Positions 1 through 64,000 of a stretch of DNA of 64,000 bases are shown here, in pieces. The notes beneath the pieces were generated by a model. It did not search any database and was not told the DNA's origin. It was given only the letters and a program-made list of their open reading frames with translations. Positions within the stretch are counted from its first letter, which is position 1. The number at the start of each line of letters is the position of its first letter. This DNA comes from Candidatus Nitricoxidivorans perseverans (GTDB lineage: Bacteria; Pseudomonadota; Gammaproteobacteria; Burkholderiales; Rhodocyclaceae): contig CP107246.1 of NCBI GenBank assembly GCA_030246985.1, positions 994,282-1,058,281 of the forward strand, in the 5' to 3' direction. A program made the translations under genes and the position numbers.

Positions 1-180
1 CACGCTGATGGTCGTGTACTGGCGCTTGAGATAGGCTTGGGCGCCTTCCTGAACCGCCGCCGAGATTTCCCGCATGCGGTCGTTGCCCGTCGGTTTTGCC
101 ATGATCCAGTTGGCCGTGATCCAGCCGTAGGCGATGGCCGCCAAGGCACAGACCAGCGCGAATATCAGTCCTGTCGACAT
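1..180 (-). CDS. hppA: Membrane-bound proton-pumping pyrophosphatase, N-terminal part (runs off window)
   Basis: Only the first 60 codons are present; the gene continues beyond base 1. The start ATG is at 178-180, preceded on the minus strand by a good GGGAGGA ribosome site. The peptide opens with a hydrophobic helix (residues 3-24) and continues with NDRMREIS and [15 protein letters not shown], the hallmark first loop of H+-translocating pyrophosphatases. The enzyme splits cytoplasmic PPi and pumps protons across the inner membrane. It lies downstream of a PPi-type phosphofructokinase, so PPi seems to be an energy currency in this cell. A terminator separates the two genes. The key catalytic loops are outside the window, so the K+-dependent or independent subtype cannot be told. 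Confidence 0.9.
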
Positions 181-199
181 GTGTGTTCCTCCCTAATGA

Positions 200-213
200 T
201 TGATTTACATCAA
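200..213. promoter_or_regulatory. Perfect FNR/ANR-type box upstream of hppA
   Basis: The bases TTGATTTACATCAA form a perfect TTGAT-N4-ATCAA dyad, the consensus for the oxygen-sensing regulator FNR and its relatives. The centre lies about 27 bases upstream of the hppA ATG. That is too close for a classical class II activator position (-41.5 from the start of transcription) unless the mRNA starts inside the coding region, so a repressor or roadblock role is also possible. The match is direct; the function is inferred. Confidence 0.5.
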
Positions 214-224
214 GCTCTTCTGTC

Positions 225-267
225 GCTACAAAACAAACACAAAGGGCGCGCCCTGCAGCGCGCCCTT
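225..267 (-). terminator. Rho-independent terminator after pfp
   Basis: A perfect 10-bp hairpin (arms 242-251 and 258-267, loop of six bases) starts 12 bases after the pfp stop codon. On the minus strand it is followed by a T-rich tail. It should end the exbB-to-pfp transcript and separates it from hppA. Confidence 0.75.
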
Positions 268-278
268 CAATTCCCATT

Positions 279-1550
279 TTACAGTTTGAATTCCCCCGGC
301 AGCTTCTTCGGCACCGCCAGATTCTTCAGCGTCACATACTTCGGCAGGCCGTCGGCGTAGGGCGGATAGTCCTCGCCCTTCATCAGCGGCGCGAGGTAGC
401 CCCGGCATTTCTCTGTAATGCCAAAGCCGTCCTTGGTAATGAAGCTCTTCGGCATCATCTTCTCGACGTTGGCCACCTTCGACAACGGCGCCATGCCGAT
501 CTTCCACTTGTACGGCTTATCCGAGACCCGGTCGATGGTCGGCATCACGGAATTATGGCCCTTGAGCGCGAACTCCACCGCCGCCCTGCCGGTCGCATAA
601 GCCTGCTCAACGTCGGTTTTCGATGCGATGTGTCGGGCGGCCCGCTGCATGTAATCGGCGACGCCCCAGTGGAACTTGTGGCCCAGCGCATCCTTGATCA
701 TGTTGGCGACCACCGGCGCGGCGCCGCCCAGCTGGGCGTGCCCGAAGGCGTCGCGCGTGCCCTGTTCCGCCAGGAACTTGCCGTCCGGCCAGTGGCAGCC
801 TTCCGACACCACGACCGTGCAGTAGCCGAACTTCTTCACCAGGCCGTCGACCTTGGCCAGGAACTTCTTCTGGTCGAAGAGCACCTCGGGGAACAACACC
901 ACGATCGGCAGTTCGGTGCCCCGGGTCGAGGCCATGGCGCCCGCCGCCGCGATCCAGCCCGCATGACGGCCCATGACTTCCAGCACGAAGACCTTTGTCG
1001 AGGTCTTGGCCATCGAGCGCACGTCGTAGGTGGCTTCGAGCGTCGATACCGCGATGTACTTGGCTACCGAGCCAAAGCCGGGGCAGTTGTCGGTGATCGG
1101 CAGATCGTTGTCCACCGTCTTCGGCACGTGGATGGCCTGAATGTGATAACCCAGGGATTCGCCGAGCTGCGACACCTTGAGGCAGGTATCGGCCGAGTCG
1201 CCGCCGCCGTTGTAGAAGAAGTAGCCGATGTTGTGGGCCTTGAAGACCTCGATCAGGCGCTCGTACTCGCGGCGGTTCTGCTCCAGGCTCTTGAGCTTGT
1301 AGCGACAGGAGCCGAAGGCGCCGGACGGCGTATGGCGCAGCGCGGCAATGGCGGCGGCCGACTCCTTCGAGGTGTCGATCAGGTCTTCGGTCAACGCGCC
1401 GATGATGCCGTTCCTGCCGGCGTAGACCTTGCCGATCCTATCCTTGTGCTTACGGGCCGTCTGGATGACGCCGCAGGCCGAGGCATTGATCACCGCGGTC
1501 ACGCCGCCCGACTGGGCGTAGAACGCGTTGAGCTTCTTGCCGGCTGCCAT
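279..1550 (-). CDS. pfp: 6-phosphofructokinase, pyrophosphate-dependent type
   Basis: A 423-residue phosphofructokinase catalysing interconversion of fructose 6-phosphate and fructose 1,6-bisphosphate. Motifs seen are NGGGDSAD (residues 114-121), PKTVDNDL (143-150) and MGRHAGW (193-199). The Lys in PKTVDND and the Asp of GGGDS in place of the ATP-enzyme Gly are the family marks of PPi use instead of ATP. The reaction is then reversible and serves glycolysis or gluconeogenesis. The start lies 4 bases after the adk stop, so it is the last gene of the operon, and a strong hairpin follows it. The neighbouring hppA also uses PPi. PPi use is inferred from the motifs and is not proven. Confidence 0.9.
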   Translation of the reverse strand: MAAGKKLNAFYAQSGGVTAVINASACGVIQTARKHKDRIGKVYAGRNGIIGALTEDLIDTSKESAAAIAALRHTPSGAFGSCRYKLKSLEQNRREYERLIEVFKAHNIGYFFYNGGGDSADTCLKVSQLGESLGYHIQAIHVPKTVDNDLPITDNCPGFGSVAKYIAVSTLEATYDVRSMAKTSTKVFVLEVMGRHAGWIAAAGAMASTRGTELPIVVLFPEVLFDQKKFLAKVDGLVKKFGYCTVVVSEGCHWPDGKFLAEQGTRDAFGHAQLGGAAPVVANMIKDALGHKFHWGVADYMQRAARHIASKTDVEQAYATGRAAVEFALKGHNSVMPTIDRVSDKPYKWKIGMAPLSKVANVEKMMPKSFITKDGFGITEKCRGYLAPLMKGEDYPPYADGLPKYVTLKNLAVPKKLPGEFKL

Positions 1551-1554
1551 TTGC

Positions 1555-2217
<663 letters not shown>

Positions 2218-2237
2218 TCAAAAATACTGATGGTCGG

Positions 2238-2243
2238 ATTATA
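2238..2243 (-). promoter_or_regulatory. adk: Probable -10 element for adk-pfp
   Basis: On the minus strand this is a perfect TATAAT in an AT-rich patch unusual for this GC-rich window, about 30 bases before the adk ATG. No strong -35 hexamer sits at the ideal distance, so the promoter may use an extended or activator-assisted form. It would let adk-pfp be transcribed apart from kdsB upstream. Confidence 0.45.
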
Positions 2244-2334
2244 TTACTTTATTTATGTCCGTTCGAGTGTCGCAAACATAAACCTATTCCGGACGATGGA
2301 TTAATGGATGTGCAAATGGCGGGATTTTGTTGCC

Positions 2335-3102
2335 TTATCCGCCTGCCGCGCACAGGATTTCCCGCACCCGTTCCAGGTCTTCCGGCGTATCGACCCCCGG
2401 CTCGGGCGGATGGTCGGATACCGCCACCCGGATGGCATGGCCGTGCCAGAGCACACGCAGCTGTTCCAGGGCTTCGACGCCCTCGATGGGCGAGGGCGCC
2501 AGCTTCCCGTAGCGGCGAAGGAATCCGGCCCGGTAGGCGTAGATGCCGATATGGCGCAGGGCGCCGAGGTTATCCGGCAGGCGCTCGCGGCCGGCGGCGA
2601 ATCCATCCCGGGCCCAGGGGATCGGCGCCCGGGAGAAGTAGAGGGCGCGGCCGGCGGCGTCGCAGACCACCTTGACCACGTTGGGGTTGAAGAAGTCGGC
2701 CGCCGAATCGATCGGATGGGCGGCGGTGGCAACGGCGGCGCCGGCATCCGCCCCGAGCGCCGCCGCCACGGCGTCGATGAGGGCCGGATCGATCAGCGGC
2801 TCGTCGCCCTGGACATTGACCACGATCTCGCCGTCGCCCCAGCCCAGGGCGTCCGCCACTTCGGCAATGCGGTCGGTGCCGCTGGCGTGACCCGCGCGAG
2901 TCATCACCGCGCGGTGGCCGTGCGCCTCGACGGCCGCGCGCACCCGCTCGTCGTCGGTGGCGACGCAGACATCGGCGGCGGCGCTCTTCAGGGCCGCATC
3001 GACGACGCGCACGACCATGGGCTTCCCCGCGATGTCGGCCAGCGGCTTGCCCGGCAGCCGCATGGATGCGTAGCGTGCCGGCACGACGACACGAAACGTC
3101 AC
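2335..3102 (-). CDS. kdsB: 3-deoxy-manno-octulosonate cytidylyltransferase (CMP-KDO synthetase)
   Basis: A 255-residue nucleotidyltransferase that activates KDO with CTP for lipopolysaccharide inner-core assembly. The opening [16 protein letters not shown] is the conserved nucleotide and Mg site; GHASGTDR and VQGDEP further on match the family. The start is GTG at 3100-3102, one base after the upstream Trm112 stop, so the two are translationally coupled. With lpxK upstream this forms a lipid A/KDO gene group. The length matches the family (about 250). Confidence 0.95.
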
Positions 3103-3103
3103 A

Positions 3104-3280
3104 TCAGTCTTCCTCAGCCGGCATCTGCCGCGCTTCGTCCACGAGCATGACCGGGATGTCGTCCTTGATCGGGAAGGCCAGCCGGCAAGGCTTGCAGATC
3201 AGCTCGGACTTTTCCCGGCGGTGGTCGAGCGGTCCCTTGCAGAGGGGGCAGACGAGGATTTCAAGCAGGCGGGCGTCCAT
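3104..3280 (-). CDS. Trm112-family small zinc-ribbon protein
   Basis: A 58-residue protein with two Cys-x2-Cys knuckles (C11/C14 and C29/C32), starting [14 protein letters not shown]. This is the Trm112/YcaR fold, usually found between lpxK and kdsB in proteobacteria, exactly as here. Trm112 proteins partner methyltransferases in eukaryotes and archaea; the bacterial role is unclear. Its ATG lies inside the end of lpxK (20-base overlap) and its stop falls one base before the kdsB GTG. Confidence 0.9.
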
Positions 3281-4193
3281 CGATTTTCTCCAGAACGAAT
3301 TGGGCGAGATCGGGTTCGATCCGCGCCGTGACCGACAATACCCAGACGGGCAGCTTCGAGAGGCCGCCGAATTTTACCGCGTCCTTCTCCGTGGTCAGGA
3401 TGGCATCGCCGGAAAAATCCAGGTCGCCGGCGACGTAGGCATGGTGGTCCGGGAAGGCATGCGCCTCGAAGCGCAGGCCCAGTCCGGCCAGATGGCCGAA
3501 AAAGCGCTGCGGGTTGCCGATGCCGGCGACCGCATGCAGGCGCTTTCCGTGTAGTTTTTCGGGCAGCGGCCCGCCGGCAAGCGTCATGCGAAAATCCGCA
3601 TCGCCCGCCCAACCGTGACCTACCACGGCATCCACCGTCCGCAGGCGCGACGCCGGCTCGCGCAGCGGTCCTGCGGGCAGCGGCCAGCCGTTCTTCAAAT
3701 CGTCGACCACGGCGATCTCGACATCCCGCGCCAGACGATAGTGCTGAAGGCCGTCGTCGGAGAGGATCACATCGGTGCCCGGGTGGGCGGCGAGCAGAGC
3801 CCTGCCCGCGGCGGCGCGGTCACGACCGACGAACACCGGGCAGCCGACGCGGCGGCGGATCAGCAGCGGCTCATCGCCCGCCTCGGCCGCCGTGCTGTCC
3901 GGAAAGACCTCCCGCACCCCGTCCGTCCGCCTCCCGTAGCCGCGGCTGATGACGCCGGGATGCATGCCCCGCGCGGAGAGCGCCTCGGCCAGCCAGATCA
4001 CAAGCGGCGTCTTGCCCGAGCCGCCGGCGGTGATGTTGCCGACAACCACGACTGGCACCGGCAGTCGCACGGGCGGAAGGACGCCGAGGCGGTAGAGGAG
4101 CCGGCGCAGCGCCACGAGCGCAAGGAATGCCGCGCCGACGGGCAGCAGGAGCCAAGCGAAGAGCCCGCGCCGATGCCAGAGCGCGCACTTCAT
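3261..4193 (-). CDS. lpxK: Tetraacyldisaccharide 4'-kinase
   Basis: A 310-residue inner-membrane kinase that phosphorylates the 4' position of the lipid A disaccharide. A hydrophobic N-terminal segment (residues 11-29) anchors it. The Walker A region [13 protein letters not shown] follows at 52-64, then SRGYGRR and LSDDGLQHY (Asp-Asp-Gly metal site). The start ATG at 4191-4193 was chosen because it overlaps the exbD stop as TGATG and gives the family's usual length. A further upstream in-frame extension has no family similarity. The order exbB-exbD-lpxK-Trm112-kdsB is typical of betaproteobacteria. Confidence 0.95.
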
Positions 4194-4606
4194 CAATTCT
4201 TCTGCTGGGTGGCGAAAGAGATGTGCGTCAGGCCCGACTGCTGGGCCGCCTGCATGACGTCGATGACGCTCTGGTGGGCCGCCTTGGCGTCGGCGTTGAT
4301 GATGACGACCGGCTCGCCCGCACCCGCGGCGCGCTTCATGGCGATACCGATGGCCTCGACCTCGCGCCCCGCCACCGGAACCTTGTTGACCAGCACCTCG
4401 CCCGCGGCGGTCACCACGACGTCGATCTCGTTGGGCCGTTCCTGCTGCGCCTGCGCGTCCGCCGTGGGCAGGTTGATCTCGAGGCCGGCGAACTTGGAAT
4501 AGGTGGTGGTGATCATCAGGAAGATCAGGATCACCAGCAGCACGTCGATCATCGGGATCAGGTTGATCTCCGGTTCCTCGCGGCCGCGGCCTTTCTGGAA
4601 TTTCAA
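4193..4606 (-). CDS. exbD: ExbD/TolR-family energy-transducing protein
   Basis: A 137-residue protein with one membrane helix (about residues 16-37) after a short charged cytoplasmic tail. The helix contains the functionally essential Asp (D21, in LIPMIDVLLVIL). The rest is a periplasmic domain. With ExbB it forms the proton-driven motor that powers TonB-dependent outer-membrane transport. The start is a TTG at 4604-4606 that overlaps the exbB stop, with GGAGA seven bases upstream. TolR would be the alternative, but the lpxK neighbourhood favours ExbD. Confidence 0.88.
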   Translation of the reverse strand: MKFQKGRGREEPEINLIPMIDVLLVILIFLMITTTYSKFAGLEINLPTADAQAQQERPNEIDVVVTAAGEVLVNKVPVAGREVEAIGIAMKRAAGAGEPVVIINADAKAAHQSVIDVMQAAQQSGLTHISFATQQKN

Positions 4607-5208
4607 ACCCGGTCTCCATGAACCAGCTCGACCAGCTTCACCGCCTGCTGCTCCATCTCGATGACGAAACCGTCGACCAGCGCGCGGAAGTGGCGGTAGA
4701 AAATCATCGCCGGAATCGCGATGAGCAGGCCGAAGCCGGTGTTGTAGAGCGCCACCGAAATGCCGTGCGCCAGCGCCTGCGGATTGTTGCCGGCGCCCGT
4801 GGCCGATCCGAAGATCTCGATCATGCCGACGATGGTGCCGAACAGCCCCATCAGCGGGCTGATGGAGGCGATGGTGCCCAGGCTTGTGAGGAAGCGCTCC
4901 AGCTCGTGGGCGACGCCGCCGCCCGCCTCCTCGATGGCCTCCCTCATCACGTCCCGCGAATTTCCAACGTTTCTCAGGCCGGCGGCAAAGACGCGGCCGA
5001 GCGGCGAATGGGCTTCGAGGCGCCGCAGCGATTCCGCCGTCACCCCCGACTGCTTGTAGTCGGCGACGACGCCGGCGAGCAGCCCCGCGGGGACGATCTT
5101 GGCGCGGCGCAGCGCGGTCGCGCGCTCGATGATCAGCGCCACCGCGATGACGGACGCCAGCAACAGGAACCAGATGGGCCAGCCGGCAGCCTGGATGATG
5201 GAAAACAC
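4603..5208 (-). CDS. exbB: ExbB/TolQ-family proton channel subunit
   Basis: A 201-residue membrane protein of the MotA/TolQ/ExbB family. Three hydrophobic segments are visible (about 10-30, 108-135 and 152-172). The conserved stretch SPLMGLFGTIVGMI and the closing GFGLLIAIPAMIFY are typical. It is the proton-conducting partner of ExbD. The start is GTG at 5206-5208. It is the first gene of the leftward operon; the short gap to the next rightward gene (75 bases) must hold both promoters. The tonB-like gene at 13.8 kb could be its output partner. Confidence 0.9.
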   Translation of the reverse strand: MFSIIQAAGWPIWFLLLASVIAVALIIERATALRRAKIVPAGLLAGVVADYKQSGVTAESLRRLEAHSPLGRVFAAGLRNVGNSRDVMREAIEEAGGGVAHELERFLTSLGTIASISPLMGLFGTIVGMIEIFGSATGAGNNPQALAHGISVALYNTGFGLLIAIPAMIFYRHFRALVDGFVIEMEQQAVKLVELVHGDRV

Positions 5209-5283
5209 GGCGACTCCCCGAATGACGGATAGGCGCGAACTCTACTACGAAATCAGGATTTCAGAGCAGGCTACAATCCCGTC

Positions 5284-6486
5284 ATGAGTGAAGTTCAGGA
5301 CACCGCCGCCGCCTTGGCCGCCGAGGCGCTGGCGGAGAATCGCAGCCTGTTGCTGATAGCGCCCGGCGACGACCTGTTGCCGGACATCTCGAACGCCCTC
5401 GCCCTCGACCTGCGCCCGCTCTGCCTCGTCCTGCCGGAAGCCGAGTATGTCCGCCGCATCGTCCTGCGCGCCACGCTCTCCCTGCTGAAAAGCCGGCTGA
5501 CGCGCTTCGGCGAGGATACCGAAGGCCCCGCGTGGGCCGCCCAGCGCAACCGCATCGCCGAACACGCGGAACTCTGGCGGGCCTGCCTCGCCTGGAGCGA
5601 GCGCGGCCTCGACCGGGAGCCCTGGCCCTCCGGCATCGAGCGGTTCTTCCCGGTGCGCATCCTGCCCCTGGCGCTCGCCCGCGCGCTTTCGCTGCCCTCG
5701 GATTCGGTCGTGATCCTGGGCGTCGGGGAGGAAACCGCCCCGACCGTGGCGCTGGCCGTCGCGGACGAGACCGTCCGGCTGCGCGCCGAGCTGGAAATGC
5801 TGGCCCAGGAGCTTTCGGAACTGGAGCTGGAACTGGCCACCGCCCAGGCCGAAATCGCCGACTTCACCCGTCGCTACCATGCCCTCGTCGGCATGCGCAT
5901 GGCTCGGCTGGACGGTCTCCAGGCCGAAATTGCCGACCGCCGGGCCGCCGAAACCGGCGAAGCGGAAGCCAGGCATGCCGCCGAAACCGCCCGCGCCCGC
6001 GCGGAGCGGTCGCGGCGCGAAAGCGAGCGTTTCGCCGAGGTGGAGCGGGACCCGGCCCGCCCCTTCCGCCCGACCGGCGATCTCAAGAAGCTCTACCGGC
6101 AACTGGCCCAGAAAATCCATCCGGATCGCGCCCGGGACGAAGCGGACCGCGCTTGGCGCACGCAGCTGATGTCGGAAGCCAATCGCGCCTACCGGGCCGG
6201 CGACGAGGTCGCCCTGCAGGAAGTGGTCGCCCTCTGGCAAGAGGGGCGGGAAGGCGCCGGCCGGCAGCGCCGTGACGATGCGAGCCCCGCCGACATCGCG
6301 ACGCAGGTGGCCCGCCTCAAGCGGCGCATCGGGGAAATCGAGGGCGAATTGAACCGGCTGTTCGGCTCCAGGCTCTATGAGCTCTTCACCGCCGCCAACA
6401 TGGCCAGGCGCGCCGGGCGCGACCTCCTCCAGGAAATGGCCGACAAGCTGGACGCCCAGATCGCCGCGGCGCAAGGGAAAATCTAA
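5284..6486 (+). CDS. Coiled-coil protein with C-terminal J-like domain
   Basis: A 400-residue protein not matched to a named family. Residues about 160-255 are a long, charged heptad-like coiled coil. Residues 265-312 look like a J-domain: LKKLYRQLAQKIHPDR carries the diagnostic HPD at 279-281. A second short coiled coil follows at the C-terminus (about 335-395). J-domains stimulate the ATPase of an Hsp70 such as DnaK, so this may be a client-specific co-chaperone. The first 150 residues show no recognisable motif. It faces the Sel1-repeat gene tail to tail with a 4-base overlap. No signal peptide is seen, so it is probably cytoplasmic. Confidence 0.75.
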   Translation: MSEVQDTAAALAAEALAENRSLLLIAPGDDLLPDISNALALDLRPLCLVLPEAEYVRRIVLRATLSLLKSRLTRFGEDTEGPAWAAQRNRIAEHAELWRACLAWSERGLDREPWPSGIERFFPVRILPLALARALSLPSDSVVILGVGEETAPTVALAVADETVRLRAELEMLAQELSELELELATAQAEIADFTRRYHALVGMRMARLDGLQAEIADRRAAETGEAEARHAAETARARAERSRRESERFAEVERDPARPFRPTGDLKKLYRQLAQKIHPDRARDEADRAWRTQLMSEANRAYRAGDEVALQEVVALWQEGREGAGRQRRDDASPADIATQVARLKRRIGEIEGELNRLFGSRLYELFTAANMARRAGRDLLQEMADKLDAQIAAAQGKI

Positions 6487-8240
6487 TTCAGCTTTCCGCT
6501 CCGCTCCACCCGTTCCAGGAACCCCCGCGCCTGCTCGTGGCCGAGCGAGGCGGCGGCGCGCAGCCACTTCATGGCCAGGCGCGGGCTCTTCGTCGGTCCG
6601 ACGCCCCGATAGTAGGCGCATCCCAGTTCGTACTGGGCGTCGGCCTCGCCCATGAGCGCCGCCTTCCGCAGCCAGCGCATGCCGGCGCGCGCGTCGCGGC
6701 GCGCGCCCTGGCCGTGCAGCAGACAGAAGCCGACGCTGTACGCGGCATAGGCGTCGTCGTGCTGCGCGACGGCCTGCTCGTACCAGCGCAGCGCCTCGCG
6801 GTAATTGCGTTCGACGCCCCAGCCGAAGTAATACATGTCGGCCAGCGCGACCTTGGCGTCGAACAGGGAGGCCGCCTTGCGGAACCACAGCACGGCTTCC
6901 CCCAGGTCCCGCGCCACGCCGGCGCCATGGCGGTAGCACTCCCCCAGCATCAGGGCCGCCTGGCGATGGCCCAGCTCCCCGGCCTTGCGGTAGCAGGCGG
7001 CGGCGCGAGCCATCGCCCCGCCGTGGAAATGGCGCTCCCCCTCCGCGAACCAGTAGCGCTCCAGCTCTCCCAGGGCGGGCTGCCAGCCGCCTTCGGCAGC
7101 CGCGCGCAGCAATTCCTCGGCCCGGCGCGGATCGAACGGAAGGCCGATGCCGCGCAGATGGCAGCGGCCGAGCTCGGCCTGTCCATGGGCATCGCCGGCG
7201 GCCGCCGCGATGCGGTAGTGCTCGACGGCCTGGCCGGGACATTGCGCCACCCCTTCCCCGTACTCGTAGCATTCCCCGAGCCAGACGTGCCCCTGGGGAT
7301 CGCCCGCCTCCGCCGCGCGGCGGTACCAGGCCACGGCCAGCGACTTGTTCTCGGCGACGCCATCGCCCCAGCGATAGCAATGGCCGACCTTGAGCCGGGC
7401 TCGTCCGTGGCCCTGGCGCGCCGCCAGCCGCCACCAGCGCAGCGCCTCCGCCATGTCGTGGCCGGGATGGGCGCGTCCCGAGGCATAGGCCTCGCCGAGC
7501 TCGAAGGCCGCCTCCCGGCTCCCGCAGTCGGCGGCGCGGCGATACCAGCCGAGACCCGCCGCCCGGTCGCAGGTGACGCCCAGGCCGAAGGTGTAGCACT
7601 GGCCGAGGAGGAACATCGCGCCGCCGATGCGCTTCCTGGCCGCCGCGCGGAACCAGCCGACGGCTTCCGACCGGTCGGCCGCCAGCCCTTCGCCAGCATA
7701 GAGGCAAAGCCCCAGGCAGAACATGGCGCTGGCAACGCCATTCTCGGCCGCTTCGCGCCAGAGGCGCGCCGCAATGGCGCGGTCTTCGGGCACGCCGCGG
7801 CCGAAGAAGCGGCAGCGGGCGAGGATATCCGCCGCACGCGGCAGCCCCTGAGCCGCGGCACGCTCGAAAAGCCGGGCGGCCTCGGCGTAATCACGGGACA
7901 AGCCGAAACCATGATAGAGCAGCCAGCCCAGCACCGCCTCACCGGCGGCGCAACCGCGTTCGGCGCTTCTCGATGACCAGCGAACCGCCTGGGCATAGGA
8001 TTTCGAGGTTCCGTTCCCGATCGCGTGGCGCCATGCCAATTCGGCCTGGGCGGAAGGGTTTCCGCCCTCGGCCATGCGCTTCAAATCGCCCAGGGGCACG
8101 CCGCGCCAGAATTCGTCGGCCGGCCCCAGGAGATCGAGTCCCTGGACGGCGCCGCGCTCGACCAGGCTGCTCTCCAGCACCTCGCGGAAAAAGCCGAGGA
8201 GCGCCGGGGCGTGCAAGGGAACGAGCGGATTGGTCGTCAC
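6483..8240 (-). CDS. Sel1-like repeat (TPR-type) protein
   Basis: A 585-residue protein made almost entirely of about 13-14 tandem Sel1 repeats of 35-40 residues, recognisable by phrases such as AELAWRHAIGNG, GWLLYHGFGLSRDYAEAARLF and ALRWYEQAVAQHDDAYAAY. Sel1 repeats form superhelical scaffolds for protein-protein contacts. No secretion signal is seen at the start. It stands alone; the gene to its right (xseA) is divergent with only 14 bases between the two ATGs chosen. The partner is unknown. An even longer antisense frame across this region was judged a GC-driven shadow. Confidence 0.85.
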   Translation of the reverse strand: MTTNPLVPLHAPALLGFFREVLESSLVERGAVQGLDLLGPADEFWRGVPLGDLKRMAEGGNPSAQAELAWRHAIGNGTSKSYAQAVRWSSRSAERGCAAGEAVLGWLLYHGFGLSRDYAEAARLFERAAAQGLPRAADILARCRFFGRGVPEDRAIAARLWREAAENGVASAMFCLGLCLYAGEGLAADRSEAVGWFRAAARKRIGGAMFLLGQCYTFGLGVTCDRAAGLGWYRRAADCGSREAAFELGEAYASGRAHPGHDMAEALRWWRLAARQGHGRARLKVGHCYRWGDGVAENKSLAVAWYRRAAEAGDPQGHVWLGECYEYGEGVAQCPGQAVEHYRIAAAAGDAHGQAELGRCHLRGIGLPFDPRRAEELLRAAAEGGWQPALGELERYWFAEGERHFHGGAMARAAACYRKAGELGHRQAALMLGECYRHGAGVARDLGEAVLWFRKAASLFDAKVALADMYYFGWGVERNYREALRWYEQAVAQHDDAYAAYSVGFCLLHGQGARRDARAGMRWLRKAALMGEADAQYELGCAYYRGVGPTKSPRLAMKWLRAAASLGHEQARGFLERVERSGKLN

Positions 8241-8254
8241 GGGAGGGCGGCAGG

Positions 8255-9568
8255 ATGGATCGGGCGTCCCAGACTAGCATCGAGTCGTCCATTGTGGATG
8301 ATGATGTAGAATCGATTCGTCCCGCGCGCGCTCAGCTTGTCCGCGCCCACTCTTCCCGTTTCCCGCGCCCTGCCGTGCTTCCGGAAATCCTGACCATCAC
8401 GGAGCTCAATCGACTGGCCCGATCCGCCCTCGAACAGCGTTTCCCGCTGCTTTGGGTGACGGGAGAGATTTCGAACCTGATCCGCGCGGCCTCCGGCCAT
8501 TTTTACTTCAGCCTCAAGGACGAAAACGCCCAGGTGCGCTGCGCCATGTTCCGGGCGCGCGCCCAGGCGCTTCCCTGGCGCGTCGAGAATGGCCAACAGG
8601 TCGAGGCGCGCGCCCTGGTCACGCTCTACGAGGCTCGCGGCGACTTCCAACTCAACGTCGAAACGCTGCGCCGCGCCGGTCTCGGCCGCCTCTACGAGGC
8701 CTTCCTGCAACTGCGGGAGAAGCTTTCGCGCGAAGGGCTGTTCGACGACGCGCGAAAACGGGACCTGCCCCGCTTTCCGCGCGTCGTGGGCATCGTCACC
8801 TCGCCGCGGGCCGCCGCCCTGCGCGACGTCTTCGCCGCCTTCGCGCGGCGCGCGCCGCATGTGCCCCTGATCGTCTATCCGACGCTCGTACAAGGCTCGG
8901 ACGCGGCCGGGCAGATCGCCGCCGCCCTCTCGGCGGCCGGCGGCAGAAACGAATGCGACCTGCTGCTGCTGGTGCGCGGCGGCGGCAGCCTGGAAGACTT
9001 GTGGTCCTTCAACGAGGAGGCCGTGGCCCGCGCCATCGCCGCCTGCCCGCTCCCTGTCGTTTCCGGCGTCGGCCATGAAACCGACGTCACCATCGCCGAC
9101 CTCGCCGCCGACCGGCGCGCCGCCACCCCTACCGCCGCGGCCGAACTCGCCAGCGCCGGATGGTTCGCCGTCGCGCGGGAAACCGCCGGCATCGGCGCCA
9201 CGCTGCGCGCGGCCCTGCGTTCGAAACTGGAAAAGCGGATGCAGGCCCTCGACCTCCTGGCCCGCCGACTGGTCCATCCCGCGCAGCGGCTGGCCGGCGC
9301 GAGGCAGCAACTCGGACACCTGGCGACGCGCCTGACCGCCGCCTGCGAACGCCGCCTGCAACGGCAATCCGGCCGCCTCGAGCGCCTGGCCGCGGGAATC
9401 TCGGCGCTCAATCCGCAGGCCGTCCTCGCGCGCGGCTATGCCATCGCCCGCGATGCGCGGGGGCGCGTCGTGCGGGACAGCCGCCAGATCGCAACCGATG
9501 AAACCCTGTCCCTGCGCTTCGCCAAGGGCGGCGGCGAGGCAGTTGTCACACGGACATTTCCCGACTAA
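8255..9568 (+). CDS. xseA: Exodeoxyribonuclease VII large subunit
   Basis: The large subunit of the exonuclease that degrades single-stranded DNA from both ends, acting with XseB (not in this window). From ATG 8255 it has 437 residues, close to the family norm. An N-terminal OB-fold (LLWVTGEISN, SGHFYFSLKDENAQVRCAMF) is followed by the catalytic domain (VVGIVTSPRAAALRDV, LLVRGGGSLEDLWSFNEE, SGVGHETDVTIADLAADRRA) and a C-terminal helical region. GGGAGGGCGGCAGG precedes the chosen ATG. An in-frame GTG at 8375 also gives a plausible short form. Its last codons contain the sodB promoter. Confidence 0.93.
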   Translation: MDRASQTSIESSIVDDDVESIRPARAQLVRAHSSRFPRPAVLPEILTITELNRLARSALEQRFPLLWVTGEISNLIRAASGHFYFSLKDENAQVRCAMFRARAQALPWRVENGQQVEARALVTLYEARGDFQLNVETLRRAGLGRLYEAFLQLREKLSREGLFDDARKRDLPRFPRVVGIVTSPRAAALRDVFAAFARRAPHVPLIVYPTLVQGSDAAGQIAAALSAAGGRNECDLLLLVRGGGSLEDLWSFNEEAVARAIAACPLPVVSGVGHETDVTIADLAADRRAATPTAAAELASAGWFAVARETAGIGATLRAALRSKLEKRMQALDLLARRLVHPAQRLAGARQQLGHLATRLTAACERRLQRQSGRLERLAAGISALNPQAVLARGYAIARDARGRVVRDSRQIATDETLSLRFAKGGGEAVVTRTFPD

Positions 9569-9571
9569 TAT
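9543..9571 (+). promoter_or_regulatory. sodB: Sigma-70-type promoter for sodB
   Basis: TTGTCA (9543-9548), a 17-base spacer and TAATAT (9566-9571) form a near-consensus promoter. It overlaps the last codons and stop of xseA. Transcription would begin near 9578, giving sodB a leader of about 33 bases with AGGAGAG before its ATG. This allows sodB to be expressed apart from xseA. Confidence 0.65.
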
Positions 9572-9610
9572 CGTCGGGCTTGCGCAATAACCCGAACAGG
9601 AGAGATCGCC

Positions 9611-10195
9611 ATGGAACACACCCTACCCCCCCTGCCCTATGCGATGGACGCCTTGACGCCGCACATGTCGAAGGAAACCTTCGAGTACCACTACGCCAAG
9701 CACCACCAGGCCTACGTCACCAACCTGAACAACCTGATCAAGGGCACCGAGTACGAGGCGCTCGACCTCGAAGCCATCGTCAGGAAGGCGCCCGCCGGCG
9801 GCCTCTACAACAACGCCGCCCAGGTTTCCAACCACAGCTTCTTCTGGAACTGCATGAAGCCGAATGGCGGCGGCACGCCCTCGGGCGCGCTGGCGGCGGC
9901 CATCGACAAGAAGTGGGGCTCGTTCGACGAGTTCAAGAAGGCGTTTCAGACCTCGGCGGTCGGCAACTTCGGTTCCGGCTGGACCTGGCTGGTGAAGAAG
10001 GCCGACGGCTCGGTCGACATCGTCAACATGGGCGCCGCCGGCACTCCGCTGACGACGGCCGACCGCCGGCTGCTCTGCATCGACGTCTGGGAGCACGCCT
10101 ACTACATCGACTACCGCAACCTGCGCCCCAAGTTCGTCGAGACTTTCCTCAACAATCTGGCGAACTGGGATTTCGCGGCGAAGAACTTCGCGTGA
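9611..10195 (+). CDS. sodB: Superoxide dismutase, iron type
   Basis: A 194-residue cytoplasmic enzyme that converts superoxide to oxygen and hydrogen peroxide. The metal ligands are H27, H75, D158 and H162 ([11 protein letters not shown]). Gln71 in NNAAQVSNH, sitting in the N-terminal half, marks the iron rather than the manganese form. It begins directly at the conserved LPPLPY region without a signal peptide. The ribosome site is AGGAGAG. The xseA-sodB order is common in betaproteobacteria. Fe or cambialistic use cannot be fully resolved from sequence. Confidence 0.95.
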
Positions 10196-10630
10196 TCAAC
10201 GGGCCGGCGGCGCGCGGTCGACGGCGCCGATCGCGTCGCCGGCTTTCAGACCCCTCTGCCGGAACCAGCCGGCGTTCATCTCCAGGGCGTACTTGGCGGG
10301 CCGGGCCGCGCAATGATTGATCTCGGTCCGAGGCCGCATCTCTTCGACGTTGATGATGCGCCCCTGCTCGTCGAGAAAGGCCACGGACAGCGGGATCAGG
10401 GTATTCCGCATCCACATGCACTGCGGAGAGGGCGCATCGAACACGAATAGCATCCCGCGCTGGACGCCCATGGACTTGCGGTGCATCAGGCCCGTCATGC
10501 GCGCATCATGGGTGTTGGCCACCTCGGCCTCGATGCGATGGATGCCGGCGTTCAGCTCCACAACCGCCTGCGCAAGCGCGGGCGGTGCGATGAAGGCGGC
10601 GACGGCAAGCAATCCGGCGGGAAATTTCAT
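10196..10630 (-). CDS. DUF192-family exported protein
   Basis: A 144-residue protein starting MKFPAGLLAVAAFIA with a cleavable signal peptide (cut near ALAQA). The DUF192 core follows: HRIEAEVANTHDARMTGLMHR, a CMWMRNTLIPLSVAFLD centre and NHCAARPAKYALEMNAGWF. The family is widespread and its role is unknown; the product is probably periplasmic. The start at 10630 was preferred over an upstream in-frame ATG because only this one gives a proper signal peptide. It abuts the sodB stop tail to tail with no gap. Confidence 0.85.
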   Translation of the reverse strand: MKFPAGLLAVAAFIAPPALAQAVVELNAGIHRIEAEVANTHDARMTGLMHRKSMGVQRGMLFVFDAPSPQCMWMRNTLIPLSVAFLDEQGRIINVEEMRPRTEINHCAARPAKYALEMNAGWFRQRGLKAGDAIGAVDRAPPAR

Positions 10631-10642
10631 GGCGAACGGACT

Positions 10643-10680
10643 AAAAAAAGGCCCGCCAGGAATCACCTGGCAGGCCTTTG
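10643..10680 (-). terminator. Rho-independent terminator of the cold-shock gene
   Basis: On the minus strand a 12-bp stem (arms 66-77 and 49-60 of the 10600s, one G-T pair) with a 5-base loop is followed by seven consecutive T. It lies 16 bases after the cspA stop and insulates the DUF192 gene from it. Confidence 0.85.
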
Positions 10681-10695
10681 CATTCTTTGGACCGG

Positions 10696-10899
10696 TTAAG
10701 CCTTCTGAATGTTCGATGCCTGCTTGCCCTTGGGGCCCTGCACGACATCGAAAGAAACCTTCTCACCTTCCTTCAGGGTCTTGAAGCCGGACATCGTGAT
10801 CGCGGAGAAATGGGCGAAAAGATCTTCGCTGCCATCATCCGGGGTGATGAATCCGAACCCCTTGGAGTCGTTGAACCACTTGACGGTACCAGTTGCCAT
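10696..10899 (-). CDS. cspA: Cold-shock domain protein
   Basis: A 67-residue single cold-shock domain. The RNP1 motif KGFGFI and RNP2 motif DLFAHF are both intact after GTVKWFNDS. It binds single-stranded RNA and DNA and keeps mRNA unfolded, in the cytoplasm. The gene is monocistronic, with its own promoter, a leader of about 170 bases and a strong terminator. Paralogue assignment (cspA, cspD or cspE) is not possible here; the long leader favours a cold-induced copy. Confidence 0.94.
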
Positions 10900-11106
10900 A
10901 AAGCCTCTTCCTCAGAACGTAGTACAAACCGGCATTCGACGGGCGCATGCCGAATAATGTTTGCGTTGCAAGCTCTCAACAGCGGAAGGGCCAGACGGTG
11001 ACTCAGGTAATGCAACTGATTGACTGCGGCCACTCGACAACGACACTGCGGCGGATCTTGAACCAAACACGAATCGCCTTTTACGCATTTTGCAGGATAG
11101 CGTCAA
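10900..11106 (-). promoter_or_regulatory. cspA: cspA promoter and long 5' leader
   Basis: TTGACG (minus strand, 11101-11106), a 17-base spacer and TAAAAG (11078-11083) make a good sigma-70 promoter. Transcription from near 11071 gives a 5' untranslated leader of about 170 bases with no open frame of interest. Such long leaders are typical of cold-shock mRNAs, where they act as RNA thermosensors. The 340-base stretch between cspA and clpS holds this leader, the promoter and the clpS promoter; I see nothing else in it. Confidence 0.55.
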
Positions 11107-11205
11107 GGGAATTATTTGCTGCACGACAGCATCCGGCCGCCCATCGTTGCGCCATCGCTAAAACAGGCCCGCGATGCCGTCCCTATTCCCCTGTTGCCCT
11201 CGCTA

Positions 11206-11233
11206 TTGCATGCGCGGAAATTCGCATTAGAAT
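11206..11233 (+). promoter_or_regulatory. clpS: clpS-clpA promoter
   Basis: TTGCAT (11206-11211), a 16-base spacer and TAGAAT (11228-11233) form a plausible promoter. The expected start of transcription is at 11239-11241, on the clpS ATG itself, which hints at a leaderless mRNA. No convincing Shine-Dalgarno sequence precedes that ATG. Confidence 0.5.
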
Positions 11234-11239
11234 CGGATC

Positions 11240-11551
11240 ATGGTCACACGCAAGCAATCGCGCGAGGAAGGCGCCCTGCTGGAGGCATCCCGCGTCAAGC
11301 CGCCGCCGATGTACAGGGTGGCTTTGCTGAACGACGATTTCACGCCGATGGATTTTGTCATCGTGGTGCTGCAAAAATTTTTCGGCATGGGCCGCGAGCA
11401 GGCGACGCTGGTCATGCTCAAGGTGCACAGGGAAGGCAAGGGCGTCTGCGGCGTGTACCCGCAGGACGTGGCGGCCACCAAGGTCGAGCAGGTATCGGCC
11501 TTCGCGCGGGCGCACCAGCATCCGCTGGCCTGCGTCATGGAGGAGAACTGA
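11240..11551 (+). CDS. clpS: ATP-dependent Clp protease adaptor
   Basis: A 103-residue adaptor that delivers N-degron substrates to ClpAP. The core [20 protein letters not shown] and the later [21 protein letters not shown] are the N-end recognition pocket and ClpA contact region. The first 20 residues are the flexible tail. The clpA start follows 2 bases after the stop, so the adaptor and its unfoldase are one operon. The predicted promoter ends just before the ATG. Confidence 0.95.
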
Positions 11552-11553
11552 GA

Positions 11554-13821
11554 ATGATCGCCCAGGAACTTGAAGTCAGCCTCCACATGGCCTTCGTCGA
11601 GGCGCGGCAGAAGCGCCACGAATTCATCACCGTCGAACACCTGCTGCTGGCGCTGCTGGACAATCCCTCCGCCGCCGAGGTGCTGCGCGCCTGCGCGGTC
11701 AATCTCGAGCACCTGCGCAAGGAACTGATCGCCTTCGTCGACCAGCACACGCCGACCGTGCCGGGCAGCGGGGAGATCGACACCCAGCCGACGCTGGGCT
11801 TCCAGCGCGTCATCCAGCGCGCCATCCTGCACGTGCAGTCCTCGGGCAAGAAGGAGGTGACCGGCGCCAACGTGCTGGTGGCCATCTTCGGCGAGAAGGA
11901 TTCCCATGCCGTCTTTTTCCTCCAAAAGCAGAGCGTTTCCCGCCTCGACGTGGTGAATTACATCTCGCACGGCATCACCAAGCTGCCCCAACCGGCGGGC
12001 AAACCCGACGAGCCGGCCGAGCAGGAACCGGAAGGCCAGCAGCAGACAAGCGCCCTGGAGAGCTTCACCCAGAACCTCAACCAGGCGGCCCTGACCGGAA
12101 AGATCGACCCCCTGATCGGCCGCGACAAGGAGCTGGAGCGCGTGATCCAGACCCTGTGCCGGCGGCGCAAGAACAATCCGCTGCTGGTCGGCGAGGCGGG
12201 GGTCGGCAAGACCGCCATCGCCGAGGGTCTGGCCCGCCGCATCATCGAGAACCGGGTGCCGGAGATTCTTGCCGGCGCGACGGTGTACGCCCTCGACATG
12301 GGCGCGCTGCTGGCCGGCACCAAGTATCGCGGCGACTTCGAGCAGCGCCTCAAGGCCGTGCTCAAACAGCTCATCGACAATCCGAACGCCGTCCTGTTCA
12401 TCGACGAGATCCACACCCTGATCGGCGCGGGCGCCGCTTCCGGCGGCACCCTCGACGCCTCCAACCTGCTCAAGCCGGCGCTCTCCTCCGGCGCGCTCAA
12501 GTGCATCGGCGCCACCACCTACAACGAGTTCCGGGGCGTCTTCGAGAAGGACCACGCCCTCTCGCGCCGCTTCCAGAAGATCGACGTCAATGAGCCCTCC
12601 GTCGAGGAGACCGTCTCCATCCTGCGCGGCCTCAAGAGCCGGTTCGAGGAACACCACGGCATCAAGTATTCGGCCGCGGCCATCAGCAACGCGGCCGAGC
12701 TGTCGGCCAAGTACATCACCGACCGCCACCTGCCCGACAAGGCCATCGACGTCATCGACGAGGCCGGCGCCGCCCAGCGCATCCTGCCGAAGTCGAAGCA
12801 GAAGAAGGTCATCGGCAAGCAGGAGATCGAGGAAATCGTCGCCAGGATCGCCCGCATCCCGCCTCGGCATGTGTCCGCCGACGACCGCTCGGCGCTGAAG
12901 GGCATCGAACGCGACCTCAAGGCCGTTGTCTTCGGCCAGGATCCGGCCATCGAAGCGCTGGCCCGCGCCATCAAGATGTCGCGTTCGGGGCTGGGCAACC
13001 CGCAGAAGCCCATCGGCAACTTCCTTTTTTCAGGCCCCACGGGCGTCGGCAAGACCGAAGTGGCGCGGCAGCTCGCCTACTGCATGGGCATCGAGCTGAT
13101 CCGCTTCGACATGTCCGAGTACCAGGAACGCCACGCGGTATCACGCCTGATCGGCGCGCCGCCCGGCTACGTCGGCTTCGATCAGGGCGGGCTGCTCACC
13201 GAGGCCGTGACGAAGAAACCGCACGCGGTGTTGCTCCTGGACGAGATCGAGAAGGCGCATCCGGACATCTTCAACATCCTGCTCCAGGTGATGGACCACG
13301 GCACGCTGACCGACAACAACGGACGCCGCGCCGACTTCCGCAACGTCGTGATCATCATGACCACCAACGCCGGCGCCGAGGCCCTGCAGAAGACCGCCAT
13401 CGGCTTCACGACGAGCAAGCAGTCCGGCGACGAGATGGCCGACATCAAGCGCACGTTCTCACCCGAATTCAGGAACCGCCTGGACGCCATCATTTCCTTC
13501 AAGGCGCTCGACGGCGGAATCATCCTGCGCGTGGTCGACAAGTTCCTCATGCAGCTCGAAGGCCAGCTCCACGAGAAGAAGGTGGAAGCGGTCTTCACCG
13601 ACGCCCTGCGCACCTGGCTCGCCGAGAAGGGCTTCGACCCGCTGATGGGCGCCCGACCGATGGCGCGGCTGATCCAGGACACCATCCGCGCCGCGCTCGC
13701 CGACGAGCTGCTGTTCGGCAGGCTTGCCCACGGCGGCCGGGTCACCATCGACCTGGACGCCGACGACAAGGTGAGGCTCGTCTTCGAGGAAACTGTCGAG
13801 CCGACGGTGCCGGCGGTTTGA
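11554..13821 (+). CDS. clpA: ATP-dependent Clp protease ATP-binding subunit
   Basis: A 755-residue AAA+ unfoldase that feeds proteins to ClpP. Domains in order: ClpN repeats (1-145, starting MIAQELEVSLHMAF), first AAA with Walker A GEAGVGKT (213-220) and Walker B LFIDEIH, second AAA with GPTGVGKT (494-501) and LLLDEIEKAHPD, then the C-terminal D2-small domain. No ClpB-type middle coiled coil is present, so it is ClpA and not ClpB. The ATG at 11554 was chosen over a longer upstream frame because it opens at the conserved N-domain. ClpP lies elsewhere. Confidence 0.96.
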   Translation: MIAQELEVSLHMAFVEARQKRHEFITVEHLLLALLDNPSAAEVLRACAVNLEHLRKELIAFVDQHTPTVPGSGEIDTQPTLGFQRVIQRAILHVQSSGKKEVTGANVLVAIFGEKDSHAVFFLQKQSVSRLDVVNYISHGITKLPQPAGKPDEPAEQEPEGQQQTSALESFTQNLNQAALTGKIDPLIGRDKELERVIQTLCRRRKNNPLLVGEAGVGKTAIAEGLARRIIENRVPEILAGATVYALDMGALLAGTKYRGDFEQRLKAVLKQLIDNPNAVLFIDEIHTLIGAGAASGGTLDASNLLKPALSSGALKCIGATTYNEFRGVFEKDHALSRRFQKIDVNEPSVEETVSILRGLKSRFEEHHGIKYSAAAISNAAELSAKYITDRHLPDKAIDVIDEAGAAQRILPKSKQKKVIGKQEIEEIVARIARIPPRHVSADDRSALKGIERDLKAVVFGQDPAIEALARAIKMSRSGLGNPQKPIGNFLFSGPTGVGKTEVARQLAYCMGIELIRFDMSEYQERHAVSRLIGAPPGYVGFDQGGLLTEAVTKKPHAVLLLDEIEKAHPDIFNILLQVMDHGTLTDNNGRRADFRNVVIIMTTNAGAEALQKTAIGFTTSKQSGDEMADIKRTFSPEFRNRLDAIISFKALDGGIILRVVDKFLMQLEGQLHEKKVEAVFTDALRTWLAEKGFDPLMGARPMARLIQDTIRAALADELLFGRLAHGGRVTIDLDADDKVRLVFEETVEPTVPAV

Positions 13822-13827
13822 TCCGGG

Positions 13828-14538
13828 CTATTCCGGCAGCTCGAACACCACCGGAAGATTGACCGCGAAGGCGTGTCCCCGCAACGACGCCGGCACCGGC
13901 GTCGCCGGCGCCGCCTGGCGCAGCAGTTCCAGCGCCGCCTCGTCGAGAACGCCGTGGCCGCTATGGCGGATCAATTCCACCCCATGGACGGCCGCATCGG
14001 CGTCGACGGTGACCCGGACTTCCGCCGTGCCGCTCCAGCCCGCCTCCAGCGCCCCGGCCGGATAGCGCTGCTTGAAACGGCGCGCCTGGACAGCCAGGGA
14101 GAGACGATAGCTGCGCAAGCCCTCCGCATCCGGGCCCGTGCCGACCGAAACGGACGGCATTGCCGCCGCAATGGGAGCGAACGTCCCCGCCGGCGCCGCG
14201 GCGGATTCGGATTTCAGGGGCGCCGCGGCAACTTCCGGCACGCCGGAGCGATCCACGACCTCCGGGATCGAACTTGGCGTGGCCGGCGGCCTTGCCCTTC
14301 GCGGCCCCGCCGGAATATCGGCGGGGGCGATGGCGGGCGCATCGGCGGCACGCAGCGTCGCCGTCAGCGGCCGGTCGGCGGCCCCCGCAGCCTCGCGGGG
14401 CGACGGCGCGGGCCACAGCAGCAGCCCGTGGAGCGCCAGGGAGACGGCCAGCGCTCGCCACAGATCGCCGGGAATTGCCGCGCTTTGAAAAGTCACTTCG
14501 CTCTGATAGTCTTTCGGGGTTGAAGATTGTAACGACAT
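13828..14538 (-). CDS. TonB-family C-terminal domain protein
   Basis: A 236-residue protein from the ATG at 14536-14538, with an N-terminal membrane helix (about residues 26-42, WRALAVSLALHGLLLW), a Pro/Ala-rich periplasm-spanning linker, and a TonB C-terminal domain (ALEAGWSGTAEVRVTVDADAA through the end). TonB couples the ExbB-ExbD motor to outer-membrane receptors; exbBD at 4.2-5.2 kb could be its partners. A GTG at 14494-14496 (MTFQSAAIPGD...) is an alternative start and would leave room for a promoter. The ATG shares a CATG with the divergent HNH gene. The C-terminal repeat resembles TonB-like proteins used in other envelope roles, so its substrate is open. Confidence 0.8.
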   Translation of the reverse strand: MSLQSSTPKDYQSEVTFQSAAIPGDLWRALAVSLALHGLLLWPAPSPREAAGAADRPLTATLRAADAPAIAPADIPAGPRRARPPATPSSIPEVVDRSGVPEVAAAPLKSESAAAPAGTFAPIAAAMPSVSVGTGPDAEGLRSYRLSLAVQARRFKQRYPAGALEAGWSGTAEVRVTVDADAAVHGVELIRHSGHGVLDEAALELLRQAAPATPVPASLRGHAFAVNLPVVFELPE

Positions 14539-15115
14539 GAGCACCCACCCGCTGATCCTCTCTCTCGACCAGCAGGGGCTGCCGCACCGATGGATCACAT
14601 GGCAGCACGCCTGCTTCTACTACGCCAAGGACCTCGTCGCCTGGGCGGCGGGAGAGCATTGCTTCACCTTCCACGGCGGCATCAGCCGAATCACCGGCGA
14701 GCGTTCAGAGATCCGCACCAACAGCATCATCGCCATCCGGGGCAAGGCACTCGCCTCGAAATCGCTGTTCCAGGTACCGCCGCTGGACAACCGCGAGCTG
14801 TTTCACCGCGATCGCCACGTCTGCGCCTACTGCGGCGAACAACTGCCCACGCTGCGCCTGACGCGCGACCACGTCATGCCGGTTTCGCAGGGCGGAAAAG
14901 ATACCTGGATGAACGTCGTCACCGCCTGCCGCGGCTGCAACCAGGCCAAGAGCGGCCGCACGCCCGAAGAAGCCGGCATGGAGCTCCTCTACGCCCCCTA
15001 TGTGCCCAACAAGGCCGAATACCTGATCCTCTCGAACCGCAACATCCTCGCCGACCAGATGGACTTCCTCGCCCGCCACGTTCCCACGGCGAGCCGCGTG
15101 CGGCAGATGACATAA
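14537..15115 (+). CDS. HNH endonuclease domain protein
   Basis: A 192-residue protein with an HNH/McrA-type zinc nuclease domain: CAYC (96-99), the DH pair at 111-112, GG-x-DTWMNVV with N126, and CRGCNQAKSGRTP (131-143). The metal-site His and both structural CxxC pairs are intact, so it is probably active on nucleic acid. This variant, with the RTPEEAGM tail, is common as a lone chromosomal gene in betaproteobacteria; its substrate is unknown. The divergent tonB-like gene starts within the same CATG. The stop codon lies inside a QseB-like box for the next operon. Confidence 0.85.
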   Translation: MSTHPLILSLDQQGLPHRWITWQHACFYYAKDLVAWAAGEHCFTFHGGISRITGERSEIRTNSIIAIRGKALASKSLFQVPPLDNRELFHRDRHVCAYCGEQLPTLRLTRDHVMPVSQGGKDTWMNVVTACRGCNQAKSGRTPEEAGMELLYAPYVPNKAEYLILSNRNILADQMDFLARHVPTASRVRQMT

Positions 15116-15127
15116 GGTTTCCTTAAG
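15111..15127 (+). promoter_or_regulatory. QseB/PreA-like operator upstream of the cytochrome operon
   Basis: CATAAGGTTTCCTTAAG differs at one position from the QseB/PreA box CTTAAGGTTNNCTTAAG as I recall it from enteric bacteria. It lies 47-63 bases upstream of the first gene of an operon that itself encodes an OmpR-type regulator and a QseC-like kinase, which suggests autoregulation. The consensus is quoted from memory. Confidence 0.45.
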
Positions 15128-15173
15128 CCGCGCCGCGCAGCATGGCTCCCGTCATTACTCAAGGAGCCGCAAC

Positions 15174-15548
15174 ATGAATTCCCGCATCCCCCTGATCCTG
15201 GCCCTGCTCGCCCTCTCCGGCGCGGCGGCGGCCGTCACGCCCGCCGAGTTCCAGGCCGCCCTGGGCAGCGGCTTCTCCGCGAACCGCGGCGAGGCCTTTT
15301 ACCGCGACACCCACGGCGGCGACTGGAGCTGCGCCACCTGCCACACCGACAACCCGGCCACCGTCGGCAGCCATGCCGTGACGAAGAAGGCGATCAAGCC
15401 GCTCGCCCCCGCCGCCAATGCCGAACGCTTCACCAACCCCGAGAAAATCGAGAAGTGGTTCAAGCGCAACTGCAACGACGTGCTCAAACGCCCCTGCACC
15501 CCGCAGGAAAAGGGCGATTTCCTCGCCTTCCTGCTGACCGTCAAGTGA
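15174..15548 (+). CDS. SHP-type c-type heme protein (DUF1924)
   Basis: A 124-residue exported monoheme protein. The signal peptide is residues 1-20 (cut after AAAA). The heme motif CATCH is at 53-57. N88 in RFTNPEK fits the unusual Asn axial ligand of the Rhodobacter sphaeroides heme protein SHP, and C100/C108 could form its disulfide. SHP binds O2 or NO when reduced and is fed by the diheme cytochrome and the membrane cytochrome b encoded next. AAGGAG precedes the ATG. The heme motif is seen; the ligand assignment is inferred. Confidence 0.85.
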   Translation: MNSRIPLILALLALSGAAAAVTPAEFQAALGSGFSANRGEAFYRDTHGGDWSCATCHTDNPATVGSHAVTKKAIKPLAPAANAERFTNPEKIEKWFKRNCNDVLKRPCTPQEKGDFLAFLLTVK

Positions 15549-15558
15549 GGAGATGAAC

Positions 15559-16023
15559 ATGAAACCATTGCCCATCGCCGCCCTGCTCGCCGTCTTCGCC
15601 GCTCCGGCTCTCGCCGGCGACCACGCCTACGGCCCCTTCCCCGCCGACTACGTCGAGGAGTGCGCGAGCTGCCACGTCGCCTACCCGCCGCAACTGCTCA
15701 CCGCCCCCGGCTGGCAGCGCGTCATGGCGCAGCTCGACAAACACTACGGCGTCGACGCCAGCCTCGACGCGAAGCGTCATGCCGCCATCGCCGACTTTCT
15801 CCGGCGCGCGGCCAGCCGCGGGGACAAGCTCGCGCCCACCGAGATGACGGCGCGCATGACGAAGACCGCGTGGTTCGCCCGCGAGCACGGCCCGACGCCG
15901 CCGGCGAAGACTTCATTCGCCGACTGCGCCGCCTGTCACACCGCCGCCGACAAGGGCGACTACGGCGAACGCGGAATCAGGCTGCCCACCGGCTGGCGCC
16001 GCGTCAAGGAAAGGAGGGACTGA
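15559..16023 (+). CDS. Diheme cytochrome c (DHC type)
   Basis: A 154-residue periplasmic protein with a signal peptide (1-19, cut after ALA) and two heme motifs, CASCH (35-39) and CAACH (123-127), widely spaced as in DHC. DHC is the known electron donor of SHP. The second of two close ATGs was chosen because the GAGGAG ribosome site is only 6 bases before it and directly abuts the first (15553). It sits between the SHP-like gene and a cytochrome b561 gene, the same order as in Rhodobacter. Confidence 0.86.
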   Translation: MKPLPIAALLAVFAAPALAGDHAYGPFPADYVEECASCHVAYPPQLLTAPGWQRVMAQLDKHYGVDASLDAKRHAAIADFLRRAASRGDKLAPTEMTARMTKTAWFAREHGPTPPAKTSFADCAACHTAADKGDYGERGIRLPTGWRRVKERRD

Positions 16024-16026
16024 ACC

Positions 16027-16563
16027 ATGGAACAGCGCATCCTCGTCTGGGACCTCCCCACCCGCCTTTTTCACTGGATGCTCGCGGCGAGCTTCGTCGT
16101 CGCCTGGATCACGCACGAATCGGAACGGCTGATGAACATCCACACCGCCGCCGGCTATCTCATGCTCGGCCTGATCGGATTCCGTCTGCTCTGGGGCTTC
16201 GTCGGCAACCGCCACGCGCGATTTTCGTCGTTCGTGCGCGGCCCCTCCGCCATGATGCGCTACCTGGCTTCATTGGTCGGAGGCCGCCCGGAACACCACC
16301 TGGGCCACAACCCGGCGGGCGCGATCGCCATCGTGCTGCTGCTCGCGCTGGGCGTGGGCACGGGCGTTTCCGGCTGGCTGGCGCTCGATGACCTCGGCGG
16401 AGAGCTGTTCGAGGAATTGCACGAAGGGCTCGCCGGTGCCATGCTTGCGGTCGTCGGCCTGCACCTCGCCGGCGTCGCCGTTTCGAGCCTCCTGCACCGC
16501 GAGAACCTCGTCAGATCCATGATCACCGGATACAAGAAACGACCGCCCGAATGCGCATCCTGA
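16027..16563 (+). CDS. Cytochrome b561-type membrane protein
   Basis: A 178-residue, four-helix di-heme b protein of the bacterial b561 family. Opening helix DLPTRLFHWMLAASFVVAW contributes a heme His; others are in the helix starting at MNIHTAAGYLMLG and near the C-terminus (MLAVVGLHLAGV). It would pass electrons from the quinone pool to the periplasmic diheme cytochrome. AAGGAGG precedes the ATG. The last 13 bases overlap the response-regulator gene, so electron chain and regulator are made together. Confidence 0.88.
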   Translation: MEQRILVWDLPTRLFHWMLAASFVVAWITHESERLMNIHTAAGYLMLGLIGFRLLWGFVGNRHARFSSFVRGPSAMMRYLASLVGGRPEHHLGHNPAGAIAIVLLLALGVGTGVSGWLALDDLGGELFEELHEGLAGAMLAVVGLHLAGVAVSSLLHRENLVRSMITGYKKRPPECAS

Positions 16564-17210
16564 TCGTCGAGGACGACCGGCTGCTCGGCGAGGGCATCCT
16601 CGCCGGCCTGCGCCAGGCCGGCTTTTCAGCCGACTGGGTGCGGGACGGCCAGGCCGGCCTCGCGGCCCTGCGCGCCGAACCCTTCTCGGCCGTCGTGCTC
16701 GACCTCGGCCTGCCGCGCCTGTCCGGCCTCGACGTGCTGCGGCGGCTGCGCGCCGAGCGCGCGCCGATCCCCGTGCTGATCCTCACCGCCCGCGACACCT
16801 CGCGGGACATCATCGCCGGGCTCGACGCCGGCGGCGACGACTACATGGTCAAGCCCTTCGACCTGGGCGAACTCGCGGCGCGCCTGCGCGCGCTGATCCG
16901 CCGCTCGGCCGGCGGCGCGGCGCCCGTCCTCGAACAGGATGGTCTGCGCCTCGACCCCGCCGGGCGCTGCGCGACCTGGCAGGGACGGCCCGTCGAACTT
17001 TCCCCGCGCGAGTTCGACCTGCTGCACGAACTGCTGCTGGGCGCCGGCCGCGTGCTCACCCGCGCCCAGCTTGAAGCCAAGCTCTATCCCTGGGGCGAGG
17101 AAGTCGAATCGAACGCGGTCGAGGTGCATGTGCATCACCTCCGGAAGAAGCTCGCGCCGGAACTCATCCGCACCGTGCGCGGCGTCGGCTACATGATCCC
17201 GAAGCCATGA
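16551..17210 (+). CDS. OmpR-family response regulator (QseB-like)
   Basis: A 219-residue two-component regulator. The receiver domain has the acidic pair D8/D9, the phosphorylated D51 (VVLDLGLPRLSG) and the conserved Lys in MVKPFDLGEL. The C-terminal winged helix includes LSPREFDLLHELL and a terminal TVRGVGYM. It should bind DNA after phosphorylation by the kinase encoded next, with which it shares ATGA. The likely target is the box at 15111-15127. Confidence 0.93.
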   Translation: MRILIVEDDRLLGEGILAGLRQAGFSADWVRDGQAGLAALRAEPFSAVVLDLGLPRLSGLDVLRRLRAERAPIPVLILTARDTSRDIIAGLDAGGDDYMVKPFDLGELAARLRALIRRSAGGAAPVLEQDGLRLDPAGRCATWQGRPVELSPREFDLLHELLLGAGRVLTRAQLEAKLYPWGEEVESNAVEVHVHHLRKKLAPELIRTVRGVGYMIPKP

Positions 17211-18532
17211 ACAGCCTGCGACTGCGGCTCATCGCCGGCGTCCTCGCCCTGGTTGCGGCGATCTGGCTGGCCGTGGCGCTGGCCGCCTGGTTCGAGACCC
17301 GCCACGAAACCGAGGAAATCCTCGACGCCCATCTCGCCCAAGCCGCGGCGCTGCTTTCCGCCTTTGTCGGCGCGGAGGACGATGGGGCCGACGATCTCGA
17401 CGAGCACCTCCCCGCGCACCGCTACCTGCGCAAGGTGACGTTCCAGGTCTGGGAGAAAGGCGACAAGCTGCGCGTCCATTCCGCCAACGCGCCCGATCAT
17501 CGCCTCGCTCCGGCCGACCACGGTTTCGCCGAAAGCGAGTTCGACGGCCGCCGCTGGCGCGTCTACAGCGTCTGGAACGGCGATTACCTGGTCCAGGTCG
17601 GCGAGACGCGCGAGGCGCGCGACGACATCTCGCGCGAGCTGGCCGGCCATCTGCTGGCGCCGCTGGTCATCGCGCTGCCGCTGCTGGCGCTGGCGCTGGC
17701 GCTGCTGATCGGCCGCGGCCTGCGCCCCCTGTCCCGCCTTGCCGACGACATCGGCCGCCGCGACGCCCGCCGCCTCGATCCGATCGACGCCATCGGCGCG
17801 CCGCGCGAACTGAAACCGGTGCTCGACCGCCTCAACCAGCTCTTCGCACGCCTCGGCGATTCGCTGGAACAGGAGCGCCGATTCACGGCGGACGCCGCGC
17901 ACGAGCTTCGCACCCCGCTCGCCGCGATGCGCACCCACGCGCAGGTCGCCCTGGGCGCTCGCGACCCCGCCGAGCGCGAGACCGCGCTGGCCCGCGTGAT
18001 CGAGGCCACCGACCGCGCCACGCACCTCGTCGCGCAGTTGCTGACGCTGGCGCGCCTGGACGCCTCCGCGCTGGCGGGACGGTTCGCGCCGTGCAGCCTG
18101 CGCGCCCTGGCCGCCGACACCCTCGCGCAACTGGCCCCCGCCGCCATCGCCCGCGACATCGCGCTGTCGCTGACCGACGGCTCGGACGCCGAAGTGCGCG
18201 GCGAGCCCACGCTGCTCGCCGCGGCGCTCTCCAACCTCGTCGACAACGCCGTGCGCTACAGCCCCCCTGGAGCCGGCGTTCTCGTGGCGGCGGGCGCCGA
18301 CGCGCAGGGCCGGGCCTTCGTCGAAGTGGCCGACGCCGGGCCGGGCATCGCGCCCGAAGAACGCGCCCGCGTGCTCGACCGCTTCTACCGCGTCGCCGGC
18401 AGCGGGGAATCCGGATCGGGCCTGGGGCTGTCCATCGTCGCGAAGATCGCCGAACTGCACGGCGCCCGCCTGGAACTCTCCGACGGCCCCGGCGGCAAGG
18501 GGCTGTGCGCGCGCGTGACGTTTAACGGATAG
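17207..18532 (+). CDS. Sensor histidine kinase (QseC-like)
   Basis: A 441-residue inner-membrane sensor kinase. Two membrane helices (about 5-27 and 147-169) flank a periplasmic domain of about 120 residues. HAMP follows, then the H-box [20 protein letters not shown]-box LVDNAVRYS and the ATP lid GPGIAPEE and GSGLGLSI. The QseC family is the nearest. Its position in the SHP operon suggests that it senses a redox or small-molecule cue that this cytochrome chain handles; the ligand is unknown. Confidence 0.92.
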
Positions 18533-18543
18533 GATGCGGGCCC

Positions 18544-20529
<1,986 letters not shown>

Positions 20530-20553
<24 letters not shown>

Positions 20554-20622
20554 CGGCGCCGACTCGAAATCGGATGGTTCGCGAAAGCGGGCACGTGGGT
20601 TCGAATCCCACCCTCTCCGCCA
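20530..20622 (+). tRNA. tRNA-Ser, anticodon CGA
   Basis: The acceptor stem GGAGAGG pairs with CCTCTCC, followed by discriminator G and an encoded CCA (20620-20622). A D-arm, the anticodon CGA (20565-20567) in a 7-base loop, a long variable arm as required for serine tRNAs, and a TTCGAAT T-loop are all visible. The tRNA reads UCG codons. Its first 24 bases are also the last codons of ygiQ. The length of 93 including CCA is normal for the class. Confidence 0.95.
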
Positions 20623-20675
20623 GTCATTTGCCCTCGATCATCCTGTCAGGGCCGTCCTCCATGGGAGAAGCGCCC

Positions 20676-23308
<2,633 letters not shown>

Positions 23309-24619
23309 CTATTTGTTCTTCGCTTTTCGGTCGAGCTCCCGCAGGTGCGCGAGCTTCTCGGCGATCTTCTGTTCGAGGCCGCGCGGCGTCGGCTTGTACC
23401 ACCCGACCCTCGGCATGCCCTCGGGAAGGTAGCTCTCGCCCGCCGCGTAGGCCTCCGGCTCGTCGTGGGCATAACGGTATTCGGCGCCGAAGCCCATCTC
23501 CTTCATCAGCTTCGTCGGCGCATTGCGCAGATGCTCCGGCACCGGCCTCGACTTGTCCTGGCTCACGAAGCGGCGCGCCGAATTATAAGCGACGTAAACG
23601 GCGTTCGACTTTGGCGCCACGGCCATGTAGAGCACGGCCTCGGCCAGGGCCAGCTCGCCCTCCGGCGAACCGATCCGCTCGTAGGTTTCCCAGGCGTCGA
23701 GCGCGATGCGCAACGCGCGCGGATCGGCCAGGCCGATGTCCTCCGTCGCCATGCGGATGATGCGCCGCGCGAGATAGAGCGGATCGGCGCCGCCGTCGAG
23801 CATGCGCACGAACCAGTAGAGCGAGGCGTCCGGATTCGAGCCGCGCACGGACTTGTGCAGCGCCGAGATCTGATCGTAGAAAGCGTCGCCGCCCTTGTCG
23901 AAGCGGCGCAGATCGCTGGCCAGCGTCGATTCCAGGAAGGCGGCGTCGACCGTCGACGCCCCCGTCGCCGATGCGGCGGTCTTCAGCGTCTCCAGCACGT
24001 TGAGCAGCCGCCGCGCATCGCCGTCGGCGTGGCCCACGATGCGCGCCAACGCCTCGGCGTCGAATTCCAGATCGGGGAACGCCTGCGCCCTCGCCCGCTC
24101 GAACAGCAGCCCCAGCTCCGCTTCCGACAGGCTCTTGAGCACATAGACCGAGGCGCGGGAGAGCAGCGCCGAGTTCACCTCGAAAGAGGGATTCTCGGTC
24201 GTGGCGCCGATGAAGGTGAGCAGGCCGCGCTCGACGTAGGGCAGGAAGGCGTCCTGCTGCGCCTTGTTGAAGCGGTGCACCTCGTCGACGAACAGGATCG
24301 TCCGCCGGCCCGACTGGGCCAGGGTGAGTTCGGCCCGCTCGACGGCGGCGCGGATGTCCTTGACGCCGGAGAACACCGCCGACAGCGCGATGAACTCGGC
24401 GTCGAAGCCGTCCGCCATCAAGCGTGCCAGCGTCGTCTTGCCGACGCCCGGCGGCCCCCATAGGATCATCGAATGCGGCGTGCCCGACTCGAAGGCCAGC
24501 CGCAGCGGCTTGCCCGGCCCGATCAAGTGCGCCTGCCCGATCACATCGTCGAGGGTTTTCGGCCGCAGCGTCTCGGCCAGCGGCGCGTGAAGCGGGGCGC
24601 CCCCGAAAAGATCGCTCAT
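23309..24619 (-). CDS. rarA: Replication-associated recombination protein A
   Basis: A 436-residue AAA+ ATPase of the RarA/MgsA/WRNIP1 family, active at stalled replication forks. It opens with [19 protein letters not shown], then Walker [10 protein letters not shown], Walker [17 protein letters not shown], the TTENPSFEV sensor region and a C-terminal tetramerisation domain ([23 protein letters not shown] is within it, only its ends being diagnostic). The ATG at 24617-24619 overlaps the stop of the upstream integron integrase as ATGA, so the two may be translationally coupled. In relatives lolA usually sits upstream. Confidence 0.95.
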
Positions 24620-25614
24620 GGACGATCCAGCGGGCTGACCACGCCGCGCCCGCCGCGGTTCAGCACATGCGTGTAGATCATGGTGGTCCTGACGTCCGCA
24701 TGACCGAGGAGCTCCTGCACCGTCCGGATATCGTAGCCCGACTCCAGCAAATGCGTGGCGAAGGAATGGCGAAGGGAATGCGGCGTGGCCGGCTTGACCA
24801 GCCCGGCATCGCGCACCGCCTGCTTCATGGCCCGCTGGAACGCCTGATCCTGGACATGATGACGGCGCGTCGCGCCGCCATGGGGATCGACCGCCAGCGC
24901 CGCCGAGGGAAACACATACTGCCACCCCCACTCCCGCCCCGCGCCCGGATACTTCCGCTCCAGCGCATAGGGCAGGAACACCGGCCCGACGCCGTCGGCG
25001 ACATCCCGCTCATGCAGGGCGCGCACCCGCTCCAGATGCTCCCGCAACGGCGCCGCCGTCGCCCCCGGCAGCATCGTCACCCGATCCTTGAAACCCTTGC
25101 CGTCGCGCACCAGCAATTCGCCGCGCGCGAAATCGACATCCTTCACCCGTAGCCGCAGGCATTCCATGATCCGCAGCCCGGCGCCGTACAGCAGGCTGCC
25201 GATCAGCCAATGCGTGCCCGACAAACGGGCCAGCACCGCCTGCGCTTCCTCGCGCGTCAAGACCACCGGCAGGCGCTTGGGCGCCTTGGCCCGCTCGACG
25301 CCCTCCAGCCACGGCAACTCGGTTTCCAGCACCTCGCGATACAGGAACAGGATGGCGCTCTTGGCCTGATTCTGCGTCGCCGCCGCCACCTTGCCGACGA
25401 CCGCCAGATGCGTCAGGAACGCCTCGACCTCGGCCGCGCCCATATCGGCGGGATGGCGCTTGCCATGGTGCAGAATAAATCGTTTAATCCAGTCCAGATA
25501 CGCCTGCTCCGTCCGCAAACTGTAGTGCTTGAGACGAATCTTGTCCCGCACGCGGTCCAGCAACCTGGGCGCCGTGCGGGCATCCACCGGAGAAACACCC
25601 CGTATCGCCGCCAT
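24616..25614 (-). CDS. intI: Integron integrase
   Basis: A 332-residue tyrosine recombinase. Catalytic residues are R148 ([13 protein letters not shown]), H279 and R282 ([12 protein letters not shown]), H305 (LLGHADV) and Y314 (MIYTH). The extra segment at about 217-237 ([17 protein letters not shown]) is the integron-specific patch that separates IntI from XerC/D. It inserts and excises gene cassettes at attI and attC. It points away from the cassette array, the normal arrangement. Length and motifs look intact. Its stop overlaps the rarA start. Confidence 0.94.
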
Positions 25615-25731
25615 TCTCGAGCCCCACTAAAATGAGACAAGCCATTGAACTAACATGATACTCTATTTTTATGTTGCCTATAGAGCGGATTATTTCCCAT
25701 CAATTAGGCGCCACACTTAGATCGTTAGCGG
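25615..25731 (+). repeat. attI-like region and first cassette junction
   Basis: This AT-rich stretch separates intI from the first cassette. The cassette junction is set at GTTAGCGG (25724-25731), because the first attC begins with the exact reverse complement CCGCTAAC (26081-26088). The exact attI limits and integrase sites cannot be defined by eye. The intI and cassette promoters may also lie here. Confidence 0.5.
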
Positions 25732-25734
25732 TCA

Positions 25735-26064
25735 TCAATCTCCGATCCTCGGCCCGTTGTATGGAAACAGCCTTTGCCATTCTTCCAGCGCCAGCATCCC
25801 GGTATCCCACCACCTGCTCACCGCTGCCGTGTCCTTGGTGTCGAGCAGCAGGCATTCCAATTCGAGCGCCAGCCGATGCCCCGCAGCAATCCGGTCTTGG
25901 TTCTTCTCAATCTCCCGCGCCGCAGCGTGTTCGCGCTCCGTCTTGGGGATGGTTGAGTCCCGCAGTTCGTCAATCAGTTGTTCGTGTGGGCGTGCGGCCT
26001 TCGGCTTCCAACTCTCGGGGCGGCATTCGTCGCACACTTGCCAGTGCTCGCAATTGCATGTCAT
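25735..26064 (-). CDS. Hypothetical protein in a reverse-oriented cassette
   Basis: A 109-residue protein with no recognised function. It begins MTCNCEHWQVCDECRPE (four Cys in 12 residues, possibly a metal knuckle), followed by a charged helical middle and WWDTGMLALEEWQRLF. GGAG precedes the ATG at 26062-26064. It runs against the array direction, unlike most cassette genes, and would need its own promoter. Its stop is 4 bases inside the cassette. Proteins of this kind occur in phages and plasmids, which is only an impression. Confidence 0.65.
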   Translation of the reverse strand: MTCNCEHWQVCDECRPESWKPKAARPHEQLIDELRDSTIPKTEREHAAAREIEKNQDRIAAGHRLALELECLLLDTKDTAAVSRWWDTGMLALEEWQRLFPYNGPRIGD

Positions 26065-26080
26065 CGTTATCTCCAAAAAA

Positions 26081-26147
26081 CCGCTAACCCGGCAGTCCAC
26101 ACGGACTCGCCGATAATGCCGGCGAGCCGGTGACTTTTGCGTTATGC
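26081..26147 (+). repeat. attC site of cassette 1
   Basis: Starts with CCGCTAAC, matching the cassette's own GTTAGCGG start, and ends at the next junction GTTATGC (26141-26147). A central imperfect hairpin (CTCGCCG against CGGCGAG) lies between. At 67 bases it is a normal short attC. Confidence 0.75.
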
Positions 26148-26173
26148 GGCATTACTCCCGAGCGCTGTAACAA

Positions 26174-26725
26174 ATGGCTGAGCTAATCGAAGTAGAGACA
26201 GAACGCCTTCGCTTACGTCAGTGGAAGCTCGCTGACCGCGAGCCGTTTGCCGCGCTGAACGCGGACCAACGGGTCATGGAGTTCTTTCCGTCCCCGCTCA
26301 CCCGTGCTGAAAGTGACGCAATGGCCGACCGTTGCCAGTTGCTCATCGAAGAACGGGGTTGGGGTTTCTGGGCTGCCGAGTGTAAGGCCTCTCATGAGTT
26401 CGTCGGCTTTGTCGGCCTGCATATTCCGTCTGCTGAACTGCCGTTTTCCCCATGCGTCGAGGTCGGGTGGCGCCTTGCGTTTCAGCACTGGGGCAAAGGG
26501 TTCGCGTCCGAGGCTGCAAGGGAAGCTCTTCGCGTTGGCTTTCATCTGCTCGGGCTGAGAGAAATTGTCTCCTTCACGGCAGTTGGCAATCTCAGGTCTC
26601 GCGCCGTGATGGAACGTCTCGGCATGCGCGAGACTGGAACGTTTGAGCATCCTCAAGTCCCAGAAGGGCTTGGTCTTCGGCTGCACTGCTTATATCGTCT
26701 CGTCCATGAAACCCATGCCGCATAA
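26174..26725 (+). CDS. GNAT-family N-acetyltransferase (integron cassette)
   Basis: A 183-residue acetyltransferase of the RimJ/RimL type. It opens ETERLRLRQWKLADREPF; the acetyl-CoA pyrophosphate loop lies in HWGKGFASEAAREAL, and SRAVMERLGMRETG is the closing motif. It transfers acetyl from acetyl-CoA to an unknown amine: a protein N-terminus, a small molecule or an antibiotic. It fills cassette 2 in the forward direction, and its TAA stop lies inside the attC. No clear ribosome site is seen. Confidence 0.85.
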   Translation: MAELIEVETERLRLRQWKLADREPFAALNADQRVMEFFPSPLTRAESDAMADRCQLLIEERGWGFWAAECKASHEFVGFVGLHIPSAELPFSPCVEVGWRLAFQHWGKGFASEAAREALRVGFHLLGLREIVSFTAVGNLRSRAVMERLGMRETGTFEHPQVPEGLGLRLHCLYRLVHETHAA

Positions 26726-26785
26726 CCCTGCGTTCGAGGCGACCTGCGCGAAAAGCCGCGCAGGCGCCTCAACTCCACGTTAGCC
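26718..26785 (+). repeat. attC site of cassette 2
   Basis: Starts CCGCATAAC, the exact reverse complement of the first nine bases of the same cassette (26141-26149), and ends with GTTAGCC (26779-26785). The centre is a near-perfect 14-bp hairpin whose left arm has one extra A, the extrahelical base expected in folded attC strands. This is the best-preserved attC here. Confidence 0.88.
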
Positions 26786-26803
26786 CTTTCAACAGGAGGC
26801 CAG

Positions 26804-27466
26804 ATGGCAGTCGAAGACGCAGTCAAGAAACGAATCGAGGAGTTGCTAAGTGAAACTGACTGGCTCACCCGAAGTGACGACGATGGTGCCGCCATTAGCG
26901 ATCAACAACGCCATGAGTGTTCTGCTTGGCTGGCGTCAGCCCAACACATCATCCATCTAATTTGCGCTGAGATAAAAACTCCATACCTTGCGCGTGCGAA
27001 CAGCATCGCCGAGAAGGATCATGGTTGGCTTATCAATCTGGGCGTCGGCGAGATGGCGGCTCTCCTAAGAACTCTACTTGCAGATGCCAACGCCGGATTG
27101 CTTTCTTCGGTTGCAGATCGCGCTCGTGCCGAAACCTTTGATGACTTTCTCGACCATGCTGACCAGTACCTCGCAGATCAAAGGAAAAACGAATCTGGCG
27201 TAATCGCTGGCGTTATTTTTGAAGACACACTCCGCCGCATTTGCCGCAGATTGGGAATCACCGAGAAGGGGGTTAAGCTCGACGCATTGATCTCGGAGCT
27301 ATCTAGTCGCGGTGAGCTTTCGGCCGTCAAAGCGAAACGTGCCCGCGTGGCGGCTCACGTCAGAACAAAGGCGAGTCATGCGCAGTGGGACGAATTTGGA
27401 TCCTCGGATGTTCAGGCCACAATCGAATTCACCCGTGAGCTAGTCAGCTCTAAGCTAGATGGTTAG
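26804..27466 (+). CDS. Hypothetical HEPN-like protein (integron cassette)
   Basis: A 220-residue, mostly helical protein without a firm family. The C-terminal half (VIFEDTLRRICRRLGI, LISELSSRGELSAVKAKR, then AHVRTKASHAQWDEF) resembles the HEPN/DUF4145-like pattern often found in defence and toxin-antitoxin proteins; whether a catalytic R-x4-6-H is present is uncertain (R-TKAS-H would fit). An AGGAGG ribosome site precedes the ATG. It fills cassette 3, and its TAG stop falls in the attC. Function is unproven. Confidence 0.7.
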   Translation: MAVEDAVKKRIEELLSETDWLTRSDDDGAAISDQQRHECSAWLASAQHIIHLICAEIKTPYLARANSIAEKDHGWLINLGVGEMAALLRTLLADANAGLLSSVADRARAETFDDFLDHADQYLADQRKNESGVIAGVIFEDTLRRICRRLGITEKGVKLDALISELSSRGELSAVKAKRARVAAHVRTKASHAQWDEFGSSDVQATIEFTRELVSSKLDG

Positions 27467-27545
27467 GGCTAACCCGGCGGTCGACCCCGCTCCCTCCGGT
27501 CGCTGGACGCTGCGCGATAAAGCCGCGCAGCGCCGGTCACCTCTA
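27465..27545 (+). repeat. attC site of cassette 3, right end lost
   Basis: Starts AGGGCTAAC, the exact reverse complement of the start of cassette 3 (26779-26787). A typical betaproteobacterial attC body follows, with CTGCGCG/CGCGCAG hairpin arms. The right end should close with GTTRRRY but instead breaks off into unrelated sequence near 27545. Much of its body recurs at 28688-28726. Confidence 0.7.
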
Positions 27546-27894
27546 CTACAAGGGCTTCCCCACAAAACGCAAGCGTCCTGGTTCTAGGTTTTCATGATTG
27601 CCTGTCCGGGTGGTTCGAGTGTTGCCTGCCTGAGTTGTCAGAGAAGATGGCGGACTGCGAAACTACAACCGGTCATGTTGGGCTGATTGCCCGGACCCTG
27701 ATGAAAGACGCGCGCCGGGGCCTCAATCGTTAGTCGGGAATGGCTTCTTCCCCGTGAAGTGATCAGGCTCTCCCGGCGCGGGTCCAACCCGCTTCACATC
27801 AACGCTGGCAGCGCACCGTGATTCCTGGCCGCCGGCCGGCGGCCCGTTCGTTCCTTTCCGTGTACTTTCCCTATAGACGCCTTTGCCGGGCCGT
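27546..27894. other. Non-coding 3' flank of the IS110-family remnant
   Basis: About 350 bases between the broken attC and the transposase stop, with no convincing gene. It is probably the terminal non-coding part of the insertion element; IS110/IS1111 elements lack long terminal inverted repeats, so its exact end cannot be read. One stretch (TCAGAGAAGAT) recurs at 29619-29632, which may be chance. Confidence 0.4.
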
Positions 27895-28662
27895 TCAGGC
27901 GCCGGCGTGCGGCCGGAACTCCTCGCCGAACTTCAGCACCGCCCAAGCCAGCCGCGCGTTCTTGGCGGCGATGGCCACCACCGCCCGCCAATAGCCCCGC
28001 CGTTCGACCAGACTGCGCGCCCAGCGGCTGAAACGGTCCTGCTTGTCGCCCAGGCCACTGAGGATGGCTCGCGCGCCCATGACCAGCAGGCTGCGCAGAT
28101 AGCGATCCCCCGCCTTGGTGATCCGCCCCAGCCGCGCCACCCCGCCGCTGCTGTATTGCCCGGGTGTCAGCCCGATCCAGGCCGCCACCTGGCGGCCGTT
28201 CTTGAAGTCGTGGCCGCCGCCCAGGCTGGCCAGCAGCGCACTGGCCGTGGTCGGGCCGATGCCGGGCAGCTCCATCAGGCGGCGGCTGCGGGCATCTTCC
28301 CGCGCCGCTTGGGCAATGGCCCGGTCGTACTCGGCGATGCGGGCGTCGAGCACGTCGGCGTGGGCCAGCAGGTCGCCGACGCACAGGTTGGCGTAGCCGG
28401 GCAAATCCTCCAGGTGCTCGCCGATCTGCCGCCGCAGGTTGGCGACCTTCTGCGGCAGGACAATGCCGAATTCCGAGATCAGGCCGCGCAGCCGGTTATA
28501 GACGGCGGTGCGTTCCTCGACGAAACCGTTGCGGGTGCGGTGCAGGCACAGGATGATCTGCTGGTGCTCTTCCTTGACCGGCACGAAGCGCATGTGCGGG
28601 CGCGTGACCGCCTCGCAGATCCCTTCGGTCGCTGGACGCTGCCCAAGCCGTGATCCCGCCAC
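27895..28662 (-). pseudogene. IS110/IS1111-family transposase, N-terminal catalytic part missing
   Basis: An open frame of 255 codons. From about residue 15 (ICEAVTRPHMRFVPVK) it reads as the later two thirds of an IS110-family DEDD transposase, including LMELPGIGPTTASALLA and AAWIGLTPGQYSSGG of the transposase_20 domain. The N-terminal DEDD catalytic domain (about 100 residues) is gone. In its place the frame reads through attC-derived bases at 28620-28662. It is thus a broken element fused in frame to attC DNA. IS1111 relatives are known to insert into attC sites. Confidence 0.85.
28620..28642 (+). repeat. attC fragment fused to the IS remnant
   Basis: These 23 bases (starting TCCCTTCGGTCGCTGG) are identical to 28688-28710 and nearly so to 27491-27513 in the two larger attC copies. 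They mark the junction where the transposase 5' end was lost. Confidence 0.75.
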
Positions 28663-28749
28663 GCTCGAACCCGGCGCTCAACCTCGCTCCCTTCGGTCGC
28701 TGGACGCTGCGCGATAAAGCCGCGCAGGCCGCTCAACTCCACGTTGATA
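28662..28749 (+). repeat. attC-like site right of the IS remnant
   Basis: About 88 bases closely similar to the attC of cassette 3, including a 40-base body (28688-28726) and a right arm ending CTCCACGTTGATA. The left box (CTCGAAC) and right box (GTTGATA) are both degenerate relative to RYYYAAC and GTTRRRY, so activity is doubtful. The rest to 28921 holds only the promoter of the next gene. Confidence 0.65.
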
Positions 28750-28886
28750 TGGTTTGACTTGTCAAGCAGGCACGACAAGGGCTTGCGTGCCCATGACACG
28801 GTGATTGACTGCCTGCCTGCGGGGAGGGAACGGGGGGGCCGGGATCGCCTGCTTGAGCGCGAACAGATGGGCGTCTTGAGTCAGTG

Positions 28887-28915
28887 GTGACAATAGGCAC
28901 ACAGCGGCGTAAGAT
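28887..28915 (+). promoter_or_regulatory. Promoter of the toxin-antitoxin cassette
   Basis: GTGACA (28887-28892), a 17-base spacer and TAAGAT (28910-28915) make a good sigma-70 promoter. The start of transcription should fall close to the toxin ATG at 28922, so the mRNA may be leaderless. Toxin-antitoxin cassettes usually bring their own promoter. Confidence 0.5.
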
Positions 28916-28921
28916 GGCTCC

Positions 28922-29215
28922 ATGAAACCATTTCGCTGGAACGCCGAGAAGAACGAATCGCTCACGACTGAGCGGTGTATTTCGTTTGAGAGCATCGTGG
29001 TCGCCATCGAGTCCGGTGGGCTATTGGATGTCTTGGCTCACCCGAATCAGGCGAAGTACCCCAAGCAGCGCATTCTTGTCGTCTCGTGCGACAACTACGC
29101 CTGCTTGGTGCCCTTCGTCGAAGAGGAAGACTACTTTTTCCTCAAGACTGTTATCCCGAGCCGCAAGGCTACTCGGGACTATTTGAATCAAGGTGAAGCA
29201 GATGCCGAAAATTGA
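28922..29215 (+). CDS. BrnT-like toxin
   Basis: A 97-residue protein. It opens FRWNAEKNESLTTERCISFE, like the BrnT pattern of a WD/N-xxKN start followed by ISFE, and continues with LVVSCDNYACLVPFVEEEDYFFLKTVIPSR, a beta-rich RNase-fold-like stretch. BrnT toxins are ribonucleases held in check by BrnA. The downstream gene overlaps it by 14 bases and looks like a DNA-binding antitoxin. Identification as BrnT-like is by overall pattern only. Confidence 0.7.
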   Translation: MKPFRWNAEKNESLTTERCISFESIVVAIESGGLLDVLAHPNQAKYPKQRILVVSCDNYACLVPFVEEEDYFFLKTVIPSRKATRDYLNQGEADAEN

Positions 29216-29531
29216 TGAATACGAACTCGAAGTGTTGAGCGCCTTCGAGAAAGGCCAACTGAAGTCCGTTGCAACGAAAGCCGAACTTGCCAAGTTCAAG
29301 GCTGCTGCACGCGCTACCGCGATCAAAGATCGCCGAGTCAATATCCGCCTGTCTTCTGGCGACCTGAACGATATTCAGGTTAAAGCCCTAGCGGAAGGTG
29401 TGCCGTACCAAACGCTAATTGCCAGCGTTCTGCATAAGTACGTCACTGGGCGCCTTGCGGAGCGCCCGAGTGCCATCACGAGCACAACTCGCAAGCCGGC
29501 AGCAAGGCGTCGCGCTACATCGAGCCGCTAG
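29202..29531 (+). CDS. CopG/BrnA-like antitoxin
   Basis: A 109-residue protein from ATG 29202, preceded by AAGGTGA. The stretch KDRRVNIRLSSGDLNDIQVKALAEGVPYQTLIASVLHKY is a ribbon-helix-helix DNA-binding motif (strand then two helices), the usual antitoxin and autorepressor fold; it is quoted here by position, about residues 47-86. The C-terminal tail is Arg/Ala-rich and probably disordered. A GTG at 29193 is an alternative start. It pairs with the toxin gene immediately upstream. Confidence 0.75.
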   Translation: MPKIDEYELEVLSAFEKGQLKSVATKAELAKFKAAARATAIKDRRVNIRLSSGDLNDIQVKALAEGVPYQTLIASVLHKYVTGRLAERPSAITSTTRKPAARRRATSSR

Positions 29532-29632
29532 TCCATCCTGATGAATTCGACTCTTGGCTTGCGGCATTGAAAGACAAGGTGGGTCGTGGTCGCATAGTCT
29601 TCCCATGCCTCGTCAGAGAAGATCAGCTTCAC

Positions 29633-29662
29633 TTGGCCAACCCTTCGTTGCAGGGGCCTGGC
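29633..29662 (+). repeat. Possible degenerate attC half
   Basis: GGCCAACCCTTCGTTGCAGG and the next bases resemble the left part of common attC sites (AACCC-TTCGTT-CAGGGG) but no matching right half follows. It could mark the end of the toxin-antitoxin cassette. The evidence is weak. The rest of 29532-29691 shows nothing clear. Confidence 0.3.
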
Positions 29663-29691
29663 CTATGCCACCTCCGGCAGTCGGAATCGCC

Positions 29692-30549
29692 ATGTGGCTG
29701 AAGGCAGTTCTGCTCGTCGTTGTCGCGTTGCTGGTTGTCGTCGCTGGCGCCATCGCCTACGGGGCGTCTCGTTGGAAAACCGGCACCAATGAGTTACGCG
29801 CCAAGCTGGAGGCGGTGCGCCTCCCCATCAGTCCGACAACGTATGACGCAAGAGAAATCGAAAACCTGCCTTCGCCGGTGCGCCGATACTTCCGCGCGGT
29901 GCTGAAGGATGGCCAACCCATCGTCTCTGCGGCGCGTCTCACCCACGAAGGGCAGTTCAACATGGGTGAGACGCGGGCGAAATGGAGCCGGTTCACATCC
30001 TCCCAAGTGGCCTTCACGCGGCGCCCTGGCTTCGACTGGGACGGGCGCATCGCCATGGCGCCGGGTTTGAATGTGTTCGTCCACGACGCCTATGTCGCCG
30101 GTGAGGGTGTCTTGCGTGCGGAGTTGCTCGGCCTAGTGACCATTGCCGACATACGCGGAACGCCCGAGGCGGCGCAGGGCGAGCTGATGCGCTTTCTGGC
30201 GGAAGCGGCGTGGTATCCGACGGCATTGCTGCCGAGCCAAGGTGTCCGCTGGGAGTCGATTGACGACATGTCGGCAAGAGCGACGATCACGGATGGCGCG
30301 ACCACTGTTTCGCTCGATTTCCGCTTTGATGCCGAGGGGCTCATCAGCGGTGTTCGGGCTGCCGCGCGCCACCGCACCGCGAATGGCGCACTGGTTGCCA
30401 CACCTTGGCAAGGCCGGTTCTGGGGCCATGAAGTCCGAGGCGGCATGCGCATTCCGCTGGAGGGTGAGGTGGCTTGGGAGCTGTCAGAGGGTCTGTGGCC
30501 GTATTGGCGTGGGCGCGTTACGGAGGTTGCCTACGACTTTGCGCGATGA
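29692..30549 (+). CDS. DUF6544-type membrane-anchored protein
   Basis: A 285-residue protein with one N-terminal membrane helix (about 3-23, LKAVLLVVVALLVVVAGA) and a large extracytoplasmic or cytoplasmic domain. Marks are LPSPVRRYFRAVLKDGQP, RRPGFDWDGRIAM and IPLEGEVAWEL, which I recognise as the DUF6544 (formerly DUF6920) type. The function is unknown. The start at 29692 opens directly on the helix. It lies at the right edge of the integron and could be an old cassette or a resident gene. Confidence 0.7.
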   Translation: MWLKAVLLVVVALLVVVAGAIAYGASRWKTGTNELRAKLEAVRLPISPTTYDAREIENLPSPVRRYFRAVLKDGQPIVSAARLTHEGQFNMGETRAKWSRFTSSQVAFTRRPGFDWDGRIAMAPGLNVFVHDAYVAGEGVLRAELLGLVTIADIRGTPEAAQGELMRFLAEAAWYPTALLPSQGVRWESIDDMSARATITDGATTVSLDFRFDAEGLISGVRAAARHRTANGALVATPWQGRFWGHEVRGGMRIPLEGEVAWELSEGLWPYWRGRVTEVAYDFAR

Positions 30550-30590
30550 GCGGCCCCTGTTCGCAGTCACCGGCCCAACCGCCGGGCCTG

Positions 30591-31178
30591 TTATCGCGCG
30601 GGCAGTTTCGACCGCAGCGCCTGGGCGATGTCTTCGGGCGAGGCGTTTTCGTTGAGCGCGGAAACGAACCGGCCTTCCGTGTCGACGAGGTAGATCGGGT
30701 GGCTGAAGTCGACTTCGTAGCCGCCGTCCGGGGCGATCACCGACTTGTTGTAGGTGGCGCCGAAGCCGTTGGCGAACGCGGCGAGGCTGTCCGGCTTGCC
30801 GGTGGCGCCGACCATGTCGGGATGGATGCGGCGGGCGTATGCGCCCATGTCCGCCGGCGTATCCCGGTCGGGGTCCACCGACACCAGTATCATCCGCACC
30901 TGGCCGCGGTCGCGGGCACCGAGCATTTCGTAGCCCTTGACGACCCTGGCGAGCCGGTTCGCGCATTCATCGGCGCAGCGGGTGTAGCCCAGGGCGATCG
31001 CCAGCGCCTTGCCGCGCAGCAGCCGGCTGTCCAGCGCACCGTCGGCGGTTTCCAGGACGAAGTCGGTGGTGATGGCGCTCTTGTCGAAAAGGAGCTTCGA
31101 CAGCGGCTTTCCAATGAGGGCCGCGGCCAGGAGAATGGACAGGATGATCAGGGAGTTCTTCAGGACATTGTCGGACAT
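30591..31178 (-). CDS. SCO1/SenC/PrrC-family protein
   Basis: A 195-residue membrane-anchored thioredoxin-fold protein. After an N-terminal helix (7-25) the copper/redox site C68-x3-C72 (YTRCADECANR) and H160 (VDFSHPIYLVD) are both present. SCO proteins insert copper into the CuA site of cytochrome oxidase or act in thiol redox control. No oxidase genes are nearby. It ends 14 bases downstream of trxB, whose product handles thiols too, so the two are probably co-transcribed. Confidence 0.9.
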   Translation of the reverse strand: MSDNVLKNSLIILSILLAAALIGKPLSKLLFDKSAITTDFVLETADGALDSRLLRGKALAIALGYTRCADECANRLARVVKGYEMLGARDRGQVRMILVSVDPDRDTPADMGAYARRIHPDMVGATGKPDSLAAFANGFGATYNKSVIAPDGGYEVDFSHPIYLVDTEGRFVSALNENASPEDIAQALRSKLPAR

Positions 31179-31191
31179 GTGAATCGTTCCT

Positions 31192-34596
<3,405 letters not shown>

Positions 34597-34619
34597 CCTG
34601 GGCGATAATCCGCCCCGCC

Positions 34620-35228
34620 ATGCCCAAAACACTCATTGCACTCTGCGGCCTGTTGCTCGCGACCGCCGCGCAGGCCTCCGGTCTTGACCAGCTCAAGGAC
34701 TTTCTCGACCAGACCCGGAGCGCGCGCGGCAGCTTCGTCCAGAGCGTCGTCGGGAAGTCCGGGCGCAAGCCCCAGCAGTCGGCCGGATTCTTTGCGTTCG
34801 CCCGGCCGGGAAAATTCCGCTGGAGCTACGAGAAGCCCTACCAGCAGTTACTGGTCAGCGACGGCGAGAAGCTCTGGAGCTTCGATCCCGACCTGAACCA
34901 GGTGACGGTCAGGAAACTCGGCCAGGCCTTCGGTTCCAGTCCGGCGGCGCTGCTGGCCGGCGATGCCCTGGAGAACAGCTTCGTGCTCAGGGAGGGCGGG
35001 GCGGCGGAGGGCTTCGAGTTCGTCGAGGCCACGCCCAAGGCCCAGGACGGCACCTTCGAGCGCGTGCGCATCGGATTCAAGGACAAGCTGCCCCGGATCA
35101 TGGAAGTCCGCGACAACTTCGGCCAGACCACGACCCTTTTCCTGAATCAGATCGAGAGCAATGAGCCGCTGCCGGCCGGCGTCTTCCGCTTCGCGCCGCC
35201 CAAGGGCGCCGACGTCGTGGGGGAATAG
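34620..35228 (+). CDS. lolA: Outer-membrane lipoprotein carrier protein
   Basis: A 202-residue periplasmic chaperone that moves lipoproteins from LolCDE to LolB. Signal peptide 1-19 (cut after AQA). The LolA pattern SARGSFVQSVVGKSGRKPQQS, FAFARPGKFRWSYEKPY and a lipid-binding beta-barrel follow. It is the partner gene of ftsK in the usual ftsK-lolA-rarA order, but here rarA lies 10 kb away on the other strand. Confidence 0.94.
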   Translation: MPKTLIALCGLLLATAAQASGLDQLKDFLDQTRSARGSFVQSVVGKSGRKPQQSAGFFAFARPGKFRWSYEKPYQQLLVSDGEKLWSFDPDLNQVTVRKLGQAFGSSPAALLAGDALENSFVLREGGAAEGFEFVEATPKAQDGTFERVRIGFKDKLPRIMEVRDNFGQTTTLFLNQIESNEPLPAGVFRFAPPKGADVVGE

Positions 35229-35272
35229 GGCCGGGCTGGCGCGATGCGAACGATTCCGCCCATCCGCCCGTA

Positions 35273-36433
35273 ATGCCGACGAACCTCGAACGTGAACTCG
35301 CCGAACTGGCCGACGCCGGGCTGCTGCGCCGCCGTCGCGTTTCCGGTTCGCCATGCGGACCGGAGATGGTCATCGACGGTCGGTCGGTGCTCTCGTTCGC
35401 GTCCAACGATTACCTCGGCCTGGCGAACCATCCGGACGCGATCGAAGCCGTAGCCTCCAGCGCCCGCCGCTGGGGCGTCGGAGCGGGCGCCTCGCATTTT
35501 CTCGGCGGCCATTTCGAGCCACACCACGAACTGGAAGAGCGGCTCGCCGCCTTCGTCGGCGCACAGCGCGCGCTGATCTTTTCCACCGGCTACATGGCCA
35601 ACCTGGCCATCGTGCCGGCGCTAGTCGGGCGCAACGACGCCGTCTTCGCCGACCGGCTCAATCATGCTTCGCTGATCGACGCCGTGCGGCTCTCCGATGC
35701 GAAGAGCCACCGCTATCCCCATCTCGACCTCGAGGCGCTCGAATCCCGGCTCGCCGCGAGCGCGGCGAAGGGCAAACTGATCCTCACCGACGCCGTCTTC
35801 AGCATGGACGGCGACGTCGCGCCGCTGCCGGAGCTCGCGTCGCTGGCGGAACGCTTCGGCGCGTGGCTCGTCGTCGACGACGCGCACGGCTTCGGCGTGC
35901 TGGGGCCTCAGGGGCGTGGGACGCTGGCGCATTCCGGGCTCGCGCCGCGCGGCCACGTGCTGCTCATGGGCACGCTGGGCAAGGCGGCCGGAGTCGCCGG
36001 GGCTTTCGTGGCCGGCGACGCGAACATCGTCGAATGGCTGGTCCAGAAGGCGCGCACGGCGATCTACACCACCGCCGCGCCGCCGATGCTTTCCGCCGTG
36101 CTGATCGAGAGCCTGAAGCTGATCGAATCCGGCGAAGAACGACGGGCGCACCTGGAGTCGCTGATCGCGCGGCTTCGGGCAGGGATCGGGCTCCTCGGCG
36201 AACGCGCCGGCTGGCGCCTGCCGCCCTCTTTCACCGCCATCCAGCCCCTCATCATCGGCGGCGAAACCATGCGGGTGGCCGAAGCCCTGCTGGCGCGGGG
36301 AATCTGGGCGCCGGCGATCCGTCCGCCTACGGTGCCGGAGGGCACGGCGCGGCTGCGCATCTCGCTCTCGGCCGCGCACAGCGGGGCGCAGGTGGACCGG
36401 CTGGTGGCGGCGCTGGCGGAAATCGCGGCATGA
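35273..36433 (+). CDS. bioF: 8-amino-7-oxononanoate synthase
   Basis: A 386-residue PLP enzyme that joins pimeloyl-ACP (or CoA) and alanine in biotin synthesis. Motifs: SFASNDYLGLANHP, GAGASHFLGGHFEPHHELE, VDDAHGFGVLGP and the PLP Lys in MGTLGKAAGVAG. It is the first of four overlapping biotin genes. The length is normal. No strong own promoter was identified in the 44 bases after lolA. Confidence 0.96.
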   Translation: MPTNLERELAELADAGLLRRRRVSGSPCGPEMVIDGRSVLSFASNDYLGLANHPDAIEAVASSARRWGVGAGASHFLGGHFEPHHELEERLAAFVGAQRALIFSTGYMANLAIVPALVGRNDAVFADRLNHASLIDAVRLSDAKSHRYPHLDLEALESRLAASAAKGKLILTDAVFSMDGDVAPLPELASLAERFGAWLVVDDAHGFGVLGPQGRGTLAHSGLAPRGHVLLMGTLGKAAGVAGAFVAGDANIVEWLVQKARTAIYTTAAPPMLSAVLIESLKLIESGEERRAHLESLIARLRAGIGLLGERAGWRLPPSFTAIQPLIIGGETMRVAEALLARGIWAPAIRPPTVPEGTARLRISLSAAHSGAQVDRLVAALAEIAA

Positions 36434-37059
36434 CGGGCCTCACTTTCCATCCCGGATGGGGCTTCGACGAGCGCGTCTTCCAGCCCGTTGCCGACCGGAT
36501 CAAGGGCCGCCTCGCCGGGCCACCAACCCGGCCACTCATCTGCGGCTGGTCGCTGGGCGCGATTCATGCGCTGAAGGCGGCCGGGGCGGGCCGCCTGGTG
36601 CTGGTGGGCGCGACGCCGCGCTTCACCCAGGCGCCCGACTGGCCCCACGCCCAGATGGCCGATGTGCTGGAGAATTTCGCCGCCGCCGTCGCCGCCGATC
36701 CGGCCGATGCCCTGCGCCGCTTCGCCGCGCTCATGAACCAGGGCGACGATCACGCGCGCGATCTCGTCCGGCACCTGACCGGGCTGCTGCGCGAAGGCAT
36801 GCCCGACGTCGCCACGCTCGCCGCCGGGCTGGACGAACTGCGCGACGCCGACCTTCGCGCCCTCGTGCCGTCGATCCGCCAACGGGTGCTGATCGTGCAT
36901 GGCGAACGCGATCCGCTGATGCCGCTCGCCGCCGCGGAATGGCTGGCGGCGCATTTGCCGGACGCCCGGCTGGAAGTCTTCGCCGGCTGCGCCCACGCGC
37001 CCTTCCTCTCGCAGCCGGACCGGTTCGCCGACCTCGTCGCTGCGTTCGCCAATGAATAA
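36430..37059 (+). CDS. bioH: Pimeloyl-ACP methyl ester esterase (BioH-type hydrolase)
   Basis: A 209-residue alpha/beta hydrolase, slightly shorter than E. coli BioH (256). The catalytic triad is S41 (GWSLG), D161 (HGERDPLMP) and H189 (GCAHAPF). It should free pimeloyl-ACP from its methyl ester. It overlaps bioF by 4 bases (ATGA) and bioC by 8. BioG-type esterases are an alternative name for short forms; context supports the role either way. Confidence 0.85.
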   Translation: MTGLTFHPGWGFDERVFQPVADRIKGRLAGPPTRPLICGWSLGAIHALKAAGAGRLVLVGATPRFTQAPDWPHAQMADVLENFAAAVAADPADALRRFAALMNQGDDHARDLVRHLTGLLREGMPDVATLAAGLDELRDADLRALVPSIRQRVLIVHGERDPLMPLAAAEWLAAHLPDARLEVFAGCAHAPFLSQPDRFADLVAAFANE

Positions 37060-37864
37060 GCGCGCCATCCGCCGATCCTTCGACCGCGCCGCCGGCAGCT
37101 ACGACGCGGCGGCCGCGTTGCAGCGGGAGGTCGGCGAACTGCTAATGGAGGAAATAGCGGAGGAAATAGGGGACAGACTACGATTTTTTGAATCTCAAAA
37201 TCGTGGTCTGTCCCCTATTTCCTCTATTTCCCTTTCCATCCTCGACGCCGGCTGCGGCACCGGTCACGGCCTGCGGCTGCTCTCGGCGCGATGGCCGCAT
37301 GCGCGGCTCGTCGCCGCCGACTTCGCGCCCGCGATGCTGGCCGCCGCGCCGGGCGAACGGGTCGGGGCCGACATCGAGGCCCTGCCCTTTCCGGCGGCCG
37401 CGTTCGATCTCTACTGGTCGAGCCTGACGATCCAGTGGTGCGATGCCGCCCGCGTCTTCGGGGAGGCCGCCCGCGTGCTCGCGCCCGGCGGCCGGCTTGC
37501 CGTCAGCAGCCTTGCGCCGGGCACGCTGGCCGAGCTGGACGATGCCTTTTCCGGCATCGACCGGCATCGACACGTGCTCGAATTCGCGCCCGCGCAGGCC
37601 CTGGCCGATGCCTGCGCCGCGGCGGGTTTCCGGAACGTGGCCCTTGAAGCCCGAACGATCCGCCAGCATCACCCCGATCTCAGGTCGCTGCTCTCCATCC
37701 TGAAGTCGCTCGGCGCCAATCAGGTGGGCAATCGCCGGCCGGGGTTGATGGGCCGCCGCGCATGGCGGGCGGTGGAGGCGCGCTACGAATCCCTGCGCGA
37801 GAATGGCGGCCTGCCCGCCACCTGGGAGGTCATTCTGTGTACCGCAAGCAAGCCTTCTTCATAG
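37052..37864 (+). CDS. bioC: Malonyl-ACP O-methyltransferase, with in-frame palindrome insertion
   Basis: A 270-residue SAM-dependent methyltransferase that caps malonyl-ACP to start pimelate synthesis. It opens KRAIRRSFDRAAGSYD, SAM motif I is ILDAGCGTGHGLRLL (63-77), and post-motifs include DIEALPFPAAAFDLYWSSLTIQW. Between the first helix and motif I, residues about 37-58 are encoded by a 63-base palindromic repeat that keeps the frame. This loop is outside the conserved fold, so the enzyme may still work, though the insert could disturb its mRNA or substrate binding. The last 28 bases overlap bioD. Confidence 0.9.
   Translation: MNKRAIRRSFDRAAGSYDAAAALQREVGELLMEEIAEEIGDRLRFFESQNRGLSPISSISLSILDAGCGTGHGLRLLSARWPHARLVAADFAPAMLAAAPGERVGADIEALPFPAAAFDLYWSSLTIQWCDAARVFGEAARVLAPGGRLAVSSLAPGTLAELDDAFSGIDRHRHVLEFAPAQALADACAAAGFRNVALEARTIRQHHPDLRSLLSILKSLGANQVGNRRPGLMGRRAWRAVEARYESLRENGGLPATWEVILCTASKPSS
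37161..37223. repeat. 63-base REP-like palindrome inside bioC
   Basis: Arms of 27 bases (37161-37187 and 37197-37223) are inverted copies with one difference, around a 9-base loop. The arm reads AGGAAATAGGGGACAGACYA onward. The outer GGAAATAG unit is repeated again on each side. AT-rich content differs sharply from bioC. It looks like a mobile REP/MITE-type element that entered a coding region in frame (63 is a multiple of 3). Confidence 0.9.
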
Positions 37865-38496
37865 CCGGCACCGACACGGGCGTCGGCAAGACGTTCGTGA
37901 CCTGCGCCCTGCTCCACCTCGCGCGCGGCCGTGGGCTTGCGGCCGCCGGCATGAAGCCGGTGGCGGCCGGCGTCGACGCCGGCGGGCGCAACGAGGATGT
38001 CGAGCGGCTGATCGCCGCCAGTTCCTTCGCCGCGCCGTGCGAACTCGTCAACCCGTACGGCTTCGCCGCACCCGTCGCGCCGCACCTCGCGGCCGCGGAC
38101 GAGGGGCGGCGCATCGACATCGAGGTCATCGCCAATGCCTCGCGCCGGCTGGCGGAACGGGCCGACCTGCTGCTCGTGGAAGGTGTCGGCGGCTTCCGCG
38201 TGCCGCTGGGCGACGACTTGGACACCGCCGATCTCGCCGTCCGCCTCGGCCTGCCGGTGATTCTGGTCGTCGGCCTGCGGCTGGGCTGCCTCAACCATGC
38301 GCTGCTCACGGCCGAGGCGATCGCGGCGCGCGGCCTGCCCTTCGCCGGATGGATCGCCAACGTCATCGACCCCGGCATGGCCCGCCGGGAGGAAAATATC
38401 GCGGCACTGGAAGAACGCCTGAAGGCGCCCCTCCTGGGTACGCTGCCCCACGCCGAAGATCCGGCCGCCGCCGCCCGGCGCCTCCGTCTTCCATGA
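37837..38496 (+). CDS. bioD: Dethiobiotin synthetase
   Basis: A 219-residue ATP-dependent carboxylase that closes the ureido ring in biotin synthesis. P-loop GTDTGVGKT is at 11-19; KPVAAG and LVEGVGGFRVPL are the substrate sites. The start is GTG at 37837, with GGGAGGT seven bases before it, inside the end of bioC. BioB and BioA are not in the window. It is the last gene of the operon. Confidence 0.95.
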   Translation: MYRKQAFFIAGTDTGVGKTFVTCALLHLARGRGLAAAGMKPVAAGVDAGGRNEDVERLIAASSFAAPCELVNPYGFAAPVAPHLAAADEGRRIDIEVIANASRRLAERADLLLVEGVGGFRVPLGDDLDTADLAVRLGLPVILVVGLRLGCLNHALLTAEAIAARGLPFAGWIANVIDPGMARREENIAALEERLKAPLLGTLPHAEDPAAAARRLRLP

Positions 38497-38622
38497 AAAC
38501 AAGGCGTTGCCGCCGCCACCTCCAGGAAATCGACCTGATGGCCTGACGCCCCCTCCCGGGGTCGCCGCAAAACATCGGCATTACGTTAGACTTACGGAAG
38601 TCAAAGGAGGAGGGAGACCTCG

Positions 38623-40245
38623 ATGTTCCGCATTGTCGACCTGAAAATCTGGCTGCGCCTCACGGGCGTCATCTGGGTAATGCTGATAATCGCCTGGACC
38701 AGCCTGATCTTCTGGGAAAGCCACGTCAACCGGCAAACCGCCATCGACCAGGCGCGCTCCTTTTCCCTTTCGATGCACGAGGCGACCATGGCCGGTCTGA
38801 CCGGCATGATGCTCACCGGCTCCATCGGCCAGCGGGAGGTCTTCCTCGACCAGATCAAGCAGCTCTCGGTCATCCGCGACCTTTCCGTGATCCGCGGCGA
38901 GGCCGTGTCTAAGCAATTCGGGGCGGGCAACCCCAAGGACACCGTCCAGGCCGACGCCGAGGAACAGCAGGCGATGGCGAGCGGCAAGGAATTTTCCGCC
39001 GTCCAGTCGGACGGCAAGGGCGAATACCTGCGCGTCGTGCGCCCGGCCATCGCCAAAAAGAACTATCTCGGCAAGGACTGCCTGATGTGCCATCAGGTGC
39101 CGGAAGGCACCGTGCTGGGCGCGGTCAGCATGAAAATTTCCCTCGACGGGGTCAACGAGGCGGTGTCGACGCAGCGGGTCAAGTCGCTGCTGGCGGCGCT
39201 CCTGATGAGCATCCCGCTCCTGGCGTTCATCTACATCTTCGTCAGCAACGTCGTCACCAAGCCTCTCGACAAGATGGTCGCCGGACTACGCGACATCGCC
39301 AGCGGCGAGGGCGACCTGACCCGCCGTCTCGAAGTCCGCAGCAAGGACGAGATCGGCCAGGCGTCTTCCGTCTTCAACGACATGATGGCCAACTTCGGCG
39401 CCCTGGTTCGCCATGTCAGCGAAGCCGCATCCGAGGTCTCGGTGGCCGCCCGCCAGCTTTCCGCCAACGCCGATCAGGTGGCGTCCGGATCCCACCGGCA
39501 GAAGGATATCTCGGCGGCCGCGACCGGTTCCGTGGAACAGATGGCCGCCAGCATCGGCTCCATCGCCCAGAGCACGGAGGAGGTTCACCAGCAGTCGCGG
39601 GAAAGCCTGCGGCGCTCGGAGGAAGGCAACGAAAGCCTGTCGCAGCTGATCGGCGAAATCAGCGTCGTCGAGAATACGGTCCAGGAGATCGCGGACTCGG
39701 TCCACCAGTTCGTCCGGAGCACCGAGACCATCACCAGCATGACCCGCCAGGTCAAGGACATCGCCGACCAGACGAACCTGCTGGCGTTGAACGCCGCCAT
39801 CGAGGCGGCCCGCGCCGGTGAGCAGGGCCGCGGCTTCGCCGTGGTCGCGGACGAAGTCCGGAAACTGGCCGAGAAGTCCGCCAGCTCGGCCAGCGAAATC
39901 GACGCCATCACCCGCACGCTGTCCGACCAGTCCGAACAGGTCCAGCGCTCGATCCAGAACGGGTTGGCCCACCTGACGGCAAGTCAGGAATCGATGGAGA
40001 CGGTCGCCTCCGTCCTCTCCGAGGCCGGCGCCTCCGTGAACCAGGTCGGTCAAGGGCTGGACGCCATCGCCAGCGCCGCGGAGGAGCAGCGCCGGGTCAG
40101 CAGCGAGGTGGCCGGCAATATCGATTCCATCGCCACCATGGCCCGGGAAAACGACGAGGTCATCGAACGGACCGCGGCGGCGACCCGGCGGCTGGAAAAC
40201 CTGGCCGACAACCTGCAAAACATCGTCGGACGCTTCAGAACCTGA
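38623..40245 (+). CDS. Methyl-accepting chemotaxis protein with a c-type heme sensor domain
   Basis: A 540-residue chemoreceptor. TM1 is about 12-30 and TM2 about 188-209. The periplasmic domain between them contains CLMCH at 153-157 (C153, C156, H157), a complete CxxCH c-heme site, near its end. HAMP (210-262) and a full MCP signalling domain follow ([20 protein letters not shown] hairpin tip). Geobacter has comparable heme-PAS chemoreceptors. It probably reports redox potential or a gas ligand to the flagellar motor. No CheR pentapeptide is seen at the end. AAAGGAGG precedes the ATG. Confidence 0.9.
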
Positions 40246-40271
40246 TCGCCGAAAATTTTTCCGGGCGAGGG

Positions 40272-40298
40272 CTTGAATCCGGCCCGGGCGCCTCCATC
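40272..40298 (+). promoter_or_regulatory. grpE: Sigma-32-like heat-shock promoter of grpE
   Basis: CTTGAA (40272-40277), a 13-base spacer and CCTCCATC (40291-40298) match the sigma-32 pattern CTTGAA-N13-15-CCCCATNT well. It stands 39 bases before the grpE ATG, directly after the chemoreceptor gene. Confidence 0.6.
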
Positions 40299-40336
40299 AC
40301 CCATTCGGTTTATCGCTCAGGAATCAAGGACGCCCC

Positions 40337-40873
40337 ATGCAGGACGATGTCGACTCCCTGCCCGAAGAAATCGGGCAGAACCCTACGCCGCAGGCCGAAA
40401 CGATGCCCAGCATCGAGGAAATGCTCAGGACCGCGGAACTCAAGGCCGAAGAGCACCACGACGCCTGGCTGCGCGCCAAGGCCGAAACCGAGAACGTGCG
40501 CCGCCGCGCCCAGGAGGATGTCGCCAAGGCCCATAAATTCGCCATCGAGAAATTCGCCGGCGAACTGCTTGCGGTGAAGGACAGCCTCGAAGCCGCCATT
40601 GCAACTTCGGCCAACGAGAACCAGGGCGCGGAGGCGCTGAAGTCCGGCGTCGAGCTGACCCTGAAGCAGCTCGCCGCCGCCTTCGAGAAATCGAGCCTCG
40701 CCGAAATCAACCCCCTCGGTGAGAAGTTCGACCCCCATCGCCACCAGGCCATCAGCCAGCTCGAAGCCGACGGCGAGCCCAACCGCGTGCTCCAGGTGCT
40801 CCAGAAGGGCTATGCCCTGCATGAACGGGTGGTACGGCCGGCGCTGGTCGTCGTTTCAAAAGCAAAGGCTTGA
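40337..40873 (+). CDS. grpE: Nucleotide exchange factor GrpE
   Basis: A 178-residue DnaK partner that releases ADP. The long N-terminal helix (about 25-85, [36 protein letters not shown]) and the C-terminal beta domain ending [12 protein letters not shown] are typical. AAGGA precedes the ATG. It is the first gene of the heat-shock operon; a second sigma-32-like promoter overlaps its stop. Confidence 0.95.
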
Positions 40874-40896
40874 ACGGCGGCCCGGCCACCCCACAT
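40869..40896 (+). promoter_or_regulatory. dnaK: Sigma-32-like heat-shock promoter of dnaK
   Basis: CTTGAA (40869-40874, overlapping the grpE stop), a 14-base spacer and CCCCACAT (40889-40896) fit the heat-shock consensus closely. Transcription would start about 45 bases before the dnaK ATG. Confidence 0.6.
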
Positions 40897-40948
40897 TAGT
40901 CCCATCCCCCGAACGGGTCATCCAAAAAATTCAGCAAAGGACATCATC

Positions 40949-42886
<1,938 letters not shown>

Positions 42887-42899
42887 CGGCAGACGCTGA

Positions 42900-44033
<1,134 letters not shown>

Positions 44034-44039
44034 CCCCTC

Positions 44040-44393
44040 CTACCCCTTGGCCGCTTCTTTCTTGAGGTCCATGATCGCCGTCACGGTTTCCTTGGAAGCG
44101 GCGGCGAAAGCCCCGCCCAGCGCGGCCTTGGCGCCGGCCTTGTCGTTGCCTTCGACCTTCTTGACCACTTCGCCAGCGCAGATGTGGAAGTTGGCATGCT
44201 TCTTCACCAGGTCCTGATAGTGGGGCAGCGGTTTGTATTTGACCCCTTCGCCGTAGATCCATTTGCCGAGGTCGCACAGGTTGTCCTTGCAGACGTTGGC
44301 GCTTTGCAGTTTTTCGGTGCTGGTGCCGTCGATGAACTGGCTCAGGCGGACTTTCCACTTGATGTGGGCGGCAATGGCGTCATCGAAATTCAT
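44040..44393 (-). CDS. Stand-alone CZB (chemoreceptor zinc-binding) domain protein
   Basis: A 117-residue protein that is essentially one CZB domain. The Zn ligands 3-His/1-Cys are visible: H10 (AAHIKWK), C40 (NLCDLGKWIYG), H66 and H70 (KKHANFH). In other bacteria CZB domains sit at the end of chemoreceptors or diguanylate cyclases and sense zinc or HOCl through the Cys-Zn pair. Here the domain is separate and lies directly downstream of a chemoreceptor in the same direction (26-base gap), so it may act on it in trans. Confidence 0.85.
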   Translation of the reverse strand: MNFDDAIAAHIKWKVRLSQFIDGTSTEKLQSANVCKDNLCDLGKWIYGEGVKYKPLPHYQDLVKKHANFHICAGEVVKKVEGNDKAGAKAALGGAFAAASKETVTAIMDLKKEAAKG

Positions 44394-44419
44394 GGTTTTC
44401 CCTCCTCCGTCAAGAAACG

Positions 44420-45703
44420 TCAGACCTTGAAGCGCCCGACCAGGTTGCCGAGGTTGCGGGCAAGCTCGTCGATATATTGAGCCCTTGTCGCGGTTTCCTG
44501 GAAAGCGTTGCTGTTTTCCTCCGAAACGCGCGCGATGCTCTCCACCTTGTGCGAGTTCTCGGCGTTCGACGCCGCCTGCTCCTTCAGCGACGAGGATATC
44601 TCGTTGACCGCCTGGACGACCTGGCCGACGCCGGACTTGATCTGGTTGATCGCCTCGCCCGCCTGCTGCGCAAGCAGGGCGCCCTCGCCCACGCGTTTGA
44701 CGCCGGCTTCCATGCTCTGGATGGCAAGGTGGGTGCCCGTCTGGATCTTTTCGATCATCGCCGTGATTTCCTGCGTCGAGTTGCTGGTGCGCTCGGCCAG
44801 CTTGCGCACTTCATCGGCCACGACGGCGAAGCCGCGGCCTTGTTCCCCGGCCCGGGCCGCCTCGATGGCGGCGTTGAGCGCCAGCAGGTTGGTCTGGTCG
44901 GCGATCTCCCTGATGACGTTGACGATCTGCGAAATCTGATCGGATTGCCGTCCGAGATCCTGGATGATTCGCGAGGACTCGCTGACCGACTGTGTGATCT
45001 GGTTCATTTCGCTGGCGGCCGCATGGATCACGTCGCCGCCGCGCGTCGAGTGCTCGCTGGATTCGTCGGAGATTCTCTGCACGTCCGCCGCCTGGCTGGC
45101 CAGGCTGTCCAGCGTGTAGGTCATGATCTCGACCTGCGTGGCCATCTCGTAGGCGTCCCTGCTCTGCTGCTGGGAATTCGCGGCGACGCGCGTCGAGAGC
45201 GTGGCCAGATCGTCAGCCGTGTTCAGTACCAGCCCGGTGCTGGATTGGACGTCGCCGATGATCGTCCGCATCTTCTCCACGAAGCGGTTGTAGCCCTCGG
45301 CGAGGTCCCGCAGCTCGTCGTGGGTCAGCAGCGGCAGGCTGCGCGTGAAGTCGCCCTCGCCGCGCGAAATGTCGTTGAATATCCCAGTGATGACCTTCAG
45401 GGGGCGAACGATCAGCCAGCGCAGGTAAAGTATCTGGGCGATGTTCCACATCAAGGCGATGGACGTGATGGCGATCATCAGATAAAGACCGCCGTCGAGG
45501 TCGGCCGCGATTTTCCCGGCGACGGCGCGGTCGACCGCCCCGGCTTCGAGGGAGGCGGCCACCCCTTGCTTCTGGTAGATGTAGATAGCGAGGTAGAAGA
45601 CGTCGAAAAGGAACAGCATGAGAAAGCTGCTGAGCTTTCGGGTCAGGGTGTACCAGAAGGCTTTCTCGAAGCTCTCGTGCAGTTTCCAGAGTGTGCTGTT
45701 CAT
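44420..45703 (-). CDS. Methyl-accepting chemotaxis protein
   Basis: A 427-residue chemoreceptor. TM1 is about 26-44 and TM2 about 73-95, leaving only some 28 periplasmic residues, too few for a ligand pocket. It therefore may sense through the membrane, energy state or a partner. HAMP (about 96-150) and a complete MCP domain ([20 protein letters not shown] tip) follow. The ATG at 45703 was preferred over an upstream frame since it opens a natural N-terminus. The CZB gene lies downstream in the likely operon. Confidence 0.9.
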
Positions 45704-45776
45704 GGCTCCTCTTCCCTTCGTGGCTCCAGGGTGCAAGATTACAGCAATTGCCGGCCATCCTCCCGGCGATTTGACG

Positions 45777-47156
45777 TCATGCGCGCCGCCAGGTGGTGCC
45801 CCCCGGCCCATCCTCAAGCACGATGCCGGCCGCCCTCAGTTCGTCGCGGATGCGGTCGGCCTCGGTGAAGTTTCTCGATTTTTTGGCGGCGACACGGGCG
45901 ACGATGCGGGCATCGATCTCCTCGTTCGGGAGCCCTCGCACCGGCGCCGACTGCAGGAAGGCCACCGGATCGCGCTGCAACAGGCCGAGTACGCCGCCAA
46001 GTTTCCCGAGCTGCGCCGCCAGCTTCGGATCGCGGGTGCGATTCAGGTCGTTGGCGATGTCGAACAGCACGGCGACCGCCTCGGGCGTGCCGAAATCGTC
46101 GTTCATCGCTTCGCGGAATTTCGCCGCGTGCGGCTCGTTCCAGTCGATTCCGGACTGCGTCGCCGGCGTCGCGCCCTTCAGCGCGGTATAGAGCCGCGTC
46201 AACGCGCTGCGCGCATCGTCGAGGTGCGCGTCGGAATAATTGAGCGGACTGCGGTAGTGGGCGCGCAGGATGAAGAATCGCACCACTTCGGGATCGTATT
46301 TCTTCAGGATGTCGCGGATGGTGAAGAAGTTGCCCAGGGACTTGGACATCTTCTCGTCGTCGACGCGCACGAAGCCGTTGTGCATCCAGTAGTTCACAAA
46401 GGCGCAACCGTGGGCGCCCTCAGACTGCGCGATCTCGTTCTCGTGGTGGGGGAACTGGAGGTCCTGGCCGCCGCCGTGGATGTCGAAATGGGCGCCGAGC
46501 AGGTCGGAGCTCATGGCCGAGCATTCGATGTGCCAGCCCGGCCGGCCGGGGCCCCACGCGGAATCCCAGCGCGCCTCGTCCGGTTCGCCCTCCTTCGCGT
46601 GCTTCCAGAGGACGAAGTCGAGCGGATCCTGCTTGCCCTCCATGACGTCGACGCGCTCGCCGGCGCGCAGGTCTTCGATCGACTTGCCGGACAGCCTGCC
46701 GTAGCCGGCGAACTTGCGCACGGAGTAGCAGACGTCGCGGTTGGCGGCCACGTAAGCGTAGCCGTTCTCCTTCAGGGTGCCGATCATGTCCAGCATCCGC
46801 GCCACGTAGTCGGTGGCGCGCGGCTCGAAGTCGGGCTTCTCGACGCCCAGCGCCGCGGCGTCCTCGCGCATGGCCGCGATGAAGCGGTCGGTCAGGTCGC
46901 GGATGGATTCGCCGTTCTCGCCGGCCCGCCGGATGATCTTGTCGTCGATGTCCGTGATGTTGCGGACGTAGGTGACCTCGTAGCCGGAAGCCCGCAGCCA
47001 GCGCGCCACCATGTCGAACACCACCATGACCCGGCCGTGACCGAGATGGCAGTAATCGTAGACGGTCATGCCGCAGACGTACATGCGCACCCGGCCGGGC
47101 TCGATGGGCGAAAAGTCCTGCTTTTCGCGGGCAAGGGAGTTGTATATCCGGAGCAT
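45777..47156 (-). CDS. cysS: Cysteinyl-tRNA synthetase
   Basis: A 459-residue class I synthetase, the standard length. The zinc site begins at [15 protein letters not shown], whose HLGH is the HIGH signature; the KMSKS loop is [22 protein letters not shown] holds further zinc ligands. The ATG at 47154-47156 gives the usual opening [15 protein letters not shown]. It is divergent from the TPR gene to the right. Confidence 0.97.
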
Positions 47157-47284
47157 GGTGCAGGAATGAGGGGGGAACGCGGCGGTCTTCCGGGTTTCCA
47201 TTTCGGCCGGCATTGTTGTGGATGCCGCCGGCTTCTTGCTAGAATTGCCAGTCAAATTCGATACATTTCCGGGCCGAGTATAAC

Positions 47285-48310
47285 ATGACGCTACGTCGCT
47301 CCTCTCCCACGCGCGTGCTGGCTTTCGCGGTTTCCTTCGCCTTGGCGGCAGCCTTGCCAGCGCACGCCGACAGCCTGCAAGACATCGGCAAACTCGTCAA
47401 ACAGGGGCAGCATGCCCAGGCGCTCGACCAGGTGGATAGGTATCTGGCCGGCAAGCCGAAGGATGCCCAGGGTCGTTTCATGAAGGGCCTGATCTTCACC
47501 GAAATGAACCGGCCCAACGACGCCATCGCGGTCTTCCAGAAGCTGACCGAGGACTACCCGGAACTGCCCGAGCCCTACAACAACCTCGCCGTCATCTACG
47601 CCCAGCAGAAGCAGTACGAGAAGGCCAAGCAGGCGCTGGAAATGGCGATCCGCACCCACCCCTCCTACGCCACCGCCCACGAGAACCTGGGCGACATTTA
47701 TGCCCGGCTGGCGAGCCAGGCCTATGACAAGGCGCTCCAGATCGATTCGTCCAATGCCAGCGCCCAGACCAAGCTGGCCGTGATCCGGGACCTGATGAGC
47801 GTCGCGTCGCGGTCGACGGCGACCCGCTCCGAAAAGCCCCAGGTCGCCGCGGCCGAGCAGAAGCCGGCCAAGCTGGCCGAAGCCGCCAAGCCGGTGGAAG
47901 CCAAGGCGATCGCGGAGGAATCCGCCAAATCCGCCGAACCCTCCCTGTCCAAGCCGGCCCCCGCCGCCCCGCTCGCCGAGGCGACGAAAGCCGTCGAAAG
48001 CTGGGCGGCCGCCTGGTCGAAGAAGGATGTCAAGGGCTATCTTGACCACTATGCCAAAGACTTCCAGACGCCCGGCGGCGAATCCCGCGCGGACTGGGAA
48101 AGCGAGCGCAGCCGGCGCATCGGCAAGCCGGGCGATATCCAGGTCAGCGTCGAAAACCTGCGCGTGACCGCCGACGGCCCGGACAAGGCCATGGCGAAGT
48201 TCCGCCAACATTACCGGTCCGCCGCGTTCAAGACCTCCACCAACAAGGTGCTGGTACTGATCCGGCGCGACGACAAGTGGCTGATCCAGCAGGAGCGGAT
48301 CGGCAAGTGA
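47285..48310 (+). CDS. Exported TPR protein with C-terminal NTF2-like domain
   Basis: A 341-residue periplasmic protein. Signal peptide 1-28 (cut after AHA). Three to four TPR units follow (about 33-155, [36 protein letters not shown]). A Lys/Ala/Pro-rich linker (165-235) leads to a SnoaL/NTF2-like domain (about 240-341, [21 protein letters not shown]). The same C-terminal domain occurs at the end of the next gene's product, with which it overlaps by 4 bases. It may bring partners to the L,D-transpeptidase at the cell wall. Confidence 0.85.
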
Positions 48311-49509
48311 CGACGACCCGGCGATCGCCCGGAGTGATTGCGGCGGCGTTGTCCGCCCTTGTCCTTCTCTTCGCTTCCGCCATCTCCGCCCAGCCGCGCT
48401 ACTCCGATTCCGGGCCGGAGCCCCTGCTCGCCCGCGTCTTCGAGCAGATCGAGCAGAACAAGTGGGAACCGGCGCTTCAGCAACTGGAGGCGCTGATCAA
48501 GGCCTACCCGAATTTCCGGCTGGCCCACCTGATCAAGGGCGACCTGCTGCTCGCTCGCGCCAAGCCCCTGAAGGCCTTTGGTGAGGGCAGCACCGACGCC
48601 CAGCGGGACAAGGTGGCGGACCTGCGCGAGGAAGCCGTCGCCCGGATCAAGGCCTACAAGAACAAGCCGGCCGCCGATTACATCCCCCGCTATCTCTTGC
48701 AGATGCGCACGGACCAGGAGCACGCCGTCGTCGTGGACACGCAGAAGTCCAGGCTCTACCTCTACCAGAACGATAACGGCACGCCGCGCTTCGTCGCCGA
48801 CTACTACATCGCCCACGGCAAGCTGGGCGCCGACAAACTGAGGGAAGGCGACAAGAAAACCCCCATCGGCGTCTATCACGTCACCGCCAGCCTGCCGCGA
48901 CAGAAACTCGCCGACTTCTACGGCAGCGGCGCCTTCCCGATCAGCTATCCCAACGAGTGGGACAAGCGCATGGGGCGCAACGGCCACGGCATCTGGCTCC
49001 ATGGCACGCCCTCCGACACCTTTTCGCGGCCGCCCAAGGCTTCCGACGGTTGCGTCGTGCTGGCCAATCGGGATCTCGACGACCTGTCCAAAAGCCTGCA
49101 AATCGGACTGACGCCGGTGATCATCAGCAACAGCATCGAATGGCTGTCGCTGGACGACTGGCAGAGCGAACGCGGCGCCCTGCTCGCGATGATCGACGAA
49201 TGGCGCGGCGACTGGGAGAGCATGGACATCGACCGCTACGCGCGGCACTACTCGAAGAAGTTCCAGTCCGGCAGGCAGGATCAGGCCGGATGGATCGAAC
49301 ACAAGCGGAAGGTCAACGCCGGCAAGCGCTGGATCAAGGTCGAGGCCCGGAACATCAGCATGTTCCGCGACCCGGGCCGCGATGAATACGTCGTCGTCAC
49401 CTTCGAGCAGGACTACCAGAGCAGCAACCTTTCGAACGTCATGAAGAAGCGCCAGTACTGGATCAAGGAGGACGGCCGCTGGAAGATCGTCTCCGAGGAC
49501 GCCGCCTGA
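48307..49509 (+). CDS. L,D-transpeptidase (YkuD) with C-terminal NTF2-like domain
   Basis: A 400-residue exported enzyme. Signal peptide about 1-28. A TPR-like stretch (40-120) precedes the YkuD domain with [12 protein letters not shown] and catalytic Cys in [13 protein letters not shown]-transpeptidases form 3-3 cross-links in peptidoglycan or attach lipoproteins. The C-terminal 110 residues ([20 protein letters not shown] onward) are an NTF2-like domain paralogous to that of the gene before. The GTG start overlaps the previous stop as GTGA, so the two proteins are coupled. Confidence 0.9.
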
Positions 49510-49546
49510 TCCGCCGTCTTTTCCAACCCCGCATCCGGATCTCCCC

Positions 49547-50104
49547 ATGAAGAAACTCTGCCTCCTGGCCGCAGGCCTCCTGCTTTCACTGTCCGCCTCC
49601 GCCAATCCGGCGCTGGAGATGAAAACCAGCCAGGGCGCGATCGTCATCGAGCTTTACGCCGACAAGGCGCCGAAGACCGTCGAGAACTTCCTGCAATACG
49701 CGAAGGACGGCTTCTACGATGGCACCATCTTCCACCGCGTCATCGACGGCTTCATGATCCAGGGCGGCGGCATGGGGCCGGACATGAATGAGAAGCCCAC
49801 CCGGCCGCCGATCCGGAACGAGGCGAAGAACGGACTGAAGAACGAGCCCGGCACGCTGGCCATGGCGCGCACCCGCGACCCGCATTCCGCCAGCGCGCAG
49901 TTCTTCATCAACCTCGTCAACAACGCGACGCTCGACTATCCTTCGCGCGACGGATGGGGTTACGCCGTCTTCGGCAAGGTCACGAAGGGCATGGACGTCG
50001 TGCAGAAGATCAGCCGCGTGCCCACGGGCAACGCCGGCTTCCACCGGAACGTGCCGGCCACGCCGGTGGTCATCGAATCCGTCAAACTCATCGAAACGAA
50101 ATAG
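49547..50104 (+). CDS. ppiA: Peptidyl-prolyl cis-trans isomerase, periplasmic cyclophilin
   Basis: A 185-residue cyclophilin with a signal peptide (1-19, cut after ASA). The catalytic [14 protein letters not shown] and SAQFFINL segments are intact. It catalyses prolyl isomerisation of exported proteins. It is followed 10 bases later by a cytoplasmic paralogue. The pair suggests an ancient tandem duplication. Confidence 0.94.
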
Positions 50105-50114
50105 GAAAACCGAC

Positions 50115-50600
50115 ATGATCAAGCTGCACACCAACCTTGGCGCCATCACCCTCGAACTGGACGCGGAGAAGGCGCCCGTGACGGCGCGTAATTTCACCGA
50201 CTACGCAAAGTCCGGCCACTATGACAACACCGTCTTCCACCGCGTCATCCGGGGCTTCATGATCCAGGGCGGCGGCTTCGCGCCGGGCATGGGCGAAAAG
50301 GAGACCGGGGGGCCCATCGAGAACGAGGCCAAGAACGGGCTGAAGAACGCGCGCGGCACCATCGCCATGGCGCGCACTTCCGATCCGCATTCCGCCACCG
50401 CCCAGTTCTTCATCAACGTCTCCGACAACGGTTTCCTCGACTGGCCCGGCCAGGATGGATGGGGCTACTGCGTCTTCGGTCGCGTCACCGACGGCATGGA
50501 CGTGGTGGACAAGATCGAGGCCGTGAGAACCGGCCGCAGCGGCTTCCACCAGGATGTGCCGGTCGAGGACGTGGTGATCGAACGCGCCGAAGTTTGCTGA
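50115..50600 (+). CDS. ppiB: Peptidyl-prolyl cis-trans isomerase, cytoplasmic cyclophilin
   Basis: A 161-residue cyclophilin without signal peptide. [14 protein letters not shown] and [11 protein letters not shown] carry the active-site Arg, Phe and Gln residues. It is the cytoplasmic counterpart of the preceding gene. lpxH starts 6 bases later, an arrangement common in proteobacteria (cysS, ppiB, lpxH cluster). Confidence 0.95.
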
Positions 50601-50606
50601 CCGCAT

Positions 50607-51356
50607 TTGCCGGCGCTTTTCGTTTCCGACCTTCACCTGCATCCGGCGCGGCCGGAAACGGCCCGCCTGTTCGGTGAATTTCTCGCCGGCCCTGCGGCGG
50701 GCGCGCAAGCTCTTTACATCCTCGGCGACCTCTTCGACGCTTGGGCCGGCGACGACGACCTCGTCGTCCCTTTCAACGCCGGCATCTGCGGGGCGATGCG
50801 AAAAGCCTCCGGTTCCGGCACGGCGATTTTCCTCCTTCCGGGCAACCGCGACTTCCTCGTCGGCGCCGATTTCTGCGCGGCGACCGGCGCGCGACTGCTG
50901 CCGGACGAAATCGTCGTCGACCTCGACGGAACAAGAGCCCTGCTGCTGCACGGCGACACGCTGTGCACCGACGACGCCGATTACCAGCGCTTTCGCGCGA
51001 CGGTGCGCGGCGCGCCCTGGCAGCGCGACTTCCTCGCCCTGCCTTGGCCTGAGCGCCGTGCCCGCATCGAGCGGTTGCGCGCCCACAGCGAACAGGAGAA
51101 GCAGGCCAAGCCCCGCGAAATCATGGACGTCGCCGCGGCGGCCGTCGTCGCGGCCTTCCGCCGCCATGGGGTCGGCCGCATGATCCACGGCCACACCCAC
51201 CGCCCGGCACGCCATGTTCTCGACGTCGACGGCCGGAGTTGCGAACGCTGGGTATTGCCGGAATGGTCGGAGAGCGGCGGGTATCTCGCATGCGGAGCCG
51301 GCGAGTGGCGGGCGCTGCCGTTCCCGCCGGCCTCGTCGGCCCGCGACGACACCTGA
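50607..51356 (+). CDS. lpxH: UDP-2,3-diacylglucosamine diphosphatase
   Basis: A 249-residue calcineurin-like phosphoesterase that makes lipid X in lipid A synthesis. Metal-site motifs VSDLHLHPARPE, GDLFDAWAGDDD, PGNRDFLVG and GHTHRPARH are intact. The start is a TTG at 50607, since no ATG or GTG gives a complete N-terminal metal motif. It acts at the inner membrane surface. It is the last rightward gene of the cysS-side cluster and faces the HD-GYP gene tail to tail. Confidence 0.94.
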   Translation: MPALFVSDLHLHPARPETARLFGEFLAGPAAGAQALYILGDLFDAWAGDDDLVVPFNAGICGAMRKASGSGTAIFLLPGNRDFLVGADFCAATGARLLPDEIVVDLDGTRALLLHGDTLCTDDADYQRFRATVRGAPWQRDFLALPWPERRARIERLRAHSEQEKQAKPREIMDVAAAAVVAAFRRHGVGRMIHGHTHRPARHVLDVDGRSCERWVLPEWSESGGYLACGAGEWRALPFPPASSARDDT

Positions 51357-51374
51357 CGACGCCCCCGCCGCCGC

Positions 51375-52805
51375 TCAGCCGAACCGGAATTCTTCCTGGC
51401 GAAACAGGCGGAGGCAGGCGTCGACCACGTCGGCGTCGTAGTAACGGCCGCGATTCGCCTCGATCTCCCCGAGCGCCGCTTCGACGCCCAGGCCGGGGCG
51501 GTAGGGCCGATAGAGGGCGATCGCCTCGACCACGTCGGCGACCGTGATGATGCGAGCGCCCAGGATGATCTGGTCGCCCCGCAATCCTCGCGGATAGCCC
51601 GAGCCATCGAGGTGTTCGTGGTGCTGGTAGACCATCTCCGCCACAGGCCAGGGGAAGTCCACGTTCTTGAGGATGTCGTAGCCCACCTGCGAATGCTGGC
51701 GGATCAGGGAAAATTCGATGTCCGGCAAACGTCCGGGATAGCTGAGAATCTCCGCCGGCACGTGGATTTTGCCGATGTCGTGGATCGAGGCCGTCAGGCG
51801 GATGCCATGGATGGCGTCGTCCGGCAGCCCCAGCGCGGCCGCCAGCCGCGCCGCCAGCTCGGCCACGTGGCGCTGGTGGCCGGCGGTGTAGGGGTCGCGC
51901 TTCTCGATGGTGGCCGCAACCGCCTGGATGGCGTCCTCCATGCTCTTGTTGAGGCGCAGCAGGGTGCGCCGGCTCTCCTCCTGCAGGCGCACCTGCTCGC
52001 TGATGTCCTGGAGCGCGCCATCCCATACCCGCCCCCCCTCCTCCCCTGTCGCCGCCATGGCATTGGCCAGAAGGTGGCGCAGCGTGCCGTCTGCAGATGT
52101 CCAGCGCAGGGCCTGGTGCAGCCGCGCGCCCCGCTCCCCGGCCGCCAGCGCGGCCGCCAGGGCTTGGCGATCCTCGGCGGCGAGGCCTCCGAACAGATGG
52201 TTGGCATCCGCCACCAGGGCGTCGGGCGGCAGGCCCAGCACCGCCCTGGTGCCGCCGCTGGCGTAGGCGAAGCGCCAGCCGCCGTCCGGTCCCGGCAGCA
52301 GCTGGAACAGCAATTCCGGGACATTGTCGGCCATGCTGACGAAGCGGTGCTGGGAGGCGATGCGGTCCAACGTGGATTCGATCAGCCCTGCCAGGGCCAG
52401 GTAAAGATCGAGCTGTTCCCGCTCCAGCGGAGCCGCGCCCCGGTGGGCCGCCAGCATCACATAGCCGGTGCGGCGCCGTTCGCGCCCCAGGGGCAGCAGC
52501 ACGGCGCCGTGAGGCTCGGGCAACGAAAGTACCTCGCTGGCGAGGAAGCCGCTCTCGAACACGGCGGCGGCGATGTCTGCCGCAACGGCGGCCAGTTGTT
52601 CGCAGGCCGGCTGGCTATGGATGAAGCGCACCCGGCCGTCGGCCTCCCGCACGGCGAAGGCGGCCAGGTCGGCGCCGAAGAATTTGCAGACCAGCCGGCC
52701 CAGTTGCGGCCACAGGTCGTCGTAGGAAACGATGCCGGCCAGGTACTGCGCCGAGCGGACGACCGCATCGACAGGGCTGGCGGGGAGCATGCGGGATTCG
52801 TTCAT
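51375..52805 (-). CDS. GAF-PAS-HD-GYP protein, probable c-di-GMP phosphodiesterase
   Basis: A 476-residue cytoplasmic regulator. Domains in order: GAF-like (about 25-145), PAS (about 160-275) and HD-GYP (about 285-470). The HD metal site is in ASIHDIGKIHVPAEI, and the full HHEHLDGSGYPRGLRGDQI region is intact, so it should hydrolyse c-di-GMP. It has no membrane helix. It begins 3 bases after the corrinoid activator gene and closes a four-gene operon, an unusual place for such an enzyme. Confidence 0.9.
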   Translation of the reverse strand: MNESRMLPASPVDAVVRSAQYLAGIVSYDDLWPQLGRLVCKFFGADLAAFAVREADGRVRFIHSQPACEQLAAVAADIAAAVFESGFLASEVLSLPEPHGAVLLPLGRERRRTGYVMLAAHRGAAPLEREQLDLYLALAGLIESTLDRIASQHRFVSMADNVPELLFQLLPGPDGGWRFAYASGGTRAVLGLPPDALVADANHLFGGLAAEDRQALAAALAAGERGARLHQALRWTSADGTLRHLLANAMAATGEEGGRVWDGALQDISEQVRLQEESRRTLLRLNKSMEDAIQAVAATIEKRDPYTAGHQRHVAELAARLAAALGLPDDAIHGIRLTASIHDIGKIHVPAEILSYPGRLPDIEFSLIRQHSQVGYDILKNVDFPWPVAEMVYQHHEHLDGSGYPRGLRGDQIILGARIITVADVVEAIALYRPYRPGLGVEAALGEIEANRGRYYDADVVDACLRLFRQEEFRFG

Positions 52806-52808
52806 GGC

Positions 52809-54410
52809 TCAGGACACCATGGGTTGGAGATAGAGATTTTCGAGGAAGGCCTCGTCGAAGCCCGGCTCCCGCGCAAGGTTGACCAATCGCGCTCCGGCGC
52901 GGCAGCGTGCCGCCTCTTCCCGAGCCCGCCGAGACAACAGCAGGCCCACCGCGCCGGCCAGTGCCGTATTGCCGGCCAGTTCGACCCGGTCGGCCGCCAC
53001 GTCCGGAAGCAAACCTATGGCCTGCGCGTTGGCCACGTCGAGATAGCGCCCGAACAACCCGGCCGCCACCACTCGTCGCAGATCCGCCGAGGCGACGCCC
53101 GCCCGGGAACACAGCACGGCGATGCCCGCCCCGATTGCTCCCTTGGCCCGTTGCAACGCGTCCACGTCGCGCCAGTCGAGGGACAGGGTCTGGTCGCCGG
53201 CGCTCAGCGGGTAGCTTGCCTCGCCGCCGGAGAACTTGCCCGTGGCCGTGAGCGTGCCGGCCCGGCGCAGTCCCGCCACCAGGTCCACCAGACCGGAACC
53301 GCAAAGGCCGCGCGCCCTGTCGCCGGCGAGGATGGCGCAGGCGGGGCGGCCGGCGCCGTCGAAGGTCACGCGGTAGACCGCTCCGGGTTCGGCCGGCATC
53401 CCGGCCCGGCCCGGCCCGGTTTCGAAGGCCGGGCCGCCAGCGGCGGCGGTTACCCAGAGTTGCTCGCCCGTCCACAAGGCAATCTCGGAGTTGGTGCCGA
53501 AGTCGATGAAGGCGGCCGGAGCCCGTCCTTCGGTCAGGCGGGTGGCCACCAGCCCGGCCAGGAGGTCGGAGCCGACGAAGCCGCCCAGCGGCGGCTCCGC
53601 CTCGATGTCGGCTTCCGCCGCGATGCCCCAGTCCGACGCCCAGGCGGCGTCCGCCGGAGCGCAATCCAGCGGACGGGTCCACTGGGACGGCTGCAACAAC
53701 AACTGGTGATTGCGACCCGCCAGCAAAGCCAGCATGGCCGTGTTGCCGACGATGGCGACGCGGCCGATGCGGTGCAAATCAAGCCCCTCGCGCGCTCCCA
53801 CGTCGGCCAGCGCCGCGCCGATGGCTTCGCGCACCGCGGCAGCCAGGCGGGCCGCCACCGCCGGGTCCTCCGCCGCCACGAGCCGGGTCACGACGTCGGC
53901 GCCGTAGCGGCCCTGGGGATTGCGACCGAAGCGCAGCGCCAGCGGCCGGCCCGACGACAAATCGGAAACGGCGATCGTCAGATGGCTGGTTCCCACATCC
54001 ACGGCAACGCCCAGGGGATGCGCGATGCCCGACGGCAATGCCCGGTCGGAAGCCGGCGACAGGGCGGCGGCGGAAATCAGTCCGGCCGGCGGCACATGCC
54101 AATCCGACGGCGCCGCCAGGCTCAGCAGTTCCACCGTCGCGTCGCCGCCCGGGCGGCATTGGCAAGCCAGGCGCAGGCCCTCGGCCAGAGGCGCGTCGCC
54201 GAGTTGGAGCCACTCCGCCGGCGTGATCGGACCGCCGTCGCCGGCCAGCCAGCGGACGCGGCACAGGCCGCAGGCGCCGAGACCGGGACAAGCGGAGCGG
54301 ACGCGGTAATCCGTGGCGTCGAGAATATCCCGGAGGGAGGGCCCCGGGTCGAACGTCAGGCGGTGGCACTTGCCATCGAACAGCGCGGTGATCACCGGCA
54401 CGGCCGTCAT
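52809..54410 (-). CDS. Corrinoid activation ATPase with N-terminal [2Fe-2S] domain (RACo/RamA-like, DUF4445)
   Basis: A 533-residue protein. The N-terminal ferredoxin domain has C41, C47, C50 and C83 or C85 (SACPGLGACGLC, then CQC) for a [2Fe-2S] cluster. The ASKHA ATPase part (about 130-533, GVAVDVGTSHLTIAV, AFIDFGTNSEIAL, GLCGSGLVDLVAG) is DUF4445. Such proteins reduce inactive Co(II) corrinoid to Co(I) at the cost of ATP. The ATG overlaps the methyltransferase stop (ATGA). Its likely client is the corrinoid protein two genes upstream. Confidence 0.9.
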   Translation of the reverse strand: MTAVPVITALFDGKCHRLTFDPGPSLRDILDATDYRVRSACPGLGACGLCRVRWLAGDGGPITPAEWLQLGDAPLAEGLRLACQCRPGGDATVELLSLAAPSDWHVPPAGLISAAALSPASDRALPSGIAHPLGVAVDVGTSHLTIAVSDLSSGRPLALRFGRNPQGRYGADVVTRLVAAEDPAVAARLAAAVREAIGAALADVGAREGLDLHRIGRVAIVGNTAMLALLAGRNHQLLLQPSQWTRPLDCAPADAAWASDWGIAAEADIEAEPPLGGFVGSDLLAGLVATRLTEGRAPAAFIDFGTNSEIALWTGEQLWVTAAAGGPAFETGPGRAGMPAEPGAVYRVTFDGAGRPACAILAGDRARGLCGSGLVDLVAGLRRAGTLTATGKFSGGEASYPLSAGDQTLSLDWRDVDALQRAKGAIGAGIAVLCSRAGVASADLRRVVAAGLFGRYLDVANAQAIGLLPDVAADRVELAGNTALAGAVGLLLSRRAREEAARCRAGARLVNLAREPGFDEAFLENLYLQPMVS

Positions 54411-55417
54411 CCCGCCGCCGCGGCCTCCGCCAGGGCGGCCAGGTTGGATGCATCCGCCTCCGGCGGAATCTCGCATCCGGAGGACAGGATGAACCCGCCG
54501 CGGTCGGCGAAAGCGTCCATCAATCCCCGGGCGCGGGCCGCCAGCGCCGTCGGCGCCGGATCGAGGAAGTCGAGCGATTTCAGGTTGCCGGCCAGGCAGG
54601 TCCCGGGCAGCAGGCGCCGGGCCGCGGCCGCATCCACGTAGTAGTCGAAGGTGGCGATGTCGGCGCCGATCTCCGGATAATGCGGCAGGATGTCTCCCGT
54701 CGGGCCGGCGATGTTGAGCCAGGTCAGCACCGCCCCGGCCGCGCGCAACCCAGTCATGAGGCGCGTCAGTCGCGGGCGAAGCAACTCCCGGAAGAACGCC
54801 GCCGGCACCACGGCGCCCGATGCCGCCGGATCGAACACCACGACGCCATGAGCGCCCGTGGCCAGTATCGCAGCTCCGTAACGAAGCGCCACGCCCACGG
54901 CCAGGTCAAGGGCCGCCTCGAAGCGGCGGTGGTCGTCCGCCGCCAGGTAGAGCGCGATCTCGGTTCCATAGAGCTGGGTCGCCAGAGTCATCGGGCCGGC
55001 CACGGCGCCGGCAACGAGGACGGTATCGCCGAGGGTGCGCCGCAACAGGCTCACGGCGCGCAGCATTTCCGGCATCCGGCCGTCGCGCGCCGGGTCCGGC
55101 GGTTCCAGCGCGGATGCATCGTCCCCCGGCGCCAGGATATATTCGACGACATCCGGATACTGGCGTTCGTAGTACTTGAGGCGCGACCCCAGGGCCTCGG
55201 TCTCCACGCCGAAATCCATGAAAGCGAACACCGCGTCGCCGCCGTAGCGCCCTCGTTCCCGCAACTGGCATTCCGCCAGCAATTTCCCGTCGCGCACATA
55301 AGCGTCGATGCCCACGCCGGCGGCCGCGGCGGCGTGACCGAACAACAGGGGTGCGAAGGGAACGCGGTCGGTCGGCTGGAATCGCGCCGCGGCGAGGATG
55401 CGATCGAGGCCGTTCAT
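54407..55417 (-). CDS. Uroporphyrinogen decarboxylase-family corrinoid methyltransferase
   Basis: A 336-residue UroD-fold protein. RILAAARFQPTDRVPFAPL opens, with GAVAGPMTLATQLYG, and the C-terminal stretch LSSGCEIPPEADASN holds the Cys-x-zinc region of MtaA/MtbA-type methyltransferases, whereas heme-pathway HemE lacks this. It should move a methyl between a corrinoid protein and a small acceptor or donor. Substrate is unknown; betaproteobacteria lack the coenzyme M used by archaeal relatives. It overlaps the corrinoid gene by 4 bases. Confidence 0.85.
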   Translation of the reverse strand: MNGLDRILAAARFQPTDRVPFAPLLFGHAAAAAGVGIDAYVRDGKLLAECQLRERGRYGGDAVFAFMDFGVETEALGSRLKYYERQYPDVVEYILAPGDDASALEPPDPARDGRMPEMLRAVSLLRRTLGDTVLVAGAVAGPMTLATQLYGTEIALYLAADDHRRFEAALDLAVGVALRYGAAILATGAHGVVVFDPAASGAVVPAAFFRELLRPRLTRLMTGLRAAGAVLTWLNIAGPTGDILPHYPEIGADIATFDYYVDAAAARRLLPGTCLAGNLKSLDFLDPAPTALAARARGLMDAFADRGGFILSSGCEIPPEADASNLAALAEAAAAG

Positions 55418-56076
55418 GGCTGGACCTCCGGCACCGCCAGGCTGTCGAGATAACGCGCGCCGTCGAAAGCGGTTTCGGCCACGTAATCGACGTTCAACTC
55501 GTCCGGCGCCAATTGCTTGAGGGCGGCGCCGCCGGCCACCACTTCCACGCCGTCGAGGCCGCGGGCGCGGAGCGCGCCGCGTATTCGCCGCACCTGCGGC
55601 ACGATCGTGCTGATGAGTCCGCTGACCAGCACCGCCCGTGCATGCTCCCGTTCCGCCGCCGCCACCAGGGCATCCAGCGGGCAGTCGCGGCCGATATCCA
55701 CCACGCGGTAACCCTTGCCGATAAGAACCATTCGGACGATGTTCTTGCCGAGGTCATGAACGTCTCCTTCGAGGGTGGCGATCACGAAGGTCGCCCTGCC
55801 GCGCTTCGGCGGCAGGCCCTCCGGGTACAACTCGCGGATGACCACCGAGACGGCGCGGCCTACCAGCATGATCTCCAACAGATTGAACTGCTCGATGGTG
55901 CATTTGTCGTCGAGCCTGCCCATGGCCGCCTCGAGCCCGTCGGTAACGATGCGCTCGGCGCCGACTCCCGCCTCACGCAGCCGGCGCGTTTCCGCCAGGG
56001 CGGCGGCATGGTCGCCGGCCAGCAGGGTATCGATCAGCGGCCGAAAGTCGACGACGGAAACGGTATTGCCAACCAT
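55414..56076 (-). CDS. Corrinoid (B12-binding) methyltransferase protein
   Basis: A 220-residue protein of the MtbC/MttC type. N-terminal helical cap (about 1-90, [29 protein letters not shown]) followed by a B12-binding Rossmann domain with D105-x-H107-x2-G110 ([14 protein letters not shown]), the lower-ligand His. It carries the methyl on cobalt between two methyltransferases. It is the first gene of the four-gene operon. The ATG at 56074-56076 was chosen from the usual cap start; a longer frame upstream has no family match. Confidence 0.92.
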
Positions 56077-56125
56077 GACGAGGCTTATCGGGAAGGATGC
56101 GGTTACTATATGCTCCCTTCCCGCG

Positions 56126-57967
<1,842 letters not shown>

Positions 57968-57992
57968 CCGGCCGCCATCCGGGCGGCCCCGT

Positions 57993-58345
57993 TCAAGCCG
58001 CGCCGTGTTCGGCCAGGAACTCGCGCACCCAGTGCTCGGCGCGGGCGCCGGAAAAGCGTCCGCGGATCTCGCCGCCGGCGAACAGCAGCACGGTCGGGAA
58101 GCCCTTCAGCCCGTAGCGGCCGGCCAGCTTCATGTTCGCGCCTTCGTCGACCTCGACCTTGGCGAGCTTCAGCCTGCCGGCCAGACCGTGCGCGACGCGC
58201 TCCAGCACAGGCGTCAGCGCGCGGCAGGGCGAGCACCAGTCGGCCCAGAAATCGACGACCACCGGGGTGGCGTGCGATGCCTCGATGACCGCGATCTCGA
58301 AGCCCTCGAGATCGATGTCGAAAATGTGGCCGGCGTCAGGGCTCA

Positions 58346-58346
<1 letters not shown>
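57993..58346 (-). CDS. Thioredoxin-like protein
   Basis: A 117-residue thioredoxin fold with the active site WADWCSPCR (C38, C41), so CSPC in place of the usual CGPC. The Ser raises or lowers the redox potential in engineered proteins, hence its role may differ from general thioredoxin. The cis-Pro motif GFPTVLLF is intact. No signal peptide, so cytoplasmic. Its ATG overlaps the stop of ybiT as TGATG, so it is made with that ABC-F protein. Confidence 0.9.
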
Positions 58347-59977
<1,631 letters not shown>

Positions 59978-60020
59978 TGAAAATCCTTTGATGGGAGAGA
60001 ACTCCGGTAGAGTCCCGTCC

Positions 60021-60755
60021 ATGAAGAAAAAAATGACCCTGGACAAAATCCTGCAAACGCAGGGCTTCGGCACCCGGAAAGCGTGCCGTCAACTGATCCT
60101 CGGAGGCGAGGTCAGTATTGCCGGCGAGACCGTGACCGGCTTCGGCGATGCGTTGGAAACGGCGGGCCTGTCATTCACCGTCCATGGCGAGACGTGGGCC
60201 TGCCGCGAGCAGGTGTACATTGTACTGAACAAGCCGCCCAACTTTGAATGCTCGCGCAAGCCCAGCCACCATCCGGGCATCCTGACGCTGCTGCCGGAGC
60301 AGTTTCTCCAGCGCGACGTGCAGCCGGTCGGCCGCCTGGACCACGACACCACCGGCCTGCTGCTGCTGTCGGACGACGGCGCCTTCATCCACGCACAGTC
60401 GCATCCGAAGCGCCACGTGCCCAAGGTGTATGTGGCGACCACCGCCGAGCCGATCACGCCGGCCCTGCTGGCGCAGTTGCGGGGCGGCGTGCAGCTCGCC
60501 GACGAGTCCGCGCCGATGGCGGCGCAGGCGCGGCAGATCGACACGCACCGGCTGGAGATCATCCTCGAACAGGGCAAGTACCATCAGGTCAAGCGCATGC
60601 TGGCCGCCGCCGGCAACCATTGCGCCGCCCTGTGCCGTGTCGCCATCGGCGGCCTCACACTCGACGCCCTGGCGCTGGAGGAAGGCGCCTGGCGCCACCT
60701 CGACCCGGATCAGTTGGCGCTGCTGTCCGGAACCCGTGGATGCAGCTTGCCGTAG
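60021..60755 (+). CDS. rsuA: 16S rRNA pseudouridine(516) synthase-type enzyme
   Basis: A 244-residue RsuA/RluE-family pseudouridine synthase. N-terminal S4-like domain (1-60, [20 protein letters not shown]), then the catalytic domain with the Asp in [20 protein letters not shown] and [13 protein letters not shown]. It starts divergently 44 bases from ybiT. Which rRNA position it modifies (U516 or other) is by family only. The last 46 bases overlap ycaO. Confidence 0.9.
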
Positions 60756-62464
60756 GCCTCCAATAGCCGCCGGTGCAGGTCGCAGCCCTCGAAATCCCTG
60801 CCCGGCGCATCGATGCCGGAAAATCGTTGCTCCCGCCGCAGCAGGGCCTCGGCGGTTTCCAGGGTGGTAGCGCCGTAGAGATGTTGCAGGGCGACGCGGC
60901 GCCCCCCGGCGCCTTCCAGTTCCAGCAGGGTCTCGATGCAGCGGTAGAGGCGGCGCCGGCCCTCGTCGATCTGTTCGAAGTGGCGCACCCATTCGCAGCC
61001 CTCGCGGATCGATTCCTCGTCGCCGATGGCCAGCGCCAGCAGGGTTTTCAGCTCGCCCACCCGCAGGTCGGCCCAGACCGAGCCGGCATCGGCGGCCAGC
61101 CCGATCAGCGCGGCGACGGGGCGGTCGTCCGGAAGATCGAGATCAATCAGCGTCTCCAGCAGGTCGGCGCACTCGTCGTCGTCCAGTTCGGGAAGGTAAA
61201 GGATGGCCTCGCGGATTTCGTTGCCGACGCTGTTGTTCTCCCATTCCAGATCGTCCAGCGGGTAGATTTCGGACATGCCCGGCACGAGGATGCGGCAGGC
61301 ATAAACGCCGAGATGGTCGAAGTCGGCGATGTAGATGTCGTGGCCGGCGCGATGGATGCGGTCCTCCAGCCATTGGCAGTCCTCGGCCGTGGTGGCATCG
61401 GCGCCGCTGAAATTCCAGTCGGCGAATTCGAAGTCCGGCGCATCGCCGAGGAAGTCCCATCCGACGATGCCGCTCGAATCGACGAAGTGGATTTCGAGGT
61501 TGGGCGCGGCGGCGATCTCTTCCCGGTCGAAGCCGGGCTCGGGAAAGCCGCCGAGGGCGTCGAGGCCGCGCCCCTGGAGCAGCTCGGTCAGCGCGCGCTC
61601 CAGCGCGATCTCGAAGCGCGGATGGGCGCCGAAGCTGGCAAAGCAGCCCTGGTCGCCGGGATGGAGCAGCGTGACGTTCATCACCGGCCATTCACCGCCC
61701 AGCGAGGCATCCCTGACCAGGATGCCGAAGCCCGCGCGGCGCAAGGCGCGGATGCCGGCCTCGATGGCGGGAAAGCGGGCGATCACCGCTTCGGGCACGT
61801 CCGGCAGGCAGATTCCCTCGCGGAGGATGCGGAACTTGACGTGGCGCTCGATGATTTCAGACAGCGCCTGGGTGCGGGCCTCGGCCGGCGTGTTGCCGGC
61901 CGACATGCCGTTGCTGACATACAGGTTGCCGATGATGTTGACCGGGAACCAGACGGTCGCGCCATCGCGGCTCCGCACGTAGGGCAGCGCGCAGATGCCG
62001 CGTTCGGCGTCGCCGGAATTGAGGTCCACCAGGGCGCGGGCGTCGATGGAACCTTCCGGGTTGTACAAGCGGCGCAGTTCCGGCGTCAGCAACCCTTCCG
62101 GCCATCCGCCATCCCCATCGTCCTCGGACAGCGTGAACCACCGTTCCCGCGGGTAATGGACGAAGCCGCGTCCGGCAATCGCCTCCCCCAGGTGGTAATG
62201 CGACCAGAAATAATTGCAGGCCAGGCGCTCGAAGAACTCGCCGAGCGCGCTCGCCAGGGCGGCCGGCCGGGAGGCGCCCTTGCCGTTGGTGAACAGCAGC
62301 GGGCAATCCCGGTCGCGCACATGCACCGACCAAACGCCATCGACCGGGTTCAGCCAGGAGCGTTCCTCGACATGGAAACCGAGCGACGCCAGCCGGCCCT
62401 GCAGGGTGGCGATGGAGGATTCGAGGGAGGCATCCTTGCCGGCGATGAAGTGTTCCGTTTGCAT
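60710..62464 (-). CDS. ycaO: YcaO-domain protein (E. coli YcaO type)
   Basis: A 584-residue protein, as E. coli YcaO (586). It opens FIAGKDASLESSIATLQGRL, with LASALGEFFERLACNYF and SEIIERHVKFRI carrying the acidic ATP/Mg residues, and a C-terminal tetratricopeptide-like part. It is the stand-alone YcaO linked in E. coli to RimO-dependent beta-methylthiolation of ribosomal protein S12; no RiPP biosynthesis neighbours are present, so a peptide cyclase role is not suggested. It is convergent with rsuA (46-base overlap). Confidence 0.93.
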   Translation of the reverse strand: MQTEHFIAGKDASLESSIATLQGRLASLGFHVEERSWLNPVDGVWSVHVRDRDCPLLFTNGKGASRPAALASALGEFFERLACNYFWSHYHLGEAIAGRGFVHYPRERWFTLSEDDGDGGWPEGLLTPELRRLYNPEGSIDARALVDLNSGDAERGICALPYVRSRDGATVWFPVNIIGNLYVSNGMSAGNTPAEARTQALSEIIERHVKFRILREGICLPDVPEAVIARFPAIEAGIRALRRAGFGILVRDASLGGEWPVMNVTLLHPGDQGCFASFGAHPRFEIALERALTELLQGRGLDALGGFPEPGFDREEIAAAPNLEIHFVDSSGIVGWDFLGDAPDFEFADWNFSGADATTAEDCQWLEDRIHRAGHDIYIADFDHLGVYACRILVPGMSEIYPLDDLEWENNSVGNEIREAILYLPELDDDECADLLETLIDLDLPDDRPVAALIGLAADAGSVWADLRVGELKTLLALAIGDEESIREGCEWVRHFEQIDEGRRRLYRCIETLLELEGAGGRRVALQHLYGATTLETAEALLRREQRFSGIDAPGRDFEGCDLHRRLLEAYGKLHPRVPDSSAN

Positions 62465-62483
62465 GGGGGGTTCCGTTCAAGTT

Positions 62484-63134
62484 TCAGTCGATCTGTGCTT
62501 CAGGCCGATTGGCCACGTCCAGACGAATCGTCTCGCACGGGTCGTTCAGCCCGCGCTCGATCTGCACCGGGGTCAGCACGTAGCCTTTCCGGTATGCATA
62601 AATCCGGCGCACATCTGCATCCGCATCCGTCAGCCCGACCTCGATCTGCATCGCGTCCAGCGTCAGGTCGAACCGCATGGCAAGCGCGCATCGAACCATT
62701 CGCTTCCTATCTTGCTGCGCCCGGTCAATCTGCCTTGGCGTAAGTGGGTTGTTGGGATTGCGAACCGTGCTCCATCGAATCTCCCAGTCGGGATCGGTGA
62801 GCTTCCGCTCCAGTTCGTCATTCCCAATCTCTTTGTTCCATGTGGCCGATTCGATGTTCGCCTCGATGACAAGGCTGTTCTTCTCTGTGCGCACCTCAAC
62901 GACGCGACAAGTCAGCCAACGGGTGGCCTCGTTGATGAAATTTCCCGTGAATGTCAGATCGATTGCTTCAAGTGCCTCAATGGCATGGATCGCCCCCGTC
63001 TGTTCAAGTGAAGCAAAAGCCAATAGCACCCATCCCGTATCGCAGTCTCCATCATCATCGCATGTGATGGCACTCACATAGATCACTGTTCCCGGTGTCG
63101 GGGCATCCGCCAAAGCCGCCGCGCCAATGAACAT
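62484..63134 (-). CDS. Hypothetical protein with HEAT-like short repeats
   Basis: A 216-residue protein without a firm family. The first half (MFIGAAALADAP... with YVSAITCDDDGDCDTGW and WLTCRVVEVRTEKN) is beta-rich and may begin with a weak signal-like helix. The second half (about 108-216) consists of some 3.5 helical repeats of about 25 residues, e.g. LTPRQIDRAQQD and LTPVQIERGLNDPCETIRLDVAN. Its ATG overlaps the stop of a truncated upstream gene (TGATG), so it was the second gene of an operon broken by the ISL3 element. Lower GC than the neighbours suggests transfer. Confidence 0.75.
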   Translation of the reverse strand: MFIGAAALADAPTPGTVIYVSAITCDDDGDCDTGWVLLAFASLEQTGAIHAIEALEAIDLTFTGNFINEATRWLTCRVVEVRTEKNSLVIEANIESATWNKEIGNDELERKLTDPDWEIRWSTVRNPNNPLTPRQIDRAQQDRKRMVRCALAMRFDLTLDAMQIEVGLTDADADVRRIYAYRKGYVLTPVQIERGLNDPCETIRLDVANRPEAQID

Positions 63135-63295
63135 CAGTCATAGGTCATCCCGGATTCTGGATCGACGCCCAGGCAGCCGGAAGCCTCCGAGATCTGACCA
63201 TGGGGCGTCAGCAGCACCGGACTGCTGCGGTTCGTGACGGCGAAGCAGGGGCTAGTTTCTTTCAGTTCTCCCCGCCATTCCGCCTTTGGAAATTC
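63134..63295 (-). pseudogene. 3' fragment of a gene cut by the ISL3 element
   Basis: Fifty-two open codons, starting at the IS end and finishing at TGA 63134-63136, encode a plausible C-terminus (EFPKAEWRGELKETSPCFAV, then VLLTPHGQISEASGCLGV). The stop overlaps the next gene's ATG as TGATG, typical of translational coupling. No start or conserved N-terminus remains. The parent family is not recognised. Confidence 0.7.
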
Positions 63296-64000
63296 GGGCT
63301 GTTCACGGATTTCCTACGGTAAACAAGCGTGCCGACGGTAATGCGGGCGGCATGCAGTTATAGAGGAACGAAGGCGTGTCCTCTGTGTTCAACTGGAAGA
63401 TCTTGAGCTTGAGATACGCCATATCGCGGAAGCCTCGGGCACGGCGGCGCAGCAGGGCGATGGAGACGTTGCCGGCCTCCAGTCGCGCAGTGGTGATCGG
63501 ATGAGCGGCGTAGGCGCAGATGCCGGAACGATGGGACTGCAAGGTCTTCACGAACTTGGCAAGGCCCGTGATCTTGGCGGCCTTGGCCATGCCGCACCAG
63601 TCGTCAAGGCGCTCGGCCATGTCCGTCGGTGTGGCCGGCTGGTGCCACAGGCGCTGCAACTGCTCCTTGAGCGTGTAGAGGGAAGCCAGCGGTTGGTTCT
63701 GTGCCAGCAACAGGTCAAGCCGGCCCTGGTCAGTGTCCTTGAGGGTGCTGCGATTGGAGAGCAGCAGCCACAGGCTGCCCTTGATCGCCTGCTGGCCGGT
63801 GAGGTCGCCCAGCGTCTTGGCCGCCTTGAACTCGGCGCGGCGGCAATCGCGGATCACCTTGTTGAACATCTGCATGACGTGGAAGCGGTCGAAGACGATG
63901 GATGCCTGCGGCAGCGATTCGCGCACGGCGGCGATGTAGGCCGGCCCCATGTCGAGCGCGACGGCCTTGATGCCGGCAGCGCACTCCTGCGACAGGGCGT
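63296..64000. mobile_element. ISL3-family insertion sequence, partial
   Basis: The left boundary is set at GGGCTGTTCACGGATTTCC (63297-63315), a GGGCT-start terminus like those of ISL3 elements. It interrupts a coding frame at 63295. The right end and the 8-bp target copy lie outside the window. Confidence 0.75.
63303..64000 (-). CDS. ISL3-family transposase, C-terminal part (runs off window)
   Basis: The frame reads ALSQECAAGIKAVALDMGPA from the window edge and continues for 232 codons. VALDMGPAYIAAVRESLP and VFDRFHVMQMFNKVIRDCRR contain Asp residues of the DDE site and its HVM mark; GLAKFVKTLQSHRSGI and LEAGNVSIALLRRRARGFRD carry the final part of the catalytic domain. This is the ISL3 type. 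The N-terminal zinc-ribbon and helix-turn-helix part is beyond base 64000. Whether the element is intact cannot be told. Confidence 0.88.
   Translation of the reverse strand, partial: ALSQECAAGIKAVALDMGPAYIAAVRESLPQASIVFDRFHVMQMFNKVIRDCRRAEFKAAKTLGDLTGQQAIKGSLWLLLSNRSTLKDTDQGRLDLLLAQNQPLASLYTLKEQLQRLWHQPATPTDMAERLDDWCGMAKAAKITGLAKFVKTLQSHRSGICAYAAHPITTARLEAGNVSIALLRRRARGFRDMAYLKLKIFQLNTEDTPSFLYNCMPPALPSARLFTVGNP

Follow-up and report, generated by a model that had tools for sequence, protein, structure and literature searches.

A locus in a 64-kb stretch of the Candidatus Nitricoxidivorans perseverans genome (the window, i.e., the whole stretch of DNA analysed) raises the question of why a set of corrinoid methyl-transfer genes should end with a gene for an HD-GYP phosphodiesterase. 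Four minus-strand genes form one closed operon at positions 51375-56076 (Table 1), with junctions of a 4-base overlap, a 4-base overlap, and a 3-base gap in gene order, so that the single tight operon described in the initial annotation is confirmed. A TTG codon upstream is an alternative start of the corrinoid gene and would give a protein of 247 aa. Its neighbours, both named from their translations, are a convergent lpxH-like gene and, at the other end, a divergent recQ-like gene. Pfam finds no pterin-binding or response-regulator protein among the four products, and no cobalamin riboswitch was detected at the gathering score in the window or in four of the eight related loci described below (L033, L036, L037, and L039; five of nine loci altogether).

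Table 1. Features of the four-gene operon, with positions in the window
Feature	Position	Strand	Remark
MtbC-like corrinoid protein (B12-binding_2 + B12-binding; D-x-H-x-x-G, S-x-L, G-G)	55414..56076	-	220 aa from ATG
D105-V-H-D-L-G110 motif of corrinoid protein	55747..55764	-	identical six letters in 9 class A proteins
URO-D/MtaA-fold protein, presumed partner of corrinoid protein	54407..55417	-	336 aa; Pfam, NCBIfam, fold match
N235 of URO-D protein, replacing first MtaA zinc-ligand position (His)	54713..54715	-	
A237 of URO-D protein, replacing second MtaA zinc-ligand position (Cys)	54707..54709	-	
C315 of URO-D protein, sole MtaA zinc-ligand position retained	54473..54475	-	
RACo/RamA-like ATP-dependent reductive activator (Fer2, Raco_middle, RACo_C_ter)	52809..54410	-	533 aa
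HD-GYP phosphodiesterase (predicted), GAF-like + PAS-like N-terminal part; putative cassette output	51375..52805	-	476 aa
GAF-like domain, HD-GYP protein residues ~31-150	52356..52715	-	secondary-structure order of AlphaFold2 model; no Pfam match
PAS-like domain, HD-GYP protein residues ~160-267	52005..52328	-	PAS_3 under cut-off; AlphaFold2 model; PAS/LOV among fold matches
HD doublet H342-D343 of HD-GYP domain	51777..51782	-	invariant 9/9
HHEHLDGSGYPRGL, GYP signature, residues 395-408	51582..51623	-	HD-GYP protein

The corrinoid protein has a Pfam B12-binding domain (E 4.4e-17) with the D-x-H-x-x-G of MtbC-type proteins, the cobalt-ligand motif; its B12-binding_2 cap reaches 22.8 of 23 bits, and the match to TIGR02370 is under cut-off (92.8 of 215.3 bits). 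The activator shows the Fer2, Raco_middle, and RACo_C_ter domains of RACo/RamA proteins, all over cut-off (RACo_C_ter at E 4.1e-60), and solved RACo (3zyy) matches it at E 8.7e-54. In the URO-D protein (Pfam URO-D, E 1.7e-58), the closest solved fold is MtaA (4ay8; Z 43.5, rmsd 1.7, 325 aligned) and the best NCBIfam model is TIGR01463, whose cut-off is not reached (133.9 vs 235.4 bits); the score against the HemE model TIGR01464 is also below cut-off (56.3 of 302.95 bits), and a second URO-D copy at 1.63 Mb, a far stronger URO-D match, is taken to be the HemE of the cell.

The fourth protein (Pfam HD_5, E 5.2e-37) carries the HD doublet, HHE, and GYP residues of HD-GYP proteins. H310, H342, D343, K346, H371, H395, H396, E397, G401-S402-G403-Y404-P405, and D424 are invariant in the nine HD-GYP proteins compared, some of them presumably metal ligands, and D400 is Asn in one (L037); the site is thus not degenerate, a weakness that the initial annotation had considered. 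The nearest solved relatives are the 3'3'-cGAMP phosphodiesterase 5z7c (1.8e-37) and DvhD 9rc0 (5e-37), the latter also solved with c-di-GMP bound (9rbz). The protein probably destroys a lifestyle signal of the c-di-GMP type, either c-di-GMP or a related cyclic dinucleotide. Because pLDDT is under 50 across much of the HD part of the AlphaFold2 model, fold search is weakly informative there. The GAF and PAS domains named earlier stand as GAF-like and PAS-like folds read from the model, but not as Pfam domains, with no GAF match and PAS_3 below cut-off. HD-GYP proteins are not known to carry a domain for binding corrinoid proteins, which counts against the signalling interpretation given below.

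Loci with a close relative of the window's URO-D protein were defined as class A (nine distinct loci, the window included). All nine retain the same four-gene order with spacings of -13 to +13 bases, the corrinoid gene being present in each (partial at a contig end in L034). The cassette occurs in four contexts whose flanks are apparently unrelated, as judged from ten flanking proteins scanned at L019, L036, L037, and L039: lpxH/recQ in the window; topoisomerase, BacA, and RNB (L019); a DnaJ-domain protein and a NiFe hydrogenase (L039, from the isolate Dechloromonas agitata); and a beta-lactamase-fold protein and MtrB/PioB (L037). Since this order is kept throughout and the genome has just five HD_5 matches in 2.7 Mb, linkage of the HD-GYP gene is not attributable to chance, and its recurrence in four apparently unrelated contexts makes this gene an integral, conserved member of the cassette, as first proposed. 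The four proteins are co-inherited, with pairwise distances correlated at r 0.905 to 0.977 (eight of nine loci; L034 omitted for its partial gene). The cassette is found in three of 249 genomes of the family, including its own, and wider sampling gave no new case, the own genome being the only positive (1/369 and 1/398).

What the methyl-transfer genes might act on was approached through the rest of the genome, which is listed as 100% complete. It has no match to MttB or to MtmB (PF05369), the two substrate methyltransferase families searched for; to this extent, the absence of a dedicated methyl-donor enzyme claimed in the initial annotation extends to the genome. Nor was a paralogous corrinoid cluster harbouring the missing methyltransferase found, because the genome's four further B12-binding matches comprise MetH and three radical-SAM proteins. 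However, the implied need for an MtaB/MttB-type enzyme was overstated: CmuA and MecE are described as URO-D-type first methyltransferases (PMC9768040), so a separate enzyme is not obligatory. The likening of the URO-D protein to estrogen-methylating systems was rejected, as EmtA is described as related to MtmB, not to UroD, and as taking its methyl group from SAM (PMC7448270), and the genome lacks any PF05369 match. A catabolic or salvage methyltransferase deserves consideration here, in which a CmuA/MecE-like URO-D protein would demethylate a substrate onto the corrinoid, the methyl group would pass to folate via an enzyme elsewhere, and the HD-GYP protein would just adjust lifestyle when substrate is present. 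The CmuA and MecE precedents favour it, the mec cassette also having a corrinoid protein and a two-component system (same source). The presence of RACo points to catalytic cycling through Co(I) and, together with the kept D-x-H-x-x-G, suggests real methyl chemistry, with which catabolism also fits, and MetH in this genome carries a pterin-binding domain. Nevertheless, the operon encodes neither an acceptor enzyme nor a transporter and contains nothing catabolic, and no such gene is found among the ten flanking proteins save the NiFe hydrogenase at L039; with MttB and MtmB also without a match, we regard this explanation as rather unlikely, and two further observations argue against it.

The first concerns the zinc positions. 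The H-x-C...C zinc-ligand set of MtaA reads N-x-A...C in all nine class A URO-D proteins, so that two of three positions are gone and the thiol-activating site of MtaA/CmuA is lacking. Zinc positions are likewise degenerate in two further URO-D clades, B and C, and at least two are missing in all 56 URO-D rows of classes A-C. The O-demethylase zinc motif E-x14-E-x20-H was matched in none of 65 URO-D rows.

The second is that signalling partners recur with these other clades. Kinases, receivers, and GGDEF/EAL or HD-GYP proteins adjoin the URO-D gene in 23 of 26 class B and 15 of 20 class C loci. Among same-strand genes, signalling domains occur within 1.5 kb in 8/12 (A), 42/59 (B), and 19/33 (C), and beyond 5 kb in 0/12, 12/42, and 7/39, respectively (both strands beyond 5 kb: 0/44, 15/82, and 7/66); these counts come from profiles built on proteins of the same loci, and distant kinases are also common in class B. 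By our own profiles, 21 of the 26 class B loci encode a DUF1638 domain fused to the ATPase of a histidine kinase. For ten such fusions, Pfam detects HATPase in all, DUF1638 at E<=0.001 in nine (three of these under the cut-off; L125 gave no hit), and HisKA at or over cut-off in six and below it in three (none in L123). GGDEF-EAL, GGDEF, or HD-GYP proteins are also present near some class B loci. The three class B loci without a signalling neighbour (L118, L119, and L132) each lie against a contig end. Of the five class C exceptions, L072 sits at the end of a contig, L112 and L116 have hybrid kinases 3 to 4 kb away, L134 has an abutting kinase gene masked by a mis-extended frame, and only L133 shows no signalling domain within 20 kb. 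Five MtaA-type rows with intact zinc positions come from two loci, neither with signalling genes; as the sample has just these two against 55 degenerate loci and the extra sampling covered one genome, the contrast between intact and degenerate sites is thin. In the phylogeny, class A is placed weakly beside the MtaA-type proteins, apart from B+C (87/62, long branches), and the evidence from B and C may therefore reflect a parallel rather than the same invention. In Phaeobacter, DUF1638 and a RACo-like protein are both required for B12-dependent methionine synthesis, with no specific role proposed for DUF1638 (PMC5764234).

In other proteobacteria, the class B and class C gene sets thus link machinery of a similar kind to sensor kinases, an indication that bacteria may sense their surroundings via B12 chemistry. 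Because related modules adjoin kinases and c-di-GMP enzymes, a signalling module is in our judgement better supported than methyl metabolism with an added regulator, the view taken in the initial annotation. We give about an even chance to the hypothesis that the four genes encode a signalling unit complete in itself, with the corrinoid methyl-transfer module as input and the HD-GYP protein as output. RACo would spend ATP on bringing the MtbC-like protein's cobalt back to Co(I). The URO-D protein, its MtaA thiol-zinc site dismantled, would deliver to the cobalt a small molecule that is methylated or alkylating in some other way, or might only bind its corrinoid partner. Whichever state arises (Co(I), Co(II), alkyl-Co, or the assembled complex) would set HD-GYP activity, thereby lowering c-di-GMP or a related cyclic dinucleotide. 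We infer that the module would do the sensing, as well as its ligand, its physical contact or coupling with the HD-GYP protein, and the sign of the response. More tentatively, and somewhat short of an even chance, there may be a widespread proteobacterial sensor class in which zinc-dismantled URO-D proteins, corrinoid proteins, and RACo/DUF1638 reactivators pass the cobalt state to c-di-GMP enzymes (class A) or histidine kinases (classes B and C, including DUF1638-kinase fusions), methyl transfer reading the environment instead of feeding the cell.

It is also conceivable, but improbable, that the HD-GYP protein senses redox state or a ligand by its own N-terminal domains and is co-transcribed only because the same (perhaps anoxic) state uses both. 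The predicted GAF-like and PAS-like folds ahead of the HD-GYP domain agree with this, whereas the exact cassette in four contexts, its close spacing, the correlated distances, and the DUF1638-fused kinase ATPases of class B do not. Switching of the HD-GYP protein by light-driven cleavage of an alkyl-cobalt bond, as in photocobilin-diguanylate cyclases, is very improbable: light control from B12 to c-di-GMP is published (PMC10979010) and photocobilins 8j2w (E 1.8e-06) and 8j2y (E 0.00039) appear among the PDB sequences matched by the corrinoid protein, but of the light signature GxxW, EH, GxxH, and GxxxP (PMC11796333) the protein, scored for the first two elements, lacks GxxW, having no tryptophan at all (an EH pair lies at residue 144), and RACo and the URO-D partner would be left unexplained.

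If this signalling interpretation holds, corrinoid chemistry would serve sensing in a way that differs from AdoCbl photoreception, and many pairs of URO-D and corrinoid genes, perhaps now annotated as methyltransferases or uroporphyrinogen decarboxylases, would be signal receptors. The class A cassette and the class B DUF1638-kinase fusions offer a concrete test set, and the minimal four-protein system could be rebuilt in vitro. Even if the function is catabolic, the stable presence of a c-di-GMP-type enzyme in an operon for methyl transfer would represent a coupling without precedent in our literature search; this search, mostly of papers outside subscription, found no description of corrinoid methyl transfer linked to signalling.

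Several known systems share parts of this arrangement. EmtABCD also combines a corrinoid protein, a RACE-like activator gene nearby, and a denitrifying host, but its catalytic subunit is MtmB-related (PMC7448270), a type without a match in this genome. MsmS and RdmS of Methanosarcina, atypical sensor kinases with PAS/GAF domains, are linked to methyl-sulfide metabolism, whose genes they regulate; the available texts mention neither HD-GYP nor a corrinoid module as sensor (PMC6944256, PMC11784639). In the photocobilin-diguanylate cyclase AbDPcob and CarH-type receptors, cobalamin state controls a c-di-GMP enzyme, but AbDPcob relies on AdoCbl and bilin photochemistry in a single fused protein with no URO-D or RACo (PMC10979010), and the GxxW of CarH and photocobilins is missing here. 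Thus, the earlier statement that no such coupling is described holds for methyl transfer, but not for light. The MtaA/CmuA family shares with our URO-D protein the fold, the best model (TIGR01463), and an adjacent corrinoid gene; our URO-D protein differs in its sub-cut-off score and N-x-A...C positions. The mec cassette of dichloromethane-fermenting bacteria, according to PMC9768040, shares a URO-D-type (MtaA/CmuA) methyltransferase and a corrinoid protein, includes a two-component sensor, and has in other strains reactivation genes (mecGH) for proteins thought to reactivate the corrinoid; it differs in having an MTII second methyltransferase, a cation transporter, and a PocR-sensor two-component system acting on transcription, and in its higher abundance on dichloromethane. 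The operon studied here, in contrast, has no MTII, transporter, or DNA-binding regulator, and its proposed output is an HD-GYP protein.

The four genes were recovered on the minus strand where the initial annotation had placed them; the first two junctions overlap by 4 bases each, and 3 bases separate the last pair. By Pfam and NCBIfam models, the first gene encodes a corrinoid protein resembling MtbC, the second a URO-D protein with MtaA/CmuA as its nearest model, the third an activator of the Fer2-RACo type, and the last an HD-GYP protein (HD_5); the NCBIfam scores of the first three are below curated cut-offs. Considering that the flanking genes, named lpxH-like and recQ-like by inspecting translations, are convergent and divergent, respectively, the operon consists of exactly these four genes.

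A single scan of genome contigs with the window URO-D protein revealed 8 loci (7 at 60-75% identity), and close matches were present in 3 of 249 genomes of the family, its own included. No new cases were detected in 369 genomes of the class and none in 398 of the phylum; the cassette is rare and patchily distributed. Leaving out locus L020, taken as the same contig as L038 because the two have equal length, this window-like clade (class A) comprises nine distinct loci (the window, L019, and L033 to L039). The order corrinoid protein, URO-D, RACo, and HD-GYP is kept in all nine (the L034 sequence begins inside the corrinoid gene), and the HD-GYP gene is thus an integral member of the cassette, contrary to the first outcome that would have refuted the proposed coupling. 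Spacings range from -13 to +13 bases, and the HD-GYP proteins are 53 to 78% identical to that of the window. Within 10 kb, four genomic contexts were distinguished, namely the window, L019/L033/L036/L038, L034/L035/L039 (two Dechloromonas and one unclassified), and L037 (Thiohalomonas); neighboring genes are common to loci of one context, and a scan of ten flanking proteins showed housekeeping, respiratory, or unrelated types. For any pair of the four genes, the pairwise protein distances across 8 loci have correlations between 0.905 and 0.977, and the genes are both linked and co-inherited. A second HD-GYP gene was detected at L038 and its duplicate L020 but at no other class A locus.

The HD doublet, HHE, GYP, and further motif residues of the HD-GYP protein are invariant in all nine loci, so the site is not degenerate. 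Among solved structures, a 3'3'-cGAMP phosphodiesterase and DvhD are its closest relatives, making c-di-GMP the likely predicted substrate. In its structure model, the N-terminal part is good and the HD part poor; we read the former as GAF-like plus PAS-like. The corrinoid protein carries D-V-H-D-L-G, S-x-L, and G-G. Structure comparison of the URO-D model (pLDDT 94.7) places MtaA first (Z 43.5, rmsd 1.7, 325 aligned), followed by a HemE (Z 38.3). The zinc-ligand H-x-C...C residues of MtaA read N235-x-A237...C315 in the window protein and N-x-A...C in all nine class A proteins.

Features with coordinates in the window and in neighborhoods of URO-D matches from other genomes
Locus	Coordinates	Feature	Setting
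Window	51375-56076	Four-gene operon	Minus strand
Window	20530-20619	tRNA gene	No other Rfam match in the window at gathering score
L038	8059-9270	Second HD-GYP gene, encoding 403 aa (34% identity to the window protein)	Same strand, directly upstream of class A corrinoid gene
L027	4290-7229	ETR1_N (ethylene-receptor-like) joined to PAS-GGDEF-EAL	Directly upstream of class C RACo-corrinoid-URO-D set
L069	12841-13791	Periplasmic binding protein	Near module and sensor kinases
L070	4254-5189	Periplasmic binding protein	Near module and sensor kinases
L066	14207-15052	Periplasmic binding protein	Near module and sensor kinases, opposite strand
L025	2231-3241	HD-GYP gene split between two frames, perhaps by a frameshift	Near class B module

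Distant URO-D matches from the family search led beyond the window. One of them, the L026 protein, matched 15 of 249 genomes of the family (18 matches; 11 class B and 7 class C) and 13 of 321 of the class (15 matches; 7 class B, 3 class C, 1 MtaA-type, 1 own, and 3 that are presumably HemE), and the class C protein of L070 matched 16 of 349 of the phylum (19 matches; 10 class C and 9 class B). Neighborhoods were retrieved for every one of these matches; selected proteins were annotated with Pfam, and domains at all loci were assigned with profiles made from those Pfam segments. The classes are our own names for URO-D clades, each split off by one branch with 100% bootstrap in a tree of 65 rows. 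B and C group together (97/94), and support for placing A with MtaA-type proteins is weak (87/62, on long branches), suggesting that the signalling link may have at least two origins.

Same-strand genes within 1.5 kb carry signalling domains in 8/12 (A), 42/59 (B), and 19/33 (C) cases, and beyond 5 kb in 0/12, 12/42, and 7/39 (both strands, 0/44, 15/82, and 7/66). The two control loci that retain H-x-C...C, L135 and L040 (the latter with 4 proteins), have signalling genes in 0/2 cases; zinc positions of B and C were taken from a gapped loop alignment. Class B (26 loci, 27 URO-D rows) combines a corrinoid protein, URO-D, and a DUF1638-kinase fusion (fused at 21/26), usually with receiver/kinase hybrids and at some loci REC-GGDEF-EAL, REC-GGDEF, or REC-HD-GYP. 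A near same-strand signalling gene or fusion is present at 23/26; L118, L119, and L132, which have none, all lie against contig ends. Most of the 20 class C loci have RACo, corrinoid protein, URO-D, and DUF1638, then usually large hybrid kinases, and 15 have a signalling neighbor by the distance rule. Among the others, L072 is at a contig end, L112 and L116 have hybrid kinases 3 to 4 kb off, an abutting kinase in L134 is masked by a mis-extended frame, and none was seen in L133. A hemerythrin-PAS-GAF hybrid kinase lies downstream of the L027 set. Upstream in L069 to L071 are periplasmic binding proteins or domains plus sensor kinases; such proteins near class C or B modules (Peripla_BP_4 or phosphonate-type at L069, L070, and L066) may point to an extracellular ligand.

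In Phaeobacter, B12-dependent methionine synthesis needed a DUF1638 protein as well as a RACo-like (DUF4445) one; the authors considered a part in B12 reactivation likely for both but proposed no specific role for DUF1638 (PMC5764234). Where DUF1638 is fused to a kinase next to a corrinoid protein, a single polypeptide therefore seems to link the kinase to corrinoid maintenance, which we take as the strongest hint that signalling proteins read these modules. The HD-GYP protein would be the reader in the window; we infer that the corrinoid module is the sensor, and the signal it senses would result in a fall of c-di-GMP. Searches of an open-access library yielded no description of corrinoid module-HD-GYP linkage. 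As far as the accessible parts of their sources go, none of the related systems has the window's gene set: the mec cassette joins a URO-D methyltransferase and corrinoid protein to a two-component system, and other strains add reactivation genes, but it serves dichloromethane catabolism and includes an acceptor enzyme (PMC9768040); MsmS and RdmS are sensor kinases associated with methyltransferases (PMC6944256, PMC11784639); and in photocobilins a diguanylate cyclase can be driven by cobalamin state under light (PMC10979010).
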